This document shows, in pieces, positions 1-58,881 of a stretch of 58,881 nt of DNA. This DNA comes from Candidatus Gemmiger faecavium (GTDB lineage Bacteria; Bacillota; Clostridia; Oscillospirales; Ruminococcaceae): assembly GCA_019114415.1 (NCBI GenBank), contig DXFO01000013.1:1-58881 (forward strand), read 5' to 3'. Each line of letters opens with the position of its first letter. Positions within the stretch are counted from its first letter, which is position 1. The translations under genes were made by a program, and so were the position numbers. The notes beneath the pieces are model-generated. The model was not told the origin of the DNA. It made no database searches and worked only from the letters and a program-made list of their open reading frames with translations.

Positions 1-2
1 AT

Positions 3-58
3 AAATAAAATGCACGGAAAAAACTGACGATTCCCGTTAAAAATCATGCATTTTATTT
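3..58. repeat. 12-bp inverted repeat upstream of the binding-protein gene
   Basis: AAATAAAATGCA at 3-14 is perfectly complementary to TGCATTTTATTT at 47-58, with 32 nt between. It lies just upstream of the ribosome site (AGGAGG, about 85-90) of the ABC binding protein. It could be an operator or a 5' mRNA stem-loop. The window edge hides the promoter, so its function cannot be settled here. Confidence 0.5.
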
Positions 59-97
59 TATTGAAGGCAGAGAAAACAAATACAGGAGGCTAAGATC

Positions 98-1729
98 ATG
101 AAAAAGCAGACGAAAAACAACGCACTGCGGATCGCATGTGTCGGAATCTGCGCAGCAATGCTTCTGACCGCATGCGGCGGCGGCACGACCAGCTCCGGCG
201 CAACGGGTGAGAGCGGCAGCTCTTCCGCCAGCAACGCATCCACCGGTACCGCTACGGCACCCACCGGCGGCGGCGACGGTGTCCTGGACATTGGCTACGG
301 CGCCGCCATCGACTCGCTGACCCCGTTCCGCTCCAACACCGGACAGAACGCTCCCTACATGGTGCTGCTGTACGAGTCTCTGGCTGTCTATGATTCCAAC
401 GCGGAACTGCAGCCCTGGGTGGCGACCGACTGGAGCACCAGCGACAACGGCTTCACCTATGACGTCAATATCCATGAAGGCGTCAAGGACAGCGCCGGCA
501 ACGAAATTACCGCTGCCGACATCGTCTGGTTCATCGAGGAGTCCAAGGCACAGGCTCTGAAGCCCGTGTTCGGCAAGGTCGAGAGCGTCACCCAGACCGG
601 CGATTACAGCTTCCAGGTCAAGATGACCCAGAACATCGTGGGCACTTTCGAGACGCTGCTCAAGCACACCTTCGTCATTTCCAAGGCTGCTTACGAGGCC
701 AGCGAAGATGGCTTCGCCACCAGCATTGTTTCCACTTCTCCCTACAAGGTGACCGAATTTGTTGCCAGCTCCTCGCTGACCTTTGAACTGCGCGACGACT
801 ACTGGCAGGATGTTTCCAACCTGCCCGAGTGTGTCCGCCCCTCTGTTGAAAAGCTGACCTATCACATCATCACCGAGGCTTCCCAGCAGGGTATTGCGCT
901 GGAGACCGGCACCGTGGATATGGTCATCGATATGCAGGCCTCCACCGGCATTCAGTTCGTCGATAACGAAAACTATAATGTTGAGCTGACCGACAACGTT
1001 CAGGGCTGGCAGCTGTTCTTCTCCGGTGCGGAAAGCCGCCCCGTTGCCAATGACGTCAAGCTGCGCCAGGCTATCTGCTACGCCATCGATCCTCAGGGCC
1101 TGATCACCGGTTTCTTCTCCGGTTACGGCAGCCCCATGTACGACGTCTGCCCCTCCACCGCCATCGGCTACAACGATGCCTGGGACAGCGAAGAGTACTA
1201 CCCCTACGATCCCGAAAAGGCCATGCAGCTGCTGGAAGAGTCCGACTACAACGGCGAGACTCTGACCCTCTTTGCCACCAACACCTCTCAGCGTATGTGT
1301 GAGATCATCCAGAGCTACCTGCTGGCTGTTGGCATCAACTGCGAGCTGAACCTGGTCGACATGGCTCTGTACACTGCTTCCCGTCTGGACGGCACCAAGT
1401 ACGACATGACCATCAACACCATCAGCGCAACCTACCTGGCAGACCACTGGTCCGTCCGTTATGACCCGGCCGCTTACTCCACCGGTGACGCTACCAGCCG
1501 CCACGACGAGACCCTGGCTCAGCTGCTGTACACTGCATGGACTCCCGACGGCTACACCACCGAGAACATCGACGCCGTCCACTACTACCTGAAAGACAAT
1601 GCCATTGCTTATGGCATGGTCAACCCGAAGGTCTTCACCATCTGGCGCACCGACATCGGCGTTGAGAATGAGGTCAAGGAGCTGGCCGGTTATATTGCAC
1701 CTGCTGCCTCCACCTACAGCGGCCTGTGA
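98..1729 (+). CDS. ABC transporter substrate-binding lipoprotein, peptide/nickel (SBP family 5)
   Basis: Extracytoplasmic solute receptor of an oligopeptide-type ABC importer, 543 aa, the usual length for SBP family 5. A positively charged N-terminus and hydrophobic stretch lead to lipobox LTAC with the acylated Cys near residue 26. A Gly/Ser/Thr-rich linker to about residue 65 tethers the domain to the membrane. The mature part has the family pattern: opening 'DSLTPF' segment, 'AICYAIDP' and a C-terminal domain. The ATG is preceded by AGGAGG at good spacing. Permease and ATPase genes follow in one operon. These receptors also bind non-peptides (glycans, opines, metal chelates), so the substrate is open; the sulfatase/esterase genes downstream make a sulfated or acylated small molecule worth considering. 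Confidence 0.9.
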   Translation: MKKQTKNNALRIACVGICAAMLLTACGGGTTSSGATGESGSSSASNASTGTATAPTGGGDGVLDIGYGAAIDSLTPFRSNTGQNAPYMVLLYESLAVYDSNAELQPWVATDWSTSDNGFTYDVNIHEGVKDSAGNEITAADIVWFIEESKAQALKPVFGKVESVTQTGDYSFQVKMTQNIVGTFETLLKHTFVISKAAYEASEDGFATSIVSTSPYKVTEFVASSSLTFELRDDYWQDVSNLPECVRPSVEKLTYHIITEASQQGIALETGTVDMVIDMQASTGIQFVDNENYNVELTDNVQGWQLFFSGAESRPVANDVKLRQAICYAIDPQGLITGFFSGYGSPMYDVCPSTAIGYNDAWDSEEYYPYDPEKAMQLLEESDYNGETLTLFATNTSQRMCEIIQSYLLAVGINCELNLVDMALYTASRLDGTKYDMTINTISATYLADHWSVRYDPAAYSTGDATSRHDETLAQLLYTAWTPDGYTTENIDAVHYYLKDNAIAYGMVNPKVFTIWRTDIGVENEVKELAGYIAPAASTYSGL

Positions 1730-1784
1730 TCCAAGCCGGTAACACTCATTCATCAGGAAGGCACTCCGTGACACGTTGACTTGA

Positions 1785-1817
1785 CCTGTGGCGGTCGCGA
1801 TGCGCGGCCGCCACAGG
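1785..1817 (+). promoter_or_regulatory. strong intercistronic hairpin between binding protein and permease
   Basis: CCTGTGGCGG (1785-1794) pairs with CCGCCACAGG (1808-1817), and the stem continues inward for five more pairs (one G-U) to a three-base loop, about 15 bp in all. No T-run follows, so it is not a classic terminator. Such hairpins after the binding-protein gene commonly protect upstream mRNA or partly stop transcription, keeping receptor levels above permease levels. Confidence 0.65.
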
Positions 1818-1838
1818 ATTCTCATGGGGGATAAACGA

Positions 1839-2819
1839 ATGGTCAAATATGTAATCAAACGAATTTTATGGATGATCCCGATCGTCCTTGCCGTGACGAT
1901 CCTGGTATTTACGCTGATGATCTTCTGCCCGGGCAACCCGGCCGAGATCATTCTGGGCGCTACCGCTACGGAGGCGGACATCGCCGCCAAGACCGAGGAA
2001 CTGGGCCTGAACGACCCCTACCTGGTCCGGCTGGGTGATTACATGGTAAGCGTCTTTGTCAAGCATGATCTGGGCGATTCCTGGATCAGCGGCGTGGACA
2101 TCATGGGCTCCATTGCTGAACGCCTGCCTCGCACCATGATCCTGACGCTCATCACTCTGTTCATTGCTTTTGGTCTGGGCATTCCGTTGGGTATTATCGC
2201 AGCAACCAATCAGAACCGTTGGCCGGATAACCTTTCCATGCTGATTGCATTGATCGGTGTTGCGATCCCGAACTTCTGGCTGGCACTGATGCTGATTCTG
2301 GTATTCTCGGTCAACCTGGGCTGGCTGCCTGCTATGGGCATTGACAACGGAATCTTCTCTTACATATTGCCTGCGTTGTCGGGCTGTATGGGTGCGCTGG
2401 CCGGATGTGCCCGCCAGACCCGTTCCTCCATGCTGGAAGTCATCCGTGCCGACTACATCACCACCGCCCGTTCCAAGGGCGTACCGGAGCGTGATGTTAT
2501 TGTCAAGCATGCACTGAAAAACGCTCTGATCCCCATCATCACGCTGTTCGGCTCCACTTTCGGACATCTTTTGGGTGGCATGATGATCATCGAGACCGTT
2601 TTCTCTCTGCCCGGCATGGGTACCTACATCATCGGTGCGGTCAACAACCGTGACTACCCGATCGTCCAGGGCGGCACCATCTTCCTGGCGATCACCTTCA
2701 GCCTGTGCATGCTGGCCGTTGACCTGCTGTACGCAGCTGTTGACCCGCGCATCAAGGCACAGTATGCCTCGAACAAAAAGGTGAAGAAGACCAAAAAGGA
2801 GGTGCCGGCAAATGCCTGA
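1839..2819 (+). CDS. ABC transporter permease, DppB/OppB type
   Basis: First membrane subunit of the importer, 326 aa from the chosen ATG. An N-terminal hydrophobic helix (VIKRILWMIPIVLAV) is followed by an extracytoplasmic segment and five more helices. The EAA-type cytoplasmic loop that docks the ATPases is visible as 'TARSKGVPERDVIVKHALKN'. I chose ATG 1839 because GGGGG lies about 8 nt upstream; the in-frame start at 1788 falls inside the 15-bp hairpin and 1824 has a poorer ribosome site. The 3' end overlaps the next permease by 8 nt, indicating coupled translation. Confidence 0.88.
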   Translation: MVKYVIKRILWMIPIVLAVTILVFTLMIFCPGNPAEIILGATATEADIAAKTEELGLNDPYLVRLGDYMVSVFVKHDLGDSWISGVDIMGSIAERLPRTMILTLITLFIAFGLGIPLGIIAATNQNRWPDNLSMLIALIGVAIPNFWLALMLILVFSVNLGWLPAMGIDNGIFSYILPALSGCMGALAGCARQTRSSMLEVIRADYITTARSKGVPERDVIVKHALKNALIPIITLFGSTFGHLLGGMMIIETVFSLPGMGTYIIGAVNNRDYPIVQGGTIFLAITFSLCMLAVDLLYAAVDPRIKAQYASNKKVKKTKKEVPANA

Positions 2820-3702
2820 AGCAACCATGACGGCCAAAAGCCCGAAGACTAAGGCCAGAAAAAACAGTGAGTTCCTCCGGGTACTTCGCCAGCTGAGCAA
2901 AAATAAAGCAGCCATGATCGGTTTGGTCATCTTTGTGCTGGAGATCATCATTGCAATCATTGCACCGCTGATCGTTCCCTATGACTATACCATGCTGGAT
3001 ATGACCAACTGTTTTGCAACGCCTTCTCTGGCACATCCTTTTGGTTGTGACGACATGGGCCGTGACATCTTCAGCCGTGTGCTGATCGGTGCACGCTACT
3101 CCATCTCCAGCGGCGTTCTGGCCGTGGGCATCGCCATGATCTTCGGTATGGCCATCGGCGCCATCGCCGGCTTCTTCGGCGGCTGGGTCGACAACATCAT
3201 CATGCGTATCCTCGACGTGATCCAGGCGATCCCCGGCATGCTGATGATGATCGTGATCTCCGCCATCCTCGGACCTGGCTTTGTCAACACCATCATCGCC
3301 ATGGCTTTCGGCTCCATCTCCGGCATGGCCCGTATGCTCCGTGCCCAGATGCTGAAAGTCCGTGAGAACGAGTACATCGAAGCCGCGGTCTCCATCAACT
3401 GCAGCAAGTTACGCATTGTTATGAGCCACCTGCTGCCCAACTGCATGTCCCCCATGATCGTTCAGGGCACCATGGGTGTTGCCCAGGCAATCACCCTGTG
3501 CGCCGGCCTGAGCTTCATCGGCCTGGGCGTTCAGCCCCCCACGCCTGAATGGGGTGCTATGCTGGCAGGCGCCCGGCAGTTTATCCGTCAGGCACCCCAC
3601 CTGGTTTTCTTCCCCGGTCTTGCCATTGCCATCACCGTTCTGGCCCTCAACCTGATGGGCGACGGTCTGCGCGATGCTCTTGACCCGAAGCTGAAGAACT
3701 GA
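2812..3702 (+). CDS. ABC transporter permease, DppC/OppC type
   Basis: Second membrane subunit of the importer, 296 aa. The N-terminus carries the OppC-like cytoplasmic segment ('[16 protein letters not shown]') before the first helix; '[17 protein letters not shown]' is the typical DppC motif, and '[16 protein letters not shown]' is the EAA loop. Five to six helices are apparent. The start codon lies inside the end of the preceding gene, with AAAAAGGAGG upstream. It should heterodimerise with the DppB-type subunit and be powered by the two ATPases downstream. Confidence 0.9.
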
Positions 3703-3720
3703 GAAAGGAGGAACTGAATC

Positions 3721-4713
3721 ATGAGCGAAAATAAGGAGTTCCTCTCGGTCAAAGACCTGGTGGTCGAGTACATGTCCGACGGACAGGTCGTCCACGCGGT
3801 CAACGGCGTCTCTCTCAAACTGGAGCGCGGCAAGACCCTGGGCCTGGTCGGCGAGACCGGCGCAGGCAAGACCACCATTGCAAAGTCCATCCTGCAAATC
3901 CTGCCCGACGTTGGCTGCCGCATTGCGGGCGGCGAAGTCCATCTGGACGGCGAGGATCTGCTCAAGCTCCCCGAGCATGAGATGCGCAAGATCCGCGGCA
4001 ACAAGATCTCCATGATTTTCCAGGACCCCATGACGGCCCTGAACCCTGTCCAGCGCGTCGGCGACCAGATCGCCGAAGTCGTCCGCCTGCACAGCGACGA
4101 CAAGAGCCATGCCCATTGTGAAAAGCGCGCCAAGGAGATGCTGGAGATCGTCGGTATCCCGGCAGAGCGCTACTACGAGTATCCGCACCAGTTCTCCGGC
4201 GGCATGAAGCAGCGCGTTGTCATCGCCATTGCCCTGGCCTGCAACCCCGACCTGCTTCTGGCCGACGAGCCTACCACTGCTCTGGACGTTACCATCCAGG
4301 CGCAGGTTCTGGATCTGATCGCCGAACTGCGTGAAAAGTACAACACCGCCATGCTGCTGATCACCCACGACATGGGCGTCGTTGCCCAGGTCTGTGACGA
4401 TGTGGCGGTCATCTACGCCGGCAATATCGTGGAGTACGGCACCAAGGAGCAGATCTTCGATCATCCCACCCATCCGTACACCGTCGGTCTGTTCGGCGCC
4501 ATCCCCAGCATGAGTGAGGATGAAGAATGGCTGCATCCCATTGATGGCCTGCCGCCGGATCCCACCGATCTGCCGCAGGGCTGCGCCTTTGCCCCGCGCT
4601 GCAAGTACGCCACCGATGAATGCCGCAAGGGCCCCATCGCCGTCTACAAGACCGCAGACGGCCATGACTGCCGCTGCTGCAACATGAATAAAATCGCAGA
4701 GCAGGAGGGTTGA
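3721..4713 (+). CDS. ABC transporter ATP-binding protein, DppD/OppD type
   Basis: ATPase of the peptide-type importer, 330 aa. Walker [10 protein letters not shown] sits near residues 44-52, the signature FSGGMKQR near 158-165 and Walker B LLLADEP near 178-184. The C-terminal oligopeptide-transporter extension is Cys-rich (CAFAPRC, then four more Cys); some family members bind an Fe-S cluster there. It begins 18 nt after the permease, with GAAAGGAGG upstream. It pairs with the adjacent OppF-type ATPase. Confidence 0.92.
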
Positions 4714-4716
4714 GTT

Positions 4717-5664
4717 ATGGCACCGGTGATTGAAGTTCAAAACCTGAAAAAATATTTCCCGACTCCGCGCGGCCTGCTGCACGCGGTGGACGACGTGACG
4801 TTCACCATCGAAAAAGGCAAGACCCTGGGCGTCGTTGGTGAGTCCGGCTGCGGCAAATCCACGCTGGGACGTACCATCATTCACCTGCATGAGAGCACCT
4901 CCGGCAAAGTCCTGCTGGAAGGCGAGCCGGTCAACAACCTCAAGGGCAAGGCGCTGCGCGCTGCCCGCGAGAAGATGCAGATCATTTTCCAGGACCCGTA
5001 CTCTTCCCTGGACCCCCGCAAGACCGCGGATCAGACCATCCGTGAGCCGCTGCTGGTTTCGGGCAAGTACTCCAAGAAGGAGATTGAGGAAAAGACTACT
5101 GAGCTGATGGACCTGGTCGGCATCGACGAGCGTCTGCGCAAGGCCTATCCTCACGAGCTGGACGGCGGCCGTCGTCAGCGTATCGGCATCGCCCGTGCGC
5201 TGGCTCTGGACCCTAAGTTCGTTGTCTGCGACGAGCCCGTTTCCGCTCTGGACGTTTCCATCCAGGCACAGGTCCTCAACCTGCTGAAAAAGCTGCAGCA
5301 GGACAAGGGACTGACCTATATGTTCGTTACCCATGACATGAGCGTTGTCCGCCATATCTCCGACGACATCTGCGTCATGTACCTGGGCCAGGTGGTTGAG
5401 AAGTGCCCCTCCAAGGAGCTGTTCAAAAACCCGCTCCATCCCTACACCCAGGCACTTCTGTCCGCCATTCCTTCCACGGACATTCATCATCCCACCAAGC
5501 GCATGGTCCTGAAGGGCGAGATCACCTCGCCCATCAACCCGAAACCCGGCTGCCGGTTTGCCGCCCGCTGCCCCTATGCAACGGAAGCCTGCCACCAGCC
5601 GCAGAAGCAGGAGGAAGTGTCCACCGGACATTTCGTGACCTGCTGCCGCATCCACGAACTGTAA
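4717..5664 (+). CDS. ABC transporter ATP-binding protein, DppF/OppF type
   Basis: Second ATPase of the importer, 315 aa. Walker [10 protein letters not shown] lies at about 41-49, the Q-loop at [10 protein letters not shown], Walker B at FVVCDEP and the H-loop at FVTHDMS. The signature reads LDGGRRQR (148-155) instead of LSGGQ: Ser and Gln are replaced by Asp and Arg. I recall this variant in related Clostridial OppF proteins, so it may be a subfamily trait rather than damage. The Cys-rich C-terminal tail ([11 protein letters not shown]) is present. It starts 3 nt after the OppD-type gene and is the last gene of the operon. Confidence 0.92.
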
Positions 5665-5686
5665 GCATTCCCCTCCCTTCGATCTG

Positions 5687-5721
5687 GGCCGCCGCCGGTG
5701 TACTGCCGGCGGCGGTCTTTT
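5687..5721 (+). terminator. rho-independent terminator of the ABC operon
   Basis: GGCCGCCGCCGG (5687-5698) pairs with CCGGCGGCGGTC (5706-5717), with one G-U pair and a 7-nt loop, followed by TTTT. It lies 23 nt after the last ATPase gene. Confidence 0.85.
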
Positions 5722-5745
5722 GTTTGCGGAAAGTTTATGGAAACA

Positions 5746-5787
5746 AGAAAAAGGCCGCCGGGAACCTATACGGTTCCAAGCGGCCTT
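5746..5787 (-). terminator. rho-independent terminator of the minus-strand membrane gene
   Basis: Read on the minus strand, AAGGCCGC and GGAACC arms pair with GGTTCC and GCGGCCTT (arms at 5751-5766 and 5772-5787), followed by a U-rich tract (A-run at 5746-5752 on the plus strand). It lies just past the stop of the 5811-6299 gene. Confidence 0.8.
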
Positions 5788-5810
5788 GTACATTTTTGTG
5801 CGGTTGTGAC

Positions 5811-6299
5811 TCAGAAAAAGACGTCCCCTGCGTTGTAGGTTTCAATGGGGCCGGTCCACAGGAATTGGATGGCTTCCACCCGCATCCGATTGTAGCTGGC
5901 GTACAGCATCTGCCGGGGCGGCCATTCCAGCGCAAGCCGGAACCGTGCATCCTTGTCCAGCGGGCGGGGAGAGAAGTAAATGTACCGGGTACCGGTGCGT
6001 TTGCTGTTGCGGGAAAAAACTTTCAGCCCTACAACGCCCACTTCCTTGATCTCCGACCAGGACATCCTGCGCAGGGGAATCCCCAGGAAACTGCGCTGTA
6101 CACCGGATTCGTCGATGGTGAGCACCGCCCCGTAATTGACGGCGATCACACCGAACAGGATGGCAATCGCCAGAAAAATCGCAAACGAGATCCAGTGATG
6201 CAGCCAGGCGGCATACAATGCCAGGGGCAGGCAGCAGGCTACTGTAAGTAAAGCCGCCGCAAATTTGAAGGGATGAACCATGAATTGATGCTTTTTCAT
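5811..6299 (-). CDS. small membrane protein with a C-terminal PH-like region
   Basis: 162 aa, no specific family recognised. Two adjacent hydrophobic helices (about residues 13-31 and 36-56) are followed by a soluble beta-rich domain starting 'AVLTIDESGVQRSFLG' and 'MSWSEIKEVGV'. That pattern is seen in bacterial PH-domain membrane proteins. It is a single-gene unit with its own minus-strand promoter (6353-6382) and terminator. Function unknown. Confidence 0.7.
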   Translation of the reverse strand: MKKHQFMVHPFKFAAALLTVACCLPLALYAAWLHHWISFAIFLAIAILFGVIAVNYGAVLTIDESGVQRSFLGIPLRRMSWSEIKEVGVVGLKVFSRNSKRTGTRYIYFSPRPLDKDARFRLALEWPPRQMLYASYNRMRVEAIQFLWTGPIETYNAGDVFF

Positions 6300-6352
6300 A
6301 AAAAGATCCCTCGCATCGATTATTTGCTTTAATTACATAATTTAATAATCTG

Positions 6353-6382
6353 ATTATAGAAGCAGCCCGACAAAAAAGTCAA
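6353..6382 (-). promoter_or_regulatory. sigma-A-type promoter for the 5811-6299 gene
   Basis: On the minus strand TTGACT (6382-6377), an 18-nt spacer and TATAAT (6358-6353) lie about 54 nt upstream of the start codon. The surrounding 6300-6500 stretch is unusually AT-rich for this window. Confidence 0.6.
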
Positions 6383-6478
6383 GGGCGAAAGCCGATACTG
6401 CAAAGGTATGTGAGAATTACCAAAAACGGCCTGCTTTTTTTATGAAAGCGACGAATAGAACCCACAAAATGGGTATGG

Positions 6479-6484
6479 TATAAT
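6479..6484 (+). promoter_or_regulatory. extended -10 element for the esterase/sulfatase operon
   Basis: TATAAT at 6479-6484 is preceded by TGG, an extended -10. The -35 position holds only TAGAAC, a weak match. The first gene of the esterase/sulfatase run begins about 65 nt downstream. Confidence 0.5.
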
Positions 6485-6547
6485 AAACATTAATTAAATG
6501 AAATAATATATAGCTTGCGTGTTGCTCGTCCGAAGGGAGGCATGGCA

Positions 6548-7462
6548 GTGTGCAGTGAGCAGGCGCGCCAGATGGTTGACGCGATGTGGAAAGAACGGAA
6601 AAAATCCCAGGGACAGATGGAGCCGGTCGACTATGCACGCCGCCGTGCTATGGCGGAGGCGCGGTATGCACAGCGAAAACTTGCGGATGGAATTTCCGTC
6701 CAGGCCCAGATGACGGGCGGTGTGGAGACGGAATGTCTTGTGCCGGAAGACTGCTATAGCGGCGACTTTATCATTTACATCCATGGCGGCGGGTTTCTTA
6801 CCGGAAGCACCCGTACTTCCCGGGCGTATGCCTCTTTCCTGGCCCGGGAAAGTGGTGTCAGGGTCTATACGGTAAGTTACCGCCTGGCGCCGGACTATCC
6901 CTGGCCGGCAGCTCCTCAGGACTGCATGGTGGTCTATCGGGAACTGCAGTCGGCTTACCCGGACGCCAGGATCGCACTGGTCGGAGGAAGCGCCGGCGGA
7001 AATCTGTGCCTGACGACAATGCTGCGGGCCAAACAGGAAGGTGTTCGTCTGCCCTGTGCGGCCGCTTTGTACAGCCCGGTGACGGAACAGACCGGGAATC
7101 TGCCCAGCCGCCGGATCAACGCACAGCGGGACTGCATGCTTTCCCCCAAGAGCAGCGAGGAGAGCGATGCGGCGTATCTGGTAAATGCGGATGTGACGGA
7201 CCCGGATGTTTCCCCACTTTATGGGGACTTGACCGGACTGCCGCCCCTGTTCATCACGGTAGACGCGGACGAGCTGCTGAAGGATGACGGAATCCTTCTG
7301 GACGCCTATGCCCGCGAAGCCGGGGTGGAGACAGAACTCCGGGTGAGCAAGGGTCTGTTCCACGCCTATCCCACGGTGAATCCGCGGCTGCCGGAGTCGG
7401 CTGAAATCATGCGGAGCACCGTGATGTTCCTGCGGCGGGCCGGATTGCATGTGAAAGAGTAA
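6548..7462 (+). CDS. alpha/beta hydrolase, HSL-type esterase
   Basis: Carboxyl-ester hydrolase of the hormone-sensitive-lipase (bHSL) group, about 304 aa. The oxyanion motif HGGG lies near residue 79, the nucleophile elbow GGSAGG near 146-151 (Ser about 148), the acid at 'DADELLKDD' and the His in 'LFHAYP'. No signal peptide is visible, so it should act in the cytosol. GTG 6548 is chosen because AAGGGAGG ends 7 nt upstream; ATG 6542 would leave only 1 nt. It heads a four-gene + strand run with a second esterase and two sulfatases. Confidence 0.85.
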   Translation: MCSEQARQMVDAMWKERKKSQGQMEPVDYARRRAMAEARYAQRKLADGISVQAQMTGGVETECLVPEDCYSGDFIIYIHGGGFLTGSTRTSRAYASFLARESGVRVYTVSYRLAPDYPWPAAPQDCMVVYRELQSAYPDARIALVGGSAGGNLCLTTMLRAKQEGVRLPCAAALYSPVTEQTGNLPSRRINAQRDCMLSPKSSEESDAAYLVNADVTDPDVSPLYGDLTGLPPLFITVDADELLKDDGILLDAYAREAGVETELRVSKGLFHAYPTVNPRLPESAEIMRSTVMFLRRAGLHVKE

Positions 7463-7503
7463 ATTGTATGAACTGCGATAACAGTACAAGGAGGGAATTG
7501 ATC

Positions 7504-8865
7504 TTGGAATATGTGGAAGTGGAGTCCGGCAAACTGCATGGCCTGACAAAAGAAGGATATACGGCATTTCTTTCCATTCCTTATGCAGCTCCGCCCACGG
7601 GGGCACTGCGGTGGGCCCCGCCTCGGCCGGCACTGCCCTGGCAGGGCGTGCGAGAAGCGACGCACTTCGGCCCGAGAGCCTGGCAGGGCGCACCTCCGCC
7701 GGATAAACCTCAGGAGGCACGGGACCGTTCCCAATGTACCGAAATCGATTACCGCTGGGAATTCCATTCCAGCGGCGAATTCCCCGACACCGAGGAAAGT
7801 GAGGACTGCCTTGTCCTGAATGTCTGGACGCCCGCAAAATCAGCGGAAGAACGGCTTCCCGTTGCGGTGTGGATCCACGGCGGCGCCTTTGCCAACGGCA
7901 GCGGCCACGAGATGGAGTTTGACGGCGCCGAATACGCCCGGCGGGGCATCGTGCTGGTGACGGTGAATTACCGTCTGGGAATGATGGGCTTTTTCTGCCA
8001 TCCCGGGCTGATCGCGGAGCAGGGCAGCTGCGGAAATTACGGGCTGATGGACCAGACAGCCGCCCTGCGTTGGGTACAGCGCAACATTGCGGCGTTCGGC
8101 GGGGACCCGGAGCGGGTGACGCTGTTCGGACAGTCGGCCGGTTGTATCAGTGTGGAACTCCAGTGTACAATGGTGAAAGAGGAACCGCTGTTCCGGCAGG
8201 TCATTCTGCAAAGCGGCGGCGGATACGACACGCCCTTCCAAAGTACCGTTGCGGCGGGCGACTGCCGGGAAGCTGCAGAACAAGGACTTGTATGGGGCGA
8301 AAAATATTTCCATACACGGGATATTGAATGCCTCAGAAATGTTCCGCCGTCGGAACTGCGCCGCGCGCTGATGGAAGGACAGGCGGAACTGCACAACGCA
8401 AACGGGGAAACTTCCCGCGCGGGCCTGCCGTTCCTGATGCCGGTGACGGACGGCAAGGGGATTCCCGGAGCTCTCGATCAACAGATCCGGGACGGGCAGA
8501 TCGTCAGAGTCCCCACCATCATCGGCAGCAACTCGGAGGATCTTGTGCCGGAACAGATGCGCCAGGGCTCGCTGAACTGGGCCTTCCGCATGCAGGAACT
8601 GGAGGCACCGCCGGTCTATGTTTACGAGTTCACCCATCAGCCTCTGGGGGACCGGGTGGGCGCGTTCCATTCCTGCGAACTGTGGTACATGTTCGGCACG
8701 CTGGAACGCAGCTGGCGGCCCAAGAATGCTGCCGACTATGCCCTGAGCCGTGAGATGCTGGACCGCTGGGCGGCATTTATCAAAACTGGCAGCCCCAACG
8801 GGAACGGGCTCTCCAACTGGGAACCCTGCACGAAGGAAGTCCCTTGCGTATATCGGTTTGAATAA
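7504..8865 (+). CDS. type B carboxylesterase
   Basis: Carboxylesterase/lipase family, about 453 aa, on the short side for a family usually near 500. The N-terminal 'VESGKLHGL' strand is typical. The oxyanion region is 'WIHGGAF', the nucleophile motif FGQSAG has its Ser near 211, the acidic residue lies in 'GSNSEDLVPEQ' and the His in 'GAFHSCELWYMFG'. TTG 7504 is preferred over ATG 7468 because AAGGAGGG (7488-7495) lies 8 nt before it and the family fold begins there. There is no signal peptide. It follows the HSL-type esterase by 41 nt. Confidence 0.85.
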   Translation: MEYVEVESGKLHGLTKEGYTAFLSIPYAAPPTGALRWAPPRPALPWQGVREATHFGPRAWQGAPPPDKPQEARDRSQCTEIDYRWEFHSSGEFPDTEESEDCLVLNVWTPAKSAEERLPVAVWIHGGAFANGSGHEMEFDGAEYARRGIVLVTVNYRLGMMGFFCHPGLIAEQGSCGNYGLMDQTAALRWVQRNIAAFGGDPERVTLFGQSAGCISVELQCTMVKEEPLFRQVILQSGGGYDTPFQSTVAAGDCREAAEQGLVWGEKYFHTRDIECLRNVPPSELRRALMEGQAELHNANGETSRAGLPFLMPVTDGKGIPGALDQQIRDGQIVRVPTIIGSNSEDLVPEQMRQGSLNWAFRMQELEAPPVYVYEFTHQPLGDRVGAFHSCELWYMFGTLERSWRPKNAADYALSREMLDRWAAFIKTGSPNGNGLSNWEPCTKEVPCVYRFE

Positions 8866-8925
8866 ACAGGACGTTGCAAGAAAGTTTTTTCTGTAACTTG
8901 GATGAGAAGAAAAGGAGACGGTTTC

Positions 8926-10428
8926 ATGAAAGCGATTTTTGTAATGTACGATTCTTTGCGCCGGGACATGCTGCCCTGTTACGGCGGCAATGTGGCGGAT
9001 ATGCCCAATTTCAAACGTCTGGCGGAACATTGCGTGACCTTTGATACCTGCTATGTAGGCAGCCTGCCCTGCATGCCCGCACGCCGGGAACTGCAGACCG
9101 GACGCCTGAATTTCCTGCACCGCAGCTGGGGCCCCATGGAACCCTACGACGTTTCCATGCCGGAGATCCTCAAGCGCAGCGGGGTTCATTCCCATCTGAC
9201 TACCGACCACTACCACTATGTACAGGACGGCGGCGCCACCTACCAGGGCCGTTTCTCCAGCTGGGCGTGCTACCGCGGCCAGGAAAGCGATGCCTGGATC
9301 GGCAGCGCCGATCCCAAGGGCAGTACCGAGCATCTGATGGGCTTTGACGATATGCCCGAAATGATGAAAAAGATCCGGTCTTACGGTGCGATCCAGAACG
9401 CCGTGAACCGTGCGGCCATCCATGGGGAGGAAGAATATCCCCAGACCCTCACCTTCAACGACGGCATTGATTTCATCCGCCGCAACGCGGAATTTGACAA
9501 CTGGTTCGTTCAGATCGAGACGTTCGATCCCCACGAACCCTTCGATTCCCCCAAAAACTTCCACGATCACTATTTTGATCCGGATGATCCTTTCCAGAAG
9601 GACTGGCCGCCCTACTCCAAGGTCTCCCAGGACCCGGAGGAAGTGGAGAAGATGCGCAAAAAGTATTTTGCTCTGTTGGAATTCTGCGACAAGAGCATGG
9701 GCCGCGTTCTTGACGTGATGGACGAGCTGGATCTGTGGAAAGATACCATGCTCATCGTCGGCACCGACCACGGCTTTATGCTCAGCGAACACAACTGGTG
9801 GGGCAAGGGCAGCATGCCGGATTATGAGGAGATCGTCCACACCCCGTTCTTTGTCTGGGACCCCAGAAGCGGCGTGAAAGGTACCCGCAGCAAGCAACTG
9901 GTCCAGACCATTGACGTGGCGCCCACCGTGCTGGAATTCTTCGGCCGGGAGATCCCGCCCGAGATGCTGGGCAAGCCGCTCGGCCCCGTCATCCGTGACG
10001 GCGCCCCGGTACGCGACTATGCGCTGTTCGGCTATCACGGCGGCACTATGGGCATCACCGACGGCCGCTACGTCTATCTGCGCGCCCCGGTGACGGAAGA
10101 CGCCGATGTCATGGAGTACACCCTCATGCCCACCAAGATGACCAGCTTTGCCCCGCTGGAGGACCTGCGCAAGCTGAAGCTGGCAGGGCCCTTCTCCTTC
10201 ACCAAGGGCTGCCAGGTCATCACCTATCCGGGCCGTTTCGGCCGTGAAAAAATGCCTGTCGGCACCGACCTGCTGTTCGATGTACAGGCTGATCCCAAGC
10301 AGGAACATCCCATTGACGATCCCGCCAAAAAGGCGCAGCTGTGCCGTGAGATCGTCCGCCTGATGAAAGAAAACGATGCCCCGGCGGAGCTTTACCCCCG
10401 CTTTGGCCTGCAGGATGTGGAGGAATGA
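8926..10428 (+). CDS. sulfatase, formylglycine type
   Basis: Alkaline-phosphatase-superfamily sulfatase, 500 aa, hydrolysing sulfate esters. The core motif C-M-P-A-R (Cys about 49) fits CxPxR, in which Cys is oxidised to formylglycine; anaerobes do this with a radical-SAM maturase, not found in this window. Metal ligands are visible as Asp in 'MYDSLRRD' and 'TDHGFMLSEH'. The start at 8926 follows AAAGGAG by 8 nt and gives an N-terminus with no signal peptide, unlike most secreted glycan sulfatases. Its stop overlaps the next sulfatase start (ATGA). Confidence 0.9.
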   Translation: MKAIFVMYDSLRRDMLPCYGGNVADMPNFKRLAEHCVTFDTCYVGSLPCMPARRELQTGRLNFLHRSWGPMEPYDVSMPEILKRSGVHSHLTTDHYHYVQDGGATYQGRFSSWACYRGQESDAWIGSADPKGSTEHLMGFDDMPEMMKKIRSYGAIQNAVNRAAIHGEEEYPQTLTFNDGIDFIRRNAEFDNWFVQIETFDPHEPFDSPKNFHDHYFDPDDPFQKDWPPYSKVSQDPEEVEKMRKKYFALLEFCDKSMGRVLDVMDELDLWKDTMLIVGTDHGFMLSEHNWWGKGSMPDYEEIVHTPFFVWDPRSGVKGTRSKQLVQTIDVAPTVLEFFGREIPPEMLGKPLGPVIRDGAPVRDYALFGYHGGTMGITDGRYVYLRAPVTEDADVMEYTLMPTKMTSFAPLEDLRKLKLAGPFSFTKGCQVITYPGRFGREKMPVGTDLLFDVQADPKQEHPIDDPAKKAQLCREIVRLMKENDAPAELYPRFGLQDVEE

Positions 10429-12026
10429 CGGAGATGGCGGCAAAACGACCCAATATCCTGATCATCAATCCCGATGAAATGCGTGCCGATACGCTGGGGC
10501 ATCTGGGTAACCCCACCGGCATGACGCCGGTCCTTGACGCATTGGTGGAAAAGGATGCGGTTTCTTTTTCCCGGGCATATTGCCAGAACCCTGTCTGCGT
10601 ACCCAGCCGGTGCAGCTTTTTTACCGGACTGTACCCTCATGTGCACGGTCACCGTACCATGAGTTACCTGCTGCATCCCGGTGAGGAAACGCTGTTCAGC
10701 GAATTGAAAAACGCCGGGTATTATGTCTGGATGAACGACCGCAACGATCTGTATGCGGGAGAGTTCCCCGGCTGGATGGAATCCAATGCCGATGAAATTT
10801 TTTATACCGGTAAAGTGAAGTCCCCGCCGCCGGAGGAAAATCTGCGCGGCGGTCCCGGCAGCAAGAACTTTTATTCCCACTATGAGGGCCGCCTGGGGCT
10901 GGATGAAAACGGCAAAAACATCAGCAGTGACGACCTTGTGGTGGACGCTGCCATTGACCGGCTTCTTCATCCCGTGGACGACCGGCCTCAGTGTCTGTTC
11001 CTGGGCCTGATGTGGCCGCATCCGCCCTATGGCTGTGAAGAACCCTATTTCTCGGCGGCAGACCGGGAGCGCATCCCGCCCCGCATCCGTGCGGAGGAAT
11101 GCAGCGGCAAACCCAGGATGGAACAGCTGATCCGGCAGTATATCGCAATGGACCAGTACACCGAAGCCGACTGGAACGAACTGCGGGGTTCGTACCTGGG
11201 CATGTGCCGAAAGGTGGACGAACAGGTGGGCAGGCTGCTCAAAGCCCTGCACGACAGCGGTACCTATGACAATACCCTCATCCTGTTCATGAGCGACCAC
11301 GGGGACTATACCGGAGACTATGACCTTGTGGAAAAGTCCCAGAACTGCTTTGAGGACTGCCTGACCCGGGTCCCCTTTATCGTCAAGCCGCCCAAGGGCG
11401 ATGCCATCGACCCCGGCATTTGCCCGGCCCTGACCGAACTGGTGGACCTGTATGCCACGGTGATGGATTATGCCGGGGTAACACCGGGCCATACCCATTA
11501 CGGCCATAGCCTGCGCAACATGGTTCAGGACCGCAGCAGCCACCACCGGGACGCCGTTTTTTGCGAGGGCGGCCGTCTGCCGGAGGAAAAACACTGTGAC
11601 GAGTACCATATCGACGGTCCCCAGGGTACGCCGACGGATTTCCTTTACTGGCCCAAGAAAAAGGCACAGTCGGATGACGTGGCCCACGGCCGCGCCACCA
11701 TGATGCGCACCGAGCGCTATAAATATGTCAGCCGGACCGAGGAGGACGATGAGCTGTATGATCTGGAAAAGGATCCCGGCGAACGCGTCAACCGCATCCA
11801 CGACCCGGAATACGCTGCCGTGGTGAATGAAATGCGGGGCGGAATGCTCAAGTGGCTGCAAAAGACCGCTGACGTGGTGCCGTACCAGTATGACAGCCGG
11901 TTTACCCCGCAGATGATGTGGGAAAAAGTCAAGGACATGGTCCCCCCGGAAAAGGAAGCCGCAGTCCGTGAGATCATTGCCAAGGGAGCGACCCTCCCGG
12001 CAATTATCCGGGCCTGCCGCGGATAA
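10425..12026 (+). CDS. second sulfatase, formylglycine type
   Basis: 533 aa, also alkaline-phosphatase superfamily. The active-site motif is C-V-P-S-R (Cys about 58) followed by 'CSFFTG'. Metal-site motifs are 'NPDEMRADTLG' near the N-terminus and 'MSDHGDYTGDY' centrally. No signal peptide. The ATGA overlap with the preceding sulfatase implies translational coupling and a shared pathway. The two sulfatases are clearly divergent rather than a recent duplicate, so they may act on different sulfate positions. A strong terminator follows 33 nt downstream. Confidence 0.9.
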   Translation: MTEMAAKRPNILIINPDEMRADTLGHLGNPTGMTPVLDALVEKDAVSFSRAYCQNPVCVPSRCSFFTGLYPHVHGHRTMSYLLHPGEETLFSELKNAGYYVWMNDRNDLYAGEFPGWMESNADEIFYTGKVKSPPPEENLRGGPGSKNFYSHYEGRLGLDENGKNISSDDLVVDAAIDRLLHPVDDRPQCLFLGLMWPHPPYGCEEPYFSAADRERIPPRIRAEECSGKPRMEQLIRQYIAMDQYTEADWNELRGSYLGMCRKVDEQVGRLLKALHDSGTYDNTLILFMSDHGDYTGDYDLVEKSQNCFEDCLTRVPFIVKPPKGDAIDPGICPALTELVDLYATVMDYAGVTPGHTHYGHSLRNMVQDRSSHHRDAVFCEGGRLPEEKHCDEYHIDGPQGTPTDFLYWPKKKAQSDDVAHGRATMMRTERYKYVSRTEEDDELYDLEKDPGERVNRIHDPEYAAVVNEMRGGMLKWLQKTADVVPYQYDSRFTPQMMWEKVKDMVPPEKEAAVREIIAKGATLPAIIRACRG

Positions 12027-12058
12027 CCCCATACATTACCATTCATCCCAACAGAAAA

Positions 12059-12109
12059 CGCTCCCTTCCCCTACGGTTTTCGTTGCCGTACGGGAAGGGA
12101 GCGCTTTTT
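12059..12109. terminator. bidirectional terminator between sulfatase operon and the minus-strand block
   Basis: An 18-bp stem (12059-12076 with 12086-12103, one mismatch) has a 9-nt loop, TTTTT on the + side and AAAA on the other. It therefore ends the + strand sulfatase operon and the minus-strand run that stops at 12149. Confidence 0.9.
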
Positions 12110-12148
12110 GGTTTCAAAGGATGAGGAGGACAGGCTGGCGGGGAGGGT

Positions 12149-13603
12149 TTACTCCTCCAGCACCAGCAGCCGGTCAGGACCTGTCCCACCAGTGTGGCGC
12201 AGGGGCGTGCCACGGCCGGTCAGATCGGCGCAGGCGTCCAGCACCCGGCGGGTGACCCGCTCTCCCGGTACGATCAGGGGCACCCCCGGCGGATAGGCCC
12301 AGAGGAACTCCCCGGCGATGCGGCCCTCCGCGCCGGCCAGGGGGCAGGGGACGGCAGGCAGCTCCAGCGCCCGGGCAATGGTGTATACCGCCTCGCCGGG
12401 GGCAGGGGGGGCAGGATGGCCTGCCGCTTTGGCGGGGGCGGCACCGGGCGCGGCGGCGTCAATTTCCCGCAAAGCATCGGCCAGGCGGTCCAGGGCGTCG
12501 TCCGCGTCGCAGGGGCTGGTCATAGCCAGCACCAGGTCGCCGCATACCATCTCCAGCTCAAAACCGCGGTCCCGCAGGGCGTCGGCCAGCCCGGCACCGG
12601 TCAGGCCTGCGCCGCTGCCGTCCATGAGGATCTTGCCCGGGTCGTGGGCAAAGCAGGCGGGGTGGCCGGCCAGGCGGTCAGCCCCGTGGCAAAAGACCCG
12701 CAGCCGGGAAAGCCCCGCCACCGCGGCGTCAAAGCGGCCAAGGCGCTGCGCCCAGGCGGCAAACCACTCTGCCCCGTGGGCGGCCAGCAGGCCGGTGCAT
12801 CCGTCCAGGGACGCCATGAGGGGGTAGGAGGGGGAGCTGGTTTCAAAAATCTCCAGCTGACGGGCAATTTTATCTGCCAGCCCGGGGCCGTACACCCCGC
12901 CCAGGTGCAGCAGGGCCGTCTGGGTCAGGCTGGGCAGGGTCTTGTGGGGGCTCTGGACCACTACGTCCGCCCCCGCCGCCAGGGCCCCGCCCTGCCAGCC
13001 ATAGGCTTCCGCCATGGGCAGGTAGTGAGCGCCGTGGGCCTCGTCCACCAGCAGGGGAACGCCCCGGACATGGCAAATATCTGCAATGGCGGCAATATCG
13101 CTCAGAACGCCCTCGTAGGTGGGGCTGGTGAGAATGACGCACCGGGCGTCGGGGCAGGCGTCCAGGGCGGTAGCCAGGTCGTCGGGGGCCACGCTGCCGT
13201 GGATGCCGAAAGTTTCGTCCGGTCGGGGCATGACCCACCGGGCGTGCAGGCCCCCCAGTTCCAGAGCGTGAAAGACCGATTTGTGGCAATTGCGGGCGAC
13301 CACCACCGTGCTGCCCGCGGGGGCCAGCGCCCGGATGCCTGCCAGCAGTCCGCAGGTGGCCCCGTTGATGAGGTAAAAGGTGCGCGCAGCGCCCCACAGG
13401 GCGGCGGTGCGGGCCATGGCGTCGGCCAGGATGCCCTCGGCGGCATGAAGGTCGTCGGCGCCGGGGACCTCGGTGAAATCCCAGTCGGCGGGCAGGCCGG
13501 GGGCGGGAACTATCCGCCGCTTGTGGCCCGGCATGTGCAGGGGATAGCGGGTCCCGGCCAGGGCGGTGAGCTGTGTTTCAAGGATGTGGGTGTCCTGGGA
13601 CAT
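12149..13603 (-). CDS. Orn/Lys/Arg decarboxylase family PLP enzyme (YaaO-like)
   Basis: 484 aa, fold-type I PLP enzyme of the basic amino acid decarboxylase group, in the short form lacking the N-terminal wing domain. The N-terminus has 'PLHMPGHKRR', the cofactor Asp is in 'LLVDEAHGAHYL' and the Schiff-base Lys is in 'SPHKTLPSLTQ' (about residue 221). Family members decarboxylate arginine, lysine or ornithine; the sequence does not decide which. It is the last gene of a seven-gene minus-strand run, 21 nt after the prolyl-tRNA deacylase homologue. Confidence 0.85.
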   Translation of the reverse strand: MSQDTHILETQLTALAGTRYPLHMPGHKRRIVPAPGLPADWDFTEVPGADDLHAAEGILADAMARTAALWGAARTFYLINGATCGLLAGIRALAPAGSTVVVARNCHKSVFHALELGGLHARWVMPRPDETFGIHGSVAPDDLATALDACPDARCVILTSPTYEGVLSDIAAIADICHVRGVPLLVDEAHGAHYLPMAEAYGWQGGALAAGADVVVQSPHKTLPSLTQTALLHLGGVYGPGLADKIARQLEIFETSSPSYPLMASLDGCTGLLAAHGAEWFAAWAQRLGRFDAAVAGLSRLRVFCHGADRLAGHPACFAHDPGKILMDGSGAGLTGAGLADALRDRGFELEMVCGDLVLAMTSPCDADDALDRLADALREIDAAAPGAAPAKAAGHPAPPAPGEAVYTIARALELPAVPCPLAGAEGRIAGEFLWAYPPGVPLIVPGERVTRRVLDACADLTGRGTPLRHTGGTGPDRLLVLEE

Positions 13604-13624
13604 GGTGTTCCTCCCTGTGTGCCA

Positions 13625-14185
13625 TCAGGCCTGGGATTCGGCGTTGGGCAGCGTGACAAAGGTGGGCTCGTGGCCCAGCGCGGGCAAAATCTTGTGGAGC
13701 AGGTCGCCGGTGGACAGCCGCAGGCTGGAGGTGTTCTCGCAGGGGTGGCAGCCGAAATACGCCCCCTTGCGGACGTCCTCGTCGATGAGCAGGCGCACCC
13801 GGCGGTCGGGATCGTTCATCAGGGCCAGCACGCTGACGCTGCCGGGGTGAACGTCCAGCAGCTCCGCCATTTTGTCGGCGCTGCCGAAACTCAGCCGGGC
13901 AATGCCCAGCTGGTGGGACAGGTCTTTGGTGTGGAACACCTTGTCCCCGGGGATCATGAGCAGGTAAAAGGCGGTCTGCTGCCGGTTGCAGAGAAACAGG
14001 TTCTTGCAGATGGTAGCGTTGAGCACCCGGTCAATGTCGGCGCAGACCTCCATGGTCTCGGCGGTGGGGTGGTCTACCCGCTCATAGGGTACGCTGAGGT
14101 TGTCCAGAAAATCGTAGCAGCGCACTTCCCGCGCACTGCGGGCAAGGCACTCTTCCGCCGTGGGGCGGCCGGAAACAAGCTGCAT
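13625..14185 (-). CDS. prolyl-tRNA deacylase-like protein (YbaK/ProX domain)
   Basis: 186 aa. The YbaK/aaRS-associated domain is recognisable: 'LSVPYERVDHPTAETMEVC' at the N-terminus, 'KNLFLCNRQQTAFYLLMIPGD' and 'GSVSVLALMND'. Homologues (ProX/PrdX) hydrolyse Ala-tRNA(Pro) made in error by prolyl-tRNA synthetase, acting in trans in the cytosol. It lies between sbcC (45 nt) and the decarboxylase-family gene (21 nt), so it is probably co-transcribed without a shared pathway. Confidence 0.85.
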   Translation of the reverse strand: MQLVSGRPTAEECLARSAREVRCYDFLDNLSVPYERVDHPTAETMEVCADIDRVLNATICKNLFLCNRQQTAFYLLMIPGDKVFHTKDLSHQLGIARLSFGSADKMAELLDVHPGSVSVLALMNDPDRRVRLLIDEDVRKGAYFGCHPCENTSSLRLSTGDLLHKILPALGHEPTFVTLPNAESQA

Positions 14186-14230
14186 GGGAAGGTTCCTCCT
14201 GATAAAATTTGTGGGGTGGAGAAAAGGCGG

Positions 14231-17047
14231 TCAGTCCAGCAACAGACGGGCGGTGCTGCCGGCCCGGGTCTTTTCCACCAGGACCTGACGGGTCAGACGG
14301 TTCTGCAGGGCTTCCACGTGGCTGATGACGCCGATGAGTTTGTCGTTGCCCGCCAGGGCGGCCAGGGTATCCACCGCCTTTTCCAGGGCGTCGGCGTCCA
14401 GCGTGCCGAAGCCCTCGTCAATGAACAGGGTGTCGATGCGCACGCCGCCGGCGCTCTGCTGGATGATGTCGCTGATGCCCAGGGCCAGGCTCAACGCGGC
14501 CATAAAGCTCTCGCCGCCCGAAAGGCTGGCCACCGGGCGGTACTTGCCGGTGTAGGCGTCAAAGACGTCCAGGTCCAGGGCGGTCTTGCCCGCGATGGCG
14601 TCGCTCTGGCGGCGGCGCAGACGGTACTGGCCGTCGGTCATGCGGGAAAACCGCCGGTTGGCGGCCTCGATGACCTCATCAAAATAGAAGGCCTGCACGT
14701 ACTGCTCAAAGGGCAGCTTGATGCGCCCTGCCACGTTGCCGTTGAGGGTGCGGGACAGGCTGTCCAGCACGGCGTGGCGCTGATGGGCGGCGTCGGCACG
14801 CTTCTGGGCCTCGGCCAGCTGCCGGGCGGCGGTGCGGTTGGCGGTCAGGCGCTGGTCGGCGCCCCGCCGAGCGGCTTCGGCCTGGGCGCGGAGTTCCTTC
14901 TGGTCGGCGCAGACCTTTTCCAGGGTGGCCAGGTCAACGTTTTCGCCGCCGGCATGGGCCAGAGCACCGGTGAGGGCGCGGACCCGCTCGGTGAGGGCGG
15001 CCTTCCGGGCCTCGGTCTGGCGGCGGGCCTGGGCGGCGTCGTCCAGGGCCTTGCGCAGGGCGGCAGCCTTCCTTTGCAGGTCGGTCTGTGCCTTGCGCAG
15101 AGCGTCGGCGTCCGGGTATTGCAGCGCCCCGGCGGCAGCCTGCACCTTGGCCTCGTCTGCGGCCTGCCGGGCTGCCTTGGCGGAAGCATCAGCCTGCAGG
15201 TCGGTGAGACGCCCGGCCAGCTGCCTGCGCTGGTCCGCCAGATCGGTCAGCCGGGCGGACAGCTTCGCCGCACGGTTTTTCAGGGCGCGGAGGGCGTCCA
15301 GTTTAGCGGACAGCTCCCGCAAGCCCTTTTGCAGGCTGGTGTGCTGGGCGTTCAGGGCATCGGCCAGCCCGTCGTCGTCCAGATGGGCGGCGGGAGGGCC
15401 GTCGTAGCGGTTTTTGCGCCGGACAAAAAAGGCGTCGGCGTCCTTGGTAAAGGTCTCCCGGGCGGCACGGGCGGCAGCTGCGGCGCTGCCCGCGTCGGCG
15501 GAAGCCAGGGTGGCGGCTTTCTGGCAGCGGGCCAGGACCTTGGCGGCGGCGTCCACCTCGGCCTCGGTGACGGCGGTGTCGGACAGCCGGGCCGGGGCGG
15601 GATGGGTGGTGGACCCGCAGACGGGACAGGGGGAACCCTCGATCAGGTCCCGGGCCAGCAGCCCGGCCCGCTGGGCGTTGAGCGCCCGCAGCAGGGCAGT
15701 GTGACGGCCCGCCGCTTCGTCGGAATTTTTCTGGGCATCCAGATAGCGCTCCCGGGCCTTGCGGGCGGTGTTGTCGGCGGCGCGCAGGCCGGGCAGGGCT
15801 TGGAGAAGGTTCCCGCAGCTTTCCAGAAGGGATTTTGCCGTGTCGGCCTGGGCTTCCATCCGGGCCAGGTCGGCGTCGGGGGTGCCGCACTCCGCCAGGG
15901 CTTTTTCGGTGTCCGCCTGGTCTTTGGCCAAAGCGGCGTCCTGCTGCCGGGCATTGGTCAGGGCCTTGGCAGCGGCATCGGATTCCCGGCGGGAAGTTTC
16001 CGCGGCCTTGCGGGCATCGGCCAGGGCCTTGTGGCGGGGCAGCTCCTCCTCCAGTGCCTGCAGGGAGGCCGCCAGCGTTTCCAGCTCGGGGCGGCGGGCC
16101 TCGGTGTCGGCCCAGTGCTTCTGCTGCTCCGGCAGAGCGGCCTGCAGGGCGGACAGGGCTTTTTGTGCCTCGGCCAGTTCCGCCCGCTGCCCGGCCAGAG
16201 AGCGGGCGGCTTCCAGATCGGCGGAACTTTTGGCGAGTTCCGCATCCAGGGCCTCCACCGTGTCGGCGGCCTGTTCGTAAGCCGCTTCGTCGGCGGCAAT
16301 GAGCGTTTTGGCCAGTTCGGCGGCGCGGGGGGCCTGGTAGGGGTCCTGGGCGTTCTGGACTTCGGCCAGTTCGTCGGCATCGGCCTGGGGCAGCCGGGGA
16401 GAGGGCACCAGAGCGCCGATTTGCAGCAGCACCCCGTCGTCCGCCCGGTTGGCGGCGGCTTCCGCCTCTCTTGCCCGGCGCTGGGCGGCGGCCCCCAGCT
16501 GCTGGTAGGACGCCGTGCCGAAAATTTGCCGCAGAATGGCGCTGCGGTCGGCGGAGGGCGCATTGAGCAGCCGGGTAAAGTCGTTCTGGGCCAGCATGGA
16601 CACCTGCGCAAACTGCCGGGCGTCGATGCCCAGCAGCTCGGTGATGGCCGCGGTGACCTGCCGGGTCCCGGACACCGGTTCCTCCGGCTCCCGGATCAGT
16701 TCGGCCTTGGCGGCGGCGGTGGTGGTGCCTTCCCCCCGGGCCTTGCGGCGCTGCTGTTCCGGGGCGCGGTAGACGGTGTAGGTGCGGCCCCGGTGCTCAA
16801 AGGTCAGGCGGACGTAGGCGGTGGCGGCGGGGTCGGCAAAATCGCTGCGCAGCATGTCGGGAGCGCGGTAAGCGCCGGTGACCTCCCCGTACAGGGCGTA
16901 GGTCACGGCGTCAAACAGGGCGGTCTTGCCCGCGCCGGTGTCGCCGGAAATGAGAAACAGCCCGCCCTGCCCGAACTGGGAAAAATCCAGCTCGGTTTTG
17001 GCAGCATAGGGGCCGAAGGCGCACAGTTCCAGCATCAGCGGCCGCAT
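14231..17047 (-). CDS. sbcC: exonuclease SbcC, ATPase subunit
   Basis: 938 aa, SMC/Rad50-like ATPase that with SbcD forms the Mre11-Rad50-type nuclease acting on DNA hairpins and blocked ends. Walker A 'GDTGAGKTALFDA' lies near residues 35-47; a long Ala/Gln/Glu/Arg-rich coiled coil follows, broken near the middle by the zinc hook 'CPVCGSTTH'. The signature 'LSGGESFMAALSLALG' and Walker B 'IDTLFIDEGFGTLD' lie at the C-terminus. The start follows GGAGGAGG. It overlaps the sbcD end by 13 nt. The coiled coil gives this stretch extreme GC and long spurious frames on the other strand. Confidence 0.95.
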   Translation of the reverse strand: MRPLMLELCAFGPYAAKTELDFSQFGQGGLFLISGDTGAGKTALFDAVTYALYGEVTGAYRAPDMLRSDFADPAATAYVRLTFEHRGRTYTVYRAPEQQRRKARGEGTTTAAAKAELIREPEEPVSGTRQVTAAITELLGIDARQFAQVSMLAQNDFTRLLNAPSADRSAILRQIFGTASYQQLGAAAQRRAREAEAAANRADDGVLLQIGALVPSPRLPQADADELAEVQNAQDPYQAPRAAELAKTLIAADEAAYEQAADTVEALDAELAKSSADLEAARSLAGQRAELAEAQKALSALQAALPEQQKHWADTEARRPELETLAASLQALEEELPRHKALADARKAAETSRRESDAAAKALTNARQQDAALAKDQADTEKALAECGTPDADLARMEAQADTAKSLLESCGNLLQALPGLRAADNTARKARERYLDAQKNSDEAAGRHTALLRALNAQRAGLLARDLIEGSPCPVCGSTTHPAPARLSDTAVTEAEVDAAAKVLARCQKAATLASADAGSAAAAARAARETFTKDADAFFVRRKNRYDGPPAAHLDDDGLADALNAQHTSLQKGLRELSAKLDALRALKNRAAKLSARLTDLADQRRQLAGRLTDLQADASAKAARQAADEAKVQAAAGALQYPDADALRKAQTDLQRKAAALRKALDDAAQARRQTEARKAALTERVRALTGALAHAGGENVDLATLEKVCADQKELRAQAEAARRGADQRLTANRTAARQLAEAQKRADAAHQRHAVLDSLSRTLNGNVAGRIKLPFEQYVQAFYFDEVIEAANRRFSRMTDGQYRLRRRQSDAIAGKTALDLDVFDAYTGKYRPVASLSGGESFMAALSLALGISDIIQQSAGGVRIDTLFIDEGFGTLDADALEKAVDTLAALAGNDKLIGVISHVEALQNRLTRQVLVEKTRAGSTARLLLD

Positions 17048-18183
17048 GGGAACACCTCCTCCCGCAGTTCGGCCAGGGCGGCGGCTTCGGCCTGGGTGGG
17101 GTCACGGCCCTGCACCGTCACAAAGAAATCGGCAAACAGTTCGTCAAAACTGCGGCGGCGGACCTCGGCGGCGGTCAGGGCCGCATCGTCGGGGACGCCG
17201 TTTTTGGGCTTGTAGTCCAGTTTCATGGCGTTGGGGTAGGCGGCGCGCAGCCGGGCCATGGCATCGGGGATGGGCGTGTCGTCGGTGAGGGTCGCCCAGA
17301 TGTAGTCCTCCGCGTCGCACACGGCGTCGGGGGCGGTGAGCTTTTCCAGCGGCCCCTCCAGATGGCGCATGGCCCGTCGGGGATGCAGTTCCAGCAGTTC
17401 CACCTCTGTCCGACCCCCGCCGTCAATGGTGACCAGGGGGACGGATTTCTGTGCCCCGCACTCGTCCAGGGAATAGCACAGCGGGCTGCCCGCATACCGC
17501 ACGGTGGGGCTGCCCACCGTCTGGGGGCGGTGGATGTGGCCCAGGGCGGTGTAGCAAAAGCCCGCGAACCGGGCGGCGTCCACCTGCTCCACGGTGCCCA
17601 CTTCCAGGGCGCAGCTCTCGCTGCCCGCCGCCTCCGGCGGGCGGCTGGATGCCGTTACGAACTGATGGGCCGCCAGCACCCGGCGCACCCCGTCCCCGGC
17701 GGGAATGCCGCTCAAAGCCGCGGCCACGGCATCGTCGTAGCAGCGGATGGGGGCGTCGGGCAGGTGATGGCGCACGGTGGCGGCCCGCACAAAGGGCAGC
17801 AGATAAAACTCCACGGGGCCGTCGTCGTCGGTCAGCACCACCGGGTCCAGATGCCCGGCATACCGACCGGCCAGATACACCCCCTGCCGGGCCAGAAGCT
17901 GCCCGGCGTAGTCCAGGCGCTCGGCGCTGTCGTGGTTGCCGGAGATGGCCAGCACCCGGATGTCCCGGCGGGCCAGCTCGGTCAAAAACCAGTCCAGCAG
18001 CAGCACGGCGGAGGCGGGGGGCTGGGGAACGTCGTAAATGTCCCCCGCCGCCACCACCGCCTGCACGCCCCGGGACGCGCAGAGGTCGATGATCTGTTCC
18101 AGGATATACCGCTGGTCCTCCAGCATGTCAAAGCCGTTGACCCGCTTGCCCAGGTGCAGGTCGGCAAGGTGCAGAAACCGCAT
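17035..18183 (-). CDS. sbcD: exonuclease SbcD, nuclease subunit
   Basis: 382 aa, calcineurin-like metallophosphoesterase subunit of SbcCD. All metal motifs are in order: 'HLADLHLG' (Asp, His) at the N-terminus, 'AAGDIYD', 'SGNHDSAERL' and 'ALGHIHRPQ'. The C-terminal cap domain that contacts SbcC follows. Overlap with sbcC gives coupled translation of the complex. The upstream acetyltransferase gene ends 58 nt before it. Confidence 0.95.
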   Translation of the reverse strand: MRFLHLADLHLGKRVNGFDMLEDQRYILEQIIDLCASRGVQAVVAAGDIYDVPQPPASAVLLLDWFLTELARRDIRVLAISGNHDSAERLDYAGQLLARQGVYLAGRYAGHLDPVVLTDDDGPVEFYLLPFVRAATVRHHLPDAPIRCYDDAVAAALSGIPAGDGVRRVLAAHQFVTASSRPPEAAGSESCALEVGTVEQVDAARFAGFCYTALGHIHRPQTVGSPTVRYAGSPLCYSLDECGAQKSVPLVTIDGGGRTEVELLELHPRRAMRHLEGPLEKLTAPDAVCDAEDYIWATLTDDTPIPDAMARLRAAYPNAMKLDYKPKNGVPDDAALTAAEVRRRSFDELFADFFVTVQGRDPTQAEAAALAELREEVFPCGR

Positions 18184-18241
18184 GGGCCGCCTCCTTTTTA
18201 TGGGATGGAAATGGGATGGACAAATCGGAAAAGGACCGGAC

Positions 18242-18739
18242 TTACCGCCACAGCTTTTCCCAGGTTTTCAGATCCATGGACACGCCGGGCAGAGCCTCCA
18301 CCGTCTCCACCCCGGCGGGGCGGAATCCCCGCTTTTTGCAGAAAGCCTCGGCCTGCAGGTCCCGCGCCCACACTTTCATGAACACACGGGTGCGGCCATC
18401 GCCCTCGGCCAGGCGCTGGGCGTAGGTCAGCACCCCCCGCCCGATGCCCCGGCCGCGCACATCCTCGCACAGATACAGCCGGGAAATGCACATGGCTCCC
18501 ACAGGGGACAGGTCCAGGGCAAAGTAGCCCACCTCCCGGCTGCCCAGGTAGATGAGGAAGTAGTTGACGCCGTCGCGGATCTCGTCCTCGGTCAGGTCCT
18601 CGTTCTGGTAGGCCTCGGCCAGGAGCAGGCCGTTTTTGCCCCCCAGCTTGCGGTAGACACCCGGGAAAATTTCCCGGGCCAGCTCGGCCACGCGGGCGAT
18701 GTAACGGGCTTTGGTCACCTGTTTGTAGCTCGGATTCAT
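18242..18739 (-). CDS. GNAT family N-acetyltransferase
   Basis: 165 aa. The acetyl-CoA pyrophosphate loop reads 'EDVRGRGIGRGVLTYAQ', preceded by the beta-4 strand 'MCISRLYLCE'; the C-terminal 'AEAFCKKRGFRPAG' is the usual GNAT helix-turn. An Asn/Tyr/Lys-rich N-terminus covers the substrate side. The acceptor cannot be inferred. It lies in the RNase Z to SbcCD minus-strand run, with about 58-nt gaps on both sides. Confidence 0.85.
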   Translation of the reverse strand: MNPSYKQVTKARYIARVAELAREIFPGVYRKLGGKNGLLLAEAYQNEDLTEDEIRDGVNYFLIYLGSREVGYFALDLSPVGAMCISRLYLCEDVRGRGIGRGVLTYAQRLAEGDGRTRVFMKVWARDLQAEAFCKKRGFRPAGVETVEALPGVSMDLKTWEKLWR

Positions 18740-18798
18740 AGATAAACTCCTTTATAATGGATGGATGAAAAAAACGGGCGTCGGGATGTGGCTTGTGT

Positions 18799-19143
18799 TT
18801 ACTCCACCGTCACCGAAACGTGGGCGGGCATGCAGGCGGCCCAGTCTCCCTCCCGGGAAAGGCGGCCGAAGCCCTCGCACAGATGGTCGGGGCAGGGACT
18901 GTCCACAAAGGCGATGGTCCCGTCCCGCACCTGGAGATGGACGGTGTAGCCGTTGCTGTCCAGGTTGTAGTCGGCGTCCTGGGACAGGGAAACGCGCATG
19001 GTCTGCTGGGGATCGCCGTACTGGATGACGGCGGTGCGGCCGCTGCCGCCCCGGGTGGCAAAGTAGATCACAGCAGCCAGCAGCACCACCACGGCGGCAA
19101 ACAACAGGTTTGTCCGCCGCGTGCCGGAAAAAAACTTGTGCAT
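18799..19143 (-). CDS. NusG domain II-like membrane-anchored protein
   Basis: 114 aa. One N-terminal membrane helix (about residues 12-29) is followed by a small extracytoplasmic domain with 'DGTIAFVDSPCPDHLCEG' and 'GDWAACMPAHVSVTV', the Cys-containing pattern of Firmicute NusG-domain-II proteins. These resemble domain II of transcription factor NusG in fold but are exported, and their role is not established. ATG 19143 is chosen since AGGAGG lies 5 nt upstream. Confidence 0.75.
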   Translation of the reverse strand: MHKFFSGTRRTNLLFAAVVVLLAAVIYFATRGGSGRTAVIQYGDPQQTMRVSLSQDADYNLDSNGYTVHLQVRDGTIAFVDSPCPDHLCEGFGRLSREGDWAACMPAHVSVTVE

Positions 19144-19200
19144 CAAAACCTCCTGGAAAAATCCCGGTCCCCGTGGGCGGCCGGAATATGGGGAGAAAGC

Positions 19201-20100
19201 TCAGTCGGGGTCATAGTTCAGGTCCAGCGTCTTGCCGTCAAAGCCGGCTTCCGCCCCGGCAAAATACTGCCGGGCAGCCGCAAGGCCGGGGGCAGTGTCG
19301 GTGACGGCGGCGCTGTAATGGGTCAGCCACAGCCTGCGCACCCCGGCCTGGGCGGCCAGGCGGCCGGTCTCGGCGCAGGTGGCATGGCCGTACAGCTTTG
19401 CCTTGTCCAGGTCCTCGTCCCCGGGATAGGTGGAGTCCATGCAGAGCAGGTCGGCATCTTGGGCGGCGTCGGCCAGCTCGCCGCAGGGACGGCTGTCGGT
19501 GCCGTAGACCACCCGCAGCCCCCGGCGGGGCGGGCCGAGCACCTGATGGGGGGCAAATCCCCCGGCTTCCCGCCCGGCCTGCAGCTCCCGCCACAGCCTG
19601 ACCGGGATGCCCAGCGCCTTGGCGCGGTCGGGGTCAAAGCGGCCCGCCCGGGGCAGGTCGAAGGCGTATCCGCAGCAGGGCGCCCGGTGGCGCAGGGGAA
19701 AGGCGGTGACCTGTCCGCCCAGCACCGGCAGCGGCCCGGCCTTGGCGGCGTCCTCCGCCAGGCGCAGCTCAAAGGGCAGCGGCCCTGCAACGGCCAGGAA
19801 AGCCTGTACCAGCCGGGAAAGCCCCGGCGGTCCGGCCATGAGCACCGGCTCGGTGCGGCCCAGAGCGGCCATGGTCTGCCACAGCCCCGGCAGCCCGAAG
19901 ATGTGATCCCCATGGTAGTGGGTCAGCAGGATGGCGTCCACCTTGTACAGGCTGACGCCCCACCGCCGCGCGGCGGTCTGGGTGCCTTCGCCGCAGTCGA
20001 TGATCAGGCTGCGGCCGGCCACCGTCAGCGCCAGGCTGGAAAGCGCCCGGTCGGGCAGGGGCTGGGTGCCGCCGCAGCCCAGCAATGTGGCAGTGAGCAT
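19201..20100 (-). CDS. rnz: ribonuclease Z
   Basis: 299 aa, the normal length for bacterial RNase Z, the tRNA 3'-processing metallo-beta-lactamase-fold endonuclease. The N-terminus 'LTATLLGCGGTQPLP' is typical and the metal motif is HYHGDH (about 61-66). Later ligands are in 'PFAYRAPC-like' His and 'DSTYPGDED', and the C-terminal 'WLTHYS' motif is present. ATG 20100 follows AAAGGAA; longer in-frame starts add only an unrelated N-terminus. It is the first gene of the seven-gene minus-strand run. Confidence 0.88.
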   Translation of the reverse strand: MLTATLLGCGGTQPLPDRALSSLALTVAGRSLIIDCGEGTQTAARRWGVSLYKVDAILLTHYHGDHIFGLPGLWQTMAALGRTEPVLMAGPPGLSRLVQAFLAVAGPLPFELRLAEDAAKAGPLPVLGGQVTAFPLRHRAPCCGYAFDLPRAGRFDPDRAKALGIPVRLWRELQAGREAGGFAPHQVLGPPRRGLRVVYGTDSRPCGELADAAQDADLLCMDSTYPGDEDLDKAKLYGHATCAETGRLAAQAGVRRLWLTHYSAAVTDTAPGLAAARQYFAGAEAGFDGKTLDLNYDPD

Positions 20101-20191
20101 GGGGAGTTCCTTTCCCGCGGGATGGCCGGAATTCTGCCGCGCTGCAAAATCCCGGCGGGCCGCCGCGTTTTTGTATTTGGATACCCTGCCA

Positions 20192-20197
20192 TTATAC
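20192..20197 (-). promoter_or_regulatory. extended -10 element for the RNase Z to decarboxylase run
   Basis: On the minus strand TGGTATAAT (TATAAT at 20197-20192) lies about 92 nt upstream of the RNase Z start. No good -35 is seen at 17 nt, so recognition would rest on the extended -10. Confidence 0.45.
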
Positions 20198-20338
20198 CAC
20201 CCGGCCCAAAGGGAGAAAAGTGTGCGTTCCACTTGCAAAATGCGGGGCGGGATGCTATGGTATTGGTATCCGGAATTTGTAAAAATTCGCGTTACAACGT
20301 GCGAAAATGGACGATAAACACAACGGAGGGTAGTAACT

Positions 20339-21631
20339 ATGGCAAGACGACACAAGATGTGCCTTTTGGGGCTTTTGGCGGCACTGGTTTTGATGCTGTG
20401 CGGGTGCAGTGCATCCGACGTGCATCTGCCGGAGCAGGTGGACCTGTTTCAGGGGGACAGTTTTCCTCTGGCCTCGGCAGTGGAGTGGGACGGGGAGACC
20501 GACGCCGCTTCCGCCGCCCTGCTGCTGACCGCAGCGGGGGACAACGGCATCACCATCACCTTTGAAAGCGCCGACCCCGCTGTGGCGGTGGTGGACGAGC
20601 AGGGCATCATCTACGGAGCCGCTGCCGGCGAGACCACGGTGACGGTTACATGTCCTGCCTTTGGTTATTCTGCCCGGGTGGCGGTCAACGTGACCGAGCC
20701 GCTGGGCGGTTTGTACATGGAAAGCGCCCTGGATCTCCAGCCGGGGCAGACCGGCAGTCTCAACACCATGCTGCCCGGCGGGGATCTGTCCTCGGTGCAG
20801 TATACGGTGGACGACCCTGCCGTGGTGTCGGTGTCCGCCGACGGCACCGTGACCGCCCTGTCGGAGGGCATTGCCACCATCACTGCCACGGCGGCGGGCA
20901 GTTCCCTCACTGCCCGGTGCGAGGTGGTCGTGGGGACCCCGGTGCAGGGCGTGCAGGTCTCCCGCCCGGAAGCCGTGCTTGACGCGGGGCAGACCATGGT
21001 GCTGGGTGCCCGGGTCTGGCCGGACAACGGGGCGGAAGTCACCTGGTACAGCAGCGACCCGACCGTGGCGGAAGTGTCTGCCGACGGCAAAGTGACTGCC
21101 CTGACTCCCGGCACGGTACAGATCGTGGCCGAAGTGTCCGGCAAGACCGCCGCCTGCACCCTGACTGTCACCGGCAGCGCCACTCCGGAATCCGCCACCC
21201 CCGAGACCGCCACGGCGGAAACCGCGGCTACCCCGGAGAGCGCTACCCCTGAGACGGCTACTGCCGAGACCGCAGCAACCCCGGAAAGTGCGACTCCGGA
21301 GTCTGCCGCCACCCCGGAGACTGCCGTCCCGGAGGAACCGGTCTCCACCCCGGAGAACGCTGCCCCGGGGGAGGGTGAAACTCTGCCGGCGACCCCCGAG
21401 ACCGCGGCCATGACCCCGGAAACGGCGGCCACCCCGGAGAGTGCCACCCCGGAAAGCGCCACCCCGGAGACAGCCACTGCCGAAACGGCGACCCCGGAAA
21501 GCACGACCCCCGAGACCTCGTCACCGGGGGCGGAGCAGACAGCAGGGGAAAGCTCCGACACGTCGGAGGACAGCGGCGGAGGCTGGCTGGATTGGCTGGG
21601 CAATGCTCTGGCCAGGCTGTTCGGCCGGTAA
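20339..21631 (+). CDS. lipoprotein with three Ig-like (BIG2) domains and a Thr-Pro-Glu repeat stalk
   Basis: 430 aa, probably displayed on the cell surface. Lipobox LCGC puts the lipidated Cys at about 23. Three BIG2-type domains follow, each with an 'ADP/DDP/SDPxVAxV...G.ITAL.xGTxxI' pattern (about 75-120, 155-200 and 235-280). From about residue 280 to 410 the chain is a tandem array of TPESATPETATAE-type units, a likely extended stalk. It ends in an amphipathic tail, GGGWLDWLGNALARLFGR. The start follows GGAGG. No enzyme domain is visible; adhesion or matrix contact is the usual inference for such proteins. Confidence 0.8.
   Translation: MARRHKMCLLGLLAALVLMLCGCSASDVHLPEQVDLFQGDSFPLASAVEWDGETDAASAALLLTAAGDNGITITFESADPAVAVVDEQGIIYGAAAGETTVTVTCPAFGYSARVAVNVTEPLGGLYMESALDLQPGQTGSLNTMLPGGDLSSVQYTVDDPAVVSVSADGTVTALSEGIATITATAAGSSLTARCEVVVGTPVQGVQVSRPEAVLDAGQTMVLGARVWPDNGAEVTWYSSDPTVAEVSADGKVTALTPGTVQIVAEVSGKTAACTLTVTGSATPESATPETATAETAATPESATPETATAETAATPESATPESAATPETAVPEEPVSTPENAAPGEGETLPATPETAAMTPETAATPESATPESATPETATAETATPESTTPETSSPGAEQTAGESSDTSEDSGGGWLDWLGNALARLFGR
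21180..21530 (+). repeat. degenerate tandem repeat encoding TPE/SATPETATAE units
   Basis: Short units coding ATPES, ATPET and ATAET recur more than a dozen times, such as ACCCCGGAGAG and GCCACGGCGGAAACC variants. Unit length and order vary, so copy number may differ between strains. The repeat is wholly coding. Confidence 0.7.
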
Positions 21632-21729
21632 GGGCAAAACCGGGGCAAGATTTGCGGCGATTTTCATAATCGATAAAAATAGTCGAAAATCTTGAAAGAA
21701 TATGGTACAATGGTAAAAAGGCGCTGCCG

Positions 21730-22605
21730 TCAGTAGGTGGGAGTCTCCCGCTGAGACTGGGCGTACTGCCGGGGCGTGATGTGATATTCCGCCCGGAAGG
21801 CCCGGTAAAAGTTGGCGTAATCCCCGAAGCCGCAGTACTGGCAGACCTCGCTGGGGGCCACGCCGCTGCCCAGAAGCTGCTTGGCGATCATCAGCCGCTT
21901 TTGCAGGATGTAGCGGTGTACCGTGGTGCCCACCTGCCGGTCAAACTTGCGCAGCAGGTGGTATTTGCTGATGAAAAACCGGTCGGCCAGATCGTCCAGA
22001 GTCAGGGATTCGCTGTAATGGGCGTTGATATACTCCACCACCGCGTCCACCACCCGGTCGCAGGTGCAGGCGGGGGGCTGGGCTGCGGCCTCGGTGACGG
22101 CTTTGTTCAGGTCCACCAGCAGCGAGATCAGGCAGCCCGTGGCCAGAAGATCGCTGCCGTACTCATCCTGGCTGTGCAGCGTGCCCAGTGTTTCAAACTG
22201 GCGGCGGAAATCCGCGCTGCCCTGGGGGGAAGGCCGCAGCAGATTGCCGTGCCCCGGCTGGGAAGCGTCAAAGCACCGGGTCAGGCTGGTCCTGGCGCTG
22301 GAAAGACCTTCCAGATAACTGCGGGCCACCCACAGAACAATGCGCTCATAAGGCTCGGCGTCGGTGGAGATGCGGGCCTGGTGCAGCTCCAGCGGGCTGA
22401 TGAGCATGATGTCCCCCGGCCGCACCTGATAGATGCGGTTTTCCACCGTGTAGGAGACCCGGCCCCGCAAAAGCAGGTAGATCTCATAAAAATCGTGGTG
22501 ATGCAGGGCAACTTCGTTGAGGTAGGTGCTGCGGTAGCGGTATACCTCGAAGTCCGGTGCGATCATTTCCTGCCGGGAAGTGAAGTCCTGAAATAGTGCG
22601 CCCAT
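21730..22605 (-). CDS. AraC family transcriptional regulator, likely controlling uxuBA
   Basis: 291 aa. The N-terminal cupin sensor domain carries 'LHHHDFYEIYLLLRG' and 'PGDIMLISPLELHQ'. The C-terminal double helix-turn-helix runs from 'SLTLDDLADRFFISKYHLLRKF' to 'YCGFGDYANFYRAFRAEYHITPRQY'. ATG 22605 is preceded by AAAGGA at 9 nt. It is transcribed away from uxuB-uxuA, and a 10-bp inverted repeat lies between them, so it probably activates or represses those genes in response to a hexuronate or derivative. Confidence 0.85.
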   Translation of the reverse strand: MGALFQDFTSRQEMIAPDFEVYRYRSTYLNEVALHHHDFYEIYLLLRGRVSYTVENRIYQVRPGDIMLISPLELHQARISTDAEPYERIVLWVARSYLEGLSSARTSLTRCFDASQPGHGNLLRPSPQGSADFRRQFETLGTLHSQDEYGSDLLATGCLISLLVDLNKAVTEAAAQPPACTCDRVVDAVVEYINAHYSESLTLDDLADRFFISKYHLLRKFDRQVGTTVHRYILQKRLMIAKQLLGSGVAPSEVCQYCGFGDYANFYRAFRAEYHITPRQYAQSQRETPTY

Positions 22606-22701
22606 CGTTGTAACGTCCTTTCTGCGGAGAATACCCGCCGTTTCCGGCCTTTGCCGGCGGTCGGGGAACCCTCCCCTATACATATATAGCATGACGCGGC
22701 A

Positions 22702-22748
22702 ATTTTTACAAGGTATCAAGCAATCCAGTCAATTTGAATTGTAAAAAT
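22702..22748. promoter_or_regulatory. 10-bp inverted repeat, candidate AraC-regulator operator
   Basis: ATTTTTACAA (22702-22711) is the exact reverse complement of TTGTAAAAAT (22739-22748), centres about 37 bp apart. The right arm overlaps the end of the -35 hexamer and the spacer of the uxuB promoter. Position and symmetry suit a regulator looping or dimerising across the divergent promoters. Confidence 0.5.
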
Positions 22749-22761
22749 AATGGCGTATACT
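22734..22761 (+). promoter_or_regulatory. promoter of the uxuB-uxuA operon
   Basis: TTGAAT (22734-22739), a 16-nt spacer and TATACT (22756-22761). The transcript would have a leader of about 120 nt containing the terminator-like hairpin at 22818-22867. Confidence 0.6.
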
Positions 22762-22817
22762 GTGCTTGCAGGGCGAGAAAGAAAAAAGCCCGTCCCGCGT
22801 CCGCCTTTTGGTAAAGC

Positions 22818-22867
22818 AAGGGCAGACAGCCGTCCGGATATGCCGGTGCGGCCGCCCTTTTGATTTT
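22818..22867 (+). terminator. terminator-like hairpin in the uxuB leader (possible attenuator)
   Basis: AAGGGC (22818) pairs with GCCCTT (22854), with inner GCCG/CGGC and CCGG/CCGG helices, followed by TTTTGATTTTG. It sits downstream of the uxuB promoter and 20 nt before the start codon, so it would cut the transcript before uxuB unless disrupted. Alternatively it only folds the leader. Confidence 0.4.
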
Positions 22868-22887
22868 GAATAAGGAGAGATTTTGCC

Positions 22888-24498
22888 ATGAAGATGAATG
22901 CTGCATCCCTGCAAGACAAAGCCGGCTGGCAGGCCGTCAATGTGGCTCTGCCTCAGTTTGACCACGCCGCCATGGTCGCCGCCACCAAAGAACACCCCAT
23001 CTGGGTCCACTTCGGCGCGGGCAATATTTTCCGCGGATTTATCGCCGCTCTGCAGCAGAAGCTGCTGAACCAGGGCCTGTCCGACAAGGGCATCATCGCA
23101 GCCGACACCTTCGACTACGACATCATTGACAAGATCTACACTCCCTTTGACTGCCTGACCATGAACGTCACCCTCAATCCCGACGGCACCACCAGCCGCG
23201 AGATCGTGGGCAGCGTGGCCGAGGGCCTGCGCGCCGACAGCTCCGACGCCGCTATGATGGCCCGCTTCAAGGAGATCTTCACCGATCCCGGCCTGCAGAT
23301 GATCTCCTTCACCATCACCGAGAAGGGCTACGCCCTCTACCGTCCCGACGGCAGCCTGATGCCCGTTGTCCAGGCCGACATCGACGAAGGCCCCGCCAAG
23401 GCACGCCATGCCATGAGCATGGTCGCCGCCCTGCTGTTCGAGCGCTTCAAGGCCAACGCAGCTCCTCTGGCTGTGGTCAGCATGGACAACTGCTCCCACA
23501 ACGGTGAGAAGCTGCAGGCCAGCGTGACCACCGTGGCCAAGGCCTGGGCCGAAAAGGGCTACGTGGGCGCCGACTTCATCGCCTGGCTGACCGATGAGAG
23601 CAAGGTCAGCTTCCCCTGGTCCATGATCGACAAGATCACCCCGCGCCCCCACAAGATCGTGGAGGAGGCCCTGGCTGCCGACGGCATCGAGGACATGGCT
23701 CCCATCGTCACCGGCAAGAACACCTTCATTGCCGCCTTCGTCAACGCCGAGCGTCCCCAGTACCTGGTGGTTGAGGACAAGTTCCCCAACGGCCGTCCCG
23801 CTCTGGAAAAGGCCGGCGTCTACATGACCGACCGCGACACCGTCAACAAGACCGAGCGCATGAAGGTCACCACCTGCCTGAACCCCCTGCACACCGCCAT
23901 GAGCGTTTACGGCTGCATGCTGGGCTACACCCTGATCTGCGATGAGATGAAGGACGCCGACATCGTCGCCCTCATCAAGCGCCTGGGCTACCAGGAAGGC
24001 CTGCCCGTCGTCGTCGATCCCAAGATCCTCGACCCCAAGGCCTTCATCGACGAGGTCGTGGAGCAGCGCCTGCCCAACCCCTTCATGCCCGACGCTCCCC
24101 AGCGTATCGCCACCGACACTTCCCAGAAGGTCGGCATCCGTTTCGGCGAGACCATCAAGAGCTACATTGCCACCGGCCGCGACCTGAACACCCTGGTGTC
24201 CATTCCTCTGGCTCTGGCTGGCTGGCTGCGCTACCTGCTGGCTGTGGACGACAAGGGCGAGGCCTTTGAAGTTTCCGCCGATCCCCTCAAGGACGACCTG
24301 CAGGCCAAGCTGGCCGGCATCGAAGTCGGCAAGCCCGAGACCTACAACGGCCAGCTGAAGGAGATCCTGTCCAACGCTTCCATCTTCGGCGTTGATCTGA
24401 CTACCACCCCGCTGGCAGAGAAGATCGAGAGCTACTTCGTTGCAGAGCTGGCCGGCCCCGGCGCCGTCCGCAAGACCCTGCACGACGCGCTGCAGTAA
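22888..24498 (+). CDS. uxuB: D-mannonate oxidoreductase (fructuronate reductase), mannitol dehydrogenase family
   Basis: 536 aa. Interconverts D-fructuronate and D-mannonate with NAD(H) in the cytosolic glucuronate branch. The long-chain mannitol-dehydrogenase fold is seen as 'HFGAGNIFRGFIAALQQKL' at the nucleotide site and 'KTERMKVTTCLNPLHTAMS', where the Lys/Asn/His catalytic set lies. It is longer than mannitol dehydrogenases and matches the UxuB group. AAGGAGAG precedes the ATG. uxuA, the next enzyme, follows 47 nt later. uxaC and kdgK/kdgA are not in the window. Confidence 0.88.
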   Translation: MKMNAASLQDKAGWQAVNVALPQFDHAAMVAATKEHPIWVHFGAGNIFRGFIAALQQKLLNQGLSDKGIIAADTFDYDIIDKIYTPFDCLTMNVTLNPDGTTSREIVGSVAEGLRADSSDAAMMARFKEIFTDPGLQMISFTITEKGYALYRPDGSLMPVVQADIDEGPAKARHAMSMVAALLFERFKANAAPLAVVSMDNCSHNGEKLQASVTTVAKAWAEKGYVGADFIAWLTDESKVSFPWSMIDKITPRPHKIVEEALAADGIEDMAPIVTGKNTFIAAFVNAERPQYLVVEDKFPNGRPALEKAGVYMTDRDTVNKTERMKVTTCLNPLHTAMSVYGCMLGYTLICDEMKDADIVALIKRLGYQEGLPVVVDPKILDPKAFIDEVVEQRLPNPFMPDAPQRIATDTSQKVGIRFGETIKSYIATGRDLNTLVSIPLALAGWLRYLLAVDDKGEAFEVSADPLKDDLQAKLAGIEVGKPETYNGQLKEILSNASIFGVDLTTTPLAEKIESYFVAELAGPGAVRKTLHDALQ

Positions 24499-24545
24499 TC
24501 TTTCGCCTTAAAAAGGCGTGACACCAATATAAAGGAGGACAACCT

Positions 24546-25646
24546 ATGCCTATGCAAATGGGATGGCGCTGGTATGGTGAGGGCAACGACCCCATCACCC
24601 TCGGCGACATCAAACAGATTCCCGGCGTTTCCACCATCGTCTGGGCGCTGCACGACAAAATGCCCGGTGAGATCTGGGAAGTGGATGAGATCAAGAAGGT
24701 CGTCGACCAGATCGAGGCTGCCGGCTTCAATGCCGACGTGGTCGAGAGCGTCAACGTTCATGACGACATCAAGATCGGCCTGCCCACCCGCGATGCCCTG
24801 ATCGAGAACTACAAGCAGTGCATCCGCAACCTGTCCAAGTTCGGCGTCAAGGTCATCTGCTACAACTTCATGCCCATCTTTGACTGGACTCGTACCGACC
24901 TGTTCCACCCCGTGGGTGACGGCTCCACCGCTCTGTTCTACCAGAAGGACATGATCCAGGACGACTACAAGGCCATGGCCGAGTACATCCTGAACTTCAC
25001 CGAGAAGTACAACATGACCTTCCCCGGCTGGGAGCCGGAGCGCATGGCCAAGCTGGACGAGCTGTTCAAGGCTTACGCCCCCGTCACCAAGGAAAAGCTG
25101 TGGGACAACCTCAAGTACTTCCTGGAAGCCATTATGCCCACCTGCCGTGAGTGCGACATCAAGATGGCCATCCACATGGACGATCCCCCGTGGGACATCT
25201 TCGGCCTGCCCCGCCTGATGGTGGATGAGGAGAGCATCCAGCGCTTCCTGACCATGGTGGACGATCCGTACAACTGCCTGACGCTCTGCTCCGGCAGCCT
25301 GAACGCCAACCCCGACAACAATGTTGCCGAGATCGTCCGCAAGCACTGCGACCGCATTGCCTTTGCCCACATCCGCAACATCCATCACTTCCCCAACGGC
25401 GACTTCAGTGAGGCTGCTCACCGCGACTGCTGCGGCGAGACCGGCATCATCGAGATCCTGCGCGCCTACCATGACTGCGGCTTCGAGGGCTACATCCGCC
25501 CCGACCACGGCCGTCAGCTGTGGGAGGAAGGCCCCGGCAACTGCCGCCCCGGCTACGGCAAGTATGACCGCGCCCTGGGCATCCAGTACATGCTGGGCGT
25601 CTGGGATCTGCTCGACCGTCTGGACGAGGAGAAAAAGCAGAAGTAA
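24546..25646 (+). CDS. uxuA: mannonate dehydratase
   Basis: 366 aa. Dehydrates D-mannonate to 2-keto-3-deoxygluconate, using a divalent metal. The TIM-barrel xylose-isomerase-like family is recognised from 'MQMGWRWYGEGNDPITLGDIKQ', 'CYNFMPIFDWTRTDL', 'MAIHMDDPPWDIFGLPR' and 'IRPDHGRQLW', which hold the metal-binding His, Cys and Asp residues. It is close to the usual length. It follows uxuB with a strong AAAGGAGG site and is closed by a terminator. Confidence 0.95.
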   Translation: MPMQMGWRWYGEGNDPITLGDIKQIPGVSTIVWALHDKMPGEIWEVDEIKKVVDQIEAAGFNADVVESVNVHDDIKIGLPTRDALIENYKQCIRNLSKFGVKVICYNFMPIFDWTRTDLFHPVGDGSTALFYQKDMIQDDYKAMAEYILNFTEKYNMTFPGWEPERMAKLDELFKAYAPVTKEKLWDNLKYFLEAIMPTCRECDIKMAIHMDDPPWDIFGLPRLMVDEESIQRFLTMVDDPYNCLTLCSGSLNANPDNNVAEIVRKHCDRIAFAHIRNIHHFPNGDFSEAAHRDCCGETGIIEILRAYHDCGFEGYIRPDHGRQLWEEGPGNCRPGYGKYDRALGIQYMLGVWDLLDRLDEEKKQK

Positions 25647-25670
25647 AAATTCTGCCTGCTGAAAACTGAG

Positions 25671-25713
25671 ACCGCCCCCGCTCGGTGCTTTGCGCCGCAG
25701 CGGGGGCGGTTTT
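25671..25713 (+). terminator. terminator of the uxuB-uxuA operon
   Basis: ACCGCCCCCGCT (25671-25682) pairs perfectly with AGCGGGGGCGGT (25699-25710) and is followed by TTT. It lies 24 nt past uxuA. Confidence 0.85.
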
Positions 25714-25782
25714 GTCTTGACGGGAACGCGGGGCGCGGCCATAATGGGAACAGAACACATTGTCAAAGGGGAGCAAACCGCC

Positions 25783-26943
25783 ATGAATGCCGAAACCAAA
25801 GCCCGTATCGAAGCCTATGCCCAAGCCTGCCGGGAGGAGCAGAAGGAACTGCTGTGCACCCTGGGACGCCTGCCCGCCCCCACGGGGGAGGAGGACCGCC
25901 GCGCGGCGGTCTGCCGGGACTGGCTCGTGGCCCAGGGCGCGGGGGAGGTGTTCATCGACGAGGCCAAGAACGTGCTCTGCCCCATCGGGGATGACGGCAA
26001 GGGGGAACTGGTGGTGTTTGCCGCCCATACCGACATCGTTTTCCCGGATAAGGACCCGCTGCCTTTGTCCGAGCATGACGGCAACCTCTATGCCCCCGGC
26101 ATCGGGGACGACACCGCCAACCTGGTCAACCTGCTGCTGGCGGCCTGCTATCTGATCCAACACCCCGCCCCGCTGACCTGCGGCGTGCTGATCGCGGCCA
26201 ATTCCTGCGAGGAAGGACTGGGCAATCTGCGGGGGACCAAAGCGATTTTTGAACGGTACGGCACACGCATCCGGGCGTTTTACTCCTTTGACCTGTATCT
26301 GCCCCTCTGCTGCGACACGGCGGTGGGGTCCTACCGTTACCGGGTGACCTGCAAGACCCAGGGCGGGCATTCCTACGCGGATTTCGGCCGCCCCAGCGCG
26401 GTGGGCATCCTGTGCGGCCTGGTGGAGGAACTCTACCGCATCCAGCCGCCCACCCACGCCCGCACCACCTACAATGTGGGATGCATCGAGGGCGGCACCA
26501 CCGTCAACTCCATTGCCCAGCGGGCGTCCATGCTCTATGAGTTCCGTTCCACCGCCCAGGACTGTCTGGAGGAGATGGAGCAGAAATTCCGCACCGCCCT
26601 CTCTCACTGGCAGGATAAGGGCGGCACGCTGGAAGTGGAGCTGCTGGGCGTGCGCCCGGGCAGCGGCCCGGTGGACCCCCGGGCCCTGGAACACATGACG
26701 GCCCGCAGCTGCGACATTATCCGGGCCTTTACGGGCAGCGAGCCGGTGCGGATGCCCAATTCCACCGACAGCAACGTGCCCCTGTCTATGGGCATCCCTG
26801 CCAACACCATCGGCACCGTGCGGGGCGGCCTGGCCCATACCCGGGAAGAGTGGATCGCCCTGGACAGCCTGCCCACCGGGCTGGAAGTGGCCCTGGCCCT
26901 GATGCTGGAATACCGGGCCCCCGCCGAACCTGCCGCCGACTGA
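25783..26943 (+). CDS. M20 family metallopeptidase
   Basis: 386 aa. Zinc peptidase/deacylase of the M20 (PepT/ArgE/DapE) group. Metal and catalytic residues appear in 'VFAAHTDIVFPDKD' (His, Asp), 'GIGDDTANLVN' (bridging Asp) and 'CEEGLGNLRG' (Glu-Glu), and a lid domain follows from about residue 180. ATG 25783 has AAAGGGGAG upstream; longer in-frame starts run into the uxuA terminator. Substrate not predictable. Confidence 0.85.
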   Translation: MNAETKARIEAYAQACREEQKELLCTLGRLPAPTGEEDRRAAVCRDWLVAQGAGEVFIDEAKNVLCPIGDDGKGELVVFAAHTDIVFPDKDPLPLSEHDGNLYAPGIGDDTANLVNLLLAACYLIQHPAPLTCGVLIAANSCEEGLGNLRGTKAIFERYGTRIRAFYSFDLYLPLCCDTAVGSYRYRVTCKTQGGHSYADFGRPSAVGILCGLVEELYRIQPPTHARTTYNVGCIEGGTTVNSIAQRASMLYEFRSTAQDCLEEMEQKFRTALSHWQDKGGTLEVELLGVRPGSGPVDPRALEHMTARSCDIIRAFTGSEPVRMPNSTDSNVPLSMGIPANTIGTVRGGLAHTREEWIALDSLPTGLEVALALMLEYRAPAEPAAD

Positions 26944-26986
26944 GTGGCCCTCTCCGGGCAGTACCGTTACCTCATACAGATTTTTT

Positions 26987-27022
26987 GGAAACAGCCGGGC
27001 AGGATGGCTGTTTCCTTTTTTT
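26987..27022 (+). terminator. rho-independent terminator after the M20 peptidase
   Basis: GGAAACAGCC (26987-26996) pairs perfectly with GGCTGTTTCC (27006-27015), followed by seven T. Confidence 0.92.
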
Positions 27023-27088
27023 GATACATCTTTGCTGAAATTTGCCTTTATGTTGAGGGTACCGAACAAGAAGGGAGAGGAATGCAAG

Positions 27089-28498
27089 ATGAAACGACCT
27101 GTCCAACGCCGCAGCGCTGCTCTGGTGCTGCCCGCCCTCATGATGGCCCTGCTGGTCCCCGCTGCCGCCCTGGCCGGGTGTGTGCCTGCCGGGGAGGAGA
27201 CCCCGCCCGCCGCGACCGGGGCGGAATCCCCGGAGGAATCCCCGGAGAAAACGCCGGCGGAACCCGCGCAGGAAACAGGGGAGGAAAACAGCGGCCTTTC
27301 CGGGACCGCAGCCCCGGCGCCCACCCCGCCGGAGGGCGACTACGCCGACCTGTCGGGATTCTCGCCCTCCGGGGAGGTAGAAGGCCTGGCCGACCGCTCG
27401 GGCATCAGCGGATATGGCTCCGACACGGGATATTACAGCTTCCGTCTGCGGGAGGATGCCTCCGCCAGCCTGTGCTACCTGGACTATGCGTCGGGGCGGG
27501 AGATCGTCCTGTGCAGCCAGCCCAACTGCGCCCATGACAGCGACACCTGCCCGGCCTGGTATCCCTTTGCAAACGGGCTGCGGGCGGTGCCGGTGGGGGA
27601 CAGGCTCATCGTTTTGCAGGGCGGTAGCCCCAATTATGCCGACCTGCTGGGAGCGCAGGCCGTCCCTAAAGTGGAGGTCATGGAACCGGACGGCAGTGAC
27701 CGGCAGGAGACCTTTGCCTTCCCGGCCAGCTGCTGGGTGAGTACCCTGCCCCGTGGCGGCTTTGCCCGGGACGACCGGTATCTCTACTTTACCGTCACCG
27801 ACCAGAGCGCCGGAGCCAATGCCCGGACCCTCTGTGCCGCGGACGGCGAGGGCAATGTCTTTGCCCTGTGCGCTCTGCCCGAGGACGAGGAACGCATTGC
27901 GGGCGGGGACGGCGGCGCGCTGATCCTGACCTGTATGCCCGGCTCCTCCGACCTGAGCGGGCAGGACTACGTGACACAGGTACTGCGCCTGGACCTGGAA
28001 CAAATGCAGATGACCACTCTGTTTTCCTACCCGGCGGAGGCGCTGGGAGTCTGCGGGCAGGGGGCCTACTATGTGCTGGACGGCCAGACATTGCAGAGAT
28101 ACAGCCTGGCCGACGGCAGCAAACTGTCGGATGTGGCGGTGGACAATCCCGGCGTCCAGACCCTGTACGGTGTCTTTGACGGCAGACTGCTGGCGTCGGG
28201 CTATACCCGGGAGGGCGAACCGCTCTGTTATGCTCTGGACGTGGAGACCGGGGAGCGCACCGACCTGCCCTATATCTTCCGTGAGGATGGCACTGTGGCG
28301 TTTGGGGAGATCCTGGCCCAGGCAGGGGACCGCTTTGTCTGTGTGGCCGGCGTGCAGAGCGACGCCGTCACCTACCCGGCCCAAAGCGGGGAGGAACCCA
28401 TGCGGACCTCCTGGCTGTCCCCTGCCTATGCCCTGGTGGACCATGCGGATTTTTGGGCGGGCAGCCCCATGCAGGCCATTCCCCGGCCGGTGGAATGA
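27089..28498 (+). CDS. lipoprotein of unknown function, possibly beta-propeller
   Basis: 469 aa, not recognised. Signal peptide with lipobox LAGC (Cys about 31), then a Pro/Glu/Ala-rich linker to about 90. The globular part has repeated beta-rich stretches such as 'GYYSFRLREDASASLCYLDYASG', 'GDRLIVLQGG', 'DRYLYFTVTDQ' and 'GAYYVLDGQTLQRYSLADG', the rhythm of a six- or seven-bladed propeller (inference). A local Cys cluster 'CSQPNCAHDSDTC' could bind metal or form disulfides. ATG 27089 follows AAGGGAGAGG. Single-gene unit with a strong terminator. Confidence 0.75.
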   Translation: MKRPVQRRSAALVLPALMMALLVPAAALAGCVPAGEETPPAATGAESPEESPEKTPAEPAQETGEENSGLSGTAAPAPTPPEGDYADLSGFSPSGEVEGLADRSGISGYGSDTGYYSFRLREDASASLCYLDYASGREIVLCSQPNCAHDSDTCPAWYPFANGLRAVPVGDRLIVLQGGSPNYADLLGAQAVPKVEVMEPDGSDRQETFAFPASCWVSTLPRGGFARDDRYLYFTVTDQSAGANARTLCAADGEGNVFALCALPEDEERIAGGDGGALILTCMPGSSDLSGQDYVTQVLRLDLEQMQMTTLFSYPAEALGVCGQGAYYVLDGQTLQRYSLADGSKLSDVAVDNPGVQTLYGVFDGRLLASGYTREGEPLCYALDVETGERTDLPYIFREDGTVAFGEILAQAGDRFVCVAGVQSDAVTYPAQSGEEPMRTSWLSPAYALVDHADFWAGSPMQAIPRPVE

Positions 28499-28524
28499 TG
28501 GCAGAAATCCATTGACAGAGTCTC

Positions 28525-28564
28525 AAAAAGCCCCGGCACATGCAGGTGTGTGCCGGGGCTTTTT
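28525..28564 (+). terminator. rho-independent terminator after the lipoprotein gene
   Basis: AAAAAGCCCCGGCACA (28525-28540) pairs perfectly with TGTGCCGGGGCTTTTT (28549-28564), loop 8 nt. It insulates the feo promoter region. Confidence 0.93.
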
Positions 28565-28626
28565 GTGCCTTGCACACCCGCCAAAACGACAACCCAAACG
28601 CGTGGAATTTGCATAAAACAACTTAC

Positions 28627-28642
28627 GTTAGCTGTGATTAAC
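28627..28642. promoter_or_regulatory. distal GTTAGC-N7-AAC box upstream of feo
   Basis: GTTAGCTGTGATTAAC matches the GTTAGC-N7-AAC pattern found at the feo promoter and twice at the small-RNA promoter. GTTAGC resembles one half of the DtxR/IdeR box (TTAGGTTAGCCTAACCTAA). It is 91 bp upstream of the proximal copy. Confidence 0.45.
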
Positions 28643-28705
28643 AACAAAGAACCCGCCGCCCTTCCCGGCTTGCTTTAGCAGGTTTGACAAATCTTTGATT
28701 AGTGC

Positions 28706-28734
28706 TTGACAACTACAGTTAGCAATATTAAACT
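28706..28734 (+). promoter_or_regulatory. feo operon promoter with embedded iron-box-like operator
   Basis: TTGACA (28706-28711), a 17-nt spacer and TAAACT (28729-28734). GTTAGC at 28718 begins a GTTAGC-N7-AAC element that spans the spacer and -10, ideal for repression by a DtxR-type iron regulator. The whole 29-nt promoter is near-identical to the minus-strand promoter at 32006-32034. The rest of 28565-28817 holds only this control region and an 84-nt leader. Confidence 0.7.
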
Positions 28735-28817
28735 ACGAATTGGAAAAAGCCGGGAACACAGCCCAGGCGCGGGGCGCCCCGGCGGCAGACGCGCCCACAG
28801 ACGAAGGAGGGGCTTCC

Positions 28818-29030
28818 ATGATGCCACTTTCCATGGCAAGACCGGGTGAGACGGTCACCATACGCAAGATCACGGGCAAGGACGATGTCCGCCAGCATCT
28901 GGCGGAGATGGGCTTTGTTGTAAATACCGAGGTCACCGTTGTGAACGAGCTGGGCGGCAGCCTGATCATACAGGTCAAGGACAGCCGCGTGGCCCTGGAC
29001 CGCACGATGGCCAACCGCGTGATGATCTGA
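28818..29030 (+). CDS. feoA: ferrous iron transport protein A, first copy
   Basis: 70 aa, SH3-like FeoA domain: 'LSMARPGETVTIRKITG', 'RQHLAEMGFVVNTEVTVVN' and 'GGSLIIQVKDSRVALDRTMANRVMI'. FeoA proteins are small cytosolic partners of the FeoB channel. ATG 28818 is chosen because AAGGAGGGG lies just upstream; extending to 28740 adds a low-complexity leader. It lies 14 nt before a second, different feoA. Confidence 0.92.
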   Translation: MMPLSMARPGETVTIRKITGKDDVRQHLAEMGFVVNTEVTVVNELGGSLIIQVKDSRVALDRTMANRVMI

Positions 29031-29044
29031 CAGGAGGGATTGTG

Positions 29045-29266
29045 ATGAAAACACTCAAAGACGCCAAGGTGGGCGATACCGTAACGGTGGCGCGCCTGCA
29101 TGGCGAAGGCCCGGTCAAGCGGCGGATCATGGACATGGGCATCACCAAAGGCACCGCCATCAAGGTGCAGAAGGTGGCGCCCCTGGGCGACCCCATGGAA
29201 CTGACCGTCCGGGGATATGAGCTTTCGGTGCGCAAGGCCGACGCCGAAATGATCGAACTGGTCTGA
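29045..29266 (+). CDS. feoA: ferrous iron transport protein A, second copy
   Basis: 73 aa, FeoA/SH3-like: 'TLKDAKVGDTVTVARLHGEG', 'KRRIMDMGITKGTAIKVQKVAPLGDPMELTVRGYELSVRKADA'. It is diverged from the first copy and has the 'LGDP' form common in FeoA of feoAAB operons. AGGAGGG sits 6 nt before ATG 29045. It lies 29 nt before feoB. Confidence 0.92.
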   Translation: MKTLKDAKVGDTVTVARLHGEGPVKRRIMDMGITKGTAIKVQKVAPLGDPMELTVRGYELSVRKADAEMIELV

Positions 29267-29295
29267 CACCGCAGAGATCGAGGGAGGAATTTGCC

Positions 29296-31479
29296 ATGTC
29301 TATCAAAATTGCCCTTGCCGGCAACCCCAACTGCGGCAAGACGACGCTGTTCAACCATCTGACCGGTTCCAACCAGTACGTGGGCAACTGGCCCGGCGTT
29401 ACGGTGGAAAAGAAGGAAGGCCGCCTCAAGGGCCGGAACGATGTCATCATCCAGGACCTGCCGGGCATCTACTCGCTGTCCCCCTACACCCTGGAGGAAG
29501 TGGTGGCCCGGAACTACCTGGTCAATGAAAAGCCGGATGTCATCCTCAATATCATCGACGGCACCAACATCGAGCGCAACCTCTACCTGACCACCCAGCT
29601 GATCGAACTGGGCATCCCGGTGGTCATGGCGGTGAACATGATCGATTTGGTGCGCAAAAACGGCGACCGCATCGATGTGAAAAAGCTGGGCGCCGCCCTG
29701 GGCTGCGAGGTGCACACCATCAGCGCCCTGAAGGGCGAGGGCTGCATCGAGGCCGCCGATGCCGCCGTCCGGCTGGCGGGCCAGCCCCGCACCGCGGAAC
29801 TTCCCCACGTGTTCACCGGCGGCGTGGAGCACGCCGTGGCCCACATCGAGGAATCCATCTCGGACAAGGTGGACCCGGGCCTGCTGCGGTGGTACGCCAT
29901 CAAGCTGTTTGAGCGGGACGAGAAGGTCCAGGCTGACCTAAAGCTGTCCGCCGACCTGGCCGCCCATATCGACGCCCACATCGCCGACTGCGAGCGGGAA
30001 CTGGACGACGATGCCGAGAGCATCATCACCAACCAGCGCTACGCCTACATCTCCTCGGTGGTGGACAAGGCAGTGGTGAAAAAGCGGGCGGCCCATGCGC
30101 TGACCACTTCCGATAAGATCGACCGCATCGTCACCAACCGTATCCTGGCCCTGCCCATTTTTGCGGCCATCATGTTTGCGGTCTACACCATCGCCATGGG
30201 CGGCACCCCCATCTCCTTCGGCACCATGGCCACCGACTGGACCAACGACGTTCTGTTCGGTGAGATCGTTCCCCCGGCGGTGGAAGGCTTTTTGACCTCC
30301 ATCGGCTGCGCCGACTGGCTGGTGTCCCTCATCAATGACGGTGTCATCGCCGGTGTGGGCGCGGTGCTGGGCTTCGTGCCCCAGATGCTGGTTCTGTTCC
30401 TCATGCTCTCCATCCTGGAGGATGTGGGTTACATGGCCCGTATCGCCTTTATCATGGACCGTATTTTCCGCAAGTTCGGCCTGTCGGGCAAGAGCTTCAT
30501 CCCCATGCTCATCGGCACCGGCTGCGGCGTTCCCGGCGTCATGGCTTCCCGCACCATCGAGAACGACCGTGACCGCAAAATGACCATCATGACCACCTGC
30601 TTCATCCCCTGCGGCGCAAAAATGCCCATCATCGGCCTGTTTGCGGGCGCTTTGTTCGGCGGCAGCGGCCTGGTGGCCACCTCCGCCTACTTCATCGGCG
30701 TGGCGGCTATTGTAGTGTCCGGCATCATGCTGAAAAAGACCCGGATGTTCGCGGGTGAGCCTTCCCCCTTTGTCATGGAGCTGCCCGCCTACCATGTGCC
30801 TGCCTGGGGCAACGTGCTGCGCGCCACCTGGGAGCGCGGCTGGTCCTTTATCAAGCGGGCCGGTACCGTCATCTTTGCCTCCAGCGTCATCCTGTGGTTC
30901 CTGCAGGGCTTCGGTTTTACCGACGGCGTTTTCGGCATGGTGGAGGACAACAACACCAGCCTGCTGGCGTCCATCGGCGGCGCGGTCTCCTTCGTCTTTG
31001 CCCCGCTGGGCTTCGGCACCTGGCAGTCCACGGTAGCCACCTTCACCGGCCTGATCGCCAAGGAGAACGTGGTCAACACCTTCGGCGTTACGTACGGCTT
31101 TGCCGAGGTCGCTGAAAACGGCGACGAGATCTGGGGCAACATTGCCGCGGACTTCACCGCCCTGAGCGCTTACAGCTTCATGCTGTTCAACCTGCTGTGC
31201 GCCCCCTGCTTTGCCGCCATGGGCGCCATCAAGCGGGAGATGAACAATCCCAAATGGACCGCCTTTGCCATCGGGTATATGTGCGTCTTTGCCTACGCGG
31301 TATCCCTGATGGTCTACCAGATCGGCGGCCTGATCACCGGCGAGGTCCCCTTCGGCATCGGCACCATCGCGGCGCTGATCGTGCTGGCGGGCATGATCTG
31401 GATGCTGGTGCGCAAAAATCCCTACGACGGCAAGGAGGAGCAGACCCTCAAGGCTTCCCGCATGGAGGCTGCCCGCTGA
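29296..31479 (+). CDS. feoB: ferrous iron transport protein B
   Basis: 727 aa, Fe(II) transporter of the inner membrane. The N-terminal G domain has G1 GNPNCGKTT (9-17), the switch 'WPGVTVEKKEG', G3 'DLPGIYSLSPYTLEE' and G4 'NMID'. A helical spacer follows, then about ten membrane helices. Two Gate motifs are visible, the first with 'GTGCGVPGVMASRTIEN' and 'FIPCGAKMPIIGLFAG', including the conserved Cys. The length is normal. GTP-dependent Fe(II) uptake is the family function. Confidence 0.97.
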   Translation: MSIKIALAGNPNCGKTTLFNHLTGSNQYVGNWPGVTVEKKEGRLKGRNDVIIQDLPGIYSLSPYTLEEVVARNYLVNEKPDVILNIIDGTNIERNLYLTTQLIELGIPVVMAVNMIDLVRKNGDRIDVKKLGAALGCEVHTISALKGEGCIEAADAAVRLAGQPRTAELPHVFTGGVEHAVAHIEESISDKVDPGLLRWYAIKLFERDEKVQADLKLSADLAAHIDAHIADCERELDDDAESIITNQRYAYISSVVDKAVVKKRAAHALTTSDKIDRIVTNRILALPIFAAIMFAVYTIAMGGTPISFGTMATDWTNDVLFGEIVPPAVEGFLTSIGCADWLVSLINDGVIAGVGAVLGFVPQMLVLFLMLSILEDVGYMARIAFIMDRIFRKFGLSGKSFIPMLIGTGCGVPGVMASRTIENDRDRKMTIMTTCFIPCGAKMPIIGLFAGALFGGSGLVATSAYFIGVAAIVVSGIMLKKTRMFAGEPSPFVMELPAYHVPAWGNVLRATWERGWSFIKRAGTVIFASSVILWFLQGFGFTDGVFGMVEDNNTSLLASIGGAVSFVFAPLGFGTWQSTVATFTGLIAKENVVNTFGVTYGFAEVAENGDEIWGNIAADFTALSAYSFMLFNLLCAPCFAAMGAIKREMNNPKWTAFAIGYMCVFAYAVSLMVYQIGGLITGEVPFGIGTIAALIVLAGMIWMLVRKNPYDGKEEQTLKASRMEAAR

Positions 31480-31566
31480 TCCTTCGGCCTGTCCTGTAAA
31501 TCCAACAACGCGCCTGCCCCGGGCCAAATGATCCCGGAGGGCGGCGCCCCGGAAAGGAGCTAGTCT

Positions 31567-31725
31567 ATGGCGACCGTAATTGTTTCTCTTGTTGTATTTG
31601 GAGCCGTGGCCTTTGTCATTGGCAGAGGCATTTACAACCGCGTCCACCGCAAGGGCGGCGGATGCAGCTGCGGCGGAGGCTGCTCCGGCTGTCCGGGCTC
31701 CTGCCTCTGCCACCCTGAAAAATAA
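31567..31725 (+). CDS. FeoB-associated Cys-rich membrane protein
   Basis: 52 aa. One membrane helix (about residues 3-19) is followed by a basic stretch and a Cys-rich tail 'GGCSCGGGCSGCPGSCLC' with seven Cys. Such peptides are commonly found after feoB in Firmicutes and probably help handle or sense iron at the cytosolic mouth of FeoB, perhaps in place of FeoC. The ATG has AAAGGAG upstream. It ends the feo operon before a terminator. Confidence 0.85.
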   Translation: MATVIVSLVVFGAVAFVIGRGIYNRVHRKGGGCSCGGGCSGCPGSCLCHPEK

Positions 31726-31759
31726 GCCCTTCCCATAAGTTCCATACGCATAACCGGAG

Positions 31760-31805
31760 AAAAGCCCCGGGACGTGCCGCTGCCTGCGGTGCGCCCGGGG
31801 CTTTT
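31760..31805 (+). terminator. rho-independent terminator of the feo operon
   Basis: AAAAGCCCCGGG (31760-31771) pairs perfectly with CCCGGGGCTTTT (31794-31805); an inner GCCGC/GCGGT helix fills the loop. Confidence 0.93.
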
Positions 31806-31881
31806 CCCTGTGTGCCGTCCGGGATTGACCCGGCGGGGCCCGGCCAAGGAGGGGAAAGGCAAGCCGCCCCTTGTCTGCCAC

Positions 31882-31999
31882 AAACACAAAAGGCGCGCCG
31901 CGGGCAAGCGGTGCGCCTTTTGTGCTGCTGTATATGCTTTCATCAGGAGATGGGAGCTGTTGAAATCAGGCAAGGCTCTTTGTTGTGGAGCCTTTCGAT
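31882..31999 (-). ncRNA. candidate iron-responsive small regulatory RNA convergent with feo
   Basis: About 118 nt on the minus strand from a start about 7 nt after the -10 at 32006. In 5'-3' order: stem AAGGCUC/GAGCCUU (plus 31972-31978 with 31988-31994, 9-nt CACAACAAA loop); a single-stranded stretch; CUCCC followed by CAUC-UCCU-GAUG (31941-31952), a hairpin with anti-Shine-Dalgarno UCCU in its loop; then a 14-bp terminator with UUUUGUGUUUG. No plausible ribosome site and ORF are present. The promoter nearly copies the feo promoter. Exposed C-rich/UCCU loops are the seed type in iron-sparing sRNAs such as FsrA and IsaR1. Inference from sequence only; ends are approximate. Confidence 0.6.
31888..31921. 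terminator. hairpin terminator, small RNA (-) and feo readthrough (+)
   Basis: AAAAGGCGCGCCGC (31888-31901) pairs with GCGGTGCGCCTTTT (31908-31921), loop GGGCAA. There is a T-run on either strand: TTTTGTG on plus, TTTTGTGTTTG on minus. It can act in both directions. Confidence 0.8.
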
Positions 32000-32005
32000 G
32001 TGTAT

Positions 32006-32034
32006 AGTTTAACATGGCTAACCCGTGTTGTCAA
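32006..32034 (-). promoter_or_regulatory. minus-strand promoter with feo-like operator
   Basis: On the minus strand TTGACA (32034-32029), a 17-nt spacer and TAAACT (32011-32006), with GTTAGC starting six bases after the -35 exactly as at feo. Identity to the feo promoter is 23 of 29 positions. The GTTAGC-N7-AAC element covers 32007-32022. No coding gene follows on this strand. Confidence 0.7.
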
Positions 32035-32042
32035 CGGCTAAC
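32027..32042. promoter_or_regulatory. second GTTAGC-N7-AAC box at the small-RNA promoter
   Basis: On the minus strand GTTAGCCGTTGACAAC overlaps the -35. It is centred 20 bp, about two helical turns, from the box at 32007-32022, which would let two regulator dimers bind on one face. The remaining stretch 32043-32264 shows nothing I can assign. Confidence 0.45.
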
Positions 32043-32264
32043 TACATAGAAATTTGCCGGTGGGACACACTTTGTGAATTCCTACAAAAACGCAGGGGAA
32101 AATACCGCCTGTCCCGGCGCTCTGACGGCAGGGCGGGGAACGGGCGGAAAAAAGCGCCGCAGACCGGAAGGGCATACGGCGCCGGGCGGACCATGTATGC
32201 TGCCGCACACCTTTTCAACAGCCGGAGGGGCATCCCCTGCGGCGGAAAGGTGCGCGGCGGAGCC

Positions 32265-32585
32265 TCAGACCTGGGGATCTTCGGGCATCCGGGAGTTCTG
32301 GTTGTCGGCGTCATGGGCGCGGACCTGAGGCTGATGCTCCGGGTCCTCCCCAAAGACGGCGGGATCGACCTGGGGGTCAAGGGCCTGGCGCAGTTCGTCG
32401 ATCTCCTGGGGCGTCACGTCCCCGGCCTGGTGGGCATGGCGGTGGCTCCGGGCCGCGCCGGGGGCTTCGGTGTGATCCTCGCCGGGCAGCATGCCGGGCA
32501 GCATGTCGCCGCCCTCCGGGATGCTGGTCCAGAAATCGCCGCGCTCGTCCTCGGCCCCGCGGGGGCCAAACAGTTCATGGTACAT
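32265..32585 (-). CDS. small acidic, His-rich hypothetical protein
   Basis: 106 aa, family not recognised. No membrane helix; probably soluble. The N-terminus reads 'MYHELFGPRGAEDERGDFW', the middle is Met/Pro/Gly-rich ('GGDMLPGMLPGED') with clustered His ('RSHRHAHQAGD'), and a helical stretch 'VTPQEIDELRQALD' follows. The tail is acidic, Gln/Pro-rich and likely disordered. The start follows AAAGGAG by 10 nt. It diverges from the LCP-like gene. His clusters and nearby feo genes make metal binding possible, but that is only suggestive. Confidence 0.5.
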   Translation of the reverse strand: MYHELFGPRGAEDERGDFWTSIPEGGDMLPGMLPGEDHTEAPGAARSHRHAHQAGDVTPQEIDELRQALDPQVDPAVFGEDPEHQPQVRAHDADNQNSRMPEDPQV

Positions 32586-32695
32586 AAGATGCCTTCTCCT
32601 TTCGCGAATAGCCGGACCTGTTTGCGGCCACACTGGATGATGTGGCAGCTTTTTCAGGCGGTCACTTCCAGTATTGGGACGAAAGGATGGTTTTT

Positions 32696-33556
32696 ATGCG
32701 TTCGTGCGGGGGACTTTTTTGGCAAAGCCTGTTTTTGACGCTGCTGGTGCTGGTGCCCATGTCGGCGGCGGTGCTGTACTTTTCGGGACAGCGCCAGCAT
32801 CAGGCGGAGGTGGAGCTTGCCGCCGCAGCCGGGCGCGGGGATGTCGGCATCGATGCGGGGGCCACCAACACCTTCCGCCTGCTGCTGGCCATCCAGACCG
32901 ACACCCCGGAATTCCTCCTGCTGCGGGTGGATGCCCCGGCGCGGACCATCACCTTCTGCGGGGTGCCGGGCAGGACCCTGGTGGACGCCCCCGAGGGCCA
33001 GACCACCCTGGAGGACTGTTACCTGGCGGCAGGCCCGGCCCGGGCGGCGCAGCTGCTGGCCGACACGGTGGGGGTAGCGCCGGACGCCTACTTTGCCGCC
33101 ACGCCGGACACCTACGGGGAACTTATCGGAACCGAGACCACCGCCCGTTTTGACACGGCGTCGGTGCTGGACCTGGAACGCCGCACCGAGCTGGGCTACG
33201 GCGAGGAAAACGCCGCCGAACTCACCCCCGGCATGACCGAGGAGTTCCTCGCCACCCTGCGGGAGGGCATGGACCTGAAAGCGTCGGCGTCCCTGCGGGC
33301 GGCGGTGTGGTGCGTGTTTCTGCGCCAGAACCCCGCCCGGCTGACCTTGCTGGTGGAGGCCGCTCGGGAGGAATCTCCCCGCACCCTGACCAGCCTGACC
33401 GCCCAGGACCTGCTCAAGCTGGAGCAGACGCTGGAATATCTGTCGGGCCAGACTGCCGCCACCATTGAATATACCGTGCTCACCGGCCGCCAGACGTCGG
33501 CGGGCTATGCCCTGGACGGGGAGGGAAGGGAGCAGGCCGCCGAACTTCTGGGATAA
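32696..33556 (+). CDS. diverged LCP-like (LytR-CpsA-Psr) membrane protein
   Basis: 286 aa. One N-terminal membrane helix (about 10-30), then a domain whose order resembles LCP phosphotransferases: 'TFRLLLAIQTDTPEFLLLRVD' (LCP 'D..mlv.vd'), 'TFCGVPGRTLVD' (LCP 'IPRDT'), then 'AGPARAAQLLADTVGVAPDAYFAATPDTYGELIG'. LCP enzymes move polymers from undecaprenyl carriers to the wall. Here the usual Asp and most Arg ligands are not obvious, so activity is doubtful. Start 32696 has AAGGA 8 nt upstream. It is convergent with the MocR gene 4 bp away. Confidence 0.6.
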   Translation: MRSCGGLFWQSLFLTLLVLVPMSAAVLYFSGQRQHQAEVELAAAAGRGDVGIDAGATNTFRLLLAIQTDTPEFLLLRVDAPARTITFCGVPGRTLVDAPEGQTTLEDCYLAAGPARAAQLLADTVGVAPDAYFAATPDTYGELIGTETTARFDTASVLDLERRTELGYGEENAAELTPGMTEEFLATLREGMDLKASASLRAAVWCVFLRQNPARLTLLVEAAREESPRTLTSLTAQDLLKLEQTLEYLSGQTAATIEYTVLTGRQTSAGYALDGEGREQAAELLG

Positions 33557-33560
33557 GGGC

Positions 33561-34970
33561 TCAGCCCAGCCATGCCCGGGCCAGAGCCTGGGCCGCGGCG
33601 GGAATGTCCTCGTCGGCCAGGGCGGCGTAGCCTGCCACCACGGTGTCGGAGGGACAGAGTTCCGGCCGGGCCAGGTAATATTCGCTCAACCCGTGGAGCA
33701 GAACCCCCTCCCGCCCGGCGGCCTCCACCATGGCGGCCTCGCCCCCCGCGCCGGGCAGGGTGAGCAGCAGATGCAGCCCCGAATGCCGGCCCCGGATGGT
33801 CAGTTCCGGCCCCAAAGCCTCGGATAGGGCGGCGGTCAGGTGTTCCATCCGCTTTTTGTAGGCCAGGCGCATCCGGGCCAGGTGCCGGGTAAAATAGCCG
33901 CCGGTCATGAACCGGCAGAGGGTCTGCTGTTCAAACCGGCTGACGGTGTTGGAATAGAGGGCGAAATCCCGGCGGTAGCGGTCCAGCAGGGCCAGGGGCA
34001 GCACCATGCAGGCAATGCGGATGCCGGGGGCCAGGCTTTTGGAAAAGGTGGTCAGATAGACCACGGGGCCGTCCGGGCCGGCCATGCCCTGCAGACTGGG
34101 CAGGGGACGAATGTCGAACCGGAACTCCGAGTCGTAGTCGTCCTCCAGGATATACCGCCCCGGCACTTCCCGGGCCCAGGCCAGCAGCTGCGCCCGGCGG
34201 GGGGCGGGCATGGTCACGCCGGTGGGGAAGTGGTGGCTGGGGGTGATGTAGCACAGGTTGGCCCCGGTGGCGATCAGCCCCTCCACCGAAAGCCCGCCCC
34301 GGTCGATGTCGGCGGGCAGGCAGGGGATGCCGCTGTTCTGCAGCACCGCCCGCGCCCGGGAATAGCCGGGGTTTTCCACCGCGGCGGTGCCCCCCGCAAA
34401 CAGATGGGCCAGGCATCCCAGCAGGTACTCGATGCCCGCGCCCACCACCACCTGTTCCGGGGTGCAGCTGACGCCACGGTAGGCGGCAAGATACTGGGCA
34501 ATGGCTGCCCGCAGGTCGGCGTCGCCCTGGGCTTCGCCGCGCTGGAGCAGGCCGGGGCTGTTGTACAAAAGGTCCCGCTGCAGCCTGCCCCAGCTCCGGG
34601 CCGGGAACAGCGCCGTGTCCACGCCCACCGTGGACAGGTCGTACCGCGGCCCCGACGCCGGGATGGGGGCCTGCCGGGCCGGACGGCGGGCAGGCTCGGG
34701 CCGGGGCGCGGGGGCCTCGGCGTACAGCATACCGCCGGTCTCCTGCACAAAGAATCCCCGGCGGGGGCGGCTCTCGGCCAGACCCTCGGCGGCCAGCATC
34801 TGGTAGGCGGTGTCCACCGTGTTGACGCTGACCCCCAGCCGTTCCGCCATGGTGCGCCGCCCGGGCAAAGGCCGCCCCGGGGCCAGCACACCGGAGCGGA
34901 TCTCCCCGGCAAGGGCAAGGTAGAGCTGTTCATATAAGGGGATCCGGCTTTCAGGATAGAGTTCGATCAT
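33561..34970 (-). CDS. MocR/PdxR-type GntR regulator with aminotransferase domain
   Basis: 469 aa. An N-terminal winged helix of the GntR type (about 1-75, 'PLYEQLYLALAGEIRSG', 'GRRTMAERLGVSVNTVDTAYQMLAAEG') joins a fold-type I aminotransferase-like domain. The PLP Lys lies in 'LTTFSKSLAPGIRIA', with 'LEDDYDSEFR' and 'YITPSHHFPTG' also typical. PdxR members sense pyridoxal phosphate. ATG 34970 follows GGGAGG. It is divergent from an ECF transporter S component, suggesting it controls a vitamin transporter. Confidence 0.88.
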   Translation of the reverse strand: MIELYPESRIPLYEQLYLALAGEIRSGVLAPGRPLPGRRTMAERLGVSVNTVDTAYQMLAAEGLAESRPRRGFFVQETGGMLYAEAPAPRPEPARRPARQAPIPASGPRYDLSTVGVDTALFPARSWGRLQRDLLYNSPGLLQRGEAQGDADLRAAIAQYLAAYRGVSCTPEQVVVGAGIEYLLGCLAHLFAGGTAAVENPGYSRARAVLQNSGIPCLPADIDRGGLSVEGLIATGANLCYITPSHHFPTGVTMPAPRRAQLLAWAREVPGRYILEDDYDSEFRFDIRPLPSLQGMAGPDGPVVYLTTFSKSLAPGIRIACMVLPLALLDRYRRDFALYSNTVSRFEQQTLCRFMTGGYFTRHLARMRLAYKKRMEHLTAALSEALGPELTIRGRHSGLHLLLTLPGAGGEAAMVEAAGREGVLLHGLSEYYLARPELCPSDTVVAGYAALADEDIPAAAQALARAWLG

Positions 34971-34988
34971 GGCGTCATGCCTCCCTGT

Positions 34989-35060
34989 ACTGAAACTGGC
35001 CCCATAAAAAATATATATACTGGGTATTTTTACAGAGCCAGATGTGACTATAATGGGAGC
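34989..35060. promoter_or_regulatory. divergent control region between MocR regulator and ECF S component
   Basis: A consensus TATAAT lies at 35049-35054 for the rightward gene. Just upstream is an AT-rich tract with the palindrome ATACTGGGTAT and flanking GGCCC/GAGCC-type repeats, plausible MocR binding sites. The leader after the -10 is too short for a riboswitch. Confidence 0.45.
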
Positions 35061-35127
35061 ATACCTTCCCCGCAGCGGTTTGTCAAGCGGGGACAGGGAG
35101 TTCATGGTAAAGAGAGGGGACCCTGTT

Positions 35128-35811
35128 ATGGTCGTATCCACGCCTGTTTTGTGGCTTTTGTTGTTTTTGGTCGTGTTTGCCGTGGTGTTGGGCGTGGCGC
35201 TCAGCCGCACCGAGTTTACCACCCGCAAGATCAGCATGATCGGCGTCATGGCGGCACTGAGCTTTGTGGCCTATGAGTTTTTCCGCATTCCTACGCCCAG
35301 CGGTTCGTCTTTTCATCTGGGCAATACCTTCACTGCCCTGACGGCTCTGCTGCTGGACGGTGTGTCCGGCGGCCTGGCGGGCGCCATCGGTCTGGCCCTG
35401 GCGGACATCGTGGCCGGCGATCCCGGTTATGCCATCACCACCTTTGTCCTAAAGTTCATCATCGGCATCGTCTGCGGCACCGTGGCCCACAAGGTCTTTC
35501 ACCTGCATGACCTGGACGGGGCGGGCAAGAGCAAAGCCCGGTACATGACTGCCGTGGTGTGCAGCTCTTTCAGCGGCCTGCTGGTCAATGTGTTCACCGA
35601 TCCCTTCCTGGGGTATTTCCGCAACCGGTACCTGTTCGGCCAGACGGTGGAGCTGGCGTCGGTGGTGGCCAAGGTGGCCAGCGGCGTCACCCTGGTCAAC
35701 TCGCTGATGTCCACCGCCTGCGCAGTGGTTTTGTACCTGGCATTGTACCCCGCCCTGAAAAAGGCCCGCCTGCTGCCGGGGCAAAAGAGCAGCCGCCTGC
35801 ACGCCCATTGA
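35128..35811 (+). CDS. ECF transporter S component, possibly for vitamin B6
   Basis: 227 aa, about six membrane helices. The vitamin-binding S-component pattern is visible: 'KISMIGVMAALSFVAYEFFRIP', 'FHLGNTFTALTALLLDGVSGGLAGAIG' and 'GYAITTFVLKFIIGIVCGTVAHKVFH', with the AxxxA-like helix that docks the shared EcfT. ATG 35128 has AGAGAGGGGA 8 nt upstream; 35104 is an alternative. No EcfA/EcfT here, so it should use a shared module (group II). Divergence from a PdxR-type regulator suggests pyridoxine-type cargo (PdxU-like), an inference. Confidence 0.8.
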   Translation: MVVSTPVLWLLLFLVVFAVVLGVALSRTEFTTRKISMIGVMAALSFVAYEFFRIPTPSGSSFHLGNTFTALTALLLDGVSGGLAGAIGLALADIVAGDPGYAITTFVLKFIIGIVCGTVAHKVFHLHDLDGAGKSKARYMTAVVCSSFSGLLVNVFTDPFLGYFRNRYLFGQTVELASVVAKVASGVTLVNSLMSTACAVVLYLALYPALKKARLLPGQKSSRLHAH

Positions 35812-35971
35812 CGGAGAGAAACAAAAAAACGCTGCCGCACGCCGGACTTTAAGCGGAAAAGATGAAAAAAACGGAAAGCTCTGGCGCGAAAGGTCAAAAT
35901 GGTGTAGAATAAATACCGTATGATTTTCTGCGATCAACGGGCAGGAGACTTCCTCCCGGAAAGGATACGGT

Positions 35972-37360
35972 ATGTCAAAAGGGAAAAAGAAGGGGAGCCA
36001 GGAGAATTTCTGGCAGCGCATGGATGTGCGCAGCAGAATGTTTTTCGTGCTGGCACTGTGCAGCGGAGCAATCCTGCTGACGGTGGTCGGGACCTTCCTG
36101 GCGGTGCACGGCACCCTGAAAGAGGAAACTGCCGGGGATGACAGCTCGGTGGTCACCGAGAGCGATTACGATCAGAATGAAAACGCCATTGATACCGCCC
36201 AGTACGCCTCCACCATTCTGGAGGAGAGCGAGGACGCGGGCGAGGAGTATATCGACGAGACGCTGTTTTTGGGTGACTCCAACACCGCCCGCATGCGGCT
36301 GTACGGGTATATCTCCTACGACAACTCGGTGGCGTCGGTGGGCATGGCGGCCCGCAGCATCGAAAGCTATGCCTGCGCCAAATTCTCGGGCTATTCCTCC
36401 TACAAGACCATGCCCGAGGCCGTGGCCCTGATGCAGCCCCGGCGGGTGCTCATCACCTTCGGCACCAACGACGTTTCCTCCAGTCTGACGGCGGAAAAGT
36501 TCATTGAGAACTATGAATCCGGCATCAAGGCCGTGCAGGAAGCCTACCCCAGTGTGGACATCATCATCAATTCCATCCCGCCCATCGGCAAGCAGCACAG
36601 CAACTCGGACATGTCCCAGTCCCAGATCGACGCCTACAACAAGGCCATCGTCCAGATGTGCGAGGAAAACGGCTGGAAGTACCTCAACAGCGCCGAGGTC
36701 CTGAAAGGCTCCGACGGCTACGCCAAGAGCGGCTATGTGGATTCCGACGGTATCCATCTGACCCGCACCGCGCTGGATGCTCTGTTTGAGTATATCCGCA
36801 CCCACAGCTATATTACCGAGGATGACCGTCCCACCCTGAAGGATGTGCCCAAGCATACCGAGGATAAGGACGTCAGCGCTTCCACTGCATCGTCGGTGCT
36901 TGCCACCCCCACCCCCGCGGCTTCCAGCTCGTCGGAGGAGGAGGAATCCTCTTCCCAGTCGTCCTCCTCTCAGTCCTCGTCGTCTCAGTCGTCGTCCTCC
37001 TCCCAGACCTACACCTACTGGGATGAAACCATTGCCCCCACCTGCAGCGAACAGGGCTATACGATCCATCACTGCAACGAGGATTCCAACAGGGATTATA
37101 TTGACAACTACGTCCCGGCGACAGGGCAGCACACGCCGGTGACTAAAGAGGACGGCAGTGTGGTTTGTTCGGTTTGCGGCACCGTGATCTCCGCCGCACC
37201 GACCCCCACGCCGGATGATTCTTCGTCGTCCTCTTCCTCCTCCTCCTCCTCGGAATCCACCGACTCCGGTTCCAGTTCCAGCTCCAGTTCCGATGGCAGC
37301 GACAGCAGCCAGACCGACAGCAGCGATACCAACACGGAGGGGGACACGCCCCAGGCTTGA
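35972..37360 (+). CDS. membrane-anchored SGNH/GDSL hydrolase with Ser-rich linkers
   Basis: 462 aa. Membrane helix at about 22-46. The SGNH domain (about 94-280) has block I GDSN (Ser about 103), block III GTND (164-167) and block V DGIH (Asp 259, His 262). It likely acts outside the cell on acetyl groups of wall or surface polymer. After it come a Ser-rich linker (about 315-345), a small Cys module ('CSEQGYTIHHC', 'CSVCGTVIS') and a second Ser/Asp tail. The Cys module resembles repeats found on secreted Clostridial proteins. The start follows GGAAAGGA. Confidence 0.85.
   Translation: MSKGKKKGSQENFWQRMDVRSRMFFVLALCSGAILLTVVGTFLAVHGTLKEETAGDDSSVVTESDYDQNENAIDTAQYASTILEESEDAGEEYIDETLFLGDSNTARMRLYGYISYDNSVASVGMAARSIESYACAKFSGYSSYKTMPEAVALMQPRRVLITFGTNDVSSSLTAEKFIENYESGIKAVQEAYPSVDIIINSIPPIGKQHSNSDMSQSQIDAYNKAIVQMCEENGWKYLNSAEVLKGSDGYAKSGYVDSDGIHLTRTALDALFEYIRTHSYITEDDRPTLKDVPKHTEDKDVSASTASSVLATPTPAASSSSEEEESSSQSSSSQSSSSQSSSSSQTYTYWDETIAPTCSEQGYTIHHCNEDSNRDYIDNYVPATGQHTPVTKEDGSVVCSVCGTVISAAPTPTPDDSSSSSSSSSSSESTDSGSSSSSSSDGSDSSQTDSSDTNTEGDTPQA
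36940..37330 (+). repeat. Ser-codon low-complexity tracts
   Basis: TCGTCC/TCCTCC-type runs at about 36940-37005 and 37219-37320 encode poly-Ser linkers on both sides of the Cys module. Slippage-prone and likely variable in length. Confidence 0.65.
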
Positions 37361-37432
37361 CATATGCAGTGAAAAGGTATATTCTACAAAGACTTACCTT
37401 TCCAGCGCACAACAGATACAGAAAACAAGTGA

Positions 37433-37474
37433 AAAACCACATCCGTACCGGGCGACCGGGACGGATGTGGTTTT
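37433..37474 (+). terminator. rho-independent terminator after the SGNH hydrolase gene
   Basis: AAAACCACATCCGT (37433-37446) pairs perfectly with ACGGATGTGGTTTT (37461-37474). Confidence 0.9.
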
Positions 37475-37529
37475 AGTATATACAGAAACTTGAAATCACT
37501 TTGCTTTTTTGAAAGAGAGGCGACCTTGT

Positions 37530-38696
37530 ATGGAAGCACAGCCTTCGGCTTGCTCCCGCGCAGCAGAGGGAAAACGCGCCAGCGTTATTGGGATCTGCTG
37601 TAATCTCGGCCTGTTTCTGGCCAAATTGCTGGCCGGGCTTTTGTCCGGTTCTCTGTCTGTGGCGGCGGATGCCTTCAACAATATGTCCGACGCCTCCAGC
37701 AGCCTGATCAGCCTGTTGGGTTTCAAACTGGGGGAAAAGCCCGCCGATCCCGAACACCCCTACGGCCATGGCCGGTATGAATATCTGGCCGGGCTGTGTG
37801 TGTCGGTGCTGATTCTGGCGGTGGGCATCGAACTGCTCAAAAGCAGCGCCTCCCGCATCGTCACGCCGGAGCCGGTGGACTTTACCCTGCTGACGGCGGT
37901 GATCTTGCTGCTTTCCATCGCGGTCAAGGCGGGCATGATGATCTTCTACCGCCGTGTGGGCCGCCGCATCGATTCCCAGACTCTCATCGCCGCCGCGGCG
38001 GACAGCCGCAACGACGTCCTGACCACTGCCTGCGTTCTGGCGGGCGCCATCGTCTCCCGTATCAGCCAGTTTGAGCTGGACGGCTTTGTGGGCCTGGGTG
38101 TGGCGCTGTTCATCCTGTACAGCGGCTTCGGCCTGGTGCGGGATACCCTGGACCCCCTGCTGGGCCGCGCCCCCGCCCCTGAGGAGGTGGAGGACATCCG
38201 GCAGAAGATCCTCTCCTATCCCGGCGTCATTGGCACCCATGACCTGCTCATCCACGACTACGGCCCCGGCCGTCAGTTTGCCAGCGTCCACGTGGAAATG
38301 TCCGCAACGGGGGACCCCCTGCAAAGCCATGCCGTGGTGGATTCCATCGAGCGGGACTTCCTGCGGGACCGGCACCTGAACCTGGTGGTGCACATGGACC
38401 CGGTGGCGGACGTGGACACGGCGGCGGGACGCTTCCGGGAATGGATCGCGGGCCAGGCCCGGGCCGTGGACCCGGCGCTGACCATCCATGACCTCTGCCT
38501 CATCCCCGGCGGACGGGACAAACGCACCGTGTTCAGCTTTGACTGTGCCGCCCCCGCCGATCTGGCACTCTCCGATGACGAGATCCGCCGCCGTTTGGAA
38601 GAGCGGGTGGCCACCCGCTATCCCCGCTGCCGCTGCGAGATCACCGTGGACCGCGGCTATGCCGCCATGCCCCGCCCGGAACCGCCCCGGAGCTGA
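37530..38696 (+). CDS. cation diffusion facilitator family exporter, possibly manganese
   Basis: 388 aa. Six-helix CDF transporter with a C-terminal cytosolic metallochaperone-like domain (from about 205). The transport site reads N50-xxx-D54 in helix 2 ('DAFNNMSDA') and D158-xxx-D162 in helix 5 ('AADSRNDVL'), an N-D-D-D set. Zinc CDFs usually have HDHD or DDHD; N-D-D-D is the set described for manganese exporters such as pneumococcal MntE. The C-terminal extension 'IPGGRDKRTVFSFDC' exceeds a minimal CDF. ATG 37530 follows AGAGAGG. Convergent with the HD gene. Confidence 0.88.
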   Translation: MEAQPSACSRAAEGKRASVIGICCNLGLFLAKLLAGLLSGSLSVAADAFNNMSDASSSLISLLGFKLGEKPADPEHPYGHGRYEYLAGLCVSVLILAVGIELLKSSASRIVTPEPVDFTLLTAVILLLSIAVKAGMMIFYRRVGRRIDSQTLIAAAADSRNDVLTTACVLAGAIVSRISQFELDGFVGLGVALFILYSGFGLVRDTLDPLLGRAPAPEEVEDIRQKILSYPGVIGTHDLLIHDYGPGRQFASVHVEMSATGDPLQSHAVVDSIERDFLRDRHLNLVVHMDPVADVDTAAGRFREWIAGQARAVDPALTIHDLCLIPGGRDKRTVFSFDCAAPADLALSDDEIRRRLEERVATRYPRCRCEITVDRGYAAMPRPEPPRS

Positions 38697-38701
38697 TCCC
38701 G

Positions 38702-39475
38702 TCAGCCCTGCAGGCGGGCGTCCAGCCAGGCGTGCATATGATCCCGCATTTCCCCCAGTGTCCGGGCAGTGTCGGGGTTTTCGGAGGAAAAGGCCATCAG
38801 ACGGTCCAGCCAGCCCTGTTCCTTCACGATGCGCAGGCTTTCGGGAAAGACCAGCTCATACACCAGGGACATATGCCCCACCACGTTGTCGGCGGGCCAG
38901 TGTTTGAGCGCACGCAGCACCGCGTGATGCTCATAAAAGGCAGCCGCCACCTCCGGGCTGATGGGGGAGGCGTGCAGTTCCTTGGAGGAAACGTTGTAGA
39001 TCTCCTCCAGGGGGACCTCTACGTTCACCCGCAGAATGTCGATCTTGTCGGCGTCCCGCAGAATGTTGCAGAACAGGGCGGTGCGTTCGTCCAGCTCGGG
39101 CAGGCGGTAGACGCTGTGCAGGGCAACGGCCTTGTGCAGCAGCTCATCCTCGGTGGCCGCATCCAGATAATCCCGGATGCGGCCCTCCTCAAACAGGACC
39201 TGGGCGCCGCAGGCCGCATGGTCGATGGACACCGCGTCGTTGAAGGTGCCGTACCGCCGCAGCTGCTCAAAGCGGCCCACGTCGTGGAGAAGCCCGCACA
39301 GCCAGGCTAGCTCCGTATCCTCCGGGGACAGGTCCAGCGACTGCGCAATGCGGCGGCAAAGCCCTGCCACCCGGTAGGTGTGGTCGATTTTGAGCCGGAC
39401 CTTGGGGTCACGGTCGTTGTACCGGGCCGCATAGGCGGCAAAAGCATCCAGGGCTTTCTGGCGGTCAAAGATCAT
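38702..39475 (-). CDS. HD domain-containing metal-dependent phosphohydrolase
   Basis: 257 aa. HD superfamily motifs: 'DHTYRVAGLCRRIA' (first His), 'LAWLCGLLHDVGRFEQ' (His-Asp), 'DHAACGAQVLFEEG' and 'LRDADKIDILRV' (Asp). Family members act on nucleotides or phosphoesters; substrate unknown. ATG 39475 has AAGGAG upstream. It is a single gene, stopping 5 bp from the converging CDF gene with no clear terminator between them. Confidence 0.82.
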   Translation of the reverse strand: MIFDRQKALDAFAAYAARYNDRDPKVRLKIDHTYRVAGLCRRIAQSLDLSPEDTELAWLCGLLHDVGRFEQLRRYGTFNDAVSIDHAACGAQVLFEEGRIRDYLDAATEDELLHKAVALHSVYRLPELDERTALFCNILRDADKIDILRVNVEVPLEEIYNVSSKELHASPISPEVAAAFYEHHAVLRALKHWPADNVVGHMSLVYELVFPESLRIVKEQGWLDRLMAFSSENPDTARTLGEMRDHMHAWLDARLQG

Positions 39476-39659
39476 GGGGAAAGAACTCCTTTTGCATGGC
39501 ATTTGCGGCCCGGGAAGGGACGGCAGCCCCCGTATGGGTGGGGCGCCCTCCGCCCGGGCCGTTTTGTATGCATTATATCACATTTGACAGGCGGCAGGAT
39601 CTGCCGCGCTATGGGAATATTGCGCAAAAAAGAGTGATGGATAACAAAAGTGCACAAAA

Positions 39660-39686
39660 ATAGTATGAAAAAATTAAAAATACTAT
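39660..39686. promoter_or_regulatory. inverted repeat, candidate TetR-type operator
   Basis: ATAGTAT (39660-39666) and ATACTAT (39680-39686) are perfect reverse complements 13 nt apart, 20 bp upstream of the -35 of the TetR gene. The span 39476-39837 between the divergent HD and TetR genes otherwise holds only promoter sequence. Confidence 0.4.
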
Positions 39687-39705
39687 GCAAAACACTTGCA
39701 AATTC

Positions 39706-39734
39706 TTGACTTTTGCGGGCGTTGAAACTACTAT
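39706..39734 (+). promoter_or_regulatory. promoter of the TetR-family gene
   Basis: TTGACT (39706-39711), a 17-nt spacer and TACTAT (39729-39734). The leader to ATG 39838 is about 97 nt. Confidence 0.55.
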
Positions 39735-39837
39735 TATGGTAAGGTATTGTCGCCGGGTCCGTAGGGGGACGGTCCGGCGCCGCCTTCAAACAAAGCGCCG
39801 CTTTGTGCGGGCGGCGCGGCGAAAGGTGGATTACGCC

Positions 39838-40431
39838 ATGAATGCAAAAGGGGATGCAAACCGCAGTGTGCGGATGACAAAACGTCGCTTGTGCGACGCA
39901 CTGATCGCATTGCTTGCCCAGAAACCCGTGCGGGAGATCACGGTACGGGAACTGACCGCCCTTGCCAAAGTAAGCCGGGGCACCTTCTATTTTCATTACA
40001 CCGATATTTATGACCTGCTGGCCCAGATCGAGAAAGAACAGTTCGAGGGGCTGGATTCCCTGATGGGGGTGCTGCTGCCGGGGCTGGACAGCGATGTCCC
40101 GCCGGAGGCGCTGCGCACTCTGTTTCACTATCTCAATGACAACAAGGCTTTGTGCACTGCGCTCATGAGCCCCAACGGCGACCCGGTGTTCGTGCACCGG
40201 ATCCGCGAAATGCTGGAACGCCGCTGCATCGGACATTTTGCCGAGCCCGGGTGCGAGACGCCCCGCCAGCTGTACCTGACCAGTTTTGCGGTCAACGGCT
40301 GCGTGGGCAGCATCGAGGCATGGCTGCTCAATGGCCGGAAGGAATCCCCCGACCGCATGGCCGCAATGCTGTGGGATGCGGTGCGCGCCATCCGGATGGC
40401 AGCCTCCACCCGCGGGCAGGAGACAAAGTGA
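39838..40431 (+). CDS. TetR/AcrR family transcriptional regulator
   Basis: 197 aa. N-terminal TetR helix-turn-helix: 'TKRRLCDALIALLAQKPVREITVRELTALAKVSRGTFYFHYTDIYDLL', shown here as RELTALAKVSRGTFYFHYTD for the recognition part. The C-terminal all-helical ligand/dimer domain is diverged, so the inducer is unknown. ATG 39838 follows GAAAGGTGG. The upstream inverted repeat suggests autoregulation. The orphan PTS IIA gene follows but has its own promoter. Confidence 0.85.
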   Translation: MNAKGDANRSVRMTKRRLCDALIALLAQKPVREITVRELTALAKVSRGTFYFHYTDIYDLLAQIEKEQFEGLDSLMGVLLPGLDSDVPPEALRTLFHYLNDNKALCTALMSPNGDPVFVHRIREMLERRCIGHFAEPGCETPRQLYLTSFAVNGCVGSIEAWLLNGRKESPDRMAAMLWDAVRAIRMAASTRGQETK

Positions 40432-40496
40432 CCCCCGGGAGATATGACGAAAACGTGAATTTTTTGACGTTTTGGCAGGCAGAGGCTTCTGCGGCA

Positions 40497-40526
40497 TTGA
40501 TTTTCAGTGCCGGGGCAAGGTATAAT
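40497..40526 (+). promoter_or_regulatory. promoter of the PTS IIA gene
   Basis: TTGATT (40497-40502), an 18-nt spacer and a consensus TATAAT (40521-40526), 75 nt before the start codon. Confidence 0.6.
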
Positions 40527-40600
40527 AGGCACAGAACAGCCGCCTGCGACGCCCTGATGTGCGCGCAACGCACGGCCAACGAATAAAGGAGAGAATGACA

Positions 40601-41113
40601 ATGGGATTTTTTGACATTTTTAAGAAAAAAGAAGAACCCGCAGCTCCCGCGCCCACCGGCCCTGTGATGGTGGCTGCTGACGCCAAGGGCACCATCGTCC
40701 CGATGGAGTCCATTCCCGATGACGTGTTTGCACAGGGCATCCTGGGCAAGTGCTGCGGCATCGAGCCCGCCGAGGGCAAGGTCTTTGCTCCCATTGACGG
40801 CGAGATCACCCAGGCTCCCGACAGCCTGCATGCGCTGGGCATCCAGGGCGCAGGCGGCGTTGAGGTCCTGATCCACGTGGGCGTGGATACCGTCGAGATG
40901 AAGGGCGACGGCTTCAGCTCCAACGTCAAGGTCGGCGACAAGATCAAGAAGGGCCAGATGCTGCTGACCATGGATCTGGACAAGATCAAGGCTGCAGGCC
41001 ATCCCGCCGTTGTCATCACCGTCATCACCAACACCGACGAATTCGCCGATGTTGAGGTCGTGGCTTCCGGTGAGGTCGAGCCCGGCGCCGACATGATCAA
41101 GGTCACCAAATAA
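40601..41113 (+). CDS. crr: PTS glucose-type EIIA, stand-alone
   Basis: 170 aa, soluble EIIA(Glc) domain. Both active-site His are present: 'DSLHALGIQ' (His75 equivalent) and the phosphorylated His in 'VLIHVGVDTVEMKG' (His90 equivalent). A Lys-rich amphipathic N-terminus 'MGFFDIFKKKEEPAAPAP' resembles the membrane-touching tail of enteric EIIA(Glc). HPr passes phosphate to it, and it may serve an incomplete EIICB elsewhere. ATG 40601 has GGAG 9 nt upstream. Its codons favour GCC/GAC/AAG, suggesting high expression. Monocistronic with a perfect terminator. Confidence 0.9.
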   Translation: MGFFDIFKKKEEPAAPAPTGPVMVAADAKGTIVPMESIPDDVFAQGILGKCCGIEPAEGKVFAPIDGEITQAPDSLHALGIQGAGGVEVLIHVGVDTVEMKGDGFSSNVKVGDKIKKGQMLLTMDLDKIKAAGHPAVVITVITNTDEFADVEVVASGEVEPGADMIKVTK

Positions 41114-41135
41114 GAAAATACCTTTCCGTCAAAAT

Positions 41136-41178
41136 AAAAGGGCGCGGCCCCCGTACCATGCGGGGGCCGCGCCCTTTT
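41136..41178 (+). terminator. rho-independent terminator after the PTS IIA gene
   Basis: An 18-bp perfect stem (41136-41153 with 41161-41178), 7-nt loop, ending in TTTT. The A-run on the other side could also serve minus-strand transcripts. Confidence 0.95.
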
Positions 41179-41360
41179 GTGTGCGTCCGCTGCCCCGCCA
41201 TGGGAACGGCGGAAATATTTGTGATGCACCGCTGTTTTGCACCCCGCGGGGCCGGGGCGACCCGGGGATTTGCCCGCCCTGCCTTGCCGGGCGGTGCGCG
41301 GTATGGTATAGTAGAACCAAACCCGACCGGCCGCAAGGCGCGGTTACAAGGAGGCAGAAG

Positions 41361-41777
41361 ATGGAACAGAAACAAAACCAGGCTACGGAAAACCTGTGGA
41401 AGGACCGCCGGCATATCCTGTGGTTCCCCTGGACCTTTGATGTATACCGCATTGCCAACGGCCGCATCTATACCCAGAGCGGCCTGCTCAGCAGTGAAGA
41501 AAACGAATGTATGATCTACCGTGTGCTGGATATTTCCCTTAAGCGCACGCTGCTCAACCGCCTGTGCGGCACGGGGACCATCATTCTGCGCACCAAGGAT
41601 GCCTCGGACAGCATCCTGACCATCAAAAACGTCAAGAACAGCCAGCAGGTCAAGGATCTGATCAGCGACCTGGTGGAGCAGGAGCGCCGGGACAAGGGCC
41701 TGCTGGGCCGGGAGATGTTCGGCGCCGGCGGCGGACATATGGACGGCGCCTACCGCGACGCCATTGACGAGGAATAA
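41361..41777 (+). CDS. small PH-domain-like protein
   Basis: 138 aa, soluble. The core 'LWFPWTFDVYRIANGRIYTQSGLLSSEENECMIYRVLDI' through 'GTIILRTKDASDSILTIKNVKNSQQVKDLI' has the strand order of bacterial PH (YdbT/bPH2-like) domains, here in two parts: 'YRIANGRIYTQSGLLSSEE' and 'TIILRTKDASDSILTIKNV'. Function unknown. The start follows AAGGAGG. It is 15 nt upstream of the Ntn-hydrolase-like gene and likely co-transcribed. Confidence 0.75.
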   Translation: MEQKQNQATENLWKDRRHILWFPWTFDVYRIANGRIYTQSGLLSSEENECMIYRVLDISLKRTLLNRLCGTGTIILRTKDASDSILTIKNVKNSQQVKDLISDLVEQERRDKGLLGREMFGAGGGHMDGAYRDAIDEE

Positions 41778-41792
41778 GGGAGGAACAAGGAT

Positions 41793-42374
41793 ATGAGCGT
41801 GATCCTGGCCGTATGCGGCGAGAATTTCTGCGCCATGGCCAGCGACGGGCGCATGGTGGAGGAACCGGCAAAGGCGGGCAGCCCCAACATTCTCACCGAG
41901 GAGCTGCCCAAGCTGCGCAAAGTCAACCGGAATGTCTGCGTGGGCTTTGCGGGGGATACCCTGGCCGCCGTGCGCATCGTCAATGCTCTGGACGAGTATG
42001 ACGTCCAGTACCTGACCTTTGAAAAGATCCTCAAGATCCTGCGCGACCGCGCCCAAGAAGTGGAAGCCCTGCCCCTGGGCGTCCGTTTCCTGGTGGGCGG
42101 CCGGGGCCGCAAGGGCGGCTTCCAGATGGCGACGCTGGGCAGCGATACCGGCTATGAGCCGGACATCCGTCCCGCCCAGCCGGGGGCCTATCTCATCGAG
42201 GGCGCCAGCGCCCATACCGAGATCGGTCCGCTGTTGGAGCAGTATCTGCGGGGCGGCGTGGAAAACTGGCGCTCCCTGGACGACGTGGCGGCTTCCATGG
42301 ATGCCTGCATCCAGGCTGCCGCAGAGCGTGACGAGACCGTCAACACCAAGAGCTACCGCCAGCTGATCCTGTAA
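41793..42374 (+). CDS. Ntn-hydrolase / proteasome-fold-like protein
   Basis: 193 aa, not assignable to a named family. The opening 'SVILAVCGENFCAMASDGR' and 'KLRKVNRNVCVGFAGD' follow the S1/S2 strand and GD-turn layout of proteasome-beta and HslV-like Ntn hydrolases, where an N-terminal Thr/Ser/Cys is the nucleophile. Here Ser follows the initiator Met, so Met removal would expose Ser1. The C-terminal half is 'GGRGRKGGFQMATLGSDTG' and 'GAYLIEGASAHTEIG'. It follows GGGAGGAACAAG. Partner and activity unknown. Confidence 0.65.
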   Translation: MSVILAVCGENFCAMASDGRMVEEPAKAGSPNILTEELPKLRKVNRNVCVGFAGDTLAAVRIVNALDEYDVQYLTFEKILKILRDRAQEVEALPLGVRFLVGGRGRKGGFQMATLGSDTGYEPDIRPAQPGAYLIEGASAHTEIGPLLEQYLRGGVENWRSLDDVAASMDACIQAAAERDETVNTKSYRQLIL

Positions 42375-42385
42375 AATGCAAACAC

Positions 42386-42418
42386 AAAGGCCCTCTGCCC
42401 TATGGCAGGGGGCCTTTT
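42386..42418. terminator. bidirectional terminator
   Basis: AAAGGCCCTCTGCC (42386-42399) pairs with GGCAGGGGGCCTTT (42404-42417, one wobble), with T-runs on both sides. It serves the Ntn-like operon and the minus-strand C39-like operon. Confidence 0.85.
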
Positions 42419-42434
42419 GGTTTTGGTTGGAACC

Positions 42435-43751
42435 TCAGATGGTCACGTCGCCCACCATCATGCAGCCGGCGGGGTCGATGGCATAAACGGTGTATTTGGT
42501 CAGATCCCCGGTGGAGTCGGGCAGGCGGATGCCTCCGGACTCGGGCTGGACAAAGTGGAACAGCTTGTGGGCGGTGGTGGCGTGGGGGCGTTCCTCCTGG
42601 GCCGTCCAGGCAAGCACGCCGCCGGGATGCTCCTCGTCGCCGCAGAAATCGTCAGGCAGCAGACGGGCCTCGCCCGCCAGCTGGATGCGGTAGATGCCGG
42701 GCAGATCCTTGCCCGCCCGCCGCAGGGATACGCTGCTCCGCCAGGGGCCGCCGTGCTCGGGGGCCGGTTTGCGGGGGCGCATGCACAGGGCCAGGTTGGT
42801 CCAGGCTACCAGGAAATCATCCAGCGGCATGCTGGTCTCGGTCTCAAAGTCGGTCTCCGCCGCCCAGGGATCGTTGAGCAGAGCGTGGAGCTCGCCGTTC
42901 ACCGTGCCGAAGCCCCGCAGGGCGGCATAGCGGCGTTCGGGCATCCCCTTGGCCAGCTGGGCGGGGGAACTGTCCAGCTCCACCACCACACCGAAGCCCG
43001 CCCGCAGTTCGGCACGCAGGGCGCCCAGGTCCGCCCAGCGCACCCAGGCGGGGAAGCCCCAGCAGCCCACGGCGGCGGCGCCGAAACTCAGGTTGCCGCA
43101 GCCCCGGCCGTCCCGCATGGCAAGGACCAGTTCCTCGGGCAGGATGTCCGCGCCCCAGCGGTTGGTCAGCCCTGTGATGGCACAGGCCAGATCGATCTGG
43201 CTGCGCAGGGCGGGGGCGCGCCGGGCCACCGCGTAGGGCGGCAGATGCAGCCGGGCGTTGACCGGCCGTCCGCCCCCGGGAATGACGTCAATGCGGCGGA
43301 CGCTTGCCCCCAACAGAGAGACGGAGGGGGTGTGTTTGTCGTCCTTGGTGTACAGGTAGATGCGCAGCTGGACATGGGTGGCGATCTTGGAGTCCAGGGT
43401 CAGCTGGTCGCCGTTCAGGGCCAGCGCACCCCGCGCCGTGGGCGGCGCGCTCTCCCGGGGGAGGAAGGGACTCCATTTGCCGAAGGCCGACCACGCCGTC
43501 CAGTTGCCGTCCACCATGACCCGGGCCTGGGCCTCCACGGCGGTACCCGGCGGGGTAAAGGCGTTCCAGCTGGGACGCAGGGCGTCAAAGGGCGGCATGG
43601 GGATGGCCGGGCTGGTGTAGCAGCCGTAAGGGACGTATCCGCCCTGTACCACATCCAGCATGATGTGGGAGTTGGCAACGGTCACGTTGTCCAGCTCGCC
43701 GCGCATGAACTCCTCGGTCTCCTGCAGCAGAAACACGGTCTTTTTTTCCAT
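42435..43751 (-). CDS. C39-like peptidase-fold protein with N-terminal beta domain
   Basis: 438 aa, no signal peptide. The first part (about 1-160) is a beta-sandwich-like region ('SPAIPMPPFDALRPSWNA', 'WTAWSAFGKWSP'), and the second resembles the C39-like papain-fold domain of bacterial 'peptidase C39 family' proteins: 'LACAITGLTNRWG', 'GNLSFGAAAVGCWGFPAWVRW', 'GVVVELD', 'RYAALRGFGTVNGELHALLNDPWA'. A Cys sits where the nucleophile is expected, but the usual His before the 'V.RGF' strand appears to be Arg. It may be a pseudo-enzyme. ATG 43751 follows AGGTGA. 48 nt after the membrane gene. Confidence 0.6.
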   Translation of the reverse strand: MEKKTVFLLQETEEFMRGELDNVTVANSHIMLDVVQGGYVPYGCYTSPAIPMPPFDALRPSWNAFTPPGTAVEAQARVMVDGNWTAWSAFGKWSPFLPRESAPPTARGALALNGDQLTLDSKIATHVQLRIYLYTKDDKHTPSVSLLGASVRRIDVIPGGGRPVNARLHLPPYAVARRAPALRSQIDLACAITGLTNRWGADILPEELVLAMRDGRGCGNLSFGAAAVGCWGFPAWVRWADLGALRAELRAGFGVVVELDSSPAQLAKGMPERRYAALRGFGTVNGELHALLNDPWAAETDFETETSMPLDDFLVAWTNLALCMRPRKPAPEHGGPWRSSVSLRRAGKDLPGIYRIQLAGEARLLPDDFCGDEEHPGGVLAWTAQEERPHATTAHKLFHFVQPESGGIRLPDSTGDLTKYTVYAIDPAGCMMVGDVTI

Positions 43752-43799
43752 AGGGCAAGTCACCTGCCTTTGCGGTTGAAAGTAAGGGACGCAGCGCCG

Positions 43800-44621
43800 T
43801 CAGTCATCGCGGCCGGGTCCGAACATGGAATCCTGTTCCATGGATGCCTTGAGCTCCTCCTCCCGACGGCGGCGGATCTCCTTTTCCACCGAGAAGGCGC
43901 TGTCCAGGGTGGGATAAATGATCATCAGCGAGATCAGCCACGGCAGCCAGAACCCGGTCACCAGCATGGGCAGCAGGGTAAAGGGCAGGAACAGCACAAA
44001 GGCCACCCAGTATACGCACTGGACCAGCGCCACCCCCAGCGTGCGGGGCAGATAACCCAGGAAGAAGAAAACACAGTTTTTGAAGAACTGCGCGGGGGTC
44101 AGCTGTACCAGAGGGATCTGGGCAAAGGCGTAAGTAAACAGTCCCGCGGCGATCAGAATGCCCGCGCCCATGCAGATCAGCACCGAGCCGGGAATCTCTT
44201 TCATGGCCGGCAGGATCAGCAGCATGGATACCCAGCAGCCGCTCAAAAGGCCCAGCAGGAAACCGGGCAGCAGGCTTTCCTTCCAGTTCTGGCGCCAGGC
44301 TTTTTTGTAGGTCTCCCACCAGAAACCGGGCTCGTCCCGCAAGGCGCGCAGGATGGTGTCCAGCAATCCGCAGAGGAAGGGCGCGCCCAGCACGCCGCCC
44401 ACAACGCCGCCCAGCAGCGCAAATAAAATGGAATTGCCGATCAGGCCCAGGGCCATCAGAACAAAGCCGGGCAGGCAGCCCAGGCAGCACAGCAGGCTGG
44501 CCTTATAGAAGGGCATCAGATCCCGGCCCAGCAGTTCAAAAAAGCGGGCCGCACCCTTTTTGCGTTCGGCGGTGGCGTCCTGCTTGGGAGCGTCGGTGTA
44601 TTTGGAACGGTCGAAAAACAT
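43800..44621 (-). CDS. polytopic membrane protein, YesL/DUF624-like
   Basis: 273 aa with about six hydrophobic segments between residues 40 and 235, a charged N-terminal tail and a basic/acidic C-terminal coiled segment ('EKEIRRRREEELKASME'). The helix pattern and 'FWWETYKKAWRQNWKES' between helices resemble YesL-type proteins; that assignment is tentative. The start follows AAGGAGA. It is the first gene of a two-gene minus-strand unit with the C39-like gene. Confidence 0.65.
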   Translation of the reverse strand: MFFDRSKYTDAPKQDATAERKKGAARFFELLGRDLMPFYKASLLCCLGCLPGFVLMALGLIGNSILFALLGGVVGGVLGAPFLCGLLDTILRALRDEPGFWWETYKKAWRQNWKESLLPGFLLGLLSGCWVSMLLILPAMKEIPGSVLICMGAGILIAAGLFTYAFAQIPLVQLTPAQFFKNCVFFFLGYLPRTLGVALVQCVYWVAFVLFLPFTLLPMLVTGFWLPWLISLMIIYPTLDSAFSVEKEIRRRREEELKASMEQDSMFGPGRDD

Positions 44622-44672
44622 GGTCCATGTCTCCTTGTGGGGGCACAGCGGCCCCGGTTTGATCTTTCTTAT

Positions 44673-44701
44673 ATAATATCCGGTTTACCTGCGCCTTGCA
44701 A
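44673..44701 (-). promoter_or_regulatory. promoter of the membrane / C39-like operon
   Basis: On the minus strand TTGCAA (44701-44696), a 17-nt spacer and TATTAT (44678-44673), about 50 nt before the start codon. Confidence 0.5.
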
Positions 44702-44780
44702 GCATGGCCGGAGATTCTGAAAAACAGAGGCAGCGGCAGCGCAAAAAGTGTTGACAAATTGTGAAAGAAATCGCGCCGGG

Positions 44781-44809
44781 GTGACTTTTATATCCTGATA
44801 TGCTATGAT
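44781..44809 (+). promoter_or_regulatory. promoter of the 44849 gene
   Basis: GTGACT (44781-44786), a 17-nt spacer and TATGAT (44804-44809), 40 nt before the start. Confidence 0.45.
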
Positions 44810-44848
44810 AAAAATTCAAGAAAACATCCGAAAAAAGAGGTGCGATCC

Positions 44849-45607
44849 ATGGCCTGGGTGACCAAAAGCAGCGAGGAGCATTACGACGCTCCCCAAGAAC
44901 CTCAGCGTGTCTATACCCGCAGCGAAAAAGCAAAAAACTGGTGGCACTACTACAAATGGGTGGTGCTGGTGGTTGTGCTTCTCATTGTGTGCGGAGCGTG
45001 GCTGGTGCATGATATCCTCTCCAATGAGGAGGCGGACTATCAGGTGGGCTGGGTGGCCGGGTACAGCCTGCCCGATGAGACGGCCGCCGCCCTGCAGACC
45101 GCCCTGGCTCAGTATGGCGAGGACCGCAACGGCGACGGTCAGGTCACGGTGCAGATCAATCAGTACGTTCTGGACCTGAGCGACAGCGGGGACAGCCAGA
45201 CCACGGATGCCTACAACCGTATGGCCGGCATGACCCGCCTGAGCGCGGATCTGGCCGACGGGGCAAACTATGTCTATATCCTGGAAGACCCCGCCAGTTT
45301 CCAGGCTACGGCGGGGGCGCTGCAGTACCTGGACGGCACCATGCCGCAGGAGGGCGCTTCCGACTGGGAAAACATGGTCTATCTCTGGGCCGACTGCCCG
45401 GTGCTGGCAGGGCTGGACCTGGGTGGATATACGCCTCTTGGCGCCACGGCGGAGACCTCGGCCTCCAGCCAGGAACTGCTGGCATCGGTCTACGTGGGAT
45501 GCTGCGGGACCTGGAACGACGCCCAGGCGGAAAAGTTCGCCGGGTGTGAGGCGTTCTGGCAGGCTCTGACCGAAGGTGCCAAATCCGCGGCGGGCAGCGC
45601 ACAGTGA
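44849..45607 (+). CDS. single-pass membrane protein of unknown function
   Basis: 252 aa. A polar N-terminus with 'RSEKAKNWWHYYKWVVLVVVLL' (helix from about 35) leads to an extracytoplasmic alpha/beta domain: 'DYQVGWVAGYSLPDETAAALQTALAQYG', 'QVTVQINQYVLDL', 'ADGANYVYILEDPASF'. The 'DRNGDGQVTVQ' segment is EF-hand-like and could bind calcium, but is isolated. Proteins with this layout are seen in gut Firmicutes with no assigned role. ATG 44849 follows AAAGAGG by 8 nt. Confidence 0.75.
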   Translation: MAWVTKSSEEHYDAPQEPQRVYTRSEKAKNWWHYYKWVVLVVVLLIVCGAWLVHDILSNEEADYQVGWVAGYSLPDETAAALQTALAQYGEDRNGDGQVTVQINQYVLDLSDSGDSQTTDAYNRMAGMTRLSADLADGANYVYILEDPASFQATAGALQYLDGTMPQEGASDWENMVYLWADCPVLAGLDLGGYTPLGATAETSASSQELLASVYVGCCGTWNDAQAEKFAGCEAFWQALTEGAKSAAGSAQ

Positions 45608-45774
45608 GCCGCCGTCTGTCTGCGGTCCTGGCCCGGCTTTTGGGCAAAAAGCGCCGGGATACGCCTGCTGCGTCCCAAACGCCTCCTCTGCCGGAAAATC
45701 CCTACCGCCGCTTTTATACCAGTCCCCGCCGACTGGAGGATCTGGCCCCGCGGCCCCCGAAAACCAAAAAATGA
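45604..45774 (+). CDS. possible small basic, Pro-rich protein
   Basis: 56 aa from GTG 45604, whose GTGA overlaps the previous stop. The product would start MSRRLSAVLARLLGKKRRD and continue Pro/Arg-rich to a Lys-rich end. There is no Shine-Dalgarno of its own; translation would rely on coupling. No homologue recognised. It fills half of an otherwise gene-free 331-nt gap, but could be chance. Confidence 0.3.
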   Translation: MSRRLSAVLARLLGKKRRDTPAASQTPPLPENPYRRFYTSPRRLEDLAPRPPKTKK

Positions 45775-45879
45775 CCCTGACGCTTCGCCCGGGCCGTGCT
45801 TTGTCACGCAGCCCCCCGGCGGAGCGTTTTTTGCTGCTGCGGCAGCTGCATTTTTTGCCCGTATTTTACGCCCGCGGCC

Positions 45880-45908
45880 TTGAGGAACAGACCGTTTTAT
45901 GGTATATT
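45880..45908 (+). promoter_or_regulatory. promoter of the aromatic amino acid operon
   Basis: TTGAGG (45880-45885), a 17-nt spacer and TATATT (45903-45908). The start codon is only 31 nt from the -10, leaving no room for a T-box or peptide attenuator. Confidence 0.65.
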
Positions 45909-45938
45909 AAATCTGTATATCTATGGGAGGGAACAGCC

Positions 45939-47063
45939 ATGGAACTTTTGGAGCAGGCCCGCGCGGAGATCGACGCCGTCGACGCGCAGATGGCCGAACT
46001 GTTTGAGCGGCGGATGCGTGCCGTGGCAATGGTGGCGCGCAGCAAGGCGGACACCGGCAAGCCCATCTTTGACCCGGTGCGGGAGCGTGCGGTGATCGAA
46101 AAAAATACCGCACGCATTGGCGACGAAACGCTGCGCCCTTACTATAACCGCTTTCTGCAGCAGGCGATGGCCGTCTCCCGCGCCTACCAGCGGGAACTGT
46201 TGGGCCGCGGCACGGCGGCCTATCAGGGGGTAGAGGGCGCCTGGGCGCACATTGCCTCCCGGCGGGTGTTCCCCTTTGCCCGGCAGATGGCCTGCAAGAC
46301 CTGGGCCGACGTGTTCGATGCCGTCACCGCCGGCAAGGCGGAGTTCGGCGTCCTGCCCTTTGAAAATTCCACGGCGGGGGATGTCTCCGCGGTACTGGAC
46401 CTGTTGTATGCCCATCCCGACCTGTCGGTCTGCGGCGTCTACGACCTGCCCATCCGGCAGGATCTTCTGGGCGTGCCGGGGGCCACGCTGGCGGGGCTGC
46501 GCACGGTGGTCAGCCACCAGCAGGCCCTGAGCCAGAGCGCTCCCTTCCTGAAAGCCCATGCCCTGGAGACCAGGGTCTGGGGCAATACCGCCGACGCCGC
46601 CCGCTATGTCTCCGAACTGGGAGACCCCACGGTGGGGGCGGTGGCCTCCGCCGAGACGGCCCGCCTGTACGGCCTGCAGGTGCTGGCCCAGGGCATCAAC
46701 GAGGACGGGGACAACACCACCCGCTTTGTGGTTATCACCCGCACCCGGGACGAGGACATCCCCGTGGGGGAGGGCCAGCGCATCGCCCTGCTGTTCACCG
46801 TGGACCACAAACCCGGCAAGCTGGCCCAGGTCATCGAGCGCATCGGCAGCCTGGGCTTCAACATGGAAAGCATCAAGAGCCGTCCGCTGCCGCATGTGCA
46901 GTTTGAATATTATTTTTATGTACAGCTGATCTGCCCGCAGCAGGCGGCGGGGCAAAGCTGCCGCGCCCTGCTGCATGATCTGGAAGCGCCCTGCCGCACC
47001 GTGCGGCTTCTGGGCGTATTCGACCACGAGACACTGTGCGACGAGGAAGGGGTAACCGTATGA
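45939..47063 (+). CDS. pheA: chorismate mutase / prephenate dehydratase (P-protein)
   Basis: 374 aa, bifunctional enzyme making phenylpyruvate from chorismate. The AroQ chorismate mutase is at 1-85 ('ARAEIDAVDAQMAELFERRM'), prephenate dehydratase about 95-275 ('GVEGAWAHIASRR', 'NTTRFVVITR') and an ACT regulatory domain at the C-terminus with 'NMESIKSRP', the phenylalanine-binding motif. Feedback inhibition by Phe is therefore likely. GGGAGGG precedes the ATG. It overlaps aroB by 4 nt and heads the operon. Confidence 0.93.
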   Translation: MELLEQARAEIDAVDAQMAELFERRMRAVAMVARSKADTGKPIFDPVRERAVIEKNTARIGDETLRPYYNRFLQQAMAVSRAYQRELLGRGTAAYQGVEGAWAHIASRRVFPFARQMACKTWADVFDAVTAGKAEFGVLPFENSTAGDVSAVLDLLYAHPDLSVCGVYDLPIRQDLLGVPGATLAGLRTVVSHQQALSQSAPFLKAHALETRVWGNTADAARYVSELGDPTVGAVASAETARLYGLQVLAQGINEDGDNTTRFVVITRTRDEDIPVGEGQRIALLFTVDHKPGKLAQVIERIGSLGFNMESIKSRPLPHVQFEYYFYVQLICPQQAAGQSCRALLHDLEAPCRTVRLLGVFDHETLCDEEGVTV

Positions 47064-48091
47064 AACTGACGATGCAACTGAAGAAAAACAGCTATGATAT
47101 CATCCTCAAGCGCGGATGTCTGAAAAACCTCCATCAGTTTGCCAACCTGGTAAACCGCAAGGTCTTTATCCTCACCGACGACGGGGTGCCCGCCGCCTAT
47201 GCCCGGACCATTGCCGACCAGTGCAGCGACGCCAGGATCTATGCCATCCCCCAGGGGGAGGCCAGCAAATGCCTGAAGATCTACGGCCGCGTGCTGGAGG
47301 AGATGCTCGCCTTCGGTATGAGCCGCAGCGACGTGGTGGTGGCCGTGGGCGGCGGCGTTGTGGGCGACCTGGGCGGTTTCTGCGCCGCCACGTATATGCG
47401 GGGCATCGACTTCATCAACTGCCCCACCTCCACCCTGGCACAGATCGACTCCTCCATCGGCGGCAAGACGGCCATCGACCTGGGAGAGACCAAAAATATC
47501 GTGGGCGCTTTCTGGCAGCCCCAGGTGGTGCTCATCGACCCCGACGTGCTGGACACCCTGCCCCGCCGCCACTATGTCAACGGCCTGGCCGAGGCTTTGA
47601 AAGCCGGTGTCATTGCCGACCCCGAACTCTTTGCCCTGTTTGAGAAAAACACCCCCGAGGAGGACATCGAGCAGATCATCTACCGCAGCCTGCTGGTCAA
47701 AAAGCACATTGTGGAGCAGGACGAGCGGGAACAGGGGCCCCGTGCGGCTCTGAACTTCGGCCACACCATCGGCCACGGCATCGAGGCGGTCAAGGGCGTC
47801 CGGGGCCGCCGCAAAAACGGCCTGTACCACGGGGAGTGCGTCGCCCTGGGCATGCTGCCCATGATCGAGGACAACTCCCTGGTCAAGCGCACCCGCGCCG
47901 TCATGCGGGCGCTGGGCCTGCCCACCCGGGCCGTCTACGACAAGCAGAAGGTGCTGGAACAGATGCGCCACGACAAAAAAGGCCGGGGCGACAGCATCAC
48001 CGTCATCCGGGTGCCGGGACTGGGCTGCTGGCGGGCGGACAAGCTGCCCATGTCCGAGTTGCCCTCCCTGCTGGGCATTGAGGAAGAATAA
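47060..48091 (+). CDS. aroB: 3-dehydroquinate synthase
   Basis: 343 aa. Converts DAHP to 3-dehydroquinate, second shikimate step, NAD and metal dependent. Signatures: 'VVVAVGGGVVGDLGGFCAATYMRGIDFINCPTSTLAQIDSSIGGKTAID' in short pieces GGGVVGDLGGF, TSTLAQIDSSIGGKTAID, and 'NFGHTIGHGIEAV' holding metal His. Start at 47060 forms ATGA with the pheA stop. Confidence 0.95.
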   Translation: MKLTMQLKKNSYDIILKRGCLKNLHQFANLVNRKVFILTDDGVPAAYARTIADQCSDARIYAIPQGEASKCLKIYGRVLEEMLAFGMSRSDVVVAVGGGVVGDLGGFCAATYMRGIDFINCPTSTLAQIDSSIGGKTAIDLGETKNIVGAFWQPQVVLIDPDVLDTLPRRHYVNGLAEALKAGVIADPELFALFEKNTPEEDIEQIIYRSLLVKKHIVEQDEREQGPRAALNFGHTIGHGIEAVKGVRGRRKNGLYHGECVALGMLPMIEDNSLVKRTRAVMRALGLPTRAVYDKQKVLEQMRHDKKGRGDSITVIRVPGLGCWRADKLPMSELPSLLGIEEE

Positions 48092-48134
48092 GCCGTTTTA
48101 CAGCGCAAGTGAGCGCAGGTAAGGAGCCTTTTGC

Positions 48135-49247
48135 ATGAAAAACACCTTTGGCAGCGCCGTCTCCATGACCATTTTCGGTGAGAGCCACGGCCCCGCGGTG
48201 GGGGCTGTGCTGGACGGACTGGCCGCGGGCCTGCCCGTGGACACGGCACAGATCGCCGCCTGCATGGACCGCCGCCGCGCCCGGGGAGACGGGCTTTCCA
48301 CCGCCCGCACCGAGCCGGACGAGGTGGAAATTTTGTCCGGACTGCTGGACGGCCACACCACCGGCACGCCCCTGACCTTTGTCATCCGCAACACAAATAC
48401 CCGCAGCGGCGACTACGCCAGGACCGCCGCCCTGCTGCGCCCCGGCCACGCCGACTATACCGCCTTCGCCAAGTACGAGGGCTTCCAGGATGCCCGGGGC
48501 GGGGGACATTTCTCCGGCCGCATCACGGCGGCATCGGTGGCGGCGGGCTCGGTCTGCCGTCAGGTGCTGGCGGGGCTGGGCATCCGGGTCTACACCCACA
48601 TTGCCCAATGTGCCGGCATCGACGACGCCCCCCTGGACTTTAACGCCCTGCCCGCCGACCCTCAGCCCGGGCATTTCGCCCTGGCGGACCCGGAACGGGA
48701 AGCTGCCATGCAGCAGGCCATCCGCGCTGCGGGAGCCGAGGGCGACAGCGTGGGCGGTATCCTCGAGACCGTTGTCACCGGCATCCCCGCCGGTGTGGGG
48801 GAACCTTTCTTTGACAGCGTGGAGAGCGAACTTGCCCATCTGATGTTCTCCATCCCGGCGGTCAAGGGCGTGGAGTTCGGCGCCGGGTTTGCCTTTGCGG
48901 GGCTGCGGGGCAGCACGGCAAACGACGCCTTCCGCATGGACGGGGACCGGGTGGTCACCGCCACCAACCGCAACGGCGGCGTCAACGGCGGCATCACCAA
49001 CGGCATGCCGGTGGTGTTCCGCACGGTGGTCAAACCCACCCCCAGCATTTACAAACAGCAGGACACTGTGGATTATATGGCAAAACAAGATGCCGAGCTC
49101 ATCATTCACGGCAGGCACGATCCCTGCATCGTGCCCCGTGCGGCAGTGGTGCAGGACACCCTGACGGCGCTGGGCATTCTGGATCTCTGGACGGTGCGCT
49201 ACGGTACCGCCGCCCAGAAGCACGGCCTGCCCCGGAGCGGCCGCTGA
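48135..49247 (+). CDS. aroC: chorismate synthase
   Basis: 370 aa. Last common step, EPSP to chorismate, needing reduced FMN. Typical segments: 'FGESHGPAVGAVLDGLAAGLP', 'RTEPDEVEILSGL', 'RPGHADYTAFAKY' and 'GGHFSGRITA'. Slightly longer than the shortest forms and otherwise complete. It begins 43 nt after aroB with AAGGAGCC upstream. Confidence 0.95.
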   Translation: MKNTFGSAVSMTIFGESHGPAVGAVLDGLAAGLPVDTAQIAACMDRRRARGDGLSTARTEPDEVEILSGLLDGHTTGTPLTFVIRNTNTRSGDYARTAALLRPGHADYTAFAKYEGFQDARGGGHFSGRITAASVAAGSVCRQVLAGLGIRVYTHIAQCAGIDDAPLDFNALPADPQPGHFALADPEREAAMQQAIRAAGAEGDSVGGILETVVTGIPAGVGEPFFDSVESELAHLMFSIPAVKGVEFGAGFAFAGLRGSTANDAFRMDGDRVVTATNRNGGVNGGITNGMPVVFRTVVKPTPSIYKQQDTVDYMAKQDAELIIHGRHDPCIVPRAAVVQDTLTALGILDLWTVRYGTAAQKHGLPRSGR

Positions 49248-49298
49248 CCCGCCCGGCAGAGGGAACAAAATTGCCGGGCCGAAAGGAGGAACCCCAAT

Positions 49299-50552
49299 AT
49301 GGAATACGGATTGATCGGAGCAAAGCTGGGCCACAGCTATTCCCGCCAGATCCACGAGGAGATCGGCGGATACAACTATGAGCTGAAGGAACTGCCCACC
49401 CGGGCGGACGCCGAGGCGTTTCTGGAGGCAAGGGAGTTCAAGGCGGTCAACGTGACCATCCCTTACAAAAAGCTGGTCATCCCTTACTGTGACGAGGTGG
49501 AGCCCCGTGCGGCGGCCATCGGTGCGGTGAACACCCTGGTCAACCGGGGCGGCAAGCTCTACGGCTACAACACCGACTATGACGGCGTGGAATATCTGGC
49601 CCGCCGCCACGGGGTGCGCTTCCGGGGCAAGACGGTGCTCATTCTGGGCAGCGGCGGCACCCGCAACACGGTGGCGGCGGTCTGCCGCGACCGGGGCGCC
49701 GAGCGGGTCATCACCCTCAGCCGCAGCGGTGCGGACGGGTGCATCACCTACGCCCAGGCCGAGGCCTCGGGGGAGGGACAGATCATCGTCAACGCCTCCC
49801 CGGCAGGCATGTACCCCAATAACGGCGAGTGCCTCCTGGACCTGAAAAAGTTCCCCGATCTGGAAGCAGTGCTGGACGTGGTGTACAACCCCTTCCGCAC
49901 CGAGCTGATCCTCCGGGCGGAGGAACTGGGCATCCCGGCCTTCTGCGGCATGGAGATGCTGGTGGCCCAGGCGGTGTTTGCCTCGGCGCGGTTTCTGGAC
50001 CGCAAGGTGGACCTCTCCCACGTGGAAAAGATCAACCGGGATATCCGCCGCCAGGTATCCAACGTTTCCCTGATCGGCATGCCCGGCAGCGGCAAGAGCA
50101 CCGTGGGCCGGGCGCTGTCCCGTGCCCTGGGCAAGACCTATGTGGACCTGGACGACGTCATCGAGCAGGTGGTGAAAATGCCCATCCCCGATATCTTTGC
50201 CCAGCGGGGTGAGAAAGTCTTCCGCAAATACGAGGCCGACGCCGTGCGGGAATGTGCCAAACAGCACGGCCAGGTCATCGCCTGCGGGGGCGGCGTCATC
50301 AAGACGCCGGGCAACGCGCGGCTGCTGCGCCAGAACGGCCCGGTATTGTGGATCCGCCGTCCGGTGGAAAAACTGCCCACCACCGGCCGTCCTCTGTCCA
50401 TGGGAGGCCACAGCCTGAAAAAAATGGAAGCCGAGCGCACTCCTCTTTACCGCGCCGGTTCCGACGCGGCGGTGGATAACTTCGGCCGTCTGTCCGACAC
50501 GGTGCGCGACGCCGTGGAGGCCTTTGAACAGACCTTCGATCCCGGCAACTGA
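49299..50552 (+). CDS. aroEK: fused shikimate dehydrogenase-shikimate kinase
   Basis: 417 aa, two successive shikimate enzymes in one chain. AroE part (about 1-250): 'KLGHSYSRQIHEEI' shikimate site, catalytic K57 in 'NVTIPYKK' and D93 in 'NTDYDG', NADP loop GSGGT (117-121). AroK part (about 255-417): Walker A GMPGSGKST (260-268), 'YVDLDDVIE', Arg in 'EKVFRKYEADAV', 'ACGGGVI', lid 'TTGRPL' and 'RTPLYR'. All key residues of both enzymes are present. I chose the ATG after AAAGGAGG. The kinase follows the dehydrogenase without a long linker. Confidence 0.93.
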   Translation: MEYGLIGAKLGHSYSRQIHEEIGGYNYELKELPTRADAEAFLEAREFKAVNVTIPYKKLVIPYCDEVEPRAAAIGAVNTLVNRGGKLYGYNTDYDGVEYLARRHGVRFRGKTVLILGSGGTRNTVAAVCRDRGAERVITLSRSGADGCITYAQAEASGEGQIIVNASPAGMYPNNGECLLDLKKFPDLEAVLDVVYNPFRTELILRAEELGIPAFCGMEMLVAQAVFASARFLDRKVDLSHVEKINRDIRRQVSNVSLIGMPGSGKSTVGRALSRALGKTYVDLDDVIEQVVKMPIPDIFAQRGEKVFRKYEADAVRECAKQHGQVIACGGGVIKTPGNARLLRQNGPVLWIRRPVEKLPTTGRPLSMGGHSLKKMEAERTPLYRAGSDAAVDNFGRLSDTVRDAVEAFEQTFDPGN

Positions 50553-50595
50553 GTAAGCCGGATGACCCTGCCCGGCGGGGGAAAGGAGCTTTTTC

Positions 50596-51885
50596 TTGGA
50601 CGCAAAACTCTATGTCAGCCATGTGGGCGGCAGCATTGCGGCGCCGCCCAGCAAAAGCGCCGCCCACCGGGCGGTACTGAGCGCGGCCCTGGCCACCGGG
50701 ACCAGCCATATCGACAACATTGAATACAGCGACGACATCCGCGCCACCATCGACGCGGTGTCCCAGCTGGGGGCGAAGATCACCCGGGAAGAACACAGCC
50801 TGACGGTGCAGGGCTGCGGCGAAGGCTTTGCCACCGTGACCCGCCCCGTCTTTTGCAAGGAGAGTGGCAGCACCCTGCGGTTCCTCATCCCGGTGTTCAG
50901 CCTGACGGCCCAGAAGATCCGCTTCACCGGCGCGCCCCGGCTGTTCGCCCGCCCCCAGGAGATCTACCGCGCCCTGTTTGAAAAGCAGCATCTCCGCTTT
51001 GAGCAGGGGCCGGAGGGTATCACCATTTTCGGGCGGCTTCTGCCGGGCATCTTCACCCTGCCGGGGGATGTGTCCAGCCAGTTCATCAGCGGTCTGCTGT
51101 TTGCCGCGCCGCTGCTGGAGTCGGACAGCACCATCCAGGTGCTGCCCCCCTTTGAGAGCAAAAGCTATGTGGGGCTGACCATCGACGCCCTGGGCCGTTT
51201 TGGCGTCAGGGTGGAGGAGACGGCCGGCCCAGAGGGCAAGACCCTTTTCAAGGTGGCGGCCCCCCAGTGTTACCGGGCCTGCGACCTGGCGGTGGAGGGC
51301 GATTACAGCCAGGCGGCCTTCCCGGCGGTGCTGGGTTCCCTCACCGGGGGCGTGGCCGTCACCGGACTGCGTCCCGACAGCCGCCAGGGAGATAAAGTGA
51401 TCCTGGACATCCTGCGCCGGTGCGGGGCCAAGTTCTCGGCGGACGCCGGGGGCACCCTGCATTTTGAACGCAGCCTGCTCCGTGCCGTGGAGATCGACCT
51501 GGCCGACTGCCCCGACCTGGGGCCGGTGCTCATCGCCATGGCCTGCTTTTGCAGCGGCAAGACCGTCATCCGCAATGCGGGCCGCCTGCGCATCAAGGAA
51601 TCCGACCGCATCGAGGCCATGCGCGCCGAGCTGGCCAAGATGGGCGGCCGGGTGGAAGCCGACGGCGACACCGTCACGGTGGAGGGCTGCGCCCTGCACG
51701 CGCCGGAAGAGCCGCTGGACGGCCACAACGACCACCGCATCGTCATGAGTCTGGCGGTGGCGGCGCTGGGAGCCGGGCTGCCGGCCACCATCCGCGGCGC
51801 ACAGGCGGTGGCCAAGAGCTGGCCGGGATTTTTCGATGCCATACAAAAACTGGGTGCAAAGGTGGAGTTGAGCGATGGAACGTGA
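50596..51885 (+). CDS. aroA: EPSP synthase (3-phosphoshikimate 1-carboxyvinyltransferase)
   Basis: 429 aa from a TTG start, with GGAG about 7 nt upstream and no nearby ATG that keeps the fold. 'GGSIAAPPSKSAAHRAVLSAALA' substrate Lys/Ser, 'ESGSTLRFLIP', 'DVSSQFISGLLFAAPL' and 'RIKESDRIEAM' are standard; 'GHNDHRIVMSLAVAA' carries catalytic residues. The 'LFCKESGSTLRF' region lacks the plain class I 'LGNAGTAMRPL', so glyphosate sensitivity cannot be read. The stop overlaps tyrA by 11 nt. Confidence 0.93.
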   Translation: MDAKLYVSHVGGSIAAPPSKSAAHRAVLSAALATGTSHIDNIEYSDDIRATIDAVSQLGAKITREEHSLTVQGCGEGFATVTRPVFCKESGSTLRFLIPVFSLTAQKIRFTGAPRLFARPQEIYRALFEKQHLRFEQGPEGITIFGRLLPGIFTLPGDVSSQFISGLLFAAPLLESDSTIQVLPPFESKSYVGLTIDALGRFGVRVEETAGPEGKTLFKVAAPQCYRACDLAVEGDYSQAAFPAVLGSLTGGVAVTGLRPDSRQGDKVILDILRRCGAKFSADAGGTLHFERSLLRAVEIDLADCPDLGPVLIAMACFCSGKTVIRNAGRLRIKESDRIEAMRAELAKMGGRVEADGDTVTVEGCALHAPEEPLDGHNDHRIVMSLAVAALGAGLPATIRGAQAVAKSWPGFFDAIQKLGAKVELSDGT

Positions 51886-52756
51886 CAAGACCATCCTGAT
51901 CGTCGGCCTGGGCTTGCTGGGCGGCAAATATGCGCAGGTGCTTTCGGGCAAGGGTTACCCCGTCTGGGGCATCGACCGCGACCCCGAAGCGGTGCGCTGG
52001 GCGCTGGAACGGGCCTATATTGCCCGGGGCGCCGCCGAAAGTTTTGAGGAACTGGTGGAGGGGGCACAGCGCATCGTCTTTGCTCTGTATCCCACCGCCT
52101 TTCTGGAATGGGTGAAACAGTACGGGCATCTGATCCGGCCCGGCACCCTCATCACCGATGTGTCCGGCGTCAAGCGGGGCGTGGTGGACCCGGTGCAGGA
52201 ACTGCTGCCCGAAGGTGTTGAGTTCATCGCCAGCCACCCCATGGCCGGGCGGGAGTCCAGCGGCATCACCCACAGCGCCGAGGTGGACTTTGCCCCCGCC
52301 AACTTCATCGTGACCCCCACGGCCAGAAACACCCCGGAGGCCATCGCCTGGTGCCGGGACCTGGCAGAGACCCTGGGCTTTGCCCACATCACCACCCTGA
52401 GCGTGGCCGAGCATGACCGCATGATCGGCTACGTCAGCCAGCTCTGCCACGCCATTGCCGTCAGCCTGATGTGTGCCAGCGACAACAGCCGCCTGGCCGA
52501 GTACACCGGCGACTCTTTCCGGGACCTGACCCGCATTGCCCGCATCAACGAAAAATTGTGGGCGGAACTGTTCTTGTGGAACCGGGATAACCTGATCGGA
52601 GAGATCGACATGTTTGACGCGGCGCTGCAAAAGCTGCGCACCTGCCTGGCAGAGGGCGACCGGGAAGGACTGGAGGAGATGTTCCGCCTGTCCACCACCC
52701 GCCGCGCCGCCTTTGACAAAAAGCCCGGTGCAAAACAGCCCGGCACCGGCCGCTGA
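51875..52756 (+). CDS. tyrA: prephenate dehydrogenase
   Basis: 293 aa. Oxidative decarboxylation of prephenate to 4-hydroxyphenylpyruvate, tyrosine branch. The N-terminal Rossmann fold is 'ILIVGLGLLGGKYAQ' with Asp of 'WGIDRDP' suggesting NAD preference. The catalytic His lies in 'ASHPMAGRESSGITHS' and the substrate loop in 'EHDRMIGYVSQLCHAIAVSL'. No ACT domain follows, so regulation by Tyr may be absent. It starts inside the aroA end. Confidence 0.93.
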   Translation: MERDKTILIVGLGLLGGKYAQVLSGKGYPVWGIDRDPEAVRWALERAYIARGAAESFEELVEGAQRIVFALYPTAFLEWVKQYGHLIRPGTLITDVSGVKRGVVDPVQELLPEGVEFIASHPMAGRESSGITHSAEVDFAPANFIVTPTARNTPEAIAWCRDLAETLGFAHITTLSVAEHDRMIGYVSQLCHAIAVSLMCASDNSRLAEYTGDSFRDLTRIARINEKLWAELFLWNRDNLIGEIDMFDAALQKLRTCLAEGDREGLEEMFRLSTTRRAAFDKKPGAKQPGTGR

Positions 52757-52789
52757 ACCGGCCGCAGCAAGGAAAGGAGGGGGCGCGAT

Positions 52790-53785
52790 ATGTCCCGCAA
52801 AGAAGGGCAGAAGCTGAAACTTCTGGCTTTGATCGAGATCCTGGCAAGGGAGACCGACGAAAAACATCCCCTCAGTGTGCCGCGGCTGGTGGAACTGCTG
52901 GCCCAGCGCGGCATCGAGGCCGAGCGCAAGAGCATCTATGCCGATATTGATACCCTCAACGACCTGCCCGGCGGCAAGTTTGAAATTTTGCAGCGCCGGG
53001 GCCGGGGCGGCGGCTATTACATGGCCGACACCCCCTTTGAGCTGGCGGAACTGAAACTTTTGGTGGACGCGGTGTATACCAGCAAGTTCATCACCGCCCG
53101 CAAGAGCAAGGCCCTCATTGAAAAGCTGGGGCAGTTCACCAGCCGCTGGCAGCAGGAGGAATTGGCCCGCACGGTTTTGGTGTCGGGCCGCATCAAGAGC
53201 CAGGACGAAAAGATTTTGTATACCGTGGACACTTTGCATCGGGCCATCACGGCGGGGGTGCAGGTGCGGTTCAAATACTGCGACTGGACGCTGGAAAAGC
53301 GCATGGCGCCCCGCCATGACGGCAAGTCCTATCAGGTCAGCCCCTGGACCCTTGTGTGGGAGAACGGCAACTATTACCTCATCGCCTACACCGAGGGCCA
53401 GCTCAAGCATTTCCGCGTGGACAAGATGGCCCGGGCGGAGGAACTGCCCGACGCCCCCCGGGAAGGCGCCGACGCCTACGCAGGCTTTGACGTCAACACC
53501 TACACCCAGCAGCTGTTCGGCATGTTCAACGGCCCGGCCAAGCGGGTGACTCTGCGGTGTGAAAACCGGCTGGCCGGGGCCATGATCGACCGCTTCGGCA
53601 CCGAGCCGACGCTGGTGCCCTGCCCCGGCGGGGAACGGTTCGACCTGACCGTCACGGTGCAGGTCAGCCCGCAGTTTTTCGGCTGGGTGGCAGGCTTTGC
53701 CGGCGGCGTGGAGATCGTCGGCCCGGCGGACGTCCGCGCCGAGATGAAAAAGGTGCTGGACCTGTTGCAGGAGCGTTACCGCTGA
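52790..53785 (+). CDS. WYL domain transcriptional regulator
   Basis: 331 aa. N-terminal winged helix (about 8-65, 'LLALIEILARETDEKHPLS', 'RKSIYADIDTLNDLPG'), central WYL domain ('SPWTLVWENGNYYLIAYTEG', 'LKHFRVDKMARAEEL') and C-terminal WCX extension ending 'MKKVLDLLQERY'. WYL proteins respond to small ligands or nucleic acid. It follows tyrA by 33 nt, so it may autoregulate the aromatic operon; equally it may control the surface polysaccharide genes 25 nt downstream. Confidence 0.85.
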   Translation: MSRKEGQKLKLLALIEILARETDEKHPLSVPRLVELLAQRGIEAERKSIYADIDTLNDLPGGKFEILQRRGRGGGYYMADTPFELAELKLLVDAVYTSKFITARKSKALIEKLGQFTSRWQQEELARTVLVSGRIKSQDEKILYTVDTLHRAITAGVQVRFKYCDWTLEKRMAPRHDGKSYQVSPWTLVWENGNYYLIAYTEGQLKHFRVDKMARAEELPDAPREGADAYAGFDVNTYTQQLFGMFNGPAKRVTLRCENRLAGAMIDRFGTEPTLVPCPGGERFDLTVTVQVSPQFFGWVAGFAGGVEIVGPADVRAEMKKVLDLLQERYR

Positions 53786-53810
53786 CCGGCGGGGAAAAGG
53801 GGAAGTTCAG

Positions 53811-55901
53811 TTGAAAGATACCACAAAAAACATCTTGCGCCGCCTGGCGCCCTGGGCGGCGCTTTTGATATTGCTGGCGGGATTTGCCGCAGTGCGGGGG
53901 CTCGAGGACTGTTTTGTCATCGACTATAACATCACCAACGGCGATTTCCAGAACTATAACCCGGTGCGGCATCTGCTGGCCGGGCAGGCTCCCTATGCGG
54001 ATTTCACCGTCTATCTGGGGGCGGGGGAACTGTACGGCATGGCGGCCATTCTGCTGCTGGTGGGCAACACCTTTGCCCGCAGTATGTTTGCCGCCGAGTT
54101 CCTGACCTGGTTCTGCTTTGAACTGCTGGTGCTGGCCGTCTGCCGGGCGGTGTTCCGCACCGGACGCGCCGCCCGGGCCATGACCGCCGCCCTGAGCGCC
54201 TACTGCCTGCTGGCGGTGCAGGGGACGAACCTGCCCGGCATGAACTGGCTGCGGAACCTGCTGGGCTATGCGTCGTCCAGCGGCAACAGCGCCCGCATGA
54301 TCCGTTCGGGGGCGCTGCCCATCGCGGTTTTGCTGTGCGGGGTGGCTCTCTGCCTGTGGCGGGCTTTCCCGCCCAAAGCCGACGCAAAGGGCCTGCGGAA
54401 ATATCTGCCCCTCGGCCCCACCTTGGCGGTGCCCTTCATCGCCGGGGCCATGGTCCCCTGGAGCAACGACATGGGTGCATCCATGTACCTGGCTGTATCT
54501 CTGGCTTACGGGCTGTTCCTGCTGCGGCAGTACGGCACAAAAATCAGGACCGTGGCCCTGCAGGTGGGACAGTATATCGTCGTCAGCGTGCTGGGGCTGG
54601 GCATTTCCGTCACCCTCATCAGCTGGGGACATCCTCTGTCCTGGCTGCGCCAGACCCGGGGGGCCTCGGTCTACCAGTCCTGGTATTACTCCTCCGGCCA
54701 GGGGGAAAAGCTCTACTATCTCAGTGAGCTGGACCTGAACTGGAGTTTCTGGGTCATGCTGGCCCTGGCCGTGGTCTTTGCGGTGGTGATCTTCCGCGCC
54801 CGCAGCCAGGAAAATGCCGTGCGTGCGGCGGGTCTGTTTGCCCTGTGCCTGGGCATGGCGTTCTGGAACATCCTTTACTGCCTGCTGTCCTCCGCCCAGA
54901 ACGGTCCGGACGGCGGGGCAAAGGCTCTCCTGGCCATACTGGTCCCCGTGTTCGCGGCGGCCGGGCTGGCGTGGCTGGCCGGGCATAAGGAACGGGTCTT
55001 CGCCCTTCTGCGCCGCGGGCTGCCCCCCGTGGCCGCTCTGTTTGGCTGCGCGGTTCTGGCACTGGGGACCTGGCAGCAGATCGACGCCCGCATCCAGGGC
55101 CGGGAGGAAGGCTATACCCGTGTGGATTCCCTGGGCGGATGGCTGGGGGACAATGCCGCGAAACTGGCCACCGAGCAGAGCATTCTGGCCGGGCGCACCG
55201 TCTGGAGCACCTACGCCAGCGCCCTGGAAGCCATGGAAGGCCAGCTGCAGCCTTCCGGCACCGACTATATCATCCATGTCCTGGGGGACAGCCAGCGGGT
55301 CGCCTACCTGCAGCAGTTCCAGGCCGGCGGCTTTGACCTGGTGCAGACCCCCAGCTATAAGGTGACATCCTATGAACGGTGGAGCCGCAATGCAAACTGG
55401 TGGTTCTACCGGGAACTCTACCGGTACTGGGTGCCGGTGGGCAACACCTTTGTCTGCGGCGGCATGCACATTTTCTGGCAGAGAAACGGCGTGGACAACG
55501 ACATGGGTGTGGCCACCACCGTGGACATTGACCAGACAGCGGAAAACGTGGTGACCATCACCATCACTGCCGACGATCCCACCTTCTGCGGCGTGGCGGA
55601 CCTGACCCTGCACTATTCCCATACGGCGGATGCCGACTTTTTGCTGCGGGGCGGGGTGGGCAGCTACCTCCATGTCTCGCCGGATACCGAAAAGCGCCTG
55701 TGCGAGGAATCGGGCCGGGACAGCCTCAACTGTGAATTCTTCATCCCCACGGACAAGGATACCTATTCTATCCCCGTCACCATGGAAAACGGCGTGGGCA
55801 CCGTGACCCTGACATCCCTGCCCGGGGATGCCGCGCACCTGACCGTTTCCTCTGCCGAGGTCACGGGCACCTTCTTCGACTGGGAGTATTTTTACGAGTA
55901 A
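53811..55901 (+). CDS. polytopic membrane protein, mannosyltransferase-like (GT-C)
   Basis: 696 aa from TTG, with AAGGGGAAG upstream. About ten membrane helices up to residue 430, first luminal loop 'FVIDYNITNGDFQNYNPVRHL' with Asp residues, then an extracytoplasmic C-terminal domain of about 250 aa rich in beta strands. The layout suits GT-C glycosyltransferases using polyprenyl-phosphate sugars (PMT/ArnT-like), though the DD/DE motif is not clean. Likely surface glycan assembly, given downstream glycosyltransferases. Confidence 0.65.
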   Translation: MKDTTKNILRRLAPWAALLILLAGFAAVRGLEDCFVIDYNITNGDFQNYNPVRHLLAGQAPYADFTVYLGAGELYGMAAILLLVGNTFARSMFAAEFLTWFCFELLVLAVCRAVFRTGRAARAMTAALSAYCLLAVQGTNLPGMNWLRNLLGYASSSGNSARMIRSGALPIAVLLCGVALCLWRAFPPKADAKGLRKYLPLGPTLAVPFIAGAMVPWSNDMGASMYLAVSLAYGLFLLRQYGTKIRTVALQVGQYIVVSVLGLGISVTLISWGHPLSWLRQTRGASVYQSWYYSSGQGEKLYYLSELDLNWSFWVMLALAVVFAVVIFRARSQENAVRAAGLFALCLGMAFWNILYCLLSSAQNGPDGGAKALLAILVPVFAAAGLAWLAGHKERVFALLRRGLPPVAALFGCAVLALGTWQQIDARIQGREEGYTRVDSLGGWLGDNAAKLATEQSILAGRTVWSTYASALEAMEGQLQPSGTDYIIHVLGDSQRVAYLQQFQAGGFDLVQTPSYKVTSYERWSRNANWWFYRELYRYWVPVGNTFVCGGMHIFWQRNGVDNDMGVATTVDIDQTAENVVTITITADDPTFCGVADLTLHYSHTADADFLLRGGVGSYLHVSPDTEKRLCEESGRDSLNCEFFIPTDKDTYSIPVTMENGVGTVTLTSLPGDAAHLTVSSAEVTGTFFDWEYFYE

Positions 55902-55916
55902 GGAGACCTGCCAACG

Positions 55917-55945
55917 TTGAAAGAGAACACGGAATGTGGTATCCT
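55917..55945 (+). promoter_or_regulatory. promoter of the surface polysaccharide genes
   Basis: TTGAAA (55917-55922), a 17-nt spacer and TATCCT (55940-55945), lying right after the membrane protein gene. Confidence 0.45.
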
Positions 55946-55965
55946 TATTCTATGTATCGGCAGGC

Positions 55966-55977
55966 GGCAGATCTGCC
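55966..55977. promoter_or_regulatory. 12-bp palindrome in the sugar transferase leader
   Basis: GGCAGATCTGCC is a perfect palindrome between the promoter at 55917 and the start at 56009; a dimeric repressor site or small leader hairpin would fit. Confidence 0.4.
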
Positions 55978-56008
55978 ATACGGACGTTAAGGAAAAGGAG
56001 AGGCCGGA

Positions 56009-57421
56009 ATGATCGAAAAAAACCGCAGGATCAAAGCGGTCTGCAGCTGCCTTGTGGATATGGTGCTGATTTTCGCATCCTACCTGCTGGCAAACTATCT
56101 GCGTTTCAATTATATCCGGTTTTTCCAGGTAGGCGGCGCGGGTCCTGCCCTGGACATTGCCCAGGATGCCCGCACCCTGGCTGCCGGTGCGGTGTTCGCC
56201 GTGGCGGATGCCGCCGTGCTGTGGTTCCTGCGCCTGTACGACGATACCCGGCTCTATGGACTGTGGCGCAAAAGCCGGATCATCGTGCTGGTCAACCTGA
56301 TCGGCATCGTGGTCTTCCAGGCAGTCCTGTACCAGATGCGTGTGACCAACTTCTCCCGCATGGTGCTGGTGCTGTTCTACCTGCTGGCCACCCTGCTGCT
56401 CATCCTCAAGCGGCTGGTCATGCGGTGGTTCCGCCGCCGACGCCGGGACAAAGGGGAAGGGCTGCGCCATGTGCTGCTCATCGGCGGGGGAAAGATCGCC
56501 GCCCAGTACCTGCTGGCCCTGGAGCACAACCCCTACTACGGCTTTGCGGTGGACGGCTACCTGTCCGACCAGGAAAACCCGGAATTTTCCTGCCCCTATC
56601 TGGGCGGATATGAGGCCCTGGACCGCTGCCTGGACGATCCCGCCATTGAGGAAGCGGTCATTGCCCTGGACGCCGACCATATGGACCGCCTGACCGGCGC
56701 CCTGGCCGCCTGCGACAAGCACGGCACCCGGGTGACCATGGTACCTTTTTATAATGACTATCTGCCTGCCCGCCCCACCATCGACGTGTTGGGCGAGTGC
56801 AAGCTCATCAACATCCGGCAGACCCCCTTTGACAATCTGGCCAACGCCTTTGTCAAGCGGCTGCTGGACATTGTGGGCAGTCTGATCCTCATTGTGCTCA
56901 CCAGCCCGGTCATGCTGGCGGTGGCCATCGGCGTCAAGCTGTCCAGCCCCGGACCGGTCCTGTTCCGGCAGGAGCGGGTGGGCCTGAACAAAAAGCCCTT
57001 TATGATGTACAAATTCCGCTCCATGCGGGTCAATACCCAGCAGGACACCGCCTGGAGCACCAATGCCGATCCCAGAAAGACAAAATTTGGCAGCTTTATC
57101 CGCAAATTCAGCCTGGACGAGCTGCCCCAGTTCTTCAATGTCCTGAAAGGGGACATGAGCCTGGTGGGACCCCGGCCGGAGATCCCCTTCCATGTGGAAC
57201 ACTTCAAGGAGGAAATCCCCCGTTACCTGGTGCGCCAGCAGGTCCGCCCCGGCTGCACCGGCTGGGCGCAGGTCAACGGCCTGCGGGGAGACACCGACAT
57301 TGCCGAGCGCATCCGTTACGATATCTGGTATATCGAAAACTGGACGGTTGCGCTGGATATCAAGATCATTTTCCGCACGGTGTTCGGCGGAAAGATGGTC
57401 AACGACGAAAAGCTGAACTGA
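56009..57421 (+). CDS. undecaprenyl-phosphate sugar phosphotransferase
   Basis: 470 aa, polyprenyl glycosylphosphotransferase that starts surface polysaccharide repeat units. Four N-terminal helices, a Rossmann-like domain ('HVLLIGGGKIAAQYLLALE', about 155-250), and a C-terminal bacterial sugar transferase domain: 'KRLLDIVGSLILIVLTSPVM' membrane anchor, 'FRQERVGLNKKPFMMYKFRSM', 'SLDELPQFFNVLKGDMSLVG' with catalytic Asp-Glu, 'PRPE'. The start follows AAAGGAGAGG. The downstream glycosyltransferases extend the lipid-linked sugar. Confidence 0.93.
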   Translation: MIEKNRRIKAVCSCLVDMVLIFASYLLANYLRFNYIRFFQVGGAGPALDIAQDARTLAAGAVFAVADAAVLWFLRLYDDTRLYGLWRKSRIIVLVNLIGIVVFQAVLYQMRVTNFSRMVLVLFYLLATLLLILKRLVMRWFRRRRRDKGEGLRHVLLIGGGKIAAQYLLALEHNPYYGFAVDGYLSDQENPEFSCPYLGGYEALDRCLDDPAIEEAVIALDADHMDRLTGALAACDKHGTRVTMVPFYNDYLPARPTIDVLGECKLINIRQTPFDNLANAFVKRLLDIVGSLILIVLTSPVMLAVAIGVKLSSPGPVLFRQERVGLNKKPFMMYKFRSMRVNTQQDTAWSTNADPRKTKFGSFIRKFSLDELPQFFNVLKGDMSLVGPRPEIPFHVEHFKEEIPRYLVRQQVRPGCTGWAQVNGLRGDTDIAERIRYDIWYIENWTVALDIKIIFRTVFGGKMVNDEKLN

Positions 57422-57464
57422 GCGGCAGACTTGCCGCCCTGATGCTGAAAGGCAGGGACCCTGT

Positions 57465-58640
57465 ATGCAGAACAAAAAACCGAAAGTCGCCATTGTACAC
57501 GACTGGCTGGTGGCCTATGCGGGCGCCGACCGGGTGGTGGACTGTATGCATCACGTGTTCCCTGACGCGGTGATCTACACCCTTGTGTACGACAAGGAAA
57601 AGATGCCCTCCTGGTTCAAGGACTACGACATCCGCACCACCTACATCCAGAAACTGCCCTTTGCCACCAAGATCTACCGCTCCCTGCTGCCCTGGATGCC
57701 CGCCGCCTTTGAGGCGCTGGATCTTTCGGAGTACGACCTGGTGCTTTCCTCCAGTTCCTCCTGCAGCAAGGGGGTCATCACCCGTCCGGACGCCGTGCAT
57801 ATCTGCTACTGCCATACCCCCACCCGCTATTTGTGGGACTTCTACTACACCTACCGGGACAACGCCAACTGGCTGGTGCGCCATGTCATGCCCCACCAGA
57901 TGCACAAGCTGCGTGTGTGGGACAAGTGCGCCGCCGACCGGGTGGATTACTTCATTGCCAACTCCCACTACATCGCCAACCGCATCAAAAAATATTACCG
58001 CCGGGACGCCGATGTCATTTACCCCTGCGTCCATATCAATGAGCAGCCCCTTTGCCCCAAGGAGGATTTCTACCTGGTGGTGGGCCGCTTTACCTGGTAC
58101 AAGCGCATCGACCTGGCGGTGGCCGCCTGCACCAAGCTGGGCAAGCGGCTGGTGGTCATCGGCGGCGGCGGGGAGGCATCCCGCCTGCATGCCCTGGCCG
58201 GTCCGACCGTGGAATTCCTGGGCGGCGGCCTGAGCGACGAGGAAGTCCGCAGCTACTACCTGCGGGCCAAGGCCTTCATCTTCCCCGGGGAGGAGGACTT
58301 CGGCATCACCCCGGTGGAAGCCCAGAGCGCCGGCACGCCGGTGCTGGCTTATGGCCGCGGCGGCGTCTGCGAGACGGTGCTGGACGGCAAGACCGGTCTG
58401 TTCTTCGGGGAGCAGACGGTGGAATCCCTGGCCGAGTGCATTGAACGGTTTGAGCGGGAGGGGATCTCCTTCTCGCCGGAAGAGATCCGGGAACACAGCC
58501 GCGGCTTCTCGGAGGAACGGTTTGAAAACCAGCTGCGGGACTACTGCGCCCGCCGCTGCAAGGACTGGGCCGACGAGCTGTACGCCTGTTCCCGCCGGGA
58601 CGTGCTTGCCGCCAAATCGAACGGAGGAGAAACAAATTGA
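57465..58640 (+). CDS. glycosyltransferase family 4
   Basis: 391 aa, cytosolic GT-B enzyme. N-terminal 'KVAIVHDWLVAYAGADRVV', C-terminal nucleotide-sugar domain 'FYLVVGRFTWYKRIDLAVAA', 'EFLGGGLSDEEVRSYYLRAKAFIFPGEEDFGITPVEAQSAGTPVLAYG' in pieces such as FPGEEDFGITPVEAQ, the GT4 EX7E motif. It likely adds a hexose or deoxyhexose in the surface polymer. GGGACC precedes the ATG weakly. It overlaps the next gene by 4 nt. Confidence 0.92.
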   Translation: MQNKKPKVAIVHDWLVAYAGADRVVDCMHHVFPDAVIYTLVYDKEKMPSWFKDYDIRTTYIQKLPFATKIYRSLLPWMPAAFEALDLSEYDLVLSSSSSCSKGVITRPDAVHICYCHTPTRYLWDFYYTYRDNANWLVRHVMPHQMHKLRVWDKCAADRVDYFIANSHYIANRIKKYYRRDADVIYPCVHINEQPLCPKEDFYLVVGRFTWYKRIDLAVAACTKLGKRLVVIGGGGEASRLHALAGPTVEFLGGGLSDEEVRSYYLRAKAFIFPGEEDFGITPVEAQSAGTPVLAYGRGGVCETVLDGKTGLFFGEQTVESLAECIERFEREGISFSPEEIREHSRGFSEERFENQLRDYCARRCKDWADELYACSRRDVLAAKSNGGETN

Positions 58641-58881
58641 GGCCAATCGTGATCAACGGCACGGTTTTGTGCGATAACATCACCGGCATCCCCCGCTATG
58701 TGTATGAGGTGGTCTCCCGCCTGGACAAGCTGCTGGAAGGCACCGGCCTGGACGTGCGCCTGGCCTACCGGGACGACGGCCGCCCCCTGCACCTGACGGG
58801 ACTGAAAAACATTCAGGTGGTGCCGCTGCACTCGGTGCGGTACTGCTACAACCTGTTTGTGCTGCCCCATTACCTGCGCAA
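58637..58881 (+). CDS. glycosyltransferase, N-terminal fragment (runs off the window)
   Basis: 81 codons are visible from TTG 58637, which overlaps the preceding stop (TTGA) and has GGAGGAG upstream. The N-terminus 'MRPIVINGTVLCDNITGIPRYVYEVVSRLDKLL' in pieces such as INGTVLCDNITGIPRYVYE matches family 4 enzymes that begin 'INGR...ITGvqRYa.E'. The rest, including the sugar-nucleotide site, lies beyond the window. Confidence 0.8.
   Translation, partial: MRPIVINGTVLCDNITGIPRYVYEVVSRLDKLLEGTGLDVRLAYRDDGRPLHLTGLKNIQVVPLHSVRYCYNLFVLPHYLR

Follow-up and report, generated by a model that had tools for sequence, protein, structure and literature searches.

A predicted stand-alone small RNA gene with a feo-class promoter and an invariant C/U-rich core in a branch of Gemmiger

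We analyzed a stretch of 58,881 nucleotides from Candidatus Gemmiger faecavium (contig DXFO01000013.1; hereafter, the window), in which comparison of homologous loci shows a self-contained predicted unit made up of a promoter, a C/U-rich core that does not vary and an intrinsic terminator. Our preferred reading, to which we assign a probability of roughly 0.6, is that this unit encodes a metal-repressed, trans-acting small regulatory RNA (sRNA) whose core would pair with ribosome-binding sites, most probably those of iron-using mRNAs. Iron-repressed sRNAs are known in enterobacteria. They are also known in Bacillus, Staphylococcus and mycobacteria (PMC9410917, PMC8628891). Among the open-access matches listed, we found no description of an iron-repressed sRNA for the anaerobic gut Clostridial group and none of the Gemmiger RNA itself, most subscription papers lying outside the scope of that search. 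Anaerobic gut bacteria of the group to which Gemmiger belongs lean on Fe-S enzymes. With Gemmiger gallinarum DSM 109015 as a named strain that carries this compact RNA and its invariant core, RNA-based iron rationing in gut Clostridia becomes directly testable.

Anatomy of the predicted RNA and its promoter

The predicted RNA of ~118 nt occupies 31883–32000 of the minus strand, with ends inferred from the sequence. This strand folds at -49.9 kcal/mol (z = -7.0; 0 of 200 shuffled sequences were equally stable), a stability that is mostly due to the terminator. The three structures listed in the original prediction are all present in the minimum-energy fold, namely a 7-bp 5' hairpin (31972–31994), a mini-hairpin of the form CAUC-UCCU-GAUG (31941–31952) and the terminator; the CUCCCAUCUCCU core is present as well. 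Both the core and the mini-hairpin lie within the stretch CUCCCAUCUCCUGAUGAAAGCAUAUACAGCA (31926–31956, minus strand), the first 18 nt of which are identical in all seven homologous loci; the whole stretch is identical in six, and the seventh (G015) has a 7-nt deletion. The terminator (31883–31926, minus strand) is a symmetric stem followed by UUUUGUGUU; it had been described as having 14 bp and is slightly longer, with 14 + 4 bp around one mismatch. Its symmetry might allow it to function on the opposite strand too, and the plus strand of the locus also gives a weak match to the RNA query.

The minus-strand promoter, TTGACA-17-TAAACT with a TG ahead of the -10 element, was found at 32034–32006 as predicted, and the proposed 23/29 identity to the feo promoter was confirmed by comparing the 29-base cores (28706–28734 for feo). 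A single-sequence scan of 12 kb gave 7 promoter-like sites vs. 2.8 expected and 16 terminator-like sites vs. 9.7 expected, and such a scan alone is weak evidence for the RNA promoter. Two operator-like 16-mers, both of which begin with GTTAGC and end with AAC, overlap the promoter elements. Specifically, GTTAGCCGTTGACAAC (32027–32042, minus strand) overlaps the -35 element (TTGACA, 32029–32034) and GTTAGCCATGTTAAAC (32007–32022, minus strand), 20 bp downstream of the first, overlaps the -10 element (TAAACT, 32006–32011). The first site is kept as GTTAGC-NN-TTGACAAC in 7/7 loci, and at the second GTTAG is kept in 7/7 and GTTAGC in 6/7 (GTTAGA in G015), together with ATG-N-TAAACTA.

Pattern searches placed the feo promoter of the window (TTGACA...GTTAGCAATATTAAACTA; 28706–28735, plus strand) in the same class, and GTTAGCNATNNTAAACTA at 0 mismatches occurs at only two sites in the genome, i.e. 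at the RNA promoter and at feo; a further GTTAGCTGTGATTAAC site lies at feo (28627–28642). Across 35 genomes of the genus, the promoter-class pattern had 29 sites, 26 at feo and three at the RNA (reversed control, 0), and was absent from 10 genomes; 11 of the 26 feo sites were assigned by eye from FeoA-like frames and 15 by their position beside feo DNA matches. A narrower pattern had 10 sites (seven RNA, three feo) and caught the four RNA promoters that fall outside the broad pattern with their 18-base spacer. Of note, both patterns were built from the feo and RNA promoters, so that their specificity is partly built in. The feo and RNA promoters of the window have imperfect GTTAGC sites (two copies at the RNA) and no full GTTAGC-N4-GCTAAC repeat. 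Among 27 feo loci of the genus, RTTAG-N6-CTAAY lies upstream in 19 and the perfect GTTAGC-N4-GCTAAC in eight, the feo of the window not being one of these.

Conservation and distribution

The exact 18-nt core behind the same promoter was found in seven of the 35 genus genomes (G000, G005, G009, G015, G020, G022 and G032), and because core and promoter are conserved in this way, the locus appears to be beyond chance. Averaged over all pairs of the seven loci, identity is 0.30 across the 60 bases ahead of the promoter and 0.85 within it, falls to 0.39 in the 5' arm, reaches 1.00 in the 18-nt core, and is 0.85 for the terminator and 0.23 beyond that, a profile that we read as the conservation signature of a small RNA gene standing by itself.

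Covariation had been proposed as a check on the three hairpins. In the alignment of the seven loci, 4 of the 21 terminator pairs are altered on both sides, and the covariation score of the terminator pairs was reached by 0 of 500 shuffles. Of all 175 cells (25 pairs in seven loci), 96% are paired vs. at most 52.5% when the alignment was slid; there are 8 further pair types, and 495 of 500 shuffles had as many or more (mean 9.3). The pairs of the mini-hairpin are invariant in all seven loci, and for these no covariation signal is possible either way. For the 5' hairpin, structural conservation is only partly supported: less than 5% of 500 shuffles were equally stable in three of the seven loci (G000, G020 and G022) and 7.4% in G009 and G015, and the hairpin is unsupported in G005 and G032, in which 40–56% of 500 shuffles were equally stable.

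The promoter and the UCCU loop, whose conservation among close relatives was at issue in the original prediction, are kept in the closest relatives, and the exact core was not found in the other 28 of the 35 genus genomes, many of which are incomplete and eight of which are listed as 99% complete. Because the core was not found in these 28 genomes, the RNA does not belong to the feo response of the genus in general. Core matches with two mismatches in G007 and G013 were rejected as chance, since the 400 bases inspected at each showed no promoter of this kind.

A search of 84,980 genomes of named species for the exact 18-nt core, which is blind to core variants, gave 11 stretches. Six have the promoter and are all titled Gemmiger or Subdoligranulum; Gemmiger gallinarum DSM 109015 is among them, and the names of four of the six records point to chickens. 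The five promoter-less exact cores (Lachnospiraceae, Chthonomonas, Bacillus, Verrucomicrobiota and Calditrichota) were set aside as chance. We also searched 396 genomes of the family with a covariance model of core and terminator under Infernal's stricter filters. At E ≤ 0.01, 86 genomes had a match, and scores above 100 bits were confined to G000, G009 and G022, the carriers in this sample, the next score being 46.6 bits. None of 27 lower matches (L052–L078) has any of three 10–12-base pieces of the core, and these matches were rejected; the 24 lower matches that were inspected look like plain terminators except L071, which lies at a contig end where the match was not covered. Thus, in this 396-genome sample, the low-scoring matches of which were inspected in part, no relative of the RNA was found outside the genus. 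Because the six best DNA matches to the feoA region of the window's genome, itself included, all carry the RNA, the distribution suggests one gain in a single Gemmiger branch; the seventh carrier, G032, has no feo DNA match.

Independence from the feo operon

In the window, the RNA gene is convergent with a feo operon on the plus strand (28818–31725) that comprises two feoA genes, feoB and a gene for a FeoB-associated Cys-rich protein (Pfam PF04023 twice, PF02421/PF07664 and PF12669, respectively). The predicted convergence with feo is kept in four of the seven carriers: in G005, G009 and G020 (by tblastn), as in the window, the RNA converges with genes for FeoB and the FeoB-associated protein. 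It does not extend to G022 and G032, in which no FeoB-like gene was found in 18–19 kb around the RNA. In G022 the RNA and feo share a contig at a distance of ~119 kb, and in G032 the RNA adjoins a MocR-like gene (by eye). In G015, no convergent feo was found in a search up to the contig end, which cuts the view. Because the unit is kept while its neighbors differ in G022 and G032, the RNA is most simply regarded as an independent unit, neither an antisense RNA of feo nor the leader of one gene, and both of these readings were rejected. With regard to the properties of an independent trans-acting sRNA, we found a promoter and an intrinsic terminator of its own, no conserved ORF, and conservation apart from its neighbors.

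A putative iron regulon and its candidate repressor

The pattern GTTAGCNNNNNNYAAC gave 39 rows in the seven carriers (palindromes counted twice) vs. 12 for the reversed pattern. Sites of the GTTAGC-N4-GCTAAC type also lie near genes for DUF3793, flavodoxin, ABC transporter and ZIP transporter proteins, and other GTTAGCNNNNNNYAAC sites are near methyltransferase or enolase genes or near no obvious metal gene. As a set, the genes with GTTAGC repeats look like an iron regulon, and the operator of the genus outlines a candidate regulon that can be tested.

Several of these sites deserve separate mention. Between divergent genes for pyruvate formate-lyase (PFL) and pyruvate:ferredoxin oxidoreductase (PFOR) in G000 (C41:29579–29594; L219 ~5580) lies GTTAGCGTTAGCTAAC, and this arrangement suggests that metal could switch pyruvate cleavage between an iron-light and an iron-rich route. 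Elsewhere in G000 (C32:86857–86983; L218), a DUF3793 gene is preceded by a pair of perfect GTTAGC-N4-GCTAAC palindromes spaced by 111 bases, and an ABC-transporter gene flanks them on the other side. G020 and G022 have similar GTTAGC-type sites by flavodoxin genes. GTTAGC-like sites are also found upstream of enolase genes in G000 (C24:16830; L195) and G032 (C37:22102; L188), for which Pfam assignment covers G000 only; iron operators would not be expected at such genes, and the sites are possibly chance.

With regard to putative control of the RNA by an iron repressor, the RNA has its promoter class and operator-like sites in common with feo, and each of the seven carriers has one DtxR-family protein (in G000, at ~9.8–10.2 kb of C43) and one to three Fur-family proteins. 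Inverted repeats of the GTTAGC-N4-GCTAAC look are DtxR-like rather than Fur-like, and for this reason the DtxR-family protein is the favored candidate repressor, with the Fur-family proteins of all seven carriers as possible alternatives.

Search for targets

Target prediction with the seed of the core, which had been suggested as a check, gave no convincing targets: complementarity of the core was not above that of shuffled seeds and the 12-nt seed was not above its reversed control. Specifically, the complement of the 12-nt seed, RGGRGRTGGGRG, has 47 sites in the seven genomes, seven of which are the RNA loci themselves, vs. 48 for the reversed pattern. Among the 29 of these 47 that were inspected, one is in a ribosome-binding position, at the start of a gene for a HAD-like hydrolase in G020 (by eye), and it has no counterpart among the 29. 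A 16-base seed scored against 944 gene starts gave 15 duplexes with an energy of at most -18 kcal/mol, whereas 40 shuffled seeds averaged 19.3, and the observed count was reached by 23 of 40 shuffled seeds at -18 kcal/mol and by 28 of 40 at -16 kcal/mol. These 944 starts, called by codon usage, come from ~40% of the G009 genome. The best 30 gene starts of G009 ranked by duplex contained no coherent iron list, which, with starts called in this way, is a weak negative. Genes with a ferredoxin motif had slightly better complementarity (n = 7; one-sided p = 0.024, uncorrected and one of three tests), the top one resembling an [FeFe]-hydrogenase gene (by eye), and this signal is too weak. Genes with a radical-SAM motif had no excess (n = 12, p = 0.81).

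Comparison with known RNAs

Rfam 15 (4227 families) gave 0 matches at the gathering score in the window, and the best sub-threshold match, to a Rhizobiales sRNA, lies over the terminator (19.6 bits vs. a cut-off of 40; E = 0.0017). By mechanism, and as likened by description rather than alignment, the nearest known RNA is MrsI of Mycobacterium tuberculosis, an sRNA of ~100 nt made under iron starvation, whose promoter contains a site for the DtxR homolog IdeR and for which a seed and the targets hypF and bfrA are reported (PMC8628891). The Gemmiger RNA is of similar size and would resemble MrsI in its promoter site, the repressor being putative in Gemmiger.

The anatomy of the Gemmiger RNA resembles that of IsrR and FsrA. 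IsrR of Staphylococcus, described within one genus, combines a promoter of its own that bears two operator boxes with hairpins, C-rich regions that are single-stranded and an intrinsic terminator (PMC9410917). Likewise, the Gemmiger RNA has its own predicted promoter, two operator-like sites, hairpins, a C-rich core and an intrinsic terminator and is found in one genus; in contrast, IsrR has 174 nt, Fur boxes, three C-rich regions and tested targets in nitrate respiration. FsrA of Bacillus subtilis is described as an iron-repressed sRNA in which a C-rich motif meets Shine-Dalgarno sequences (PMC9410917). It is Fur-controlled and assisted by FbpABC, whereas the promoter of the Gemmiger RNA has GTTAGC sites instead. 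RyhB is a functional analog only, as presumably is IsaR1. By appearance, then, the Gemmiger RNA may be filed with a known kind, the iron-repressed sRNAs.

Proposed function and alternatives

Our working hypothesis, in which the repression steps are drawn from the motifs shared by the RNA and feo promoters, is that under iron-replete conditions a repressor loaded with metal, most likely the one DtxR-family protein, would occupy both of the GTTAGC sites that overlap the -35 and -10 elements and so shut off the RNA gene and feo alike, and that both would be released when iron falls. The CUCCC/UCUCCU core would then, to judge by its anatomy, pair with purine-rich ribosome-binding sites and lower the translation of selected mRNAs. 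By analogy with FsrA, IsrR and MrsI, we guess that these mRNAs most probably encode iron-using or otherwise dispensable proteins, and the RNA may act alongside the flavodoxin and PFL/PFOR genes that bear similar operators. Of the original proposal of an iron-sparing RNA, the conserved stand-alone small RNA gene, the feo-class promoter and the Clostridial lineage stand; convincing targets are missing. Because of the promoter, the regulon and the analogy with known RNAs, an iron-sparing role is plausible. The fuller picture, to which we would give slightly less than even odds, is that of a DtxR-type-controlled, iron-repressed RNA that would be the first such RNA in the gut Clostridial group; it would be an invention peculiar to one Gemmiger branch, and its invariant UCUCCU core would re-set translation toward an iron-poor metabolism based on flavodoxin and PFL.

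The most serious competitor, unlikely in our estimate yet well ahead of all others, is a real iron-regulated sRNA that does not spare iron and instead acts on uptake, on the cell surface, on redox switching or as a positive regulator. The conservation and the promoter fit it equally, and the Fe-S motif genes as a whole (ferredoxin and radical-SAM together) have no excess complementarity (p = 0.32); on the other hand, the surrounding regulon of flavodoxin, PFL/PFOR and feo reads as iron economy, and the iron-repressed sRNAs named in PMC9410917 spare iron. Considerably less probable is that the C/U-rich core of the RNA serves to titrate or bind a protein or the ribosome, without pairing to mRNA. 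An 18-nt core that is invariant in 7/7 loci and for which no complementary target stands out would suit such a role, but no protein-binding motif was noticed, and in IsrR and FsrA C-rich regions are important for controlling targets (PMC9410917).

Two further readings dispense with a regulatory RNA altogether. That the locus is a passive combination of a feo-like promoter and a bidirectional terminator giving a functionless RNA is in keeping with the strong, symmetric terminator and with the weak plus-strand match, yet we consider it quite improbable given a core identity of 1.00 between flanks at 0.23–0.30 and given that feo already has a terminator-like repeat of its own (~31760–31806). Least credible is that the transcript is the mRNA of a micro-ORF whose start codon is the ATG in GATGAAAGC. 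This ATG (31943–31941) lies within the conserved core and its frame in G000 is open through the terminator, but it has no Shine-Dalgarno sequence ahead of it, the frame is broken in G015 by the 7-nt deletion, and it overlaps the terminator stem. We rejected the microprotein on these grounds, in agreement with the predicted lack of a credible ORF in the ~118 nt. Our preferred reading remains the metal-repressed, trans-acting sRNA.

Additional features near feo

Downstream of feo in the window, two strong inverted repeats stand in series, at 31760–31806 and 31883–31926, the second being the terminator of the RNA. Farther on, at 33561–35811, a gene for a MocR-type regulator (minus strand) lies beside one for a membrane protein resembling an ECF-transporter S component (plus strand, 35044–35811; both by eye), and a promoter-like TTGACA-17-TATGCT is found at 35086–35058. 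Finally, in seven other Gemmiger loci with the same promoter class (L155, L160, L169, L172, L173, L174 and L178), the first feo frame opens with a FeoA-like domain, continues for ~480 amino acids and stops close to the end of the locus, and this frame may encode a FeoA-FeoB fusion.
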